Positions 1 through 64,000 of a stretch of 64,000 bases of DNA are shown piece by piece (positions within the stretch are counted from its first letter, which is position 1; each line of letters begins with the position of its first letter). Origin of the DNA: Zeus faber (lineage: Eukaryota > Chordata > Actinopteri > Zeiformes > Zeidae). The position numbers were made by a program, and so were the translations under genes. The stretch is taken from assembly GCA_960531495.1 (NCBI GenBank), contig OY482854.1, positions 15,548,308 through 15,612,307 of the forward strand. Reading direction: 5' to 3'. The notes beneath the pieces are model-generated. The model worked only from the letters and a program-made list of their open reading frames with translations, ran no database searches and was not told the origin of the DNA.

Positions 1-760
1 AAATGGAACTGAAGTGTAAAGCTTTAAAACACAAGGTCCAAAAGTATATAATGTAGGATATACAAAAAAAAAAAAAAAGTTAATTGATGGGCCTTTTCAG
101 GGAGCGCTCAGCAGTCAACATTATCAAGAGAATATGCTATATTGCACAAAAGAACGTGGATCAAAAAATAAATAAATAAAGAAATATATATAATATATTT
201 TTTAATGTTCTAAAATACTCAAACACTACAAGGGTTGATTATAGTGCCACTACGGAATTGTATTTTAAATTGCAATCTAAAGTTAAGTTCATATCATGTT
301 CTTCATCACAATTAGTTTGCTTTAAATGCAGTAAAATGTATTATTGCATGATGGTGTGGAGAGTTTTTGGTGATTTATTGCAGAGATTCAAGATGACTGA
401 ATATTTATTTTGCTCAAATGCTGGTGCTGAGGTTTTATGAATCAACACAGGAATGTGATGCTTAAGTTTTTTATTTTGATTTTTTGCCCCACCAAAGCGT
501 TTGAACATGTTCTTGAACATGAACATGTTAACTGTGCAAATGACTCCACAATCTACTGTAATATGGGTTCAGAACACAAAGAGATGTTGTTTAAAACAAA
601 CTGGATGTAAAAACGGAACCACAGATGATTTTTGTTATTGACAATGATTTTAGGCTAACAATTAAACCATTCTTGGAGTAGTAAAATGCAGACAGAGGAC
701 ACTGTTTTTATGACGTTTTCTATTCAACAGAAATCAAAAAGCACAAGGCCGTCTTCTCAC
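1..760. other. Downstream flank of exon B1, no gene seen
   Basis: AT-rich flank 3' of the leftmost exon. A block at about 14-60 (GTGTAAAGCTTTAAAACACA and following) recurs at 3841-3888, and the stretch around 200-250 recurs near 4090-4150. The flank was therefore duplicated together with its exon. No RE1 site and no further exon are recognisable here. Confidence 0.6.
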
Positions 761-3217
761 CTGCTGGCTCTCAAAGGTCCAGGTGCTGTCAGGTAAAGAT
801 GCGTCTAAGACGTTGATCATGTCTTTAAAGTCAGTGGTGCTGCTGGGTTTAACGAAGGTGAAGTCACTGTACTCTGACATGGGAGAGAGACAGGACCTGA
901 AGGACTGACTCTGAGACAACATGTCTCCTCCCAGAACCTCCACGTATTTAATGGGCCCATCGGTGTTGAGCTGGATCTGTAGGTTCCTGTTTGGGTTCTT
1001 GTAGCCGTCACTGTCGCTCCGTCTCACACAGCAACTCCCGCTGCTTCTGCTGTTCCTTATACACTTAACAGCTAAAATGAAAAAAGTCACTAAAGACAGA
1101 ACCGATACTGAGGCCAGAGAGAGAATCAAATAAAGAGTGATCCTCCCACTTTTCTTGTTTGGTTCGGTTACTTTCTGTCTGAGGTCCAAAATGGGTTCGT
1201 GCAGACCGTCCTCTACAAGGATGGACACTGTGACTGTGGCAGACTGGACCGGATCCCCGTCGTCCTTAATCTCTATGAGGAGTCTCTGAGAGGAGTCGTC
1301 CTGCTCGGACACAGCACGTTTAGTCCTCACCTCTCCTGTGTAAAGGTTGACAGTGAACAGAGAGGCGTCTGTGGCCTCCGCCAGCTTATAAGAGACCCAG
1401 GCGTTATGTCCCGAATCAGCGTCCACAGCTGTTACCTTGGTAACCAGGTGTCCCGCTTTAGCAGACCGGGACATCCTCTGATGAGAGAGTGAGCCCAGGG
1501 CAGCGGAGGAGGGGTAAATGACAACGGGGGCATTGTCATTCTGGTCCAGAATAAAAACATGGACAGTGGCGTTGGTGCTCAGAGACGGAGAGCCCTGGTC
1601 CTTTGCCTGCACCTGAATCTGGAACACCTTGAGCTTCTCATAGTCAAAGGAGTGCATGCTGTAGATGCTGCCGTTATCAGAGTTGATGTAGACATACGAG
1701 GACACAGACACATCCTGCACTTTAGAATCCAGGATGGAGTAGGAGATCTTTGCATTTTCCCCCAAATCCAGGTCAGATGCTGATACGGAGTACAGTATTG
1801 AGCCTGGTTTCCCATTCTCTTTTATATAAACATTATAGGATGGCTGGGAGAATATAGGCGCGTTGTCATTTACATCGGCGATCCTGACGGGTATAACCTT
1901 TTTAGTTCTTAGAGGAGGGGAACCTGAGTCCGTCGCTGTTATTTCTATTCTATACTCCGGTAGTTTTTCTCGGTCTAAAACACCACTGGTAACCAGTGCG
2001 TAATTATTAGAAAAGGAGGGTTTAAGACTAAACGGATAACCGCCGGGAAGATGTAACGTCACCTTTCCGTTGTCACCGGAGTCCAGGTCTCTCGTACTGA
2101 GCAACGCTACCACCGTCCCACTCGGAGCGTCCTCGGGCAGCGCGTTAGGCTGAGAGGTGAGAATAACTTCGGGGGAGTTGTCGTTAACGTCAATGACATC
2201 AACCTGAACACGGCCATGGCCCTCCATTTTAGGGCTGCCTTTGTCCTTTGCGCTGATGTCTATTCGATATGTTGCGGCACTCTCGTGGTCTAATTTGCGT
2301 TTTAACGAAATCGCCCCGGTAATCGAATTAATATCAAATAATTCCAGGACGTTCTCTGGGGTGTGGATGCCGAACGAGTATTCAATCTCTCCGTTTAGGC
2401 CCTCGTCTACGTCGATCGCCTTTGTCTGGATAATCAAAGTGCCTATTGTGCCATTTTCGCTCACTGCCACTTTGTACAACGAATTTTGAAAGACAGGGAT
2501 ATTGTCGTTAATATCAAGCACAGTTATGGTGATTTGTGATGTTCCAGACCTCGCAGGATTCCCCCCGTCAACAGCCGTGAGTAATAACCGGTGGACCGAC
2601 TTTCTCTCTCGGTCTAGAGGTTTATCTAATACCAGCTCCGGCACATTCCTCCCATCTTCGATTTCCTTCATCTTTAAACTGAAACAATCGTCTTTACTTA
2701 GTACGTAAGTCCTCAACCCATTAATCCCCACGTCAGAGTCCTCGGCACTCTCTAGCGGAAAGCGCACACCCACAACGGTAGATTCAGCCACTTCAAGCGC
2801 AAGCTCCTTTTTGATAAAAACGGGAGAATTGTCATTTATGTCTCTTATTTCCACCTCGATTCGATGCAACTGCAAGGGGTTCTCCAGGACGATTTGCAGC
2901 GGCAGAACGCAGCTTGCGCTTTGTCCGCACAAAGCCTCTCTGTCTATTCTCTCGCTCACCACCAGCTCGCCCTTCCCCGCGTCCACCCTGAAATACTGCT
3001 CACCAGCCTCGGAGGCGACGCGGAGCCTACGGTCAAAAATCTCAGATAATCCCAAACCCAGATCTTTGGCCAGATTTCCGACCACGGAGCCCTGTTTCAG
3101 TTCCTCCGGGATGGAGTACCGAGTCTGTCCGTCTGTTGTATTCCACAAGAGGAAGAAATGATGCCACCACAGAGCCTGCCACCTCCAGTCTCGGTATCTC
3201 GCCTTCTTTGTCATCAT
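761..3217 (-). CDS. Clustered protocadherin variable exon, family B (B1)
   Basis: A single large exon of 819 codons for a neuronal homophilic adhesion receptor of the plasma membrane. Residues 1-30 are a W/H-rich signal peptide (WWHHFFLLW). Six cadherin domains follow, with calcium linkers DINDN at 126-130 and 235-239, DVNDN at 343-347 and 448-452, and DQNDN at 558-562. EC1 has the clustered-protocadherin CX5C pair (CGQSASC). The membrane segment is about 694-720. The tail of about 100 residues ends WTFESQQ. The frame then crosses CAG|GTGAG in phase 0. Reading through the donor adds eight residues (VRRRPCAF) before a stop at 734-736, so an unspliced transcript would give a short isoform. Two adjacent ATGs at the start are both usable. 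EC1-EC4 are distinct from the other exons, while late EC5 to the tail nearly match B2-B5. The gene class is secure; the subcluster name is not. Confidence 0.93.
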
Positions 3218-4702
3218 CGCTCCGTTACAGCATGTTATTTCCCCGTATCGATGCGATTCACAAGCAGCAATTCAACGTTACGTTCCATTTCCGAATATTA
3301 TATTCCAATAACGGCGAAATATTAAGGAAAGTTATTGTGGTAAAATAAGATCCGCAATGCATTCTCTACGTGCACAATGGCATCCCCGCTGGCTGCGAAA
3401 TTCTCCGTATCCTAATGGCTGGAGCAGTGAGGCTGCGTGGGGTAGGGAGGAGATCTCTTTGTACAGTTCTGTGTGCTATTGGTGCAGAGCATGTATTCCT
3501 CGCACCCAGTAAGGGAGAAGCTGATCAGTGCTCTTAAAGAGACAGAGGCAAGGCAGCCCCTGCATCCAATAAGACCAGAGAATTACTCCAGGTGTCTATT
3601 ACATCATGTGCACCCAGGGAGGAGGACGTTTGAATAATAAAAAATGTCACAAATGGAATAAGATCTAGGGAAAAAAAATTACATTTGCAATACTTCAGTT
3701 ATTTTAAAGTAATGCACGACACATTCCCCTTCTAACACTGAATTTATCCTACGTTTTATTTTCCAAAGATAATGTCAGTATACGTCCATGGCTCAGAGAT
3801 ATCACCTGCGACAAAGTCGATAACTGGACCTGAAGCCATGAGTGTAAAGCTTTAAAACACAAGGTCAAAAAGTATATAATATAGGATAACGCCTCCAAAA
3901 AAAGTTAATTGATGGGCCCTTTCAAGGCGCACTCATCATACAACATTATAACTATGCTTTGCTGCAAAAAAGAACATGGATTACAATTTTGAAAAAAAAA
4001 ATCGAATTGAAAATAACAAACAAAACAAAAACACACAATATGTGGGCTAGAACAACAATTCGTAATAAATACGGGTTGCGTCAGTATAATATATATATTT
4101 GTTCAATGTTCTATCATTCTCAAACACTGCAAGGGTTGATTATAGTGCCATTGATTATAGTTGTGCCATTGTTTTTAATTTAAAATACAGTTCCATGGAA
4201 TTGTATTTCAAATTAGAGTCTAAAGACAACTTCATATCACATTCTCCATCAAAATTACATCCCACATCACAATTAATTCGTTTAAAGTGCAATACAATTT
4301 ATTATTGAATGAAGGTGTGAGGAGTATTTGGTGATTTTATTGCATTACATTTTCCCACTGACTTTGGCAGCACACATTAATGATTGAAATATAGCAATGT
4401 CTCACCCAGAGGAATTTTTTTAAGTTTTTCTTTGCCTCACTAAAATTCAACGAACATGTTTACTGTGGAAATTACTCTGCCTTTTTCTGTAAAATGGGTT
4501 CAGAACACAGAGATATTGTTTTAAATAAACCAGATGTAAAAAAGAACCAGAGATGATGATTATTATTATTGATAATGATTTTGTATAGGCCAACAATCAA
4601 AGCATTCTGCCGCCATGGAGCAGTTAAATTGCAACAGAGAAGACTGTTTAAATGACGTTTTCTATTCAACAGAAATCAAAAGGCACAAGGCCGTCTTCTC
4701 AC
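3218..4702. other. Spacer between B1 promoter and B2 3' end
   Basis: Contains the B1 upstream block at 3452-3490. From about 3830 it carries a copy of the AT-rich flank also seen at 1-760. No exon, RE1 site or RNA gene is recognisable. Confidence 0.55.
3452..3490 (-). promoter_or_regulatory. Family B upstream block of B1
   Basis: The + strand reads GATCTCTTTGTACAGT then GTGCTATTGGTGCAGAGC. On the sense strand this gives a CCAAT box (CACCAATAGC). The same block lies upstream of all five family B exons. It sits about 260 bp before the ATG, the distance at which family A has its CSE. Confidence 0.6.
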
Positions 4703-7156
4703 CTGCTGGCTCTCAAAGGTCCAGGCGCTGTCAGGTAAAGATGCGTCTAAGACGTTGATCATGTCTTTAAAGTCAGTGGTGCTGCTGGGTTTAACGAAGG
4801 TGAAGTCACTGTACTCTGACATGGGAGAGAGACAGGACCTGAAGGACTGACTCTGAGACAACATGTCTCCTCCCAGAACCTCCACGTACTTAATTGGCCC
4901 ATCGGTGTTGAGCTGGATCTGTAGGTTCCTGTTTGGGTTCTTGTAGCCGTCACTGTCGCTCCGTCTCACACAGCAACTACCGCTGCTTCTGCTGTTCCTT
5001 ATACACTTAACAGCTAAAATGAAAAAAGTCACTAAAGACAGAACCGATACTGAGGCCAGAGAGAGAATCAAATAAAGAGTGATCCTCCCACTTTTCTTGT
5101 GTGGTTCAGATACTTTCTGTCTGAGGTCCAAAATGGGTTCGTGCAGACCGTCCTCTACAAGGATGGACACTGTGACTGTGGCAGACTGGACCGGATCCCC
5201 GTCGTCCTTAATCTCTATGAGGAGTCTCTGAGAGGAGTCGTCCTGCTCGGACACAGCACGTTTAGTCCTCACCTCTCCTGTGTAAAGGTTGACAGTGAAC
5301 AGAGAGGCGTCTGTGGCCTCCGCCAGCTTGTAAGAGACCCAGGCGTTATGTCCCGAATCAGCGTCCACAGCTGTCACCTTGGTAACCAGGTGTCCTCCTT
5401 TTGCAGACCGGGGCATCCTCTGATGAGAGAGTGAGCCCAGGGCAGCGGAGGAGGGGTAAATGACAGCAGGGGCATTGTCATTCTGGTCCAGAATAAAAAC
5501 ATGTACAGTAGCGTTGCTGCTCAGAGACGGAGAGCCCTGGTCCTTTGCCTGCACCTGAATCTGGAACACCTTGAGCTTCTCATAGTCAAAGGAGTGCATG
5601 CTGTAGATGCTGCCGTTATCAGAGTTGATGTAGACATACGAGGACACAGACACATCCTGCACTTTAGAATCCAGGATGGAGTAGGAGACCTTTGCGTTTT
5701 CACCAAAATCCAGGTCAGATGCTGATACAGAGTATAATATGGAGCCTGGTTTCCCATTCTCCTTTATATATACATTATAGGATGACTGTGAGAAAATAGG
5801 GGGATTGTCATTCACATCAGAAATTCTGACAGGTATAATTTTCTTACTAATCAGAGAAGGGGGGCCTGAATCAGTCGCTGTTATTTCAATACTATACTCT
5901 GATATGCCCTCTCTGTCCAGCACACCACTGGTAATAAGTGCATAATTATTGGAAAAGGAGGGTTTCAGACTAAATGGGAGCCCTTTCGGGAGTTGCAAGG
6001 TCACTTTACCGTTATCACCAGAATCAGGGTCTCGTGCACTAATTAAAGCAACTACCGTTCCACTCGGAGCATCCTCCCGTATCTTGCTGGGGGTCGACGT
6101 GAGTACTATTTCTGGGGCATTGTCGTTAATGTCTACAACTTCAACTTGAACGGTGCAATGCCCCTCCATTTCTGGAGAACCTTTATCTTTGGCGCTGACA
6201 TCAATTTCATAATATGGAGTAATCTCAAAGTCTAAGACTCCTTTCAACGTAATTTTCCCTGTGACTGGATCTATATAGAACGTGGCTAACACATGCTCTG
6301 GTGTGCGTTCACCAAATGAGTAAGAAATTTCGCCATTTAAACCCTCGTCGATATCAGTTGCTCCGACTTTGATAATTAAGTTTCCTTTTGGAGCATTTTC
6401 GTTAACAGTGGCTTTATAAGTTGCATTGTGAAACTGTGGGACATTGTCATTGATATCTAGCACAGTAACTGTAATCTTTGAATTTCCCGATTTTATCGGA
6501 TTGCCCCCGTCCAAAGCGCTTAACATTAATTGGTGTACAGCCTTTTTCTCTCGATCTAGATGTTTCTCCAAAACAAGCTCAGGAATTTTTCTTCCGTTGC
6601 TGGAGTCCTTTACTTTTAAACTGAAACATTCATCTTTACTCAGAGTGTAGGATTTAAGAGAATTGATTCCGACATCGGGGTCCAAAGCGCTCTCCAAAGG
6701 AAATCGCGTTCCCACGGCAGCGGATTCGGCAATTTTTAGAAATATTTCATGAGAAAGAAAATTAGGAGAATTATCATTAATGTCTCTTATTTCCACTTCT
6801 ATCCGGTGCAGCTGCAATGGTTCCTCAGCGACAACCTGAAGAGGCAGAACGCAGCTTGCGCTTTGTCCGCACAAAGCCTCTCTGTCTATTCTCTCGTTCA
6901 CCACCAGCTCGCCCTTCCCCGCGTCCACCCTGAAATACTGCTCACCAGCCTCGGAGGCGACGCGCACTTTCCGGTCAAAGACCTCAGATAATCCCAAACC
7001 CAGATCTTTGGCCACATTTCCGACCACAGAGCCCTGTTTCAGTTCCTCCGGGATGGAGTACCGAGTCTGTCCGTCTATTGTATTCCACAAGAGGAAGAAA
7101 TGATGCCACCACACAGCCTGCCACCTCCAGTCTCGGTTTCCCATTCTCTTTGTCAT
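4703..7156 (-). CDS. Clustered protocadherin variable exon, family B (B2)
   Basis: An 818-codon exon with the family B plan: W-rich signal peptide, six cadherin repeats with DxNDN linkers, a membrane helix and a tail ending DSAWTFESQQ at CAG|GTGAG. The frame is open further upstream, but that longer start would be a TTG. The first ATG (MTKRMG, at 7156) has a purine at -3 and is chosen. EC1 is almost the same as in B3 and B4, while EC2-EC4 are its own (for example NFLSHEIFLK). It carries marker residues RMPRSAKGG and SEPH, a combination different from its neighbours. The 5' flank matches B3/B4, but the 3' flank and read-through tail (VRRRPCAF) match B1, so the unit looks like a recombinant. 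It should act as one selectable neuronal adhesion isoform. Confidence 0.93.
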
Positions 7157-7384
7157 CCCTCGTTCGTTAAACGACAATATGTCCCATCGCGACTCTGTTC
7201 AGAAGAAGGACATCAACGTTGTAATCCATCGCACCGGATCGTATTCCAGTTTCAGATATCGGCATTATACCAATACATAATGCGACGGCGAAATAGCAGG
7301 TATAGCATTCATTCGCATCCCTTCTCTCTGGCAATTTTGTGGATTTAAGAGGAGTAGCGACGAGGCAGCTTGGGGGAGGGATAC

Positions 7385-7423
7385 GATCTCTTTGTACAGT
7401 GCTGTATGCTATTGGTGCAGAGC
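7385..7423 (-). promoter_or_regulatory. Family B upstream block of B2
   Basis: The + strand reads GATCTCTTTGTACAGTGCTG then TATGCTATTGGTGCAGAGC. It gives a CCAAT box on the sense strand about 254 bp before the ATG. The block is nearly identical in B3 and B4. Confidence 0.6.
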
Positions 7424-7498
7424 TTCCATCCCTCATATCCAATCGGAGAGAAACGGAGCTGGTCTCTTAAAGCCACAGCAATGTGTCTGTCTATGCCG

Positions 7499-7506
7499 TG
7501 ACGTCA
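7499..7506. promoter_or_regulatory. CRE palindrome upstream of B2
   Basis: A perfect TGACGTCA, the CREB/ATF consensus, about 80 bp beyond the conserved upstream block. The same palindrome lies in the same place upstream of B3 and B4. The three copies arose by duplication, so their agreement is not independent evidence of function. Confidence 0.45.
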
Positions 7507-7847
7507 TCGAAACATCTAAACAATCTCGGACTTTTGTATTTAACCATGACGCTCATATTTTAGAGACAACAATATTATCAACATATTTTACTTAAACAAT
7601 CCGCACTAGAACATATTTTTTAAATTAGTGGAGTTTTCTACGTTTTCTTTCAATATATTTACCAATGTTTTTCTTTTTCACCAATTTATTTAAAATTATT
7701 CTTCATGATTTTAAAATCCCCCCTTTTGCAATTGAAATCAATATACAAATCGTTTGCAAACATTGTCTAAACGTTACTTGTATTATGTATAACATAGCTG
7801 TCTAAATCAAAAGACATGCATGTTAGGAATTAATACTATTGGCTTTC

Positions 7848-8010
7848 AGTGCCCCTGGCCAAGGCACTGGCTAAAAGAGCTGGAGTTGGTCCCTTGGTGC
7901 TGCACTGTGGCTGCCCGCTGCTCCTAGGGTGTGTAGGGTGGGTCAAATGCAGAGGATACATTTTGTTTTCGATGTACGCGAGTGCTGAGAAATAACAATA
8001 ACAAAATCTT
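7848..8010 (+). repeat. SINE-like teleost repeat, copy 1
   Basis: Shows phrases common in fish SINE-like repeats, such as TGCACTGTGGCTGCCCGCTG, GGGTCAAATGCAGAG and an end like GACAATAACAAAATCTT. It lies between B2 and B3. Copies in the same position follow at 11.75 and 15.49 kb. Confidence 0.55.
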
Positions 8011-8068
8011 AATCTTTAAACTATTGGCCTTTTGTTTGATTTTCATTCGGATATGTCAGGTAACCGGT

Positions 8069-8089
8069 GTCTCTGTCCGTGGCGCTGAA
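8069..8089 (-). promoter_or_regulatory. RE1/NRSE-like site downstream of B3
   Basis: The minus strand reads TTCAGCGCC, two spacer bases, then GGACAGAGAC. The RE1 consensus bound by REST is TTCAGCACC-NN-GGACAGCGCC. The left half has one mismatch, and the GGACAG of the right half is intact. It is 527 bp from the B3 donor. Confidence 0.65.
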
Positions 8090-8615
8090 ACGGCCCTGTG
8101 TTTAAATATGCCACAACCAAACAACATAAAAAAACGGTTGTAATTAATTCTACCGTAATTTAAAATTTGATCAAAGGAGGCCAAATATACATTAGGACAT
8201 GCTCATGAGATTTCAAAAAGAATGTTTGTTAAAAAGAGATTGCTTTTGGCAAAAGTGAACTGAAATACAACAAATAGACACCAATGTGCAAAAAGTAAAA
8301 CAACTGATTGTCTCAATGATAAGAAGTGAAGCATTACAATCAAAGTCCACATAAATGGTGATGTCAATATTTAAATCCCATTGCTCAAAGTATGCTATAG
8401 ACTGCCCACTTGACCGATTATGAATCAGAACAATGGTGAGCTGGTCAACACCGTGCTCGAGTCTTGAAAAACAATATAATTCCCCATGTTCTTTTGCTTT
8501 ACATGTAGGAATTTGATGCGCCACTGAATTACTTTGGAAAAAAAATAATCCTGAGACTTTTGTGGAGAAACACATTACATTTATATTAATGGACATTTCA
8601 GAGATGTTTTCTCAC

Positions 8616-11069
8616 CTGCTGGCTCTCAAAGGTCCAGGTGCTGTCAGGTAAAGATGCGTCTAAGACGTTGATCATGTCTTTAAAGTCAGTGGTGCTGCTG
8701 GGTTTAACGAAGGTGAAGTCACTGTACTCTGACATGGGAGAGAGACAGGACCTAAAGGACTGACTCTGAGACAACATGTCTCCTCCCAGAACCTCCACGT
8801 ACTTAATAGGTCCATCGGTGTTGAGCTGGATCTGTAGGTTCCTGTTTGGGTTCTTGTAGCCGTCACTGTCGCTCCGTCTCACACAGCAACTCCCGCTGCT
8901 TCTGCTGTTCCTTATACACTTAACAGCTAAAATGAAAAAAGTCACTAAAGACAGAACGGATACTGAGGCCAGAGAGAGAATCAAATAAAGAGTGATCCTC
9001 CCACTTTTCTTGTGTGGTTCAGATACTTTCTGTCTTAGGTCCAAGATGGGTTCATGCAGATCGTCCTCTACAAGGATGGACACTGTGACTGTGGCGGACT
9101 GGACCGGATCCCCGTCGTCCTTAATCTCTATGAGGAGTCTCTGAGAGGAGTCGTCCTGCTCGGACACAGCACGTTTAGTCCTCACCTCTCCTGTGTAAAG
9201 GTTGACAGTGAACAGAGAGGCGTCTGTGGCCTCCGCCAGTTTGTAAGAGACCCAGGCGTTATGTCCCGAATCAGCGTCCACAGCTGTCACCTTGGTAACC
9301 AGGTGTCCCGCTTTAGCAGACCGGGACATCCTCTGATGAGAGAGTGAGCCCAGGGCAGCGGAGGAGGGGTAAATGACAGCGGGGGCATTGTCATTCTGGT
9401 CCAGAATAAAAACATGGACAGTAGCGTTGCTGCTCAGAGATGGAGAGCCCTGGTCCTTTGCCTGCACCTGAATCTGGAACACCTTGAGCTTCTCATAGTC
9501 AAAGGAGTGCATGCTGTAGATGCTGCCGTTATCAGAGTTGATGTAGACATACGAGGACACAGACACATCCTGCACTTTAGAATCCAGGATGGAGTAGGAG
9601 ATCTTTGCGTTTTCACCAAAATCCAGGTCAGATGCTGATACAGAGTATAATATGGAGCCTGCTACGCCATTCTCTTTAACATACACATTGTATGAGGGCT
9701 GTGTAAATATGGGAGGGTTGTCATTTACATCAGTAACACTGACAGTTATGATTTTCTTACTTGAAAGGGAAGGAGAACCTGAATCAGTTGCTCTCATTTC
9801 AATATGATATTCTGAACAACTCTCTCTGTCTAAAACACCTTTAGTAACCAGGGCATAATTGTTAGAAAACGAAGGTTTTAGGTCAAACGGAAGTTCCTGG
9901 GGAAGCTCTAGAGACACTTTTCCGTTATTACCGGAGTCGAGGTCTCGTGCACTGATCAAAGCCACCACGGTGCCGCCTGGAGCGTCCTCGCGCACCGGCT
10001 TCGGCTGAGACGTGAGAACGATCTCCGGCGCATTGTCGTTTACATCCAAAACATCTATCTGCACTCGACAGTGACCCTCCATTTCAGGAACACCTTTGTC
10101 TTTCGCAGTTACTTCAATTGTGTAGGAGGTAGAACGCTCATAATCCAATTCTCCTTTCAAAAATATTTCTCCCGTTAGAGAGTTGATTTCAAATATTGAA
10201 AAAATAGAAACTGGTGTCCGCGACCCAAAAAAGGATTCGATTTCTCCATTTGGTCCCTCATCGGCATCAGAAGCTTTAGTTTGTATCACTAACGTACCCT
10301 TTACACTATTTTCAGTCAAATAAACTGTATAAACGTTTTTATCGAAAACGGGGAAATTATCATTAATATCGAGCACTGTGACGGTGACTTGCGAGGTTCC
10401 AGACATGGCTGGGTTTCCTCCGTCTAACGCTGTCAATAGCAATTGATAAACTGCTTGCTTCTCCCGGTCTAAAGGTTTTTCTAACACCAGTTCAGGGACC
10501 GTTTTGCCATTTTCCACTTGTTTCATTTTTAAGACAAAACATTCGTTCTTAGTTAAGGTGTAGGATTTTAGTGAATTCGCTCCAACATCGGGGTCCTCTG
10601 CACTTTCCAATGGGAAGCGAGTGCCCACGGCAGCGGATTCGGCAATTTTGAGAAATATTTCATTAGAAAGAAAGCGAGGAGAATTATCATTAATGTCTCT
10701 TATTTCCACTTCTATCCGGTGCAGCTGCAATGGTTCCTCAGCGACAACCTGAAGAGGCAGAACGCAGCTTGCGCTTTGTCCGCACAAAGCCTCTCTGTCT
10801 ATTCTCTCGTTCACCACCAGCTCGCCCTTCCCCGCGTCCACCCTGAAATACTGCTCACCAGCCTCGGAGGCGACGCGCACTTTCCGGTCAAAGACCTCAG
10901 ATAATCCCAAACCCAGATCTTTGGCCACATTTCCGACCACGGAGCCCTGTTTCAGTTCCTCCGGGATGGAGTACCGAGTCTGTCCGTCTATTGTATTCCA
11001 CAAGAGGAAGAAATGATGCCACCACAGAGCCTGCCACCTCCAGTCTCGTTTTCCCATTCTCTTTGTCAT
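8616..11069 (-). CDS. Clustered protocadherin variable exon, family B (B3)
   Basis: An 818-codon exon starting at the ATG of MTKRMGKRDW; the longer open frame begins at a TTG and is not used. Signal peptide, EC1-EC6, membrane helix and tail are complete, ending DSTWTFESQQ before CAG|GTGAG. Read-through adds VRKHL and a stop. It is closest to B4: EC1 and EC4-EC6 are nearly the same, while differences gather in EC2 and the start of EC3 (FDKNVYTVYLTENSVKG here against FNKNVYKVSLREDGTKG in B4). EC2-EC3 take part in trans recognition in clustered protocadherins, so the two may differ in binding choice. The upstream block and CRE are on the right; the SINE-like repeat and RE1 site are on the left. 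Confidence 0.93.
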
Positions 11070-11297
11070 TCCTCGTTCGTTAAACGACAATATGTCCCAT
11101 CGCGACTCTGTTTAGAAGAAAGACATCAACGTTGTAATCCATCGCACCGGATCGTATTCCAGTTTCAGATATCGCCAATATATCAATACATAATGCGACG
11201 GGGGAAAAGCAGGTATAGCATTCATTCGCATCCCTTCTCTCTGGCAATTTTGTGGATTTAAGAGGAGTAGCGACGAGGCAGCTTGGGGGAGGGATAC

Positions 11298-11336
11298 GAT
11301 CTCTTTGTACAGTGCTGTATGCTATTGGTGCAGAGC
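11298..11336 (-). promoter_or_regulatory. Family B upstream block of B3
   Basis: Same block as upstream of B2, with GCTATTGGTGCAGAGC on the + strand and a sense-strand CCAAT box, about 254 bp before the ATG. Confidence 0.6.
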
Positions 11337-11411
11337 TTCCATCCCTCATATCCAATCGGAGGGAAACGGAGCTGGTCTCTTAAAGCCACAGCAATGTGTC
11401 TGTCTATGCCG

Positions 11412-11419
11412 TGACGTCA
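11412..11419. promoter_or_regulatory. CRE palindrome upstream of B3
   Basis: Perfect TGACGTCA in the same relative place as upstream of B2 and B4. Confidence 0.45.
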
Positions 11420-11748
11420 TCCAAACGTCTAAACAATCTCTGACTTTTCTTTTTAACCATGCCTCTAATATTTTAAACACAAAAATATTATTAACATATT
11501 TTCCTTAAACAATCTGCATTCGAATATTTTTATGTCAGTGGATCTTTCCATATTTTCTTCCCACATATTTACAGATGAATTTTTTTCACAAATTGATTTA
11601 AAACTATTTTTCTTGCCATTGAAATTCCTCCTTTTGCAATCGATATTAAGATACAAATCGTTTCCAAACATTGTTTAAACGTTGCTTGTATTATGTTTAA
11701 CATAGCTGTCCCAATCAACAGACATGTATGTTAGGGGTTGATTCTCCT

Positions 11749-11911
11749 GGCCCCTGACCAAGCCACTGGCAAAAGGAGCTGGAGTTGGTCCCTTGGTGCT
11801 GCACTGTGGCTGCCCGCTGCTCCTAGGGTGTGTAGGATGGGTCAAATGCAGAGAACGAATTTTGTTTTTATGTATGCGAGTGCTGAGAAATGACAATAAC
11901 GAAATCTTAAC
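11749..11911 (+). repeat. SINE-like teleost repeat, copy 2
   Basis: Same repeat as copy 1, in the matching place between B3 and B4. The flanking sequence is shared as well, so the copy arose by duplication of the unit and not by a new insertion. Confidence 0.55.
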
Positions 11912-11966
11912 CCTAAAGCTTTTGGACGTTTGTTGTATTTTCATTCGGATTTGTCGGGGAACCGGT

Positions 11967-11987
11967 GTCACTGTCCACGGTGCTGAA
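11967..11987 (-). promoter_or_regulatory. RE1/NRSE-like site downstream of B4
   Basis: The minus strand reads TTCAGCACC, GT, then GGACAGTGAC. The left half is perfect and the right half has mismatches only near its end. It is 528 bp from the B4 donor. Confidence 0.7.
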
Positions 11988-12514
11988 AATGCCATGAGTC
12001 CAAGTATGCAACAACAAAACAATAAAAGAAAACGGTATCAAATAATTATACCATCGTTCAACACTGACAACAGGAGGCCAAATATGAATTAGGACGTGCT
12101 CATGAGATCTATAGGAAGAATGTTTGTTCAAAGGAGATTATTGTTGGTAAAACTGAAGTGAAGTAAAACAAATGGACAGCAATATGCAAACACTAAAACA
12201 AGTGATTGTCTCTTTTTAAGAAATGTATCATTAAAATCAAAGTCCACATCAACAGTGATGTCAATATTTAAATCCCATTGCTCAAAGTATGTTATACGCT
12301 TGCATACTTGACAGATTATTAATTAGTAAAAATGGTGAGCTGGCCAACATCATGCTAAAATCTTGAAAAATAATAGAAATCCCTATGTTTGATTGCTTTA
12401 CATGGCGGAAATTGATGCGTGACTGAATGTCATTGGAATGAAAATAATTACAAGACTTCTCTGGGGAAAGACATTACATTAATACAAATGTACGTTTCTG
12501 AGATGTTTTCTCAC

Positions 12515-14965
12515 CTGCTGGCTCTCAAAGGTCCAGGCGCTGTCAGGTAAAGACGCGTCTAAGACGTTGATCATGTCTTTAAAGTCAGTGGTGCTGCTGG
12601 GTTTAACGAAGGTGAAGTCACTGTACTCTGACATGGGAGAGAGACAGGACCTGAAGGACTGACTCTGAGACATCATGTCTCCTCCCAGAACTTCCACGTA
12701 CTTAATGGGTCCATCGGTGTTGAGCTGGATCTGTAGGTTCCTGTTTGGGTTCTTGTAGCCGTCACTGTCGCTCCGTCTCACACAGCAACTACCGCTGCTT
12801 CTGCTGTTCCTTATACACTTAACAGCTAAAATGAAAAAAGTCACTAAAGACAGAACCGATACTGAGGCCAGAGAGAGAATCAAATAAAGAGTGATCCTCC
12901 CACTTTTCTTGTTTGGTTCAGTTACTTTCTGTCTGAGGTCCAAAATGGGTTCGTGCAGACCGTCCTCTACAAGGATGGACACTGTGACTGTGGCGGACTG
13001 GACCGGATCCCCGTCGTCCTTAATCTCTATGAGGAGTCTCTGAGAGGAGTCGTCCTGCTCGGACACAGCACGTTTAGTCCTCACCTCTCCTGTGTAAAGG
13101 TTGACAGCGAACAGAGAGGCGTCTGTGGCCTCCGCCAGCTTATAAGAGACCCAGGCGTTATGTCCCGAATCAGCGTCCACAGCTGTCACCTTGGTAACCA
13201 AGTGTCCTGCTTTAGCAGACCGGGACATCCTCTGATGAGAGAGTGAGCCCAGGGCAGCGGAGGAGGGGTAAATGACAGCGGGGGCATTGTCATTCTGGTC
13301 CAGAATAAAAACATGGACAGTAGCGTTGCTGCTCAGAGATGGAGAGCCCTGGTCCTTTGCCTGCACCTGAATCTGGAACACCTTGAGCTTCTCATAGTCA
13401 AAGGAGTGCATGCTGTAGATGCTGCCGTTATCAGAGTTGATGTAGACATACGAGGACACAGACACATCCTGCACTTTAGAATCCAGGATGGAGTAGGAGA
13501 TCTTTGCATTTTCCCCAAAATCCAGGTCAGATGCTGATACAGAGTACAATATGGAGCCTGCTACGCCATTCTCTTTAACATACACATTGTATGAGGGTTG
13601 TGTAAATATGGGAGGGTTGTCATTTACATCAGTAACACTGACAGTTATAATTTTCTTACTTGAAAGGGAAGGAGAACCTGAATCAGTTGCTCTCATTTCA
13701 ATATGATATTCTGAACAACTCTCTCTGTCTAAAACACCTTTAGTAACCAGGGCATAATTGTTAGAAAACGAAGGTTTTAGGTCAAACGGAAGTTCCTGGG
13801 GAAGCTCTAGAGACACTTTTCCGTTATTACCGGAGTCGAGGTCTCGTGCACTGATCAAAGCCACCACGGTGCCGCCTGGAGCGTCCTCGCGCACCGGCTT
13901 CGGCTGAGACGTGAGAACGATCTCCGGCGCATTGTCGTTTACATCCAAAACATCTATCTGCACTCGACAGTGACCCTCCATTTCAGGAACACCTTTGTCT
14001 TTCGCAGTTACTTCAATTTTGTAGGAGGCAGAACGCTCATAATCCAATTCTCCTTTCAAAAATATTTCTCCCGTTAGAGAGTTGATTTCAAATATTGAAA
14101 AAATAGAAACTGGTGTCCGCGACCCAAAAAGGAATTCGATTTCTCCATTTGGTCCCTCATCAGCATCAGAAGCTTTAGTTTGTATTACTAACGTACCCTT
14201 TGTACCGTCCTCCCTTAAGGAAACTTTATAAACGTTTTTATTGAAAACGGGGAAATTGTCATTAATATCGAGCACTGTGACGGTGACTTGCGAGGTTCCC
14301 GTCATGACTGGGTTTCCTCCGTCTAACGCTGTCAAAAGCAATTGATAAACTGCTTGCTTCTCCCGGTCTAAAGGTTTTTCTAACACCAGTTCAGGGATAA
14401 TTTTGCCATCGTCTTCTTTAATTTTCAAGGCAAAACATTCATTCTTCGTTAAGGTGTAGGATTTTAGTGAATTCCCCCCTACATCGGGGTCCTCTGCACC
14501 CTCCAGTGGGAAGCGAGTGCCCACGGCAGCGGATTCGGCGATTTTGAGAAATATTTCATTAGAAAGAAAGCCAGGAGAATTATCATTAATGTCTCTTATT
14601 TCCACTTCTATCCGGTGCAGCTGCAGTGGTTCCTCAGCGACAACCTGAAGAGGTAGAACGCAGCTTGCGCTTTGTCCGCACAAAGCCTCTCTGTCTATTC
14701 TCTCGTTCACCACCAGCTCGCCCTTCCCCGCGTCCACCCTGAAATACTGCTCACCAGCCTCGGAGGCGACGCGCACTTTCCGGTCAAAGACCTCAGATAA
14801 TCCCAAACCCAGATCTTTGGCCACATTTCCGACCACGGAGCCCTGTTTCAGTTCCTCCGGGATGGAGTACCGAGTCTGTCCGTCTATTGTATTCCACAAG
14901 AGGAAGAAATGATGCCACCACAGAGCCTGCCACCTCCAGTCTCGTTTTCCCATTCTCTTTGTCAT
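12515..14965 (-). CDS. Clustered protocadherin variable exon, family B (B4)
   Basis: An 817-codon exon with the full family B domain plan and an ATG at MTKRMGKRDW (an upstream TTG frame is ignored). The tail has DMMSQ and ends DSAWTFESQQ before CAG|GTGAG. Read-through adds eleven residues (VRKHLRNVHLY), the same as in B5. EC4-EC6 match B3 almost residue for residue, and the main differences lie in EC2 and early EC3. Marker residues are RMSRSAKAG with TEPN, the B1 combination, which suggests conversion across the array. It is one promoter-selected isoform of the array. Confidence 0.93.
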
Positions 14966-15193
14966 TCCTCGTTCGTTAAACGACAATATGTCCCATCGCG
15001 ACTCTGTTTAGAAGAAAGACATCAACGTTGTAATCCATCGCACCGGATCGTATTCCAGTTTCAGATATCGGCAATATAATAATGCATAATGCGACGGGGA
15101 AATAAAAGGTATAGCATTCATTCGCATCCCTTCTCTCTGGCAAGGTTGAGGATTCCAGAGGAATAGTGCCGAGGCAGCTTGGGGGAGGGATAC

Positions 15194-15232
15194 GATCTCT
15201 TTGTACAGTGCTGTATGCTATTGGTGCAGAGC
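15194..15232 (-). promoter_or_regulatory. Family B upstream block of B4
   Basis: GATCTCTTTGTACAGTGCTG then TATGCTATTGGTGCAGAGC on the + strand, about 254 bp before the B4 ATG. Confidence 0.6.
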
Positions 15233-15307
15233 TTCCATCCCTCATATCCAATCGGAGAGAAACGGAGCTGGTCTCTTAAAGCCACAGCAATGTGTCTGTC
15301 TATGCCG

Positions 15308-15315
15308 TGACGTCA
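15308..15315. promoter_or_regulatory. CRE palindrome upstream of B4
   Basis: Perfect TGACGTCA, the third copy. B5 keeps only the half site TGACGT at 18978-18983. Confidence 0.45.
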
Positions 15316-15489
15316 TCGAAACAACTAAACAATCTCGGACTTTTGTTTTTAACCATGACGCTCATATTTTAGAGACAACAATATTATGAACAGATTTTAC
15401 TCAAACAAACCGCTTGAATATTTTTGAAGTTAGAGGATCTTTCCATATTTTCTTTCAATATATTTACAAATAATACTCCTTGACGTCGG

Positions 15490-15651
15490 TGCCCCTGACC
15501 AAGCCACTGGCAAAAAAGAGCTGGAGTTGGTCCCCGGGCGCTGCACTGTGGCTGCCCGCTGCTCCTAGGGTGTGTAGGGTGGGTCAAATGGGGAGAACAA
15601 ATTTTGTTTTGATGTATGCGAGTGCTGAGAAATGACAATAACGAAATCTTA
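15490..15651 (+). repeat. SINE-like teleost repeat, copy 3
   Basis: Third copy of the same repeat, here with a GGTCCCCGGGCGCTGCACTG middle. It lies 3' of B5 in the position of copies 1 and 2. Confidence 0.55.
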
Positions 15652-15708
15652 ACCTTAAAGCTTTTGGACGTTTGTTTGATTTTCATTCGGATTTGTCGGG
15701 GAACCGCT

Positions 15709-15729
15709 ATCACTGTCCACGGTGCTGAA
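15709..15729 (-). promoter_or_regulatory. RE1/NRSE-like site downstream of B5
   Basis: The minus strand reads TTCAGCACC, GT, then GGACAGTGAT. It is 527 bp from the B5 donor, the same distance as for B3 and B4. Confidence 0.68.
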
Positions 15730-16255
15730 ACGGCCATGAGTCCAAATATGCAACAACAAAACAATGAATAAAAACGGTATCAAATAATTATACCATCATT
15801 CAACATTGACAACAGAAGGCCAAATATACATTAGGACATGCTCATGAGATCTATAAGAAGAATGTTTGTTCAAAGGAGATGTTTTTTGGTAAAAGTGAAG
15901 TGAAATACAATGAATTGCAGCAATATGCAAACACAAAAACAACTGATTGTCTCATTAATAAGAAATGTAGCATTAAAATCAAAGTCCACATCAATAGTGA
16001 TGTCAATATTTAAATCCCATTGTTCAAAGTATGTTTATAGACTGCACACTTGACCGATTATTAATTAGTAAAAATGGTGAGCTGGCCAACACCATGCTAT
16101 AGTCTTGAAAAAAAATATAATGTCCTCTTTTTGATTGCTTTACATGGTGGAAATTGATGCGTGACTGAATGTCATTGGAAAAAATATATCACAAGACTTC
16201 TCTGGGGAAACGCATTACATTAATACAAATGTACATTTCTGAGATGTTTTCTCAC

Positions 16256-18724
16256 CTGCTGGCTCTCAAAGGTCCAGGCGCTGTCAGGTAAAGACGCGTC
16301 TAAGACGTTGATCATGTCTTTAAAGTCAGTGGTGCTGCTGGGTTTAACGAAGGTGAAGTCGCTGTACTCTGACATGGGAGAGAGACAGGACCTGAAGGAC
16401 TGACTCTGAGACATCATGTCTCCTCCCAGAACCTCCACGTACTTAATGGGCCCATCGGTGTTGAGCTGTATTTGTAGGTTCCTGTTTGGGTTCTTGTAGC
16501 CGTCACTGTCGCTCCGTCTCACACAGCAACTACCGCTGCTTCTGCTGTTCCTTATACACTTAACAGCTAAAATGAAAAAAGTCACTAAAGACAGAACCGA
16601 TACTGAGGCCAGAGAAAGAATCAAATAAAGAGTGATTCTCCCACTTTTCTTGTTTGGTTCAGTTACTCTCTGTCTGAGGTCCAAAATGGGTTCGTGCAGA
16701 CCGTCCTCTACAAGGATGGACACTGTGACTGTGGCGGACTGGACCGGATCCCCGTCGTCCTTAATCTCTATGAGGAGTCTCTGAGAGGAGTCGTCCTGCT
16801 CGGACACAGCACGTTTAGTCCTCACCTCTCCTGTGTAAAGGTTGACAGTGAACAGAGAGGCGTCTGTGGCCTCCGCCAGCTTATAAGAGACCCAGGCGTT
16901 ATGTCCCGAATCAGCGTCCACAGCTGTTACCTTGGTAACCAGGTGTCCTCCTTTTGCAGACCGGGGCATCCTCTGATGAGAGAGTGAGCCCAGGGCAGCG
17001 GAGGAGGGGTAAATGACAGCGGGGGCATTGTCATTCTGGTCCAGAATAAAAACGTGTACAGTAGCGTTGCTGCTCAGAGACGGAGAGCCCTGGTCCTTTG
17101 CCTGCACCTGAATCTGGAACACCTTGAGCTTCTCATAGTCAAAGGAGTGCATGCTGTAGATGCTGCCGTTATCAGAGTTGATGTAGACATACGAGGACAC
17201 AGACACATCCTCCACTTTAGAATCCAGGATGGAGTAGGAGATCTTTGCGTTTTCACCTAAATCATAATCAGTAGCTGTTACGGAGCATAGAATTTTACCC
17301 GGCGCAAGATTCTCTTTTATATACACAGTATACGACGGCTGGGAGAAAACAGGGGGGTTGTCATTTACATCTAACACGTCGACACTGATTATTTTTTCAC
17401 TGGACAGTGAGGGTTTGCCCAAATCAATGGCCTTTATCTTAACTCTGAAATGGCCATTGTTTTCACGGTCAAGAGCACCGTTCGTAACCAGTGTGTAATG
17501 ATTAGAGATGGATGGATTTAACTTGAACGGAGACTTCGAAGAAACGCTTAATTTCACTTTACCGTTGTCTCCCGAGTCGGGATCTTTCGCACTCACCAGT
17601 GCGACAACTGTCCCTATAGCAGAGTCTTCCCCGATGGGTGTCGTTAAAGATTTAACAATTATTTCAGGCGTATTATCGTTCATGTCCACTATCCTTAATT
17701 CGACAGCACAGTGTCCGTCCATTTCGGGGTTACCTTTGTCTTTAGCAACGACGTCGAATCTATGTAAATTTATCTTTTCATAGTCTAAAACTCCCTTTAC
17801 AACAATAGCTCCAGTCGAATGCTCGATGTCAAACAAGGATAAAACTGAATCCGTGGTCTGAACTCCGAATAAATATTCAATTTCTCCGTTGGGACCCTCG
17901 TCTGCATCTGTCGCTTTGACACGAAGTATCTCCGTTCCCGACGTCACACCTTCGGTGACATTGGCTTCGTAGAGCTGTCTCTCAAACTGTGGCGCGTTAT
18001 CATTATTATCAATAACCGTAACGATAATCTCAGATGTCCCCGATCTCACTGGATCACCGCTGTCTACAGCCGTCAAAATAAGCCTGTGCTCAGGCTGCTT
18101 TTCCCTGTCCAGGGATTTTTCAAGGACCAACTCGGGAAATTTAGTGCCGTCCTTGTGATTTTTAACATTCAATTTGAAATGGTCGTTTTTGCTTATGGCG
18201 TAGGAACGCACTGAATTGGTGCCAACGTCAGGATCCCGTGCGCTCTCCAGAGGGAATCGGGCACCGGGATTCACAAGCTCAGCTATTTTTAACGTTTGTT
18301 CTGTATTAGCAAAACCAGGGGAATTATCATTGATATCCTGTATTTCTACATCGACCCGATAAAGCTGCAGAGGGTTTTCTATAACGACCTCCAAAGGCAA
18401 CACACATGGCAACTTAGGTCCGCACAGCTCTTCCCTGTCTATCCTGTCACTCAGCACCAGCTGTCCCTTCGTTAATTCCACGGTGAAATACTGCTTACCA
18501 GTCTCAGAGGTTATTCGTACTTTCCGTCGGTAAAGCTCAGAGACAACCAGTCCCAGATCTTTGGCTAGATTTCCCACCACAGTGCCCTGCTTAAGCTCCT
18601 CCGGAATGCTGTAGCGAGCCTGGCCGTCTATTGTACTCCACAAGAGAAAGAAATGATGGCACCAGAAAAGCGCTTGCCATGCATGCAGCCTCCTCCACAT
18701 TATTGTTCGATCTATGAAACGCAT
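16256..18724 (-). CDS. Clustered protocadherin variable exon, family B, divergent (B5)
   Basis: An 823-codon exon, the most upstream and most divergent of family B. The signal peptide is about 1-34 (WCHHFFLLW keeps the family signature), followed by QARYSIPEE. EC1 has its own CX5C (CGPKLPC). EC1-EC4 differ widely from B1-B4, but from SYSILDSKV in EC5 onward the protein is nearly the same as the others, through EC6, membrane helix and tail (DSAWTFESQQ, CAG|GTGAG). Read-through adds VRKHLRNVHLY, as in B4. Two ATGs are possible: the first at 18724 and one eight codons on (MWRRLHAWQ) that lines up better with the other exons. Both have a purine at -3. An old ectodomain thus seems joined to a recently copied 3' half. 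Confidence 0.92.
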
Positions 18725-18889
18725 CGCATTGCATGTAATCCTTTACAACGGGTGGTGGATACGAGGGATGCAGTCCAGTGTTGGTATTCCCTCATATTTT
18801 ACGACGATGAATGTGCTTTGTTGCTGCATGCGCGTCCCATTCCTCCGCAACATTTGTCTGTGAGGAGGCTTCACGGTGGAGACGCAGTG

Positions 18890-18927
18890 GATCTCTTTGT
18901 ACAGTTCGCTACGCTATTGGTGCACAG
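18890..18927 (-). promoter_or_regulatory. Family B upstream block of B5
   Basis: The + strand reads ATCTCTTTGTACAGTTCGCT then ACGCTATTGGTGCACAG. This divergent copy keeps CGCTATTGG, a CGCT core next to an inverted CCAAT box. It is about 190 bp before the upstream ATG. Confidence 0.55.
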
Positions 18928-19098
18928 TGGCAATCCACTTCCACCAATCATGGCTTTAGCAACCGTCTGGAAAATAGTGACGTAGAGTATTCTATAAAGG
19001 CAGGTATCATAGGAGAATGCTTTAACCATGCAGTCTACCACTGATCAAACTATGTACTATGTCCGAATTATATGAATTATACCAAATTACCTAATTAC

Positions 19099-19102
<4 letters not shown>

Positions 19103-19156
<54 letters not shown>
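19103..19156. repeat. AT microsatellite
   Basis: About 54 bases of alternating TA, followed by a T run. Confidence 0.95.
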
Positions 19157-19161
<5 letters not shown>

Positions 19162-19560
19162 TTTTTTTTTAATAAACTAGTCTTATGATCACGCCTGCTA
19201 TTTTTCAGTTACCATGCATATTTATTATAAATAAATGTCTCATTGATCAGAGCTGCATGAACTATAAGCATATTAACATACACATTCTAAAAAGATCCAA
19301 ATAAATAAGAATTTAACAATGCATTATATATTCCTCCACATTATTTTTGAAGCTTCCTGTGGTTGCCAAGGCTCTTCGTTGCCTTCCTGTGGCCATAAAT
19401 CGCCAGTGCAGTCCATGCGTCATGAACGCGCTCCACAGGGGCTTATAGGGGAAAAATTCTGTCAGCAGGCAACGTAAAAGACCCGTATGGAGGTCTGTGG
19501 AGCAAATGAAAAGGGAGGGGGGAGCTTAGATCGGAGGTGTTTCTCTCTCTCCGCTGCAGA

Positions 19561-19670
<110 letters not shown>

Positions 19671-19918
19671 TATGCAGATAGATGGACGCCAATAAAGGCA
19701 ATAAAGATCGGGACAGAGAGTCAGCAATAACCGCCATATGCATGAAGCAATGACCGAGTTTCATCGTTAAATATTCATTCATGTTAATCACGCATAACCA
19801 CGTGCTATTCGTCTACCAATCAAATCACAAAGGAGCAAAAATATGCTATTCACACATGTCTCCCTGGAAACAGGATACACGAAACACCGGAGACGTGTTC
19901 TTCTGTATTATTCTTTGC

Positions 19919-19919
<1 letters not shown>

Positions 19920-19990
<71 letters not shown>
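19920..19990. repeat. CA microsatellite with TA end
   Basis: About 60 bases of CA running into a short TA tract. Confidence 0.95.
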
Positions 19991-20169
19991 GAACTACTAT
20001 TTATTAATTCATAAATCACCGCTGGAAATTGAACCTCACAAACCGGCAACCTATTATGAATACCAGACAACTATGGGACATTTGTAATGTTAAACTGCTG
20101 AGCGACAGAGGGAGATGTAGAGGCGGAGGAGGGCAGAGGGAGGGGGGGGGGGGCGAGCTGCCTGAGCAC

Positions 20170-20769
20170 CAGACCAGAGAGCGCTGGATCTGCTTTCAGC
20201 ACCACGCCATGTGGACAGCGCCACACAGGCGGCAGAGCCGAGGTGCTGCACGCTGCTCGACTCTGACGCCAACAGGAAGCAATGCAGGCTTTATAACGCA
20301 GCAATGCACCTTAGTCGGTAAAGAGATCAATAGCTGTGAACTCTACGAGTATTGTTTTAGTTTTTAAACACAATTCTGAAACTGATTTAAGAGTTGCATT
20401 ATCTACATCAGTGACAATTTGATCCACATTAGGCCATGGACCGCATTTCATTAGATTTTGTCTCTGGGACCCTGATCTGAGAATATTTTTTTATTGCTAT
20501 AATGTGAAATAGTACAAATAACCATACCGTTCTGTAATGTATATAACAGTAAATCTATGATCAAATAAGCCATTATTGTACATTCTCTAATGGGGATAAC
20601 GTCTTGTAAATTATATAACAATGGAGTTAAACCAATAATATTTTATCTGGGGACCCCCTGGAACCTCTTGAAGGACACCTGGGGATCCCCATACCCCACG
20701 TTGAAAACCACTGGTCTGCAGTGTTTTGAAAAGGACGTGACACGAAAAAAGACAAACGTCACAGACCGG
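20170..20769. repeat. Tandem 600-bp duplication, copy 1
   Basis: Nearly the same sequence follows directly as copy 2, offset by about 599-601 bases. The end holds GGGGATCCCC and TTGAAAACCACTG, which resembles the end of some hAT-type elements, so the unit may derive from a mobile element. It carries an RE1-like site. Confidence 0.8.
20195..20222 (+). promoter_or_regulatory. RE1-like site with widened spacing, copy 1
   Basis: Perfect half-sites TTCAGCACC (20195-20203) and GGACAGCGCC (20213-20222) are separated by nine bases instead of two. The half-site centre distance grows from the canonical 11 to 18. REST is known to accept expanded spacing of about 16-19. Confidence 0.6.
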
Positions 20770-21372
20770 AGACCAGAGAGCGCTGGATCTGCTTTCAGCA
20801 CCGCCGCCATGTGGACAGCGCCACACAGGCGGCAGAGCCGAGGTGCTGCACGCTGCTCGACTCTGACGCCAACAGGAAGCAATGCAGGCTTTATAACGCA
20901 GCAATGCACCTTAGTCGGAAAAGAGATCAATAGCTGTGAACTTTACGTGTATTGTTTTAGTTTTTAAACACAATACTGAAACGCTGATTTAAGAGTTGCA
21001 TTTTCTACATCAGTGACAATTTGATCCACATTAGGCCATGGACCGCAATTAATTAGATTTTGTCTCTGGGACCCTGATCTGAGAATATTTTTTTATTGCT
21101 ATAATGTGATATAGTACAAATAACCATACCGTTCTGTAATGGATATAACAGTAAAACTATGATCAAACCAGCCATTATTGTACATTCTCTAATAGGGTAA
21201 CGTCTTGTAAATTAGATAATTGTGAAGTTTAATCAATAATAATTTATCTGGGGACACCCTGGAACCTCTTAAAGGACACCTGGGGATCCCCATTCCCCAC
21301 ATTGAAAACCACTGGTCTGCAGTGTTTTGAAAAGGATGTGACACGAGAAAAGACGAAAGTCATAGACCGGAG
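20770..21372. repeat. Tandem 600-bp duplication, copy 2
   Basis: Second copy of the unit above, with scattered base changes. It ends at TAGACCGGAG, matching the CAGACCGGAG at the end of copy 1. Confidence 0.8.
20794..20822 (+). promoter_or_regulatory. RE1-like site with widened spacing, copy 2
   Basis: Perfect half-sites TTCAGCACC and GGACAGCGCC with a ten-base spacer, which gives an effective spacing of 19. Both halves survived duplication although the spacer changed. Confidence 0.6.
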
Positions 21373-22862
21373 GTGATGAAAGAAACCATGAAAATTGTTA
21401 TTCAATATGTTGTGAAATAAAGGAGGACCAGGGTGATAAATAAACACATGCCCTTGACTGACTAAGCATGTGGTTGCTTGAACATATAGATAGACAGAGG
21501 GACCCCAAAGCAAGACACTTCAGGAGAACTTTAAAGTGGATTCAAACATGCACATCAACAAAACACCCTTTTTGTTCAGCCTCATAATTGTATGTGCTTG
21601 TTTGTGAGTTTATTGGTTTCAATATCAAACAATGACATTTGACACACGATCATTTCCTTCAGAGAAAAACAGCTTAAGATATCTGGCTTTAGTTTATTTG
21701 GTGAGAGGAATAAATGGCATCACATGTGCTTTGTTTACAAACACATTTCCAATGAGTAGCTGTAGTGGAATCATGTACTTGAACTATTCAGTGTTTTTTG
21801 TCTGCTCTTTTTCTGATGAACGTGAGTGAATGAAAAATGAACATGAGTCACAGTGATTAGCTAATACTTAGACAGTATTACATACCAGTCTATTACCAAG
21901 GTAAACACAGGCCACACTTAGAGCAGATTGTTCCTGCTATTGTTTTGTTAGTGGGGTAAAAAGGTCTGCCAACAGTGGCCTTTCAAATATGTTTGTAGAA
22001 AAAAAACCTGAAATGGCCAGTTTACAGACAATGTGATTGACTTGTGCCAATTTTGGTGCAAATTTGGAAAAGCACAGAAAGGTTTCTGTTGTAGTGGTGA
22101 AACGTGTATTAGTGTTTTTTACAGTAAGATACATATATAAGATACATTTTGTGATCATCTGTGAGTCAAGGGGAGCTAGATGCTGTATGGATAGAATTAT
22201 CCTATAACACAGACACTGATATTGTAGAGAAGTACCGGAACATATGTGTTTTGTGGCCAAAGTGACTTGACCAAAAGCAGCACTACTCTGCTGCTGTGAT
22301 CCACTGGTGTTATTGTCTGGGATATTGTGTGTTCCTGTTTATCAGATAGTACATGTGCATGCAGTGTTTGTTGGTAAGGAGTCATTCTAGTTTGATGCCA
22401 CTCTGTGTTTACTGGAAACATTGTGAAATATTAGGATGTAGAATATTGCTTACCTTGAGTGAAGAGACATGGATATAGCAGGTAGCCGGGAAGACAGGAA
22501 CAGCAACGGCGGAGATGTGGAGGAGACATGAAAGAGAAAAAACAAGCGTAGGAAGATGTCAGTTAGACTGGTGATATTAATACAGAGTCTGGCATTGAAT
22601 GGACTGGCAGCAAACATACTTACCCTCTTGGTCACCAAAAAAAGGTGATGTTTTTATGTGGTTAGAGAGAGCTTTCAATATTTGTGGTTTTATTCATATG
22701 AGGTTAAATGTCATGAATACAGTACATTCTTTCATATCACAGGGACCCATTAAGCAGGGGTACAAAGGACAAAAAAACAATCAACTGACAAAGAAACAAA
22801 AAAGAGAAAGTGAAAAGCTTTGCAAATTGTGTCGTCACCTTAAATATGTGTTATTGGTTTAC

Positions 22863-22963
<101 letters not shown>

Positions 22964-23171
22964 TCTATATGTAAATTGTGAATTTGTAAGAGATAAAAAT
23001 TAATGGAGATGATAATGATACAAATTAGTATTGGCAAAGAAATAGAAATAGTACTGCCATGGTACAATAAAGACAAATCAAAAAGGTTGCCAGGGTTATT
23101 TGTTCTATTCTATCTTTGTGTGATGCGCACATGGTACTCCATGGGACATCTACATGTTAGAAGAAATTGAA

Positions 23172-23193
23172 AAAAAAAAAAAAAAAAAAAAAA
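23172..23193. repeat. Poly-A tract
   Basis: Run of 22 A. It could be the tail of a retroposed element, but no element body is recognised beside it. Confidence 0.85.
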
Positions 23194-23638
23194 GAAACAA
23201 TGCTACCAGCCCTTGATAGCCCACGCAGTGGCAATATTATTATCAGGTCGGGTCAAACACTGAGACACAGTACGGACACCATTTGAAAAAAACATGTGGA
23301 ACAGGATATAAACACCGCACTGCTGCACAGATACACTACCCTCACATCGACAGCAGGGGGCATAAAGGCGATGCCCTCGGATAAATCCATGCCTTATTGA
23401 TGAGCTGCTCACAGCTGTGACACAGTGTATCTCACAGAGGGTGTGTCGTCATCATTTTCAGACAAAGCAAATCAAATAAAGAGCTCATGTAGAGGTGCAT
23501 AAGAAAAGTGCCCTCGTGAATGAAAGCATTGAAACATACACACATGTCTTGCATGTAACATTAATAATCGATCCCATACGCACCAGAACAACCCTGCTAC
23601 ATAAAGACGAAGCAAAAATGAAAAAGGAAGAATTTATT

Positions 23639-23765
<127 letters not shown>

Positions 23766-24413
23766 GAGCTCTGGTTTTTCACGTAACCTCCCTCTCCCCC
23801 ACCAATCCAGGCCCGAGCCTGAGGCTGTCACAATCCTCAACTCAAACCGGGGGTGTCTCGTGCCCTCCCTACAGTCTCAGTGTGGATGGATTTGTAAGAT
23901 TCAGGATGCTGCATTTGCTGCTGCCCCCTGTGGCACAGAGAGAAGTGGTACAGTCCTGCCAATGAGTCAGCTTGTTGCTGTGGCAACACATCCCACCTCG
24001 CTTCCTGGGAGCAGGCGATGTTTTGGGGAGGAAAAAAAAAATAAAAAAAAAAAGCACGGTGGATGAAGAAAATTGAAGAACAGAGAAATGGTTGCGACGG
24101 GCAGTGCTTAGAATAGAAAAAAAAAATCTGAACAGTTTATGGTTCAATCAATGATAATCTGTCATTTAGAAGCAATAGATATTTAAACTTTTGTCCACAC
24201 ATTACCACTGCAGCGGTTACATAAAGACTCTCACAACAAATGGCTGAAAGCACAAAGGAGGCAGCTTTGTCTTGTGGTAAACACAGTGAGCCACATAAGC
24301 ATTAAATATCACAGCGAATGACACTTCTTTGCTTTGTAAAGACACAGAGCACCCTCCTACAAATTCTCTCCTTCTCCATCTCCATTCCTCTCTCTCGCTC
24401 CTCTCCCTCCCTC

Positions 24414-24415
<2 letters not shown>

Positions 24416-24474
<59 letters not shown>
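24416..24474. repeat. CT microsatellite
   Basis: About 59 bases of CT within a longer pyrimidine-rich stretch. Confidence 0.95.
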
Positions 24475-24477
<3 letters not shown>

Positions 24478-27400
24478 GCAGAACGGTGCAGCTGGAGAGG
24501 GGGAGGGGAAGGATGCAGAGAGAGAAGAAGATCAGGAGAAAAAAAGACAGGCTGAATGGAAACCTGTGCTGTACAGTTGTAAACTGAACAGCCCAATAAT
24601 CTACCAGACATGTCATATAATCATATAATAATGATAACCACAATATAATCATCAGAGTACTTTAAGGCATGATGAATGCATGAACACAATGTGATTATTA
24701 GCCAGGTTATGATGGTTTACACCGTTTCAGGCTGAGGGGATTGCTTGACCTAACTTCTGATTACGCCACAAAACAATTGAGCCAACACTGCAGACAGTCC
24801 ACATGGGTTGCGATCTTTTAGAACAGACACAAAACACACACAGACATACCCTGCTTCCACAATTGTATATACATGTAATAGAAGAATATGCCTGCTCCCA
24901 GGTGTTTATGTGGACAGTTTTCAAAGTACTGTGTGCTTCCTTGCGCTTCATGTGTGTGTGTGTGTGTCTAGTGTGCCATTGCCCCACTGTCACACCGCTC
25001 TAAATAATCCCTGGTCTAATCCTTTCCAAAGGATCAGCCTGGACAGACTTCCGCAATTCCAATTCTGACACGCCAACAGACATACGCAAATCAACAATAT
25101 GAGCTACATATTCCCCAGGATGTCTACAACTTATAGCTAAATGGGCATTTACTGGCGTTTGGTGTGAATTCTGCCAATGCTTTAACTTAAAGAACAGTGC
25201 TCAGCAGGGATCCAATTTACAGTACAAAAGGAAAATCATTGTCCACACATTTAGCTAAGCACTATGTCTGTAACAACAACGGGCAACATCCATTCGATGA
25301 TCACCAAATTGTTCCACATGCACACAGAGCAATGATATGAAAGGTATAATCTATATAAAATATATTTATTCTTAGTGTACTTCCAGTGGAGCAGCTGCTT
25401 GCTAACAAATATTTTAAATATGGGGTCAATAGCAATAATACACAATATTCTCCTTCCTCAAACTTTAAAGTTGATTGCAATACAGAGGCAACTATTACCT
25501 TCAGATGAAAGTGGTCAACATGTTTAATTTATATTATTGTATCCCATAATGACATGATGAACACCATACATGTTGATTTTAACCGGTGCTTTACCAGGAG
25601 GAAGTGCAATACATGGAAGGGGTTGTTAAAAACAAGCACCAATTCCGAAGTAACGTCTGCAAACTAGTTGTCAGAATGTCTGCCAAAAACCACATCACAG
25701 TGAGTGGAGATTCAATAATGTGGATTAAAGCTCTGAGGCCAGTTGTTAGTACAAAGACAACAGTATTTTGTGTTTATTATCAAAATATCTGTAAATTATG
25801 ATTGTTTTTGTGGCCCTTTCACTATTTTGCCTTGATGTTCAACACAGTTTTTCAGCTGCAGAGCACAAACAGAAACTTTGCAGTGAGAATACACACCACC
25901 GTGATTTATAACAATGTAACATTTGAAAAAAACCTCATCCTTTCTTCTCTCACTTTATATTGTTTGTCATTTGACGCTGAGAATTTGGGGTAAGTGACAA
26001 GAACATCTTTTTTAAAGAGTTAGTTACAGACAGGCATGGGAAGAATACTGGATATTTGGTCTTAAAGACCCCCCCCCCCATTAAGAAACAGGATGAGCCA
26101 TTTAGCGGTGGGCAAAAAGATTCGTGTGAGCCTTGACCCCTGTGGGAACACAGTGCACACCAGGATTTATGGTTCTCAGTAAAATCTTTCAGGGAACAGA
26201 GTTACTTGTTGAACTGCGGTCATAACAGGTAGGGCAGAGCAGACACATGTGTTGGATTATGCTAATGATGATAGAATGCTTCCAGGGATAATAAAACTAG
26301 CTTCCTGACTTCTACTGGAGGTTTATGAGCAGTCTGCTTATACTACTTTTTTCCATACAAAAATAACAAACAAATCATGTTTTATGTGAGAGAGATAAAA
26401 TGGGCAAGGCACGTTCACATTTATAAAGCCTCACTGTAAAATAAACTGTAGAAAACTTCATAAACAGTCACTTTTGAACACCCTTGATTGAAACACATAA
26501 ACATCATAGTCACCAGGAATGATGCATAAACGCTTAACTTCTCTTCTGACTAGAAAAGTCTGTCGAACAGAAGGTTGACATTATTTTGTCAGTGCATCCT
26601 GAAAGCCGCACAGTGATTAATCTTTCCCTTGTGTTGGTTGTTACACATGAAGGCATTTAGCACAGGTGACACCTTTAGGAAATCAGGCTGTTGTGAATGG
26701 AAAACAATGATGTATACAAAAAAAAACAATATACATCATTAAATGACTCCTCTTGGCAGGCTGTTACTCTATTGCAATATATTCTGAAGTCATTATAAGT
26801 AAATTGCTCTCAGTCTGGCATTAACTCTATATCACATGTTCAGTCCCTGACCCAATTCCTTTCACCCATGTAATATTTGTTATTTTCCACAGATAACTCT
26901 CTACCCTTCTATCCTCTATCAGTCTCCTTCTTTCACACCAAAAATATGACAGTACGTGAGATGCACTGTGAAGGGCAGATACATCCCCCTCGCATCTCAC
27001 TAATGAATCCCTAAATATCCATGTTCCACACATGATGCTTCCCCCGGCCCCCTCCTTTAGCAGACAAAGAGCGCAGCTGACCAAAATGGCTACCTCGCAT
27101 CACTAACGTGGATGCTGCGCAGGGATGGTGGAGACTGAACCAGTTACCACGTGGTTCCACCCCTCCCCCACCTTCATTCCTCTGCCTCTCTGCCGCTCTC
27201 ATCTCACTCCCTCCTTCTTCCACAGACTCTCCATCACTATATATACACACTGCCCTCATTTTCTCTTCATCCTGCCCCTTGTATCATGTTTTACACTATT
27301 CTCGCTGCCTTATAAACTAAAGTGTTTTTTAACATTTCTCTTTTTTTTTTTCCTGCCTCTGTTCCCCGTATGCACAGGCTCAGGCTAAACAAAATGTGGA

Positions 27401-27954
27401 AACATGGCAGCAGCATATAAGGCAGGGAACTAGGTCAATGAAAAATAGTTCACTGCTGTCCTTCTAAGAGAAAGGGACACATTCCACCGCAGTGATGCTT
27501 TAGTATGACACCAGCCAAATTCTTTCTTACAATGCAGCACAGCAACTCACATTTCAATCTACAGTCGTGCATGTTTTAACATTATGTCCTGGCATGCCCC
27601 AATAATCACAAATTACACAGTATGAAGGTGTAATTATACTGTGATATAAAAATCACGACCCACAACAATATCCAGAGAGGTTGTTATCAATTCTACATAT
27701 AATGGATAAAAGGCAACAGAATCAGTAGCCAAGCCCATCAATAAAATGATGTTCCTCTACATTTTTTAATTGGGTTGTCTTTTAGCCTTATGATAAGCAA
27801 ACACTGAGTCCCATTAACACTCTATAGGAAACTATCTCAAAACATCATTTGGCAAGAAAAAGCAACACAAAGGAAATGATAAAGGTCTGTGAAAGAATGA
27901 ACATAGAGGCTAAAAAAAAAAAAAAAAACAATGGTGGAGACATCAAGGCCTCAC

Positions 27955-30327
27955 CTCTGTTACCAAATCTTCTGATGTCTTGGTTTGCCTTGGCACTGTT
28001 TTGGCGATATCATGGTCAACACTCAAAGTGCTCTGACTGAAGGGGCGGACGTACGTCATATCACTCTTCCGGGAGTCAGTAGTTCCACAGACATCATAAT
28101 TGAACACATGCTTCAACGTCCCAGTCCCTCCTACATCAGCATAAAGAGGTGGATAATAAGGAATAACTGGAAGATTCCCATTAGATTTGAAAAACTGCCG
28201 CTCATGTCTCCATCTGTATATTTTCACTGATATAATCACCACTAAACACGTGATGAAGAGAAAGGAAACTACAGCCAAAGCCAAGACTAAATAAAAAGTC
28301 AGGTTGTCATTGTACTCCTTGTCGTGTGTAAAGTCAGTGAACTCTGAGAGCACTTCAGGGAAGCTGTCCGCCACCGCCACGTTAACATTGACTGTGGCTG
28401 AACGAGAGGGCTGTCCGTTGTCCTCCACTACAACAGTCAGTCTTTGTTTCACAACGTCTTTATCAGTGACTTGGCGGATAGTTCTTATTTCTCCATTCTG
28501 TAATCCCACTTCAAACAGCGCTCTGTCTGTGGCTTTCTGCAGCTTATAGGAGAGCCAGGCGTTCTGTCCAGAGTCCACATCAACGGCCACCACTTTAGTG
28601 ACCAGATAGCCCACATCTGCTGAACGAGGAACCATTTCAGCCACCAGAGAGCCACCGGTCTGGACTGGGTACAGAACCTGAGGGGGGTTGTCGTTCTGGT
28701 CCTGGATCATTATTTTCACAGTTACATTGCTACTGAGTGGAGGGGAGCCTCCATCCTGGGCTTTAATACTAACTTGGAACTGTTTTGTTTGCTCATAATC
28801 GAAAGAACGCACAGCAAGTAGTTCACCACTCTCTGCATTGACTGAAAAGAAAGGCGAGGCCCTTCCATTGAATTGACTGTCATCAAGGAAATAGGCAATA
28901 CGTGCATTATTCCCAAAATCCTTGTCACTTGCTTTGAGAGAGAGGATTGACATTCCAGGTAAATTATTTTCACTGATGTAAGCAGTAAAGGACTGTTCTG
29001 AGAACAGAGGTGGGTTGTCATTTACATCAGAGATTCTCAGGACAATTGTTTTGTTTGTAGAAAAAGGGGGAGACCCTTCATCAGAGGCAATTATGGTTAT
29101 GCTATATTCTGGGACTATTTCGCGGTCCAAATCGTCATCAGTCACCAAACTATAGAAATTAGATGAGGTTGATTTGATTTTGAAAGGCAGATCCAGACTG
29201 ATTGAACATTTAACCTGGCCATTTTTGCCTGAGTCCAAATCTTTGATATTCAACATTGCTATAAGAGTCTCTGGAGCTGAATCCTCCGGTATAGGATTTG
29301 AAAAGGATATTATATTAATAACGGGGGCGTTGTCATTTACGTCAATCAGATCAATTAAGACCTTGCTTGTATCTCTTAACCCCCCTTTGTCGTTAGCTTC
29401 GAGATCAATTTCATAATGCTTGGCTTTTTCGTAATCTAAAATATCATTGACAGTGATTTCTCCAGTGCCGGGGTCTATATTAAACAGGGACGACACCCTA
29501 TCGCTATTTTGAGAGAGTGAATATACCACTTCTCCGTTTGTTCCCTGATCTGCATCGGTGGCACTGACTGTTAAAATAACGCTGCCCTTGGAATAATTTT
29601 CCGGAACATTTATCCTGTACACAGATTGGCTAAATACAGGAGCATTATCATTTGCGTCCATAACAATTATGTTTATTCTGACGGACCCCGATTTCTGCGG
29701 ATCTCCGCCATCATATGCTGTCAATATTAATTTATGCTCTTCTTGCTCTTCTCTGTCTAATGCCGACTGCAGAACCATTTCTACATATTTCGTGCCATCG
29801 AGCCGAGACAGCATGTTTAATTTGAAATGCTCGGTGGGGTTTAATTTGTACGTTTGGAGAGTATTCAACGCAACGTCCGGATCTTTGGCACCGTCGAGGG
29901 AAAAACGAGAGCCCTTCGAAGCCATTTCACTGATTTCAAACTTCATCTCCTTCTTAGTAAAAGCGGGGGCGTTGTCATTAATATCAGTGATTTCCACATC
30001 AATGCGATGGAGCTCCATTGGGTTGTCCAAAATGATCTGTAAATGCAGAGAGCATGGGGACGTCTGCCCGCACAGCTGTTCTCTATCTATCCTTTTTGTC
30101 ACGACCAAAGTCCCTCTGTCCGCATTCAGACCAATGTACTCACTGTTATCCTCGGTAAATATCCGAGCCCGACCGGATTTCAGTCTTGCGGTATCTAAAC
30201 CCAGATCCGCGACAATATTCCCTACGAAAGAACCCGTCGCCATCTCCTCGGGGATGGAATAACGGACCTGTCCGAGCGACATATCCGCGATGCAGAAGCA
30301 GAGAACAAGCAGCCGCCGGACAATCAT
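27955..30327 (-). CDS. pcdhg: Clustered protocadherin variable exon, family A, variant tail (A1)
   Basis: A 791-codon exon, the last of family A in transcript order. The open frame begins at a GTG; the first ATG (MIVRRLLVLC, 30327) is chosen and gives a 19-residue signal peptide before QVRYSIPEE. Six cadherin domains and a membrane helix follow. EC1-EC4 are its own. From about GGSPPLSSN in EC5 to IYRWR just after the membrane, the sequence is almost the same as in the other A exons. The tail then departs: it keeps NYDVCGTTDSRKSD but continues with MTYVRPFSQ and ends SEDLVTE. The donor is GAG|GTGAGG, unlike the GTT donors of the rest. Read-through adds VRP. No RE1 site is found in its near 3' flank. 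The gamma-type name rests on the DSRKSD tail motif and is tentative. Confidence 0.9.
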
Positions 30328-30548
30328 CTCCGGAAAACGAAGACGCAGCACTCTTATTCAAAACACATCCGATAAAAAGAGATCAAATTGTCCAAATAAC
30401 AAATTATTCCGAAAGACGGTTGGTGCCAAGTGGGTTTCCTGGGGATCGGTTCGGGAACTGGGTTCCTTTGTGAGGGTAGTTTAATAGGTGCAGACCTATT
30501 GCGTATAGAGAAAAAAAAACTGCGATAGGATTCTGTCCTCCTCACACC

Positions 30549-30564
30549 AACCAACAGCGGCTCT
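30549..30564 (-). promoter_or_regulatory. CSE-type promoter element of A1
   Basis: The + strand reads CCAACAGCGGCTC, which is CGCTGTTGG on the sense strand. It lies about 230 bp before the ATG. In mammals the CSE with its CGCT core binds CTCF and drives promoter choice. Confidence 0.7.
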
Positions 30565-30604
30565 TAGAGACGGAAAGTGATACTACAACATATAAAGACA
30601 GAAA

Positions 30605-30613
30605 AGATAGATG

Positions 30614-30696
<83 letters not shown>
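30605..30696. repeat. GATA microsatellite
   Basis: About 92 bases of GATA units filling most of the short A1-A2 spacer. Confidence 0.97.
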
Positions 30697-30778
30697 GAGA
30701 TCATGCATGTCAATTTATTTTTAAGATGTATTATATTCTGCATGAAAAAACAAGTGTTGTTGTTTGTTAAAGTCTAAC

Positions 30779-33163
30779 CTCCAGAGGAGAGTCTGGTTCA
30801 TCCAGGATGTTCTTTTCACTCTGTATTCGCTGCATCGTCCCTGTAGAACTGGGGTCCATCATCAGAACGTTCTGACTCGCAGCTCTGCCGAACTTACAGT
30901 CACTCTTTCTGGAGTCAGTCGTCCTGCACACCTCGTAATTGTACACATGCTGCAGCTTCCCTGACCCCAAAGTGTCGGAGTAACGTGGTGGATAATATGG
31001 AATCACCGGGAGACTGGGATGATAGAGGATGCGAGACTGTCTCCATCTGTATATTTTCACTGATATAATCACCACTAAACACGTGATGAAGAGAAAGGAA
31101 ACTACAGCCAAAGCCAAGACTAAATAAAAAGTCAGGTTGTCATTGTACTCCTTGTCGTGTGTGAAGTCAGTGAACTCTGAGAGCACTTCAGGGAAGCTGT
31201 CCGCCACCGCCACGTTAACATTGACTGTAGCTGAACGAGAGGGCTGTCCGTTGTCCTCCACTACAACAGTCAGTCTTTGTTTCACAACATCTTTATCAGT
31301 GACTTGGCGGATAGTTCTTATTTCTCCATTCTGTAATCCCACTTCAAACAGCGCTCTGTCTGTGGCTTTCTGCAGTTTATAGGAGAGCCAGGCGTTCTGT
31401 CCAGAGTCCACATCAACAGCCACCACTTTAGTGACCAGATAGCCCACATCTGCTGAACGAGGAACCATTTCAGCCACCAGAGGGCCACCGGTCTGGACTG
31501 GGTACAGAACCTGAGGGGGGTTGTCGTTCTGGTCCTGGATCATTATTTTCACCGTCACATTGCTACTGAGTGGAGGGGAGCCTCCATCCTGGGCTTTGAC
31601 ATTGAACTGGAAATCTTTAATCTGCTCGTAGTCAAAAGAGCGCACTGCATGGACGACTCCACTGTCAGCACTAACAGACACATATGAGGAGACTGGAACT
31701 CCGTTAATGGAAGAATCATCTAGGATGTAAGAAACACGAGCGTTCTGGTTCCAATCGGCGTCAATTGCCTTCACTGTGAATACAGAGAGACCCGGTGTAT
31801 TGTTCTCCATCATGAAGGTCTCATATGATCCCTTCTCAAACTCGGGGGCATTGTCATTTACATCTGAGATCTGTAAGGGGATGGTGACGCTGCTGGAGAG
31901 GGAGGGCACTCCTTCATCAGAACACGTCACACTTATATTGTATTCGGAGGCCTTCTCTCTGTCTAAATCACTGGTAGTCAGCAAACTGAAGAAATTGTTA
32001 GATGTAGATTTAATTGTAAAGGGAATTTCATCGCTCATCTTACATTGTACTTTGCCGTTATCACCCGAGTCTGCGTCATCTATATTTATCATTGTCACGA
32101 CGGTGTTGGGTTTGACATTTTCCGATATCACATTTGATTTTGACATAATATGAATGTAAGGTTCGTTGTCATTCACATCAATAACATCGACAATAAGCTT
32201 ACACGAGGAAACCAGACCTCCCCCATCGCTTGCGCGTATGTTTATTTCTATTGTCCGAGCCTTTTCGTAGTCAATTACTCCACTCAGCCGAACCTCACCA
32301 CTGTCTTCGTTTACTTCAAACATCCCTCGCGTGTGATCTAAGATCCTTGAAACTGAGTATGTGATTTTACCATTTGAGCCATCATCTGCGTCTGTAGCAG
32401 TGACCCTCGTAACAATTGTTCCTATTTTGGCGTCTTCGCTTAAAGACGCCTGGTACACAGGCTGCGTAAAAACAGGAGCGTTATCGTTGGCGTCTAAAAC
32501 AGAGACCAGGATTTGCATTGTTCCAGACATCTGTGGCGTTCCGCCATCTACAGCCGTCAAAACTAAAGAAATATGTTCATTTTTTTCTCTATCAAGAGGT
32601 GTCTCTAAGACCATTTCTATATGTTTTATTCCACCTGCCTGACTGTGTAATTTCATTGCGAAATTATCTGTTGGTTCGAGGACATAGGTTTTCAAACCAT
32701 TTATACCGACGTCGAGATCAATTGCCCTATCTAACATAAATTTTGTTCCAGTTCGAGCCGACTCGCTGACTTTGAATTTAACGTCGCTCTTTTCAAACGC
32801 CGGGGCGTTATCATTGACGTCTGTAATCTCGATATTTATGCTATAAAACTCCATCGGATTCTCTAAAATGATCTGAAAATGTAGCGCGCACGGCGTTGTT
32901 TGTCCGCAGAGCGTTTCTCTGTCTATTCTTTCTTGGATAAGGAGGGCGCCGCTTTCCTTATTCAATCCAATATATTCGGTGCTATCCCGAGTAAAAATAC
33001 GAGCTTTACCTGAGTGAAGTCTTTTCACATCCAAACCTAAATCCTGCGCTATATTACCGACAAACGATCCCCTGGCCATTTCCTCGGGGATAGAGTAACT
33101 GACCTGCCCGAGCACTGCGTTGAGAGAGAGGACGCAGATAAAAATACGTATTTGCCGTCCCAT
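30779..33163 (-). CDS. pcdhg: Clustered protocadherin variable exon, family A (A2)
   Basis: A 795-codon exon. The ATG at 33163 (MGRQIRIFIC) is used; the frame upstream starts at TTG. Signal peptide 1-19. EC1-EC6 have linkers DVNDN 115-119, DANDN 224-228, DVNDN 330-334 and 434-438, and DQNDN 544-548. EC1 carries CGQTTPC. The membrane helix is about 677-703. The tail has VCRTTDSRKSD and ends DEPDSPLE at GAG|GTTAGA; read-through adds VRL. It is nearly a twin of A3, with about twenty residue changes, many in EC2-EC3 (for example SVSRILDHTRG against SVLTILDHTLG). Tail changes include GSGKLQ. It is a plasma-membrane homophilic adhesion isoform of neurons by family. Confidence 0.94.
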
Positions 33164-33769
33164 TGTTCTTTCCGACGGACACAATCAACTCGTAAATATC
33201 CCTCTTCGGAATTTTCCATCCATGAGTTTTTAGTAAAAAAAAAATCTTTATTATCCGTGTGGACGAGAGAAAACTCGTGCGATTCAGCTCCTCCGGGTTT
33301 ATTGTTGTGCGTAAAGCGCACAGGGCTCGTCTGTTAAATGGGGAAACGAAGGGAGGAACTACACCAAAGCTGACAATCTGGAACATTCAGGCCAACAGCG
33401 GCCCTCCTAGATCACAATACAGAATTGCATGAGGGATTTGTACGAATTCATTAAACGAAATGTGCCGCTGAAAAAATGTGTGTTCCATTGTGAACGATGA
33501 CAATGTTGACAAAGATCAGTGACACGAATAATTATTATTTAACTATTTCAACATAAAAAAAAACATGTGGCTCGATTAAAAAAAGAAAACGCCACGCTGT
33601 GTTGCTCCAGCTCAGATTGTTGAATAGACAATGCAAGAAAAAAAAGTAACAGGAGAAATGCAATTGGTTACAATAATGACGTACTTTAACTGACTGTGCT
33701 GCTTAGAACTAAACGTTGGAAATTAGTTATCAATAATCAAATGACAACAAGAATTCAGTCAGGTCTAAC
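33164..33769. other. A2 upstream region and A3 3' flank
   Basis: Holds the A2 CSE. The rest matches the next spacer (36155-36757) closely, including AT-rich and A-run segments. No RE1 site is recognised. Confidence 0.55.
33390..33408 (-). promoter_or_regulatory. CSE-type promoter element of A2
   Basis: GCCAACAGCGGCCCTCCTAG on the + strand, with CGCTGTTGGC on the sense strand, about 235 bp before the ATG. Confidence 0.75.
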
Positions 33770-36154
33770 CTCTAGAGGAGAGTCAGGTTCATCCAGGATG
33801 TTCTTTTCACTCTGTAGTCGCTGCATCGTCCCTGTAGAACTGGGGTCCATCATCAGAATGTTCTGACTAGCAGCTCTGCCGAAATTACAGTCACTCTTTC
33901 TGGAGTCAGTCGTCCTGCACACCTCGTAATTGTACACATGCTGCAGAGTCCCTGACCCTAAAGTGTCGGAGTAACGTGGTGGACAATATGGAATCACCGG
34001 GAGACTGGGATGATACAGGATGCGAGACTGTCTCCATCTGTATATTTTCACTGATATAATCACGACTAAACATGTGATGAAGAGGAAGGAAACTACAGCC
34101 AAAGCCAAGACTAAGTAAAAAGTCAGGTTGTCATTGTACTCCTTGTCGTGTGTGAAGTCAGTGAACTCTGAGAGCACTTCAGGGAAGCTGTCCGCCACCG
34201 CCACGTTAACATTGACTGTAGCTGAACGAGAGGGCTGTCCGTTGTCCTCCACTACAACAGTCAGTCTTTGTTTCACAGCATCTTTATCAGTGACTTGGCG
34301 GATAGTTCTTATTTCTCCATTCTGTAATCCCACTTCAAACAGCGCTCTGTCTGTGGCTTTCTGCAGTTTATAGGAGAGCCAGGCGTTCTGTCCAGAGTCC
34401 ACATCAACAGCCACCACTTTAGTGACCAGATAGCCCACATCTGCTGAACGAGGAACCATTTCAGCCACCAGAGGGCCACCGGTCTGGACTGGGTACAGAA
34501 CCTGAGGGGGGTTGTCGTTCTGGTCCTGGATCATTATTTTCACCGTCACATTGCTACTGAGTGGAGGGGAGCCTCCATCCTGGGCTTTGACGAGGAACTG
34601 GAAATCCTTGATCTGCTCGTAGTCAAAAGAGCGCACTGCATGGACGACTCCACTGTCAGCACTAACAGACACATATGAGGAGACTGGAACTCCGTTAATG
34701 GAAGAATCATCTAGGATGTAAGAAACACGAGCGTTCTGGTTCCAATCCGCGTCAATTGCCTTCACTGTGAATACAGAGAGACCCGGTGTATTGTTCTCCA
34801 TCATGAAGGTCTCATATGATCCCTTCTCAAACTCGGGGGCATTGTCATTTACATCTGAGATCTGTAAGGTGATGGTGACGCTGCTGGAGAGGGAGGGCAC
34901 TCCTTCATCAGAACACGTCACACTTATATTGTATTCGGAGGCCTTCTCTCTGTCTAAATCACTGGTAGTCAGCAAACTGAAGAAATTGTTAGATGTAGAT
35001 TTAATTGTAAAGGGAATTTCATCGCTCATCTTACATTGTACTTTGCCGTTATCACCCGAGTCTGCGTCATCTATATTTATCATTGTCACGACGGTGTTGG
35101 GTTTGGCATTTTCCGATATCACATTTGATTTTGACATAATATGAATGTTAGGTTCGTTGTCATTCACATCAATAACATCGACAATAACCTTACACGAGTC
35201 AACCAGACCTCCTCCATCGCTTGCGCGTATGTTTATCTCTATTGTCCGAGCCTTTTCGTAGTCAATTACTCCACTCAGCCGAACCTCACCACTGTCTTCG
35301 TTTACTTCAAACATCCCGAGAGTGTGATCTAATATCGTTAAAACTGAATATGTGATTTTACCATTTGAGCCATCATCTGCGTCTGTAGCAGTGACCCTCG
35401 TAACAACTGTTCCTATTTTGGCGTCTTCGCTTAAAGACGCCTGGTACACAGGCTGCGTAAAAACAGGAGCGTTATCGTTGGCGTCTAAAACAGAGACCAG
35501 GATTTGCATTGTTCCAGACATCTGTGGCGTTCCGCCATCTACAGCCGTCAAAACTAAAGAAATATGTTCATTTTTTTCTCTATCAAGAGGTGTCTCTAAG
35601 ACCATTTCTATATTTTTTATTCCACCTGCCTGACTGTGTAATTTCAAGGCGAAATTATCTGTTGGTTCGAGGACATAGGTTTTCAAACCATTCATACCGA
35701 CGTCGAGATCAATTGCCCTATTTAAAATAAATTTTGTTCCAGTTCGAGCCGACTCGCTGACTTTGAATTTAACGTCGCTCTTTTCAAACGCCGGGGCGTT
35801 ATCATTGATGTCTGTAATCTCGATATTTATGCTATAAAACTCCATCGGATTCTCTAAAATGATCTGAAAATGTAGCGCGCACGGCGTTGTTTGTCCGCAG
35901 AGCGTTTCTCTGTCTATTCTTTCTTGGATAAGGAGGGCGCCGCTTTCCTTATTCAATCCAATATATTCGGTGCTATCCCGAGTAAAAATACGAGCTTTAC
36001 CTGAGTGAAGTCTTTTCACATCCAAACCTAAATCCTGCGCTATATTACCGACAAACGATCCCCTGGCCATTTCCTCGGGGATAGAGTAACTGACCTGCCC
36101 GAGCACTGCGTTGAGAGAGAGGACGCAGATAAAAATACGTATTTGCCGTCCCAT
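33770..36154 (-). CDS. pcdhg: Clustered protocadherin variable exon, family A (A3)
   Basis: A 795-codon near-twin of A2 with the same start (MGRQIRIFIC at 36154; the upstream TTG is ignored). Signal peptide, six cadherin domains, membrane helix and tail are complete. It ends SPLE at GAG|GTTAGA, with read-through VRPD. Tail changes relative to the other copies include YCPPRYSD, DCNFGRAASQNI and QRLQSEK. Marker residues are GGP and KDAVKQ, whereas A2 has GGP and KDVVKQ, so the two most recent copies already differ at a site that is shuffled across the array. Promoter and 3' flank are also duplicated with A2. Confidence 0.94.
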
Positions 36155-36757
36155 TGTTCTTTCCGACGGACACAATCAACTCGTAAACATCCCTCTTCGG
36201 AATTTTCCATCCATGAGTTTTTAGTAAAAAAAAAAAATATTATCCGAGTTGGACGAGAGAAAACCAGTGTGCGATCCAACTCCTCCGGGTTTATTGTTGT
36301 GCGTAAAGCGCACAGGGCTCGTCTGTTAAAGGGGGAAACGAAGGGAGGAACTACACCAAAGCTGACAATCTGGAACAGCCTGGCCAACAGCGGCCCTCCT
36401 AGATCACAATACAGAATTGCATGAGGGATTTGTTCCAATTTATTCACCGAAATGTGCCACTGAAAAATATGTGTTCCATTGTGAACGATGGCAATGTTGA
36501 CAAAGATCAACGAAACGAATAGTTATTATTGAACTATTTCAACATAAATAAGACATATAGCTTGATCAAAAAAAAGAAACGTCACGATGTGTTGCTTCAG
36601 CTCACAATTTTGAAGAGACTATGCAAGAAAAAAAAAACAAGAGAAATGCAATTGGTTGCAATAATAACGTACTGTAATTGTCTGTGCTGCTTACAACTAA
36701 ACTGTGGAAATGGGTTATCAATTTTAAAACGACAACAAAAATTCAGTCAGGTCTAAC
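36155..36757. other. A3 upstream region and A4 3' flank
   Basis: Near copy of 33164-33769, with the A3 CSE. No RE1 site or extra exon is seen. Confidence 0.55.
36383..36400 (-). promoter_or_regulatory. CSE-type promoter element of A3
   Basis: GCCAACAGCGGCCCTCCT on the + strand, about 235 bp before the ATG. Confidence 0.75.
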
Positions 36758-39142
36758 CTCTAGCGGAGAGTCTGGTTCATCCAGGATGTTCTTTTCACTC
36801 TGTATTCGCTGCGTCGTCCCTGTAGAACTGGGGTCCATCATCAGAACGTTCTGACTAGCAGCTCTGCCGAACTTACAGTCACTCTTTCTGGAGTCAGTCG
36901 TCCTGCACACCTCGTAATTGTACACATGCTGCAGAGTCCCTGACCCCAAAGTGTCGGAGTAACGTGGTGGATAATATGGAATCACCGGGAGACTGGGATG
37001 ATACAGGATGCGAGACTGTCTCCATCTGTATATTTTCACTGATATAATCACCACTAAACACGTGATGAAGAGAAAGGAAACTACAGCCAAAGCCAAGACT
37101 AAGTAAAAAGTCAGGTTGTCATTGTACTCCTTGTCGTGTGTAAAGTCAGTGAACTCTGAGAGCACTTCAGGGAAGCTGTCCGCCACCGCAACGTTAACAT
37201 TGACTGTAGCTGAACGAGAGGGCTGCCCGTTGTCCTCCACTACAACAGTCAGTCTTTGTTTCACAGCATCTTTATCAGTGACTTGGCGGATAGTTCTTAT
37301 TTCTCCATTCTGTAAACCCACTTCAAACAGTGCTCTGTCTGTGGCTTTCTGCAGTTTATAGGAGAGCCAGGCGTTCTGTCCAGAGTCCACATCAACAGCC
37401 ACCACTTTAGTGACCAGATAGCCCACATCTGCTGAACGAGGAACCATTTCAGCCACCAGAGAGCCACCGGTCTGGACTGGGTACAGAACCTGAGGGGGGT
37501 TGTCGTTCTGGTCCTGGATCATTATTTTCACAGTCACATTGCTACTGAGTGGAGGGGAGCCTCCATCCTGGGCTTTGACGAGGAACTGAAAATCCTTAAT
37601 TTGTTCGTAGTCAAAAGAGCGCACTGCATGGATGACTCCACTGTCAGCACTCACAGACACATATGAGGAGATGGGGACTCCGTTAACTGAGTAGTCTACT
37701 AGTAAATATGAAACACGAGCGTTCTGATTCCAGTCGACATCATTGGCTTTCACTGTGAATACAGAGTGACCTGGTGGGTTGTTCTCTGAAATAAAGGCTG
37801 AATATGAGCTTTCATCAAAAACAGGCGCGTTGTCATTTACATCTGAGATCTGTATGGTAATTCTGACGCTGCTGGAGAGCGAGGGCACTCCCCCATCAGA
37901 ACATGATACACTAATGTTATACGCAGAGGCTCTCTCTCGGTCTAAATCACTGTCAGTTACTAAGCTGTAGAAATTATTTGACGCAGATTTGATTAAAAAC
38001 GGAATATCATCGTTTATTGTGCATCGCACCTTGCCATTATCACCCGAGTCTGCGTCCTCTATATTTATCATTGTCACGACAGTGTTGGCTTTGGCGTCCT
38101 CCGATATGACATTCGATTTGGACATGATGTGGATTTCGGGTTTGTTGTCGTTCACATCGACGACGTCAACGATCACCTTGCACGAATCAACGAGGCCTCC
38201 TTCATCAATTGCGCGTATGTTTATCTGAAACGCTCGGGCCTTTTCGTAGTCAACCACCCCGCTCAAACTGACCTCCCCACTGTGCTCGTTCACTTCAAAC
38301 ATCCCCCGGTTGTGATCCAACATGCGTGAAATCGAATACGTTATTCTACCGTTGGAGCCGTCGTCTGCATCCGTAGCCGTGACCGTCGTGACGACGGTAC
38401 CTAACGCGGCGCCTTCTCTTATTGATACTTTATAAATAGGGTGTGTGAAAATCGGAGCGTTGTCATTGGCGTCTAAAACAGAGATAAGAATTTTCATTGT
38501 TCCAGACATCTGCGGCTTTCCTCCGTCTACCGCCGTCAGAATTAAGGGGACGTGCTCATTCTTTTCTCTGTCGAGCGGCTTCTCCAGCACCATCTCAAGA
38601 GTTTCGCTGCCATCCGCCTGGTTGTGTATTTTGAGGGCGAAATTGTCCGTCGGCTTTAGTACATACGACTGTAAACCGTTGATCCCGACGTCGAGATCAA
38701 TCGCCCCATCTAATATGAATTTTGCTCCACTCACAGCTGACTCGCTGATTTTGAATTTCACGTCGCTCTTTTCAAACAACGGGGCGTTATCGTTAACGTC
38801 CGTGATTTCAATGGTGATGCTATAAAACTCCATCGGGTTCTCTAAGATTATCTGAAAATGCAGCGCGCACGGCGTCGTTTGTCCGCATAACGTCTCTCGG
38901 TCTATTCTTTCTTTGATGAGCAGGACTCCCCTTTCCTCGTTGAGCTCAATGTATTCCGTCGTGTCGCGAGTAAAAATACGGGCTTTACCTGCCTTGAGCC
39001 TTTTCACATCCAAACCTAAATCCTGCACAATATTACCGACTAATGAACCTTTGGCCATTTCCTCTGGAATAGAGTAGCTGACCTGCCCGAGAACCGCATT
39101 GAGAGAGAAAACGCAGATGGATATAAGTACTTGCCGCCCCAT
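36758..39142 (-). CDS. pcdhg: Clustered protocadherin variable exon, family A (A4)
   Basis: A 795-codon exon from the ATG of MGRQVLISIC. An ATG five codons upstream (39157, MWERT) is in frame but has a C at -3, while the chosen one has A at -3 and G at +4 and aligns with A2/A3. Signal peptide 1-19, EC1-EC6, membrane helix, and a tail ending DEPDSPLE at GAG|GTTAGA; read-through VRPD. The ectodomain is related to A2/A3 but well diverged (for example HPIYKVSIREGAALG in EC3). Marker residues are GGS and KDAVKQ. TTQRIQSEK in the tail is a private change. Confidence 0.93.
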
Positions 39143-39393
39143 TGTTCGTTCCCACATTGGTTGTTAAGGCAGGAACAACAACGGCAAAAAAATATGATCC
39201 TTTTGGGCGATAGTCCTCCACAAGCTTTTAGGCGAAACGTTATCAGCTCATCTTGAAAAACAGGGGGGGAAACCATGTACGATCCAGCGTCTCCGTGTTT
39301 ATTGTTTTATGCATGCGGCTCTCTGCGCCTGGACCATCTGGAAACTGAAACGACGGGAGGAACAACGGCACCACGGCAAAGCTGCAACACCCT

Positions 39394-39410
39394 GACCAAC
39401 AGCGGCACTC
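39394..39410 (-). promoter_or_regulatory. CSE-type promoter element of A4
   Basis: GACCAACAGCGGCACTC on the + strand, about 260 bp before the ATG. Confidence 0.72.
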
Positions 39411-39585
39411 TGAGTCTAACACAGATCACAACATGCAGGATTCAGATTCATTCAGGATTCGAAATATAAGTTGTTTAAATATAATTGGTCTGCCATGAAT
39501 GATAAGGATGGCGACTATGATAATAATGAAGACAATGCTGTAAATATTAATGATACAATTCAATAAGACATGCAATAAAATATGT

Positions 39586-39614
39586 ATCATCATCATCATC
39601 ATCATCATCATCAT
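39586..39614. repeat. CAT microsatellite
   Basis: About nine CAT units. Confidence 0.9.
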
Positions 39615-39688
39615 TTTCACATTGGAAAAAGTAGTACACACCAAAAGAAGAAACAGACTGATGCAACTGAATCAATGATAAGAGCAGC

Positions 39689-39709
39689 GTAACTGTCCAT
39701 GGTCCTAAA
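39689..39709 (-). promoter_or_regulatory. Decayed RE1-like site downstream of A5
   Basis: The minus strand reads TTTAGGACC, AT, then GGACAGTTAC. The layout of an RE1 is kept, but with two changes in the left half and several at the right end. It is 32 bp from the A5 donor. It may be a weak or dying site. Confidence 0.35.
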
Positions 39710-39740
39710 AAAGTAAAGCATTCATTCAGTCAGGTCTAAC

Positions 39741-42137
39741 CTCTAGAGGAGAGTCTGGCTCATCCAGGATGTTCTTTTCACTCTGTATTCGCTGCATCGT
39801 CCCTGTAGAACTGGGGTCCATCATCAGAACGTTCTGACTAGCAGCTCTGCCGAACTTACAGTCACTCTTCCTGGAGTCAGTCGTCCTGCACACCTCGTAA
39901 TTGTACACATGCTGCAGCGTCCCTGACCCCAAAGTGTCGGAGTAACGTGGTGGATAATATGGAATCACCGGGAGACTGGGATGATAGAGGATGCGAGACT
40001 GTCTCCATCTGTATATTTTCACTGATATAATCACCACTAAACACGTGATGAAGAGAAAGGAAACTACAGCCAAAGCCAAGACTAAGTAAAAAGTCAGGTT
40101 GTCATTGTACTCCTTGTCGTGTGTAAAGTCAGTGAACTCTGAGAGCACTTCAGGGAAGCTGTCCGCCACCGCCACGTTAACATTGACTGTAGCTGAACGA
40201 GAGGGCTGTCCGTTGTCCTCCACTACAACAGTCAGTCTTTGTTTCACAGCATCTTTATCAGTGACTTGGCGGATAGTTCTTATTTCTCCATTCTGTAATC
40301 CCACTTCAAACAACGCTCTGTCTGTGGCTTTCTGCAGTTTATAGGAGAGCCAGGCGTTCTGTCCAGAGTCCACATCAACAGCCACCACTTTAGTGACCAG
40401 ATAGCCCACATCTGCTGAACGAGGAACCATTTCAGCCACCAGAGGGCCACCGGTCTGGACTGGGTACAGAACCTGAGGGGGGTTGTCGTTCTGGTCCTGG
40501 ATCATTATTTTCACCGTCACATTGCTACTGAGAGGAGGGGAGCCTCCATCCTGGGCTTTGACACCAAACTGGAAATCTTTAATCTGCTCGTAGTCAAAAG
40601 AGCGCACTGCATGGATGACTCCACTGTCAGCACTAACAGACACATAAGAAGAGATGGGAACCCCGTTAACCAAGGAATCCTCCAATATGTAGGAAACACG
40701 AGCATTCTGGTTCCAGTCGATATCACTGGATTTTACTGTGAACACTGATAGACCAGGAGTGTTGTTTTCTGTCAAGAGGGCTTCATATGATTTCCTCTCA
40801 AAAACAGGCGCGTTATCGTTTACGTCTGAGATCTGTAACGCGAGAGTGACGCCGCTGGAAAGGAAGGGCGCTCCTTCATCAGAACACGTCACACTGATAT
40901 TATACTCAGAAGCTCTCTCTCTGTCTAAATTACTGTCTGTAACAAGGCTATAAAAATTATTTGACGTCGATTTCAACATAAACGGTATATTTTCATTAAT
41001 AAAACACTGGACTTTCCCATTTTCACCCGAGTCTGGGTCCTGGATGTTAATCATCGTCACCACCGTATTTGGTTTTGCATTTTCAGAAACAATCGAGGAT
41101 TTAGACATTATTTTTATATTTGGTTTGTTATCATTGATATCAATGACATCGACGATTACTTTACAAGAATCTGTAAACCCCCCAATGTCGCTTGCACGGA
41201 GGTTGACTTGATAATTACGCTTCCTTTCATAATCAATAAATCCGATTAGTCTGACTTCCCCGTTCTCTTCGTTTACCTCAAAAATATCTCTCACGTCATC
41301 TAAGGTATTTGTAATTGAATATTCAATTTTACCGTTTGAGCCTTGGTCAGCATCTGACGCACTAACAGTCGTTACCACTGTGCCTTTAGGGGCGTTTTCC
41401 ATCACGGTGGCTCTGTATACAGACTGTGTGAAAACAGGCGCGTTGTCATTATTATCTAAAACTGTGATGATAATCTGCATTGTTCCAGACATCTGCGGCT
41501 CTCCTCCGTCCACAGCTGTCAAAACCAAAGACACGAGGTCACTTTTCTCTCTGTCCAGAGGTTTCTGTAGGATCATCTCGACATTTTTGGTCCCGTCCGC
41601 CTGATCATGCGATTTTAATGAGAAATTATCGGTGGGTTTGAGCAGGTAATTTTGCAAACCATTGGGGCCGACATCAAGGTCCCTCGCTCTTTCCAGAACG
41701 AATTTCGAACCAACGACTGCCGACTCGCTTATTTTAAATTTCATTTCGTTTTTTTCAAACGCTGGCGGGTGGTCGTTTATGTCTAATATCTCCACCGTCA
41801 CGCTGTAAAATTCCATAGGATTTTCTAAAATAATCTGAAAATGTAAAGCACAAGGGGAGACATCGCTACACAAAGCCTCTCTATCTATCCTTTCCTTGAT
41901 CAGCAGGACTCCTCTGTCTTTGTTGAGCTCGATGTGCTCGGCGCTGTCGCCAGAATATACACGAGCGTTACCCGCTTTAAGTCTTTTCAAATCCAAGCCC
42001 AAATCCTGGGCGATATTACCGACTGTTGAGCCTTTTGTCATTTCTTCTGGAATCGAGTAACTGACCTGCCCCCGAATTGAACCGAGAGAAAGGATCAAAA
42101 TCGCCAACAGTCCGACGGGCCATTTCACCGATATCAT
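39741..42137 (-). CDS. pcdhg: Clustered protocadherin variable exon, family A (A5)
   Basis: A 799-codon exon. The ATG at 42137 (MISVKWPVGL) is used because the longer frame starts at TTG. Signal peptide about 1-23, before QVSYSIPEE. EC1 has its CX5C as CSDVSPC. The EC1-EC2 linker reads DINDH where all other complete family A exons have DxNDN, so one calcium ligand is changed. The other linkers are intact (DNNDN, DINDN, DVNDN, DQNDN). EC6, membrane helix and tail are the family A standard, ending SPLE at GAG|GTTAGA with read-through VRPD. Markers are GGP and KDAVKQ. Otherwise it looks like a functional isoform. Confidence 0.93.
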
Positions 42138-42410
42138 GTTTCCCAGCAAATGGAAAGAAGAAAATCCTTATATTCCGTCCGAATGAAAAAAATATTTTGC
42201 AAAATATGGCGTGAAGGGAACAAAGTGTGTAGTCCGTAAAATCTCAATAAAAGTCAAAGTATGACGAGCATATCCACGTAGCTTATATTCCTGCTGGTCT
42301 TTGCAGACTAATGTCGACGACGGTTGCTACCCCTGTCTCTTTCTCTCTCCCTGAATTGTCGGAGGAGGACGTACTGACAAAAATCAAAGTAGAAAAATGG
42401 GAACAGTCGA

Positions 42411-42428
42411 GGCAATAGCGGCCCTCTG
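42411..42428 (-). promoter_or_regulatory. CSE-type promoter element of A5
   Basis: GGCAATAGCGGCCCTCTG on the + strand, about 280 bp before the ATG. It is a variant with AATAGCGG in place of AACAGCGG. Confidence 0.65.
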
Positions 42429-42674
42429 CGGTCAGGCATTAAAAATACAGAAAATAAACACCAGAAGTCTGATTTAATGCGAGACGCTAATGCAATGGTT
42501 TAAAATGTAACATAAGAATAAAAAGTTAACGCATTTCAAAGCCCGTGGTAATCGGGATAAAAAAAAAACAACATTAAAAATGTTGTATAATGCTTGGATA
42601 GCTCACTCCGTTATAAACTTAACAACATCAGCAGTACGATTGGAGCAATATGGAAACAAGCAGCGCCTGAATGT

Positions 42675-42695
42675 TTCGCTATCCAAGGTGCTGAA
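42675..42695 (-). promoter_or_regulatory. RE1/NRSE-like site downstream of A6
   Basis: The minus strand reads TTCAGCACC, TT, then GGATAGCGAA. The left half is perfect; the right half has one inner mismatch and two at its end. It is 99 bp from the A6 donor. Confidence 0.65.
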
Positions 42696-42793
42696 CACAA
42701 CAAAGGAAACATGTTGCAGTAGTACGATGAACCTTTTAACTGACATAAAATGTTATTAATTAATCGTTAAAAAAAATACTGTTACTTGCCAAC

Positions 42794-45178
42794 CTCTAGA
42801 GGAGAGTCTGGTTCATCCAGGATGCTCTTTTCACTCTGTATTCGCTGCATCGTCCCTGTAGAACTGGGGTCCATCATCAGAACGTTCTGACTAGCAGCTC
42901 TGCCGAACTTACAGTCACTCTTTCTGGAGTCAGTCGTCCTGCACACCTCGTAATTGTACACATGCTGCAGAGTCCCTGACCCCAAAGTGTCGGAGTAACG
43001 TGGTGGATAATATGGAATCACCGGGAGACTGGGATGATACAGGATGCGAGACTGTCTCCATCTGTATATTTTCACTGATATAATCACCACTAAACACGTG
43101 ATGAAGAGGAAGGAAACTACAGCCAAAGCCAAGACTAAGTAAAAAGTCAGGTTGTCATTGTACTCCTTGTCATGTGTAAAGTCAGTGAACTCTGAGAGCA
43201 CTTCAGGGAAGCTGTCCGCCACCGCCACGTTAACATTGACTGTAGCTGAACGAGAGGGCTGTCCGTTGTCCTCCACTACAACAGTCAGTCTTTGTTTCAC
43301 AACATCTTTATCAGTGACTTGGCGGATAGTTCTTATTTCTCCATTCTGTAAACCCACTTCAAACAGTGCTCTGTCTGTGGCTTTCTGCAGTTTATAGGAG
43401 AGCCAGGCGTTCTGTCCAGAGTCCACATCAACAGCCACCACTTTAGTGACCAGATAGCCCACATCTGCTGAACGAGGAACCATTTCAGCCACCAGAGGGC
43501 CACCGGTCTGGACTGGGTACAGAACCTGAGGGGGGTTGTCGTTCTGGTCCTGGATCATTATTTTCACCGTCACATTGCTACTGAGTGGAGGGGAGCCTCC
43601 ATCCTGGGCTTTAACATGAAACTGGAAATATTTAATTTGTTCGTAGTCAAAAGAGCGCACTGCATGGATGATTCCACTGTCAGCACTAACAGACACATAA
43701 GAGGAGATGGGAACTCCGTTAACTGACGAATCCTCCAGTATGTAAGAAACGCGAGCATTCTGGTTCCAGTCAGCATCGATAGTTGTCACTGTGAATATAG
43801 AGAGCCCTGGCGGGTTGTTCTCTGTAATATACGCCTCGTATGAACTTTTCGCAAAGACAGGCGCGTTGTCATTCACATCCGAGATCTGTATCGTTAAAGT
43901 GACGCTGCTGGAGAGGGAGGGCACTCCTTCATCAGAACACGTCACACTGATGTTATACTCAGAGGCTCTCTCTCGGTCTAAATCGCTGTCTGTAACGAGG
44001 CTATAAAAGTTATTGGATGTCGACTTTAATAGGAATGGGATATTATTATTAATGTCACATTGGACTTTTCCATTGTCGCCTGCATCCGGGTCTTGAATAT
44101 TAATTATCGTCACGACAGTATTAGCTTCGACATTCTCAGAAATTAGATTTGACTTGGACATGATGTTAATAATCGGCTTATTATCGTTGATATCCAGAAT
44201 ATCGACTATCACTTTGCAAGTGTCCGTGAGTCCTCCTTCATCGCTTGCACGTATGTTTATCTGATAATTCCGCGCCTTTTCATAATCAATATTTCCAATT
44301 AACCGAATCTCCCCGCTCCTCTCATTCACCTCGAACATATCTTTGACATCATCGAGAGTATTTCTAACGGAATACGCGATTCTACCATTAGAACCGTGAT
44401 CGACGTCTGACGCACTGACTGTTATAACCACGGTGCCTTTAGGAGAGTGTTCCGTGACAGTGGCTTTATAAACGGACCGCGTGAAGACGGGAGCGTTGTC
44501 GTTCACGTCTAACACGGTGACAACAATCTGCATTGTTCCAGACATCTGAGGCTCTCCTCCATCTACGGCAGTCAATACTAGAGATATATGCTCGTGCATC
44601 TCCCGGTCTAGGGGCTTTTGTAAAATCATTTCGATGTTCTTTGCGCCGTCTACCTGATCGTGCAGCTTCAGGGCGAAATTGTCCGTCGGTTTAAGCGCGT
44701 AGCTTTGGAGACCGTTTATACCGACGTCCGAGTCCACAGCCCTCTCCAAATCGAACTTCGACCCGATGACTGCAGACTCGCTTATTTTGAAATTAATTTC
44801 CCCTTTCTCGAAAGCGGGAGGGTTGTCGTTTATGTCCACGATCTCAACCGTCACGCTGTAGAACTCTATGGGGTTCTCCAAAATGATCTGGAAATGCAAC
44901 GCGCACGGCGACGTCTGTCCGCAGAGGACCTCCCTGTCTATTTTCTCCTTCACAAGCAGGACGCCCCTGTCTTTGTTCAGTTCGATGTATTCCACGGTAT
45001 CGCCGGAATAGACACGCGCCTTTCGAGATTGCAAGCTTTTCACGTTGAAACCCAAATCATGCGCGATGTTACCGACCAAAGAGCCCTTCGCCATTTCTTC
45101 ATTAATAGAGTAACTGACCTGCCCGAACACTGAACCGAGAGAGAGAATCGAGAGGAACAGCAGCACTCGCCCTTTCAT
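42794..45178 (-). CDS. pcdhg: Clustered protocadherin variable exon, family A (A6)
   Basis: A 795-codon exon starting at MKGRVLLFLS (45178). The frame stays open for 68 more codons upstream, but the family start and signal peptide (1-19) mark this ATG. Mature EC1 begins QVSYSINEE, with Asn in place of the Pro found in all the other exons. Linkers are DINDN, DVNDN, DINDN, DVNDN and DQNDN. The tail is standard, with KSILDEPDSPLE. The donor is GAG|GTTGGC, while most siblings have GTTAGA, so splicing may be weaker; read-through adds VGK. Markers are GGP and KDVVKQ. FQFHVKAQ follows FDYEQIKY in EC5. Confidence 0.93.
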
Positions 45179-45402
45179 TGTCCCTCGATGTATTGTTTCA
45201 GATAAATCCGTTCGAATATTTACTCCAGTCAAACGAAAGATGGTAGGATTTGGTCGCAGGAATGAGAAGAAAAGTAAGCAATATTCCACAAGAAAGTAAG
45301 ATAAAAAAAAAAGATAGGTCGATCCGTCTTGACGTTTAAGTGGATCACTGTACCTCGGAGACGGTCTCTGCGTCTTTAACACTGATTCTGGTAGATCGAC
45401 TT

Positions 45403-45422
45403 GGGGGGGGGGGGGGGGGGGG
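45403..45422. repeat. Poly-G run of 20
   Basis: Uninterrupted G20 on the + strand between the A6 CSE and the A6 start. Its length in the source genome may be uncertain. Confidence 0.85.
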
Positions 45423-45459
45423 TACTGCTGACGACATGTCCCAAAACAGACACATGCGA

Positions 45460-45475
45460 GTCAACAGCGGCCCTA
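45460..45475 (-). promoter_or_regulatory. CSE-type promoter element of A6
   Basis: GTCAACAGCGGCCCTA on the + strand, about 290 bp before the ATG. Confidence 0.72.
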
Positions 45476-45779
45476 TGAGTTCAAAAACATAACTACAGAA
45501 AGTGGATTCAAAAAATAAAAGTGCCGCATAGTTGCAATCTGTACCACGAATACCAGTCAGGAGTTCCTTACAGACAATGAGAAAAAAACCGACATTCAAG
45601 AGTAACTTTAAAAAACACAAATGAAGGGTGCAAAACCCTGTAAAATGAAAAAAATAAAATGCAAATGAAAGAATAAAACTCGTAATTATTACATTAGAAC
45701 CACAAAGCACGATGTAATGAGCATATGTAAGAAAATTACTGAATAAAAATGGGCATCACAAAAGCCTGTGTCTTTTCTG

Positions 45780-45800
45780 TTCACTGTCCAAGATGTTAAA
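45780..45800 (-). promoter_or_regulatory. Decayed RE1-like site downstream of A7
   Basis: The minus strand reads TTTAACATC, TT, then GGACAGTGAA. The right half core GGACAG is intact and the left half is poor. It is 95 bp from the A7 donor, the usual position, which is the main reason to note it. Confidence 0.3.
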
Positions 45801-45894
45801 AGAACATTTGCACCGGCAGGGTATTGTACCCTGTACAACAATCATATCGACACAAAACCATGTAGTAATTAAACATGAATAATATATTTCTAAC

Positions 45895-48297
45895 CTCTAG
45901 AGGAGAGTCTGGTTCATCCAGGATGTTCTTTTCACTCTGTATTCGCTGCATCGTCCCTGTAGAACTGGGGTCCATCATCAGAACGCTCTGACTAGCAGCT
46001 CTGCCGAACTTACAGTCACTCTTTCTGGAGTCAGTCGTCCTGCACACCTCGTAATTGTACACATGCTGCAGCGTCCCTGACCCCAAAGTGTCGGAGTAAC
46101 GTGGTGGATAATATGGAATCACTGGGAGACTGGGATGATACAGGATGCGAGACTGTCTCCATCTGTATATTTTCACTGATATAATCACCACTAAACACGT
46201 GATGAAGAGAAAGGAAACTACAGCCAAAGCCAAGACTAAGTAAAAAGTCAGGTTGTCATTGTACTCCTTGTCGTGTGTGAAGTCAGTGAACTCTGAGAGC
46301 ACTTCAGGGAAGCTGTCCGCCACCGCCACGTTAACATTGACTGTAGCTGAACGAGAGGGCTGTCCGTTGTCCTCCACTACAACAGTCAGTCTTTGTTTCA
46401 CAACATCTTTATCAGTGACTTGGCGGATAGTTCTTATTTCTCCATTCTGTAAACCCACTTCAAACAGCGCTCTGTCTGTGGCTTTCTGCAGTTTATAGGA
46501 GAGCCAGGCGTTCTGTCCAGAGTCCACATCAACAGCCACCACTTTAGTGACCAGATAGCCCACATCTGCTGAACGAGGAACCATTTCAGCCACCAGAGAG
46601 CCACCGGTCTGGACTGGGTACAGAACCTGAGGGGGGTTGTCGTTCTGGTCCTGGATCATTATTTTCACTGTCACATTGCTACTGAGTGGAGGGGAGCCTC
46701 CATCCTGGGCTTTAACGTGAAACTGGAAATCTTTTATCTGTTCGTAGTCAAAAGAGCGCACTGCATGGATGACTCCACTGTCAGCACTAACAGACACATA
46801 TGAGGAGATGGGAACTCCATTAACTAAGGACTCCTCTAGTAAATAGGAAACTCTGGCATTTTGCTTCCAGTCGGCATCTTTGGCTTTTACAGTGAATATG
46901 GATAGCCCCGGTGTGTTGTTCTCTAAAATATAAGAGTCATATGAGTTATCTTCAAAAACGGGTGCATTATCATTAACATCTGAGATCTGCAAATTCAGTG
47001 TGATGCTGCTGGAGAGGGCAGGGACTCCCATATCAGAACACATCACACTGATATTATACACAGATTCTTGCTCTCTGTCTAAGTCACTTTCTGTCAATAA
47101 ACTGAAGAAATTATTTGACGCTGCTTTTAAAATAAAAGGAATGTTTTCATTTATGGCACAATTAACCTTGCCATTTTCACCATAGTCCTGGTCCTGGACG
47201 TTAATTATTGTTACAACGGTGTTAGATTTGGCATTTTCAGATATTACATTTGACTTTGACATTACATTAATAACTGGCTTATTATCATTCACATCAATAA
47301 TGTCTACAATAACTTTGCAAGAATCTGTGAGGCCCCCATCATCACTTGCAAGCAAATTCACTTGGAAGGTTTGTGCCATCTCATAGTCAATATTTCCAAC
47401 TAAAGCCACCTGCCCACTTTCCTCATTGACCTCAAACATCTGTCTTACATTATCCATAGTATTTGTTATTGAATATTTTACTTTTCCATTCGAACCATGG
47501 TCTGCATCGGATGCACTGACGGTGGTCACCACAGTGCCTTTAGGAGAATTTTCAAACACAGTAGCTTTATATATAGGCTGCGTAAAGACCGGTGCATTAT
47601 CATTTGCATCAAGCACAGTGATAAAAATTTGCATCGTTCCGGACATTCTTGGCTCGCCGCCATCCACGGCCGTCAAAATTAAGGAGATATGCTCATTTTT
47701 CTCCCTGTCTAGAGGTTTCTGTAAAACCATCTCGACATTTTTTGATCCATCTCCTTGACTGAGAAATTTAAGGGCGAAATGATCGGATGGCTTGAGAACG
47801 TAATCTTGCAGATCATTCTTATCAACGTCTAAATCCATAGCCCTATCCAAAACAAATTTTGATCCGCTGCCGGCCGACTCGCTTATTTTAAATCTCATTT
47901 CACCCTTCTCGAAGGATGGCGGATTATCATTGATATCGGTGATCTCGACGGCTACACTGTAAAATTCGATGGGATCTTCTAAAATAATCTGAAAATGTAA
48001 AGCACATGGCGTCGCCTTTCTACAAATCGCCTCTCTGTCTATTCTGCCTTTTATGAGGAGGACACCCCGTTCTCGGTTGAGTTCAATGTAATCTGTACCA
48101 CCACCCGAATAAATACGAGCCTTTCCCGATTTGAGTCTTCTCATATCTAACCCCAAATCTTGGGCTATATTACCGACTAAAGAACCTGTCGCCATTTCCT
48201 CGGGAATGGTATAACTGACCTGCCCGATCACTGCACAAACACAGAAGGCAGAGATGAGCAACAGTACTTGCCGTCCCATTGTTTTCCCCCCAGCCAT
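45895..48297 (-). CDS. pcdhg: Clustered protocadherin variable exon, family A (A7)
   Basis: An 801-codon exon. The first ATG (MAGGKTMGRQ, 48297) has G at -3 and is taken; the ATG six codons on aligns with A2-A4 and is the alternative. Signal peptide to about 25, then QVSYTIPEE. The CX5C of EC1 is CRKATPC. Linkers are DINDN, DANDN, DVNDN, DVNDN and DQNDN. Private ectodomain features include NDLQDYVLKP in EC2 and DQDYGENGKV in EC4. The tail is standard, ending SPLE at GAG|GTTAGA. Read-through would add 32 residues, the longest in the array. Markers are GGS and KDVVKQ. Confidence 0.93.
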
Positions 48298-48323
48298 TCC
48301 GAATGCGACAAAAGCGATTATAA

Positions 48324-48342
48324 TTTTTTTTTTTTTTTTTTT
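48324..48342. repeat. Poly-T run
   Basis: Nineteen T between the A7 start and its CSE. Confidence 0.85.
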
Positions 48343-48526
48343 GGAAAATGTCCTTCAGAGGTAATCCCAGGAAGCACGGAAATTAAGGGTTAAATTCCAA
48401 AAGTCCAGCAATTTCGACAGACAGGCGGTTTCCCCGTGTCCGTTGTCCTTTCTTATCCGCACGGGAGCTTTGTGCGTCTGTGTTGAAAGAAAGCGTCTCC
48501 AGCGTCTCCACCAGGAGCAGCACGTT

Positions 48527-48543
48527 GGCCAATAGCGGCACTA
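48527..48543 (-). promoter_or_regulatory. CSE-type promoter element of A7
   Basis: GGCCAATAGCGGCACTA on the + strand, about 237 bp before the ATG. This variant also creates a CCAAT on the + strand, which makes it the closest link between the family A element and the family B block. Confidence 0.65.
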
Positions 48544-48794
48544 AGAGTCCAGAATGCAATACTACAGGAAATATGACTGCATGCCTTATGACGGAACAGA
48601 AGGTGCTGTTTTCACCTTTTTACAGGCCATTGTGCTTAAGCCTTTCGAGGTTATTATTTATTCATTTTTGAAAGGCTTGAATTTTAACATTGAAATAGAT
48701 GGAACGTTATATTTGAACAAATCTACCAAAGAAAAGGACATTACGTGACCTTACCGCTCCAGTTGAACATTCAGTACAACACTTGTTGTCGCTG

Positions 48795-48905
48795 TCAAGC
48801 TCAAGTTCAAGTTCAAGTGATTATTTGTCACATACATATACATGCGGTCATACCTTTATGCAGTGAAATGTCATGACACCCAGTAAGAGTGCTGAAAATA
48901 GCGTT
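48795..48905. repeat. Possible retroelement tail fragment
   Basis: CAAGTTCAAGTTCAAGTGAT then TTATTTGTCACATACATA and GCAGTGAAATGTCATGAC resemble a tail sequence widespread in fish genomes. No coding part is attached. It is absent from the other spacers. Confidence 0.35.
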
Positions 48906-49052
48906 GAACAAATTGGAAAAAGTGTACATTTTAATACAATAGCAACCTAAACGAACAACTGTATGTATAGCCAAAATAAGATAGTACTATAACTACATGC
49001 AGCAGTTACCACAACCCAAGTGTGGGCAAGCAAATAAGAAGATAATATGGAC

Positions 49053-49073
49053 ACCGCTGTCCAAGGTGCTGGT
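49053..49073 (-). promoter_or_regulatory. RE1/NRSE-like site beside the lost exon
   Basis: The minus strand reads ACCAGCACC, TT, then GGACAGCGGT. The core CAGCACC-NN-GGACAGCG is perfect. It lies about 84 bp from the relic donor, as in the intact A8-A11 units. Confidence 0.68.
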
Positions 49074-49149
49074 TTCCAGTGACCAGAAAGCCATCGTTTG
49101 AAACAAAATGGAAAACATTTGATTTAGTTAACATTAATAAGAAAATACA

Positions 49150-49173
49150 TTCTAACCTCAATGGGAGAGTGTG
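49150..49173 (-). pseudogene. 3' end relic of a deleted variable exon
   Basis: TCTAACCTC then ATGGGAGAGTGTGG matches the donor end of family A exons (TCTAACCTCTAGTGGAGAGT in A10, GAGAGTGTGG in A9). The sense strand reads through S-P-I-E and then |GTTAG. The exon sequence stops after about 15 bases and runs straight into a block that in the other units lies upstream of a promoter (for example 59748 onward). The body and promoter of one exon seem to have been deleted, perhaps at the shared GTGTGGAT. Confidence 0.65.
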
Positions 49174-49492
49174 GATTTGTGGATTTATGTGAAGATACTG
49201 CAGTCCTGCATCTCACTACATGTCAGCTGTATGAGATGTGACTGTCACGTGGCTAAAGGTAAATATACAGATAGCATTTATCTTTGTGACCAGAAACTCT
49301 TTGTTGAGACACAGCCATTGAATTAGGCCTAACAGACAAAACATGTTGTTGCTTTGTGATATATTTATATTGATCCCGAAAAAAATTATATCGAAAGATA
49401 TGGAAAAATATAGAATAGAAAGAGGACAGTATTGTACTGCAGTCTACGTTTTTCAGTCAGTGTGGGCAAGCAAGTAAGCAGATCATATGGAA

Positions 49493-49513
49493 ACCTCTGT
49501 CCAAGGTGCTGAA
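49493..49513 (-). promoter_or_regulatory. RE1/NRSE-like site downstream of A8
   Basis: The minus strand reads TTCAGCACC, TT, then GGACAGAGGT. The left half is perfect. It is 81 bp from the A8 donor. Confidence 0.7.
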
Positions 49514-49593
49514 TTTTAGTGCCACAGAAGCAAGAGTTACAAACAAAGAGGAACTGATTTGATATTGTTAAAATGTATAGATAGCAATCAAAC

Positions 49594-51990
49594 CTCGAGA
49601 GGAGAGTCTGGTTCATCCAGGATGTTCTTTTCACTCTGTATTCGCTGCATCGTCCCTGTAGAACTGGGGTCCATCATCAGAATGTTCTGACTAGCAGCTC
49701 TGCCGAACTTACAGTCACTCTTTCTGGAGTCAGTCGTCCTGCACACCTCGTAATTGTACACATGCTGCAGAGTCCCTGACCCCAAAGTGTCGGAGTAACG
49801 TGGTGGATAATATGGAATCACCGGGAGACTGGGATGATACAGGATGCGAGACTGTTTCCACCTGTATATTTTTACTGATATAATTACAACTAAACACGTG
49901 ATGAAGAGAAAGGAAACTACAGCCAAAGCCAAGACTAAGTAAAAAGTCAGGTTGTCATTGTACTCCTTGTCGTGTGTAAAGTCAGTGAACTCTGAGAGCA
50001 CTTCAGGGAAGCTGTCCGCCACCGCTACGTTAACATTGACTGTAGCTGAACGAGAGGGCTGTCCGTTGTCCTCCACTACAACAGTCAGTCTTTGTTTCAC
50101 AACATCTTTATCAGTGACTTGGCGGATAGTTCTTATTTCTCCATTCTGTAATCCCACTTCAAACAGCGCTCTGTCTGTGGCTTTCTGCAGTTTATAGGAG
50201 AGCCAGGCGTTCTGTCCAGAGTCCACATCAACAGCCACCACTTTAGTGACCAGATAGCCCACATCTGCTGAACGAGGAACCATTTCAGCCACCAGAGAGC
50301 CACCGGTCTGGACTGGGTACAGAACCTGAGGGGGGTTGTCGTTCTGGTCCTGGATCATTATTTTCACAGTCACATTGCTACTGAGTGGAGGGGAGCCTCC
50401 GTCCTGGGCTTTAACGTGAAACTGGAAATCTTTTATCTGTTCGTAGTCAAAAGAGCGCACTGCATGGATGACTCCACTGTCAGCACTAACAGACACATAT
50501 GAGGAGATGGGAACTCCACTGACTGCAGAGTCTTCTAGTAAATAAGAAACTCGAGCATTCTGGTTCCAATCAGCATCTCCTGCTTTCACTGTGAAAACAG
50601 AGAGGCCTGGTACATTGTTTTCAACAATGTAGATCTCGTAGGAGCTTTTCTCAAATACAGGAGCATTATCATTTACATCTGAGATCTGCACTGTGAGAGA
50701 GACGCTGCTGGAGAGCGAAGGCACTCCCTCATCAAAACATGTCACACTGATGTTGTAAAATGAAGCCTTTTCTCGATCCAATTCATTGTCCGTCATAAGT
50801 CTGTAGAAACTCACTGATGTACTTTTTATTGTAAACGGAATATTTTCATTAATTACACATTGTACAAGACCATTACTCTCTGAATCAGGATCGTTCACAC
50901 TCAACATAGCAATCACCGTTTGTGCAGGTGAATCTTCTGCTATTGATTGTGATTTGGAAATCATATTAATGACAGGACTGTTGTCATTGATATCAGTAAT
51001 ATCAATTATCACTTTACTTGAATCTGACAGTCCTCCCCGATCCATTGCCTCTATATCAATCTTATATTTTTTAGCTTTTTCATAATCAATCTGACCCTCT
51101 AATGTTATTTCACCTTCCTGAGAAATGTGGAAAAGCTTGGAAATACTATCCATGCTATTTCCGATTACATAGGTAATCTCTCCGTTCACATCCGTGTCTG
51201 CATCTGACGCACTGACTTTCGTTATAAGTGTTCCTTTGGATGCATTTTCTTTGAGACTTGCCTTATAAACGGGCTGCGTAAAAACAGGCGCATTGTCATT
51301 CGCGTCTAAAACTGTGATATAAATTTGCATGGTCCCAGACATCTGCGGTTCCCCTCCATCCACAGCAGTTAGGGTTAATGAAATATGCTCTAGCTTCTCT
51401 CGATCGAGGGGTTTTTGCAAAATCATTTCCACTTTCTTGCTCCCATCAACGTCACTGTGTAATTTAAGGGAGAAATTATCGCTAGGTTTTAATGTATAGC
51501 CCTGGAGCCCGTTACGTCCGATGTCCGAGTCAATGGCTTTTTCCAACATGAATTTAGAACCAACCACCGCTGACTCGCTGATTTCAAATTTTCTTTCGTC
51601 TTTTTGAAAAACGGGAGCGTTGTCATTTATGTCTGTGATCTCAACAGTCACTGGAAATAACTCCATTGGGCTTTCCAAGGTAATCTGAAAATGTAAAGCA
51701 CAAGGCGCCGTCTGTCCGCAGAGCGCCTCCCGGTCTATTTTCTCCTTGACGCGGAGCACTCCCCTGTCTTTATCCAACTCCATGTATTCGGCGCTTTTCC
51801 CCGTGTAGATTCGAGCGTTTCCTGATTTGAGCCTTTTCACGTCAATCAGCAAATCCTGAACGATGTTTCCAACCAACGAACCTTTCGCCATTTCTTCCGG
51901 TATGGAGTAGCTGACCTGCCCGCACACTGAGCTCAGAGAAAGGACTGAGACGAACAATAGTACTTGCCGTTTCATTGTTCCCTGCGACAT
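49594..51990 (-). CDS. pcdhg: Clustered protocadherin variable exon, family A (A8)
   Basis: A 799-codon exon from the ATG of MSQGTMKRQV (51990, purine at -3); signal peptide 1-24. It is one of a near-identical trio with A9 and A10. EC1 has DLLID where all the other complete exons keep a DLG or DIG motif: a two-base change turns GGG into CTG, so a conserved glycine is lost. The CX5C is CGQTAPC. All DxNDN linkers are intact. The tail has SQNILMMDPSS and ends SPLE at CTC-GAG|GTTTGA, so read-through adds one Val and stops. Markers are GGS and KDVVKQ. The membrane-edge residue is K (YRWKQSR), shared by the trio. Confidence 0.93.
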
Positions 51991-52218
51991 TTCTGTTACA
52001 GCGGCTCGATTTTAAATTCCCTTTACAGTCCAAATCCCGTTCGGTAAAAAATACGTAAATCCACAGAACGACAGACAACAAAAAAACAATAAAAATGCCG
52101 CAGCTTGATAAATCCTCGCGTGCGTGTCGTATAAAGAGCAATCTGCGTCTTGCCGTCGAACAAAATGAGGTTACGTGGGAGGTTCTGCTGCAAATCTATT
52201 CGTTAACTGTCAGACACT

Positions 52219-52235
52219 GGTCAACAGCGTCCCGA
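52219..52235 (-). promoter_or_regulatory. CSE-type promoter element of A8
   Basis: GGTCAACAGCGTCCCGA on the + strand, about 238 bp before the ATG. AGCGTCCC replaces AGCGGCCC; the trio shares this variant. Confidence 0.68.
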
Positions 52236-52977
52236 TGAGTTTAGAAAACGAAACTACAGAAACAAGAAATCACCTCAACGTGACCATAATGCCAAATAAA
52301 ATAGACCTCCTTCAACCACATTTATATCAACTGTTGGCCCCATATCAGAATTAAGCTGGGACAATAGTGCATCCAAAATAAAAGATAAAGTTTCTCCAAA
52401 CCAACTACATAATTGAATCCGTCATATAATAGGTCATATCATATGTTAAATTGTTATTAAGAACAAATATATTGGATCTACAGTGGCAAAGCACGGTTTT
52501 GGATGTTCTTTGTTTTTATTAACTGAATATCGTGGCACCATGTGGTTCAAATGATCAAAATGATTTGTTGATGAGAATGGTTTGTGTTGAGAGAGTGAAT
52601 CTACTGTATGCGTATGACTGAAGAAACCACGGTTAAATGTGTAAATAAGACAAGTAATTGCTGTTCTTCAGTATTTTCTAAACACTGTTTTGAATTGTGT
52701 ATGAATTATAATGTAAAAATGTGTGGACTTACGAGAAGAAGCACAGTCAGGAATCTCACTACATGTCAGTTGTATGAGATGTGACTGACGTGGATAAAGG
52801 AAAATATAGCAATGGCATTTGTCTTTGTTTCCTGAAACACTTTGTTCATACACAGCCATTGCATAAGGCAGCAGAGATATATATAGAAAGATAAAGAGTA
52901 GAAAGATGAAGCTATATTTTCTTGTAGTCTATGTTTTTCACAAAGTGCTGGCAAGCAAGTAAGCAGATTAAATGGAA

Positions 52978-52998
52978 ACCTCTGTCCAAGGTGCTGAA
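52978..52998 (-). promoter_or_regulatory. RE1/NRSE-like site downstream of A9
   Basis: The minus strand reads TTCAGCACC, TT, then GGACAGAGGT, 83 bp from the A9 donor. Confidence 0.7.
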
Positions 52999-53080
52999 TT
53001 TCAGTGATAAGGAAGCAAAAGTTACAAACAAAGAAGAACTGATTTGATGTTTTTAAATGTATAGAAAATATAAATCAAAC

Positions 53081-55477
53081 CTCTAGAGGAGAGTGTGGTT
53101 CATCCAGGATGTTCTTTTCACTCTGTATTCGCTGCATCGTCCCTGTAGAACTGGGGTCCATCACCAGAACGTTCTGACTAGCAGCTCTGCCGAACTTACA
53201 GTCACTCTTTCTGGAGTCAGTCGTCCTGCACACCTCGTAATTGTACACATGCTGCAGAGTCCCTGACCCCAAAGTGTCGGAGTAACGTGGGGGAAAATAT
53301 GGAATCACCGGGAGACTGGGATGATACAGGATGCGAGACTGTTTCCACCTGTATATTTTCACTGATATAATCACCACTAAACACGTGATGAAGAGAAAGG
53401 AAACTACAGCCAAAGCCAAGACTAAGTAAAAAGTCAGGTTGTCATTGTACTCCTTGTCGTGTGTAAAGTCAGTGAACTCTGAGAGCACTTCAGGGAAGCT
53501 GTCCGCCACCGCCACGTTAACACTGACTGTAGCTGAACGAGAGGGCTGTCCGTTGTCCTCCACTACAACAGTCAGTCTTTGTTTCACAGCATCTTTATCA
53601 GTGACTTGGCGGATAGTTCTTATTTCTCCATTCTGTAAACCCACTTCAAACAGCGCTCTGTCTGTGGCTTTCTGCAGTTTATAGGAGAGCCAGGCGTTCT
53701 GTCCAGAGTCCACATCAACAGCCACCACTTTAGTGACCAGATAGCCCACATCTGCTGAACGAGGAACCATTTCAGCCACCAGAGGGCCACCGGTCTGGAC
53801 TGGGTACAGAACCTGAGGGGGGTTGTCGTTCTGGTCCTGGATCATTATTTTCACCGTCACATTGCTACTGAGTGGAGGGGAGCCTCCATCCTGGGCTTTG
53901 ACGTGAAACTGGAAATCTTTTATCTGTTCGTAATCAAAAGAGCGCACTGCATGGATGACTCCACTGTCAGCACTAACAGACACATATGAGGAGATGGGAA
54001 CTCCGTTGACTGCAGAGTCTTCTAGTAAATAAGAAACTCGAGCATTCTGGTTCCAATCAGAATCTTCTGCTTTCACTGTGAAAACAGAAAGACCTGGTAC
54101 GTTGTTTTCAACAATGTAGATCTCGTAGGAGCTTTTCTCAAATACAGGAGCATTATCATTTACATCTGAGATCTTCACGGTGAGAGTGACGCTGGTGGAG
54201 AGAGAAGGCACTCCCTCATCAAAACACGTCACACTGATGTTGTAAAACGAAGCCTTTTCTCGATCCAATTCATTGTCTGTCATAAGTCTGTAGAAACTCA
54301 CTGATGTACTTTTTATTGTAAACGGAATATTTTCATTTATTACACATTGTACAAGACCATTACTCTCTGAATCAGGATCGTTCACACTCAACATTGCAAT
54401 CACCGTTTGTGCAGGTGAATCTTCTGCTATTGATTGTGATTTGGAAATCATATGAATAACAGGACTGTTGTCATTGATATCAGTAATATCAATTATCACT
54501 TTACTTGAATCGGACAGTCCTCCCCGATCCTTTGCCTCTATATCAATCTCATATCGTTTTGCTTTTTCATAATCAATCTGACCATCTAATATTAGATCAC
54601 CCTCCTCAGAGATGAGGAAAAGCTGGGAAATACTATCCATGCTATTCCCGATAACATACGTAATCTCCCCGTTCACATCCGTGTCCGCATCTGACGCACT
54701 GACTTTCGTTATAAATGTTCCTTTGGATGCATTTTCTTTGAGACTTGCCTTATAAACAGGCTGCGTAAAAACAGGCGCATTATCATTCGCGTCTAAAACG
54801 GTGATATAAATCTGCATGGTCCCAGACATCTGAGGTTCCCCTCCATCCACAGCAGTTAAGGTTAATGAAATATGCTCTAGCTTCTCTCGATCGAGGGGTT
54901 TTTGCAAAATCATTTCCACTTTCTTACTCCCATCAGCTTGACCATGCAATTTAAGAGAGAAATTGTCGCTAGGTTTTAATGTATAGCCCTGAAGCCCGTT
55001 ACGTCCGATGTCCGAGTCAATGGCTTTTTCCAACATGAATTTAGAACCAACCACCGCTGACTCGCTGATTTCAATTTTGCTATCGTCTTTCTGAAAAAGG
55101 GGGGCGTTGTCATTTATGTCTGTGATCTCAACAGTCACTGGAAATAACTCCATTGGGCTTTCCAAGGTAATCTGAAAATGTAAAGCACAAGGCGCCGTCT
55201 GTCCACAGAGCGCCTCCCGGTCTATTTTCTCCTTGACGCGGAGCACTCCCCTGTCTTTATCCAACTCCATGTATTCGGCGCTTTTCCCCGTGTAGATTCG
55301 AGCGTTTCCTGATTTGAGCCTTTTCACGTCAATCCCCAAATCCTGAACGATGTTTCCAACCAACGAACCTTTCGCCATTTCTTCCGGTATGGAGTAGCTG
55401 ACCTGCCCGCACACTGAGCTCAGAGAAAGGACTGAGATGAACAATAGTACTTGCCGTTTCATTGTTCCCTGCGACAT
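53081..55477 (-). CDS. pcdhg: Clustered protocadherin variable exon, family A (A9)
   Basis: A 799-codon exon of the A8-A10 trio, with the same MSQGTMKRQV start and signal peptide. EC1 keeps QDLGID. Differences from A8 and A10 include QKDDSKIEIS at the start of EC2 and FLISEEGDLILDG in EC3. The tail has private changes (YFPPRYSD, NVLVMDPSS, DEPHSPLE). The donor is GAG|GTTTGA, so read-through adds only Val. Markers are GGP and KDAVKQ. In EC6 it also has SVNVAVADSF where the others have NVNVAVADSF. It encodes one complete adhesion isoform. Confidence 0.94.
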
Positions 55478-55705
55478 TTCTGTTACAGCGGCTCGATGTT
55501 AAATTCCATTTACAGTCCAAATCCCGTTCGGTAAAAAACACGTAAATCCACAGAACGACAGACAACAAAAAAACAATAAAAATGCCGCAGCTTGATAAAT
55601 CCTCGCGTGCGTGTCGTATAAAGAGCAATCTGCGTCTTGCCGTCGAACAAAATGAGGTTACGTGGGAGGTTCTGCTGCAAATCTATTCGTTAACTGTCAG
55701 ACACT

Positions 55706-55722
55706 GGTCAACAGCGTCCCGA
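55706..55722 (-). promoter_or_regulatory. CSE-type promoter element of A9
   Basis: GGTCAACAGCGTCCCGA on the + strand, about 236 bp before the ATG. Confidence 0.68.
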
Positions 55723-56506
55723 TGAGTTTAGAAAACGAAACTACAGAAAAAAGAAATCACCTCAATGTGACTAACATGCCAATTATAATAGATCTCCATC
55801 AACCACATTTATATCAACTGTTGGCCCCATATCAAAATGAAACTAGGACAATAGTGCATCCCAAATAAAAGATAAATTTTCTCCAAAACGAATACATAAT
55901 TGAATCCATCATATAGTAGGTCATATCATATGTCAACCTTAAAGTGTTATGAAGAACAAATATATTGGATCTACAGTAGCAAAGCACAGTTTTGGATGTT
56001 CTTTGTTTTTATTAACTGAATATCGTGGCACCATATGGTTCAAATGATCAAAATGATTTGTTGATGAGAAGGGTTTGTGTTGAGAGAGTGAATATACTGT
56101 ATGAGTATGACTGAAGAAACCACGGTTAAATGTGTAAATAAGACAAGTAATTGCTGTTCTTCAGTATTTTCTACACATTGTTTTGAATTGTGTATGAATT
56201 ATAATGTGAAAATGTGTGGATTTACGAGAAGATGCAGCAGTCAGGAATCTCACTACATGTCAGTTGTAAGAGATGTGACTGACGTGGCTAAAGATAAATA
56301 TGCCGATGGCATTTGTTTTGTTTTCCTGAAACACTTTGTTCATACACAGCCATCGAATAAGGCCACAGCGGCTACATCTACCTTGATCCCGAAAATATTA
56401 TATTTAAATATATAGAAAAATATTGAATAGGAAGTTAAAGCTATATTTTCTTGCAGTCTATGTTTTTCACTCGGTGTTGACAAGCAAGCAAGCAGATCAA
56501 ATCGAA

Positions 56507-56527
56507 AGCGCTGTCCACGGTGCTGAA
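56507..56527 (-). promoter_or_regulatory. RE1/NRSE site downstream of A10
   Basis: The minus strand reads TTCAGCACC, GT, then GGACAGCGCT. Both half-sites match the consensus except the last base. It is 84 bp from the A10 donor and, with the site at 60057, the strongest in the window. Confidence 0.8.
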
Positions 56528-56610
56528 TTTCAGTGATAAGGAAGCAGGAGTTACAAACAAAGAGGAACTGATTTGATGTTGTTACAGTTTATAGAAAATA
56601 GCGATCTAAC

Positions 56611-59007
56611 CTCTAGTGGAGAGTCTGGTTCATCCAGGATGTTCTTTTCACTCTGTATTCGCTGCATCGTCCCTGTAGAACTGGGGTCCATCATCAGAAC
56701 GTTCTGACTAGCAGCTCTGCCAAACTTACAGTCACTCTTTCTGGAGTCAGTCGTCCTGCACACCTCGTAATTGTACACATGCTGCAGAGTCCCTGATCCC
56801 AAAGTGTCGGAGTAACGTGGTGGATAATATGGAATCACCGGGAGACTGGGATGATACAGGATGCGAGACTGTTTCCACCTGTATATTTTCACTGATATAA
56901 TCACCACTAAACACGTGATGAAGAGAAAGGAAACTACAGCCAAAGCCAGAACTAAGTAAAAAGTCAGGTTGTCATTGTACTCCTTGTCATGTGTGAAGTC
57001 AGTGAACTCTGAGAGCACTTCAGGGAAGCTGTCCGCCACCGCCACGTTAACATTGACTGTAGCTGAACGAGAGGGCTGTCCGTTGTCCTCCACTACAACA
57101 GTCAGTCTTTGTTTCACAGCATCTTTATCAGTGACTTGGCGGATAGTTCTTATTTCTCCATTCTGTAAACCCACTTCAAACAGCGCTCTGTCTGTGGCTT
57201 TCTGCAGTTTATAGGAGAGCCAGGCGTTCTGTCCAGAGTCCACATCAACAGCCACCACTTTAGTGACCAGATAGCCCACATCTGCTGAACGAGGAACCAT
57301 TTCAGCCACCAGAGAGCCACCGGTCTGGACTGGGTACAGAACCTGAGGGGGGTTGTCATTCTGGTCTTGAATCATTATTTTCACTGTCACATTGCTACTG
57401 AGTGGAGGGGAGCCTCCATCCTGGGCTTTGACACGAAACTGGAAATCCTTAATTTGCTCGTAATCAAAAGAGCGCACTGCATGGATGACTCCACTGTCAG
57501 CACTAACAGACACATATGAGGAGATGGGAATTCCATTGACTGCAGAGTCTTCTAGTAAATAAGAAACTCGAGCATTCTGGTTCCAATCAGAATCTTCTGC
57601 TTTCACTGTGAAAACAGAAAGGCCTGGTACGTTGTTTTCAACAATGTAGATCTCGTAGGAGCTTTTCTCAAATACAGGAGCATTATCATTTACATCTGAG
57701 ATCTGCACTGTGAGAGTGACGCTGCTGGAGAGAGAAGGCACTCCCTCATCAAAACACGTCACACTGATGTTGTAAAACGAAGCCTTTTCTCGATCCAATT
57801 CATTGTCTGTCATAAGTCTGTAAAAACTCACTGATGTACTTTTTATTGTAAACGGAATATTTTCATTAATTACACATTGTACAAGACCATTACTCTCTGA
57901 ATCAGGATCGTTCACACTCAACATAGCAATCACCGTTTGTGCAGGTGAATCTTCTGCTATTGATTGTGATTTGGAAATCATATTAATGACAGGACTGTTG
58001 TCATTGATGTCAGTAATATCAATTATCACTTTACTTGAATCTGACAGTCCTCCTCGATCCATTGCCTCTATATCAATTTCATAATTTTTTGCTTTTTCAT
58101 AATCAATCTGACCATCTAATGTTATTTCACCTTCCTGAGAAATGTGGAAAAGCTTTGAAATAGTATCCATACTATTCCCGATGACGTAGGTAATCTCTCC
58201 GTTCACATCCGTGTCCGCATCTGACGCACTGACTTTCGTAATAAATGTTCCTTTGGATGCATTTTCTTTGAGACTTGCCTTATAAACAGGCTGCGTGAAA
58301 ACAGGAGCATTGTCATTCGCGTCTAAAACGGTGATATAAATCTGCATGGTCCCAGACATCTGAGGTTCCCCTCCATCCACAGCAGTTAAGATTAATGAAA
58401 TATATTCTAGCTTCTCTCGATCGAGGGGTTTTTGCAAAATCATTTCCACTTTCTTACTTCTGTCAATTTGACCATGTAATTTAAGAGAGAAATTATCGCT
58501 AGGTTTTAATGTATAGCCCTGAAGCCCGTTCCGTCCGATGTCCGAGTCAATGGCTTTTTCCAACATGAATTTAGAACCAACCACCGCTGACTCGCTGATT
58601 TCAAATTTTCTTTCGTCTTTCTGAAAAAGGGGGGCGTTGTCATTTATGTCTGTGATCTCAACAGTCACTGGAAATAACTCCATTGGGCTTTCCAAGGTAA
58701 TCTGAAAATGTAAAGCACAAGGCGCCGTCTGTCCGCAGAGCGCCTCCCGGTCTATTTTCTCCTTGACGCGGAGCACTCCCCTGTCTTTATCCAACTCCAT
58801 GTATTCGGCGCTTTTCCCCGTGTAGATTCGAGCGTTTCCTGATTTGAGCCTTTTCACGTCAATCCCCAAATCCTGAACGATGTTTCCAACCAACGAACCT
58901 TTCGCCATTTCTTCCGGTATGGAGTAGCTGACCTGCCCGCACACTGAGCTCAGAGAAAGGACTGAGACGAACAATAGTACTTGCCGTTTCATTGTTCCCT
59001 GCGACAT
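56611..59007 (-). CDS. pcdhg: Clustered protocadherin variable exon, family A (A10)
   Basis: A 799-codon exon, the third of the trio (MSQGTMKRQV start, 24-residue signal peptide, QDLGID in EC1). Private residues include GQIDRSKKVEM in EC2 and NGIPISSY in EC5. Six cadherin domains, membrane helix and tail are complete, ending SPLE at GAG|GTTAGA. Read-through adds 19 residues ending SVPLCL, nearly the same as in A11, so its 3' flank is of the A11 type while its exon is of the A8/A9 type. Markers are GGS and KDAVKQ. Confidence 0.94.
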
Positions 59008-59224
59008 TTCTGTTACAGCGGTTCGATGTTAAATTCCCTTTGCAGTCCAAATCCAGTTCGGTAAAAAATACGACACTCGACAGAGAATTAAATATAAAAA
59101 ATGCCGCAGCTTCATATATCCTTGCGTGCGTGTCGTATAAAGAGCAATCTGCGTCTTGCCATCGAACAAAATGAGGTTACGTGGGAGGTTCTGCTGCAAA
59201 TCTATTCGTTAACTGTCAGACACT

Positions 59225-59241
59225 GGTCAACAGCGTCCCGA
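59225..59241 (-). promoter_or_regulatory. CSE-type promoter element of A10
   Basis: GGTCAACAGCGTCCCGA on the + strand, about 226 bp before the ATG. Confidence 0.68.
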
Positions 59242-60056
59242 TGAGTTTAGAAAACGAAACTACAGAAAAAAGAAATCACCTCAACGTGACCAACATGCTA
59301 AAAAGAATAGACCTCCTTCAACCACATTTATATCAATTGTTGGCCCCATATCAGAATTAAGCTGGGACAATAGTGCATCCAGAATAAAATATAAAGCTTC
59401 TCCAAAACGAATGCATAATTGAATCCGTCATATAATAGGTCATATCATATGTCAACATTAAAGTGTTATTACAAACAAATATATTGGATCTACGGTAGCA
59501 ATCCACCGATTTGGATGTTTTTTGATTTTTATTTTTTAGATTGAATACCCTGGCACCAAATGGTTCAAATGATCGAAATGATTTGTCTTTCTGTTCATGA
59601 GCATGGTTTGTGTTTGAAGAGCAAATCCACTGTTTGAGTATGACTTCAGAAACTCAGATTAAATGTGTAAATAAGATAAATAATTGCTGTTCTTCAGTAT
59701 TTTCAACGTATTGTTTTGAATTGTGTATGAATTATGACCTAAAATGTGTGGATTTATGTGGAGATGCTGCAGTCAGGCATCTCATTACATGTGGGCTGTA
59801 TGAGATGTGACTGTCAAGTGGCTAAAGGTAAATATACCGTTGGTATTTGTCTTTGTTTCCTGGAAGTCTTTGTTCAGACACAGCCATTGAATAAAGCAGC
59901 AGGGACTAAAAATGTTGCTGTTTTGTGGTATGTTTATCTTGAAAGTGAAACATTATGTTGCAAAATATAGAAATATATAAAAAAGAAAAATTAAAATGTG
60001 TTCTGCAGTTTGTTTTTCACTCAGTGTTGGCAAGCAAGTAAGCAGATCAAATGGAA

Positions 60057-60077
60057 AGCGCTGTCCACGGTGCTGAA
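60057..60077 (-). promoter_or_regulatory. RE1/NRSE site downstream of A11
   Basis: The minus strand reads TTCAGCACC, GT, then GGACAGCGCT, 84 bp from the A11 donor. It is identical to the A10 site. Confidence 0.8.
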
Positions 60078-60160
60078 TTTCAGTGATAAGGAAGCAAGAG
60101 TTACAAACAAAGAGGAACTGATTTGACGTTGTTACAGTTTATAGAAAATAGCAATCTAAC

Positions 60161-62575
60161 CTCTAGTGGAGAGTCTGGTTCATCCAGGATGTTCTTTTCA
60201 CTCTGTATTCGCTGCATCGTCCCTGTAGAACTGGGGTCCATCATCAGAATGCTCTGACTAGCAGCTCTGCCGAACTTACAGTCACTCTTTCTGGAGTCAG
60301 TCGTCCTGCACACCTCGTAATTGTACACATGCTGCAGCGTCCCTGACCCCAAAGTGTCGGAGTAACGTGGTGGATAATATGGAATCACCGGGAGACTGGG
60401 ATGATACAGGATGCGAGACTGTCTCCATCTGTATATTTTCACTGATATTATCACCACTAAACATGTGATGAAGAGAAAGGAAACTACAGCCAAAGCCAAG
60501 ACTAAATAAAAAGTCAGGTTGTCATTGTACTCCTTGTCGTGTGTAAAGTCAGTGAACTCTGAGAGCACTTCAGGGAAGCTGTCCGCCACCGCCACGTTAA
60601 CATTGACTGTAGCTGAACGAGAGGGCTGTCCGTTGTCCTCCACTACAACAGTCAGTCTTTGTTTCACAACATCTTTATCAGTGACTTGGCGGATAGTTCT
60701 TATTTCTCCATTCTGTAAACCCACTTCAAACAGCGCTCTGTCTGTGGCTTTCTGCAGTTTATAGGAGAGCCAGGCGTTCTGTCCAGAGTCCACATCAACA
60801 GCCACCACTTTAGTGACCAGATAGCCCACATCTGCTGAACGAGGAACCATTTCAGCCACCAGAGGGCCACCGGTCTGGACTGGGTACAGAACCTGAGGGG
60901 GGTTGTCGTTCTGGTCCTGGATCATAATTTTCACAGTCACATTGCTGCTGAGTGGAGGGGAGCCTCCATCCTGGGCTTTGACGTGAAACTGGAAATCTTT
61001 TATCTGCTCATAGTCAAAAGAGCGCACTGCATGGACGACTCCACTTTCCGCATTTACGGACACATATGAGGAGACCGATACACCGTTCACGGAAGAATCC
61101 TCCAAATTATAAGAAACACCAGCATTTTGATTCCAGTCAGCATCTCTGGCTTGTAGTTTGAATACAGAAATTCCTGGCTTGTTGTTTTCTACAATATTGG
61201 CCTCATATGAGCCCTTCTCAAACTCGGGGGCGTTATCATTTACATCTGAGATCTTCAAATTGATTGCGACGCTGCTGGAGAGCGAGGGTACGCCCCTATC
61301 AGAACACGTCACACTTACATTATATTGGGCAGCGACCTCCCTGTCTAACGCCGCGTCTGTAACCAAACTATAGAAGCCGTTCAGCGTAGATTGAATTTTA
61401 AACGGTATATTGTCAACCATTTCACATTCTACGTCTCCATTTTCCTCGGAGTCCGGATCATTTACACTCAACATGGCGATTACGGTGTTCGGGGGGGAGT
61501 CCTCCAGTATGCTGTCCGATTTAGAGAGTATGTTCAAAACCGGTTTGTTGTCGTTTACGTCTATGACGTCGACAATGATCTTACTGGAATCGGATAACCC
61601 CCCATTGTCTACAGCTTCTATATCTACTTGATAGTGCTTCGTTTTTTCATAATCTAAATTACCGACCAAGATAACTTCCCCACTTGTCTTGTCGATCTGA
61701 AACAGGTCTGACAACCGACGCTTACTATTGGAAATGACGTAAGATATTTCTCCGTTGGAGCCTTTGTCTTTGTCAGATGCGCTCACCGTGGTTAGGCTTG
61801 TTCCCTTCGGTGAATTCTCTGTAACTGTTGCCTTGTAGACTGGTTTGGTGAAATGTGGAGAATTATCATTTGCATCTAAAACAGTGACGTGTATCTGCAT
61901 TGTCCCGGACATCCGCGGCTGTCCCCCGTCCACAGCAGTTAACAACAGGGATATCTGTTCGCTATTTTCTCGATCGAGAGGCTTCTGTAAAACCATCTCC
62001 ACCTTTTTATTTCCGTCGATTTGATTTTCTAATTTCAATGCGAAGTGATCTGTGGGTTTGATCGAGTAACTCTGGAGGCCATTCGAACCAATGTCCGCGT
62101 CAATTGCTTTCTCTAACACAAATTTAGACCCAACGACTGTTGACTCGCTGATCTCTAAACGTTTCTCATTTGATGAAAAGCTGGGAGCATTGTCGTTTAT
62201 GTCCGTTATTTCGATTGCTATGCGGAACAATTCCATCGGATTTTCCAGAATAACCTGAAAATGTAAGGCGCACGGCGTGGTTTCCGCACACAGCGTCTCT
62301 CTGTCTATTCTCCCTTTGACGAGGAGGACCCCTCTTTCTTTATCCAGCCCGATATATTCTTCTCCGTCTCCCGAATGAATGCGAGCCCTTCCCGATTTCA
62401 GCCTTTTTAAATCCAACCCGATATCCAGAACAATATTTCCGACAACAGAGCCTATCGCCATTTCCTCGGGAATGGAATAACTGACCTGGCCGAGCACGCA
62501 ACTGAGTGAGAGGATCGATACGCACAACAGTACTTGCCCCCTTATAGCTTTGTCTGGATATTCCTTTTCTTCCAT
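60161..62575 (-). CDS. pcdhg: Clustered protocadherin variable exon, family A (A11)
   Basis: An 805-codon exon. The ATG at 62575 (MEEKEYPDKA) is used; the frame four codons longer begins at TTG. Signal peptide to about residue 29, then QVSYSIPEE. EC1 has DIGLD and a CX5C of CAETTPC. EC1-EC4 are well apart from the A8-A10 trio, and EC5 has VSVSSYVSVNAESG. EC6, membrane helix and tail are standard (SQSILMMDPSS, ending SPLE at GAG|GTTAGA). Read-through adds 19 residues. Markers are GGP and KDVVKQ. It is the most upstream complete exon in the window. Confidence 0.93.
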
Positions 62576-62762
62576 TTCCTCCTCCAAATTTGCAGCCCAA
62601 ACGATATTTACAAAGTATTCCAGTTAGTGTTTGAGGAATGCTTTCAGAAAAAAAAAAATATATATATATCCAGTTGATTCTGCAAGATGAGACCGCGACT
62701 TGTTTTATCCAACGGTTTCTGTGTCTTGTGCTGCGCGTACCCTCCGTGTCTTGTGTAGAAAT

Positions 62763-62793
62763 GGGAAGGGCGGGGGAGGGGGGGTGGGGGTGG
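62763..62793 (+). other. G-rich run able to form a quadruplex
   Basis: GGGAAGGGCGGGGGAGGGG and following bases up to GGGGGTGG give more than four G runs of three or more with short loops. It lies between the A11 CSE and the A11 start. Confidence 0.6.
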
Positions 62794-62835
62794 CGTTGGT
62801 TCAGTTCGCAGCTTTTCTCAAATCTGCCACACACA

Positions 62836-62852
62836 GGTCTATAGCGGCGCTG
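62836..62852 (-). promoter_or_regulatory. CSE-type promoter element of A11
   Basis: GGTCTATAGCGGCGCTG on the + strand, about 269 bp before the ATG. The variant has TATAGCGG; the CGCT core on the sense strand is kept. Confidence 0.55.
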
Positions 62853-63386
62853 TCTGTCCAATGCGTCGAACTACAGACGGTGAGACATGTTTCTGAAATG
62901 GTACTGACTGCACATTACGAGACCAAATAAGACTGGCGGGCGACATGATCACAAATCAGAAATAATTCTGAAATACGCATGCGCACATACACAAACGCAC
63001 GCACACACGCACGCAATTAAGAAGGGAGTGAAAACAATTCAACAATCGGCCCGTCGACAACATGTCAACTACATGAAGCAGCATTGTATTATTTTCAGCT
63101 AGGTTGCATATCCTGATCAGCTTCAAAATCATAACCAATGTTGTTTGCTTAAAGGTAGGAAGGACACAAAAAGACACACAACAACAACAGAGAAAATCTT
63201 GTGCAAAATGTTAAGCACGAATGCAAAATGGTTCCCCTCCTGACTCAAAAAGGTGAAACATATTGGCAAACACCAGGCGAATTAAAAAAGGTATTAATGT
63301 AATAAAACACTCACCAAAGTGAGTCTAATGGCGACTTATACTGTTGATTTGATATTGTAAACATTGGAAAGAAAAAGGATTCTAAC

Positions 63387-64000
63387 CTCTAGTGGAGAGT
63401 CTGGTTCATCCAGGATGTTCTTTTCACTCTGTATTCGCTGCATCGTCCCTGTAGAACTGGGGTCCATCATCAGAACGTTCTGACTAGCAGCTCTGCCGAA
63501 CTTACAGTCGCTCTTCCTGGAGTCAGTCGTCCTGCACACCTCGTAATTGTACACATGCTGCAGAGTCCCTGACCCCAAAGTGTCGGAGTAACGTGGTGGA
63601 TAATAGGGAATCACAGGGAGACTGGGATGATACAGGATGCGAGACTGTCTCCATCTGTATATTTTCACTGATATAATCACCACTAAACACGTGATGAAGA
63701 GAAAGGAAACTACAGCCAAAGCCAAGACTAAGTAAAAAGTCAGGTTGTCATTGTACTCCTTGTCGTGTGTGAAGTCAGTGAACTCTGAGAGCACTTCAGG
63801 GAAGCTGTCCGCCACCGCCACGTTAACATTGACTGTAGCTGAACGAGAGGGCTGTCCGTTGTCCTCCACTACAACAGTCAGTCTTTGTTTCACAACATCT
63901 TTATCAGTGACTTGGCGGATAGTTCTTATTTCTCCATTCTGTAATCCCACTTCAAACAGTGCTCTGTCTGTGGCTTTCTGCAGTTTATAGGAGAGCCAGG
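63387..64000 (-). CDS. pcdhg: Clustered protocadherin variable exon, family A, partial (A12)
   Basis: The last 204 codons and two bases of a further family A exon; its 5' part lies beyond the right edge. It shows most of EC6 (from about YKLQKATDRALFEVG), the membrane helix and the standard tail ending DEPDSPLE at GAG|GTTAGA. Read-through adds 16 residues. It carries KDVVKQ. No break is seen in the visible part, so it is cut by the window and there is no reason to call it a pseudogene. Confidence 0.9.

Follow-up and report, generated by a model that had tools for sequence, protein, structure and literature searches.

The DNA analysed here is a 64,000-nt window of Zeus faber contig OY482854.1, positions 15,548,308–15,612,307 (C10:15548308-15612307), in which features are numbered from the first nucleotide; a wider region of 264 kb around the window, in a genome of 803-Mb, was also analysed. 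The window contains 16 whole variable exons, all on the minus strand. Cadherin domains and a Cadherin_C_2 tail are present in all four variable exons scanned, and PCDH gamma B4 is the best solved relative of the three exons compared; the window is located in a teleost protocadherin (pcdh) gamma cluster, the products of which serve as identity molecules of neurons. The exons are arranged in arrays A and B. Exons with PPNNDWRFTQGQRPG... and ...YRQNVYIPGS..., which we take to be gamma-type constant exons, are located at win -18.3k, -22.2k and -24.0k. These follow both arrays, and the patterns used detected no constant exon in the A–B gap, so that A and B seem to be two sub-arrays of a single gamma cluster. 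Exons are numbered e0–e43 in transcription order across the 264 kb (e24 is A11, e29 is A6, e34 is A1, and e35–e39 are B5–B1). The splice donors of A2–A12 (30776 to 63386) are GTTAGA, GTTTGA or GTTGGC. In A1, array B and most of the exons located more 5', the donor is GTGAGN; this contrast might reflect a difference in splice strength.

Matches to the bipartite 21-bp RE1/NRSE consensus, the binding motif of REST, a repressor that keeps its targets off outside nerve cells, are present in the window above chance (Table 1). When sites were scored by mismatch counts against the consensus (19 fixed bases), in place of a measured REST matrix, eight matches with three or fewer mismatches were found, all on the minus strand, and the same scan of shuffled sequence gave a mean of 0.00 matches in 100 shuffles. 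Sites past the donors of A6 and A8–A11 and beside a lost exon had been predicted in one orientation, and others past those of B3–B5 at about 527 bp; each was located on the transcribed (minus) strand, as were the predicted decayed copies by A5 and A7.

Table 1. RE1/NRSE sites and associated elements (numbering of the window; sites beyond its ends are given as win positions)
Feature	Position	Strand	Remarks
Canonical RE1	60057..60077	-	1 mismatch; 83 bp past A11 donor, 1049 bp before A10 ATG
Canonical RE1	56507..56527	-	1 mismatch; 83 bp past A10 donor, 1029 bp before A9 ATG
Canonical RE1	52978..52998	-	exact core, 3 mismatches at 3' end; 82 bp past A9 donor, 987 bp before A8 ATG
Canonical RE1	49493..49513	-	exact core, 3 mismatches at 3' end; 80 bp past A8 donor
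RE1 of lost exon	49053..49073	-	core 1 mismatch, 4 in full
RE1 with diverged flanks	42675..42695	-	core 1 mismatch, 3 in full; 98 bp past A6 donor, 250 bp before CSE of A5
Decayed RE1 past A7	45780..45800	-	6 mismatches
Decayed RE1 past A5	39689..39709	-	5 mismatches
Canonical RE1	15709..15729	-	exact core, 3 mismatches in full; 526 bp past B5 donor, 743 bp before B4 ATG
Canonical RE1	11967..11987	-	exact core, 2 mismatches; 527 bp past B4 donor, 897 bp before B3 ATG
Canonical RE1	8069..8089	-	core 1 mismatch, 3 in full; 526 bp past B3 donor, 912 bp before B2 ATG
Perfect split (noncanonical) RE1	20195..20222	+	9-bp gap; ~1.5 kb before B5
Perfect split RE1	20794..20822	+	10-bp gap; second copy of 600-bp tandem duplication
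Split RE1, one mismatch	win 123344	transcribed strand	gap 9
Split RE1, one mismatch	win -3289	transcribed strand	gap 8
CSE (GGGACGCTGTTG) of A10 promoter	59228..59239	-	
CSE of A9 promoter	55709-55720	-	
CSE of A8 promoter	52222-52233	-	
CSE of A5 promoter, C-type	42413-42424	-	
Example RE1-bearing module, common to several A-array gaps	59991..60135	-	
Remnant of lost variable exon (last codons and intron start)	~49100..49174	-	tblastn best E 1.2e-5

The exact 16-mer RE1 core, defined as in PMC3531662, occurs 425 times in the genome, compared with once for the reversed control. The window has six exact cores, for which the mean density of the genome predicts 0.034, and the 163-kb cluster has 12, or 139 times the average; a chance origin of these motifs is excluded. 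In the survey of the 264 kb, in which a canonical site is a 16-mer core with at most one mismatch, the inter-exon gaps of the 44 exons (65.8 kb) contain 21 canonical sites, every one of them on the transcribed strand. No canonical site was found in 109 kb of exon sequence, in 30 Markov simulations of the gap set, or in the ~86 kb beyond the 3' end of the cluster, and one plus-strand site is located outside the gaps at win 163651. Canonical RE1s are present in 19 of the 43 gaps, one of the other 24 being uncertain owing to a masked stretch of 2500 bases (the gap after e16), and in 8 of the 15 gaps wholly inside the window, so that the layout of one RE1 per exon in the original prediction does not hold. 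A scan for the AT spacer alone gave two exact cores between C10:15.71M and 16.15M. RE1-like sites were also noted at C14:30064216, in a second pcdh-like locus (one mismatch), and at C10:16143610, close to the cluster's far 5' end (two mismatches).

Other elements also recur in the array. A CTCF-core-like stretch, CCACCAGAGGGCCAC, called with a consensus that we assume to represent CTCF, is present on the plus strand at 21 places in the A array (2 mismatches), six of them in the window and all within coding exons (31474, 34465, 40436, 43489, 53776 and 60856), with 15 more beyond; none of the CTCF-like matches coincides with an RE1. The sequence GGACAGCCCT, which is similar to the right half of RE1, is present at 11 places in A exons (28407, 31240, 34231, 40202, 43255, 46356, 50055, 53542, 57072, 60622 and 63848), and its recurrence may result from codons shared between the exons and from gene conversion.

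Every one of the 32 A-array exons tested (e2–e34 except e17) has a CSE-like element (GGG[A/C/T]CGCTGTTG, three or fewer mismatches) at 108–295 bp before the ATG, the placement at e28 differing between scans: depending on scan range and wildcard, e28 has an A form with three mismatches or a C form with two, and the C form was used. RE1 is located 246, 252, 250 and 250 bp upstream of the CSE at e2, e3, e5 and e30, respectively, and farther upstream, up to 2355 bp, at other exons. Near A8–A11, RE1 is ~80 bp from the preceding donor and ~1 kb from the next ATG, and position alone is therefore compatible with a role for either the preceding or the next exon.

The original prediction had taken the location downstream of each exon to allow REST to act on each isoform, with each RE1 silencing the exon before it from just past the donor. 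The constant donor distances, 80–83 bp in A8–A11 and 526–527 bp in B3–B5, would suit such an action, as would the site that persists beside the dead donor of the lost exon. It is nevertheless unlikely, given that fewer than half of the gaps contain a canonical RE1 and that e2, the first A exon, is itself preceded by an RE1. The exon that precedes this RE1 belongs to another class and is 6.7 kb away, the distance from the RE1 to the e2 ATG being 462 bp, and the flanks of the RE1 resemble, by eye, those of the sites before e3 and e5. Furthermore, RE1 follows the type of the promoter after it and not of the one before it. An RE1 in the upstream gap, canonical or split, is present for 13 of 15 exons with an A-type CSE, compared with 3 of 16 with a C-type CSE (Fisher p 2.4e-4), and for 12 of 15 compared with 3 of 16 when canonical sites alone are counted (p 0.0011); these p values are to be read with the fact that the association was noticed in the data before its test. 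For the downstream gap, the corresponding numbers are 7 of 15 and 8 of 16 (p 1.0). Exon e17 was left out of the CSE and tree tests (masked stretch before it and unsure ATG), e21, which has a T-type CSE and an RE1, was left out of the two-way table, and the gaps after e16, e17 and e34 were left out of the tree comparison. Relatedness-aware pairing, with only three independent pairs, gave on average 2.2 pairs in the same direction, 0 in the opposite direction and 0.8 with no difference. On an exon tree of 30 rows, labels for the upstream gap required eight changes and those for the downstream gap nine, and shuffled labels were as low in 71 of 500 and 124 of 500 cases, respectively; both labellings cluster comparably weakly, and the tree favours neither exon. 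On balance, the RE1 ahead of e2 and the link with the CSE type of the following exon speak for RE1 serving the next exon's promoter.

In eight gaps (after e11, e12, e14, e15 and e24–e27), RE1 is embedded in a common stretch of ~130 bp. A profile built from the flanks alone of these eight seeds, with the motif masked, recovered all eight. It also detected the module of the lost exon (49019-49131; E 4e-18), a degraded copy behind e21 (E 0.005; motif with six mismatches) and, weakly (E 0.41), a stretch after e20, where an RE1 is present; of five more matches with E 0.66 to 9.1, four are without RE1 (8–10 mismatches) and the fifth is on the other strand. The exon remnant directly precedes the 49053 RE1. 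Identity between two groups of A-array copies is 0.908 in the motif and 0.653 in the flanks, and none of 95 flank windows of 19 columns is as conserved as the motif. When e29 (A6), the flanks of which are unlike the others, is added, the motif window is among the four best of 1132; restricting the comparison to A8–A11 gives 59 of 1132 windows with conservation at least equal to that of the motif. In B3–B5, the motif (0.841) is not above its surroundings (mean 0.874), and 728 of 1248 windows are at least as conserved. Because no flank window matches the motif between the A groups and more than half of the windows do so in B3–B5, motif constraint is evident for the A array but was not detected for B.

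These data also bear on whether the RE1s are relics inherited through tandem duplication and gene conversion, functionless at most copies. The common flanks, the conservation in B3–B5, which is no higher for the motif than around it, and the decayed copies at A5, A7 and after e21 are what such relics would leave, and the uniform strand of the RE1s may likewise be mere inheritance. That most copies are functionless is quite improbable, however, in light of the constraint on the A-array motif above its flanks and of e18, e22 and e29, which have kept sites within diverged flanks (by eye, and the choice of these sites by motif favours this observation). Spread of the RE1s by a transposon was considered and rejected: in a genome search that skips very common words, a 211-base module query gave five matches and the block containing the split RE1s two, all inside this cluster.

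Genome-wide enrichment, A-array constraint above the flanks and published NRSE control of pcdh clusters, that of fugu included, together lend good support to the predicted identity of these motifs. It is very probable that the motifs in the window are genuine REST sites and serve as silencers upstream of promoters.

The A–B gap contains a pair of perfect split RE1s, which was absent from the site list of the original prediction and is oriented opposite to the canonical sites. Perfect split RE1s with gaps of 7–12 bp number ten genome-wide, compared with none for controls; the eight others listed have gaps of 8, 9 or 11 bp. The block containing the pair has no third genome match. The region 20171-21372 is a tandem duplication of a 600-bp unit that is accompanied by part of a third copy, and this partial copy contains a repeat-like stretch that presumably resembles a hAT terminal repeat.

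Equivalence of the pair to the mammalian HS5-1 enhancer NRSE was a first idea, with long-range control of the array as the implied function. The halves are perfect in both copies, which are two of the ten such sites in the genome and confined to this gap, their orientation is distinct from that of the canonical RE1s, and they are noncanonical like the HS5-1 NRSE as described in the available part of PMC8096226, and have, like that NRSE, a gap of at least 7 bp. The idea was rejected on the grounds that no constant exon was detected in the A–B gap with the patterns used and that the gamma constant exons (win -18.3k to -24.0k) are beyond both arrays; the pair is thus not located at an alpha/beta–gamma boundary, between the alpha cluster and the next cluster, as HS5-1 is. 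In addition, the 10-bp gap of the second copy is outside the human range of 7–9 bp, within which the first copy falls, and the A–B gap has only two weak CTCF-like matches (23350 and 26305). A teleost counterpart of HS5-1 is therefore very unlikely here; unlike HS5-1, the pair consists of two tandem copies between gamma sub-arrays, and its enhancer role is only putative.

Reports of NRSEs already exist for pcdh promoters of fish and pcdh exons of mammals. According to the accessible part of a review (PMC3601302, citing Tan et al., 2010, NAR gkq246), multiple NRSEs are present in the pcdh clusters of fugu, mouse and human; those of fugu are located in promoters and those of mammals in coding sequence, and deletion of NRSEs from pcdh constructs results in ubiquitous expression in Xenopus tadpoles. 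As in fugu, so far as the review describes it, the sites here are in promoter regions of teleost pcdh genes: all 21 canonical sites in the gaps are in the intergenic region 5' to the next exon. Here, unlike in the fugu data available through that review, the sequence is another one and a long series extends across the gamma array, to which motif constraint, the CSE-subtype association and a lost exon retaining its site are added. The words "silencer" and "NRSF" are absent from the main text of a fugu pcdh study (PMC1852091), within its available portion. For mammals, the available part of Tang et al. (2021; PMC8096226) describes NRSEs (sites a, b and c) in alternate exons of PCDH alpha and gamma, in C-type genes and in HS5-1, with gaps of 2 or 7–9 bp. 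Two alpha genes are derepressed in that study when REST is knocked down or the HS5-1 NRSE is deleted. A repertoire of REST sites among variable members is common to both systems; the mammalian sites, as described there, are inside variable exons, one or two per alternate exon with the exception of one gamma-a member, whereas all canonical sites in the Z. faber gaps and exons are in the gaps.

The probable mechanism behind these observations is one in which RE1/NRSE sites 0.25 to ~2.4 kb upstream of the CSE, in a subset of pcdh gamma variable exons, would recruit co-repressors in REST-containing cells and hold the next promoter silent. In the A array, an RE1-bearing module was probably duplicated with the exons, the motif being kept while its surroundings drifted. 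Promoters without their own RE1 would probably be silenced by nearby sites too. Such control of genes lacking an NRSE in their 5' intergenic region by the NRSEs of neighbours was reportedly described by Tan et al. in NAR in 2010, who are said to have included zebrafish among the species with NRSEs. When REST levels fall in neurons, the array would become open to stochastic promoter choice.

An array of interleaved GGGACGCTGTTG-type CSE promoters, nearly all with an upstream RE1, and GGGCCGCTGTTG-type promoters mostly without it, the two halves being gated differently by REST, is a tentative proposal and rather unlikely; no published link between CSE subtype and RE1 was found in searches of the open-licence literature. 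If it is true, direct gating by REST would apply to half of the isoforms, the remainder being gated via neighbours or not at all, and the two isoform sets would differ in tissue or developmental onset. More generally, the case for REST control of clustered protocadherins is extended to a large fish gamma array, the probable target of each RE1 is corrected to the promoter of the next exon, and neighbouring promoters with and without RE1 provide natural pairs for distinguishing single-isoform from neighbourhood gating by REST.
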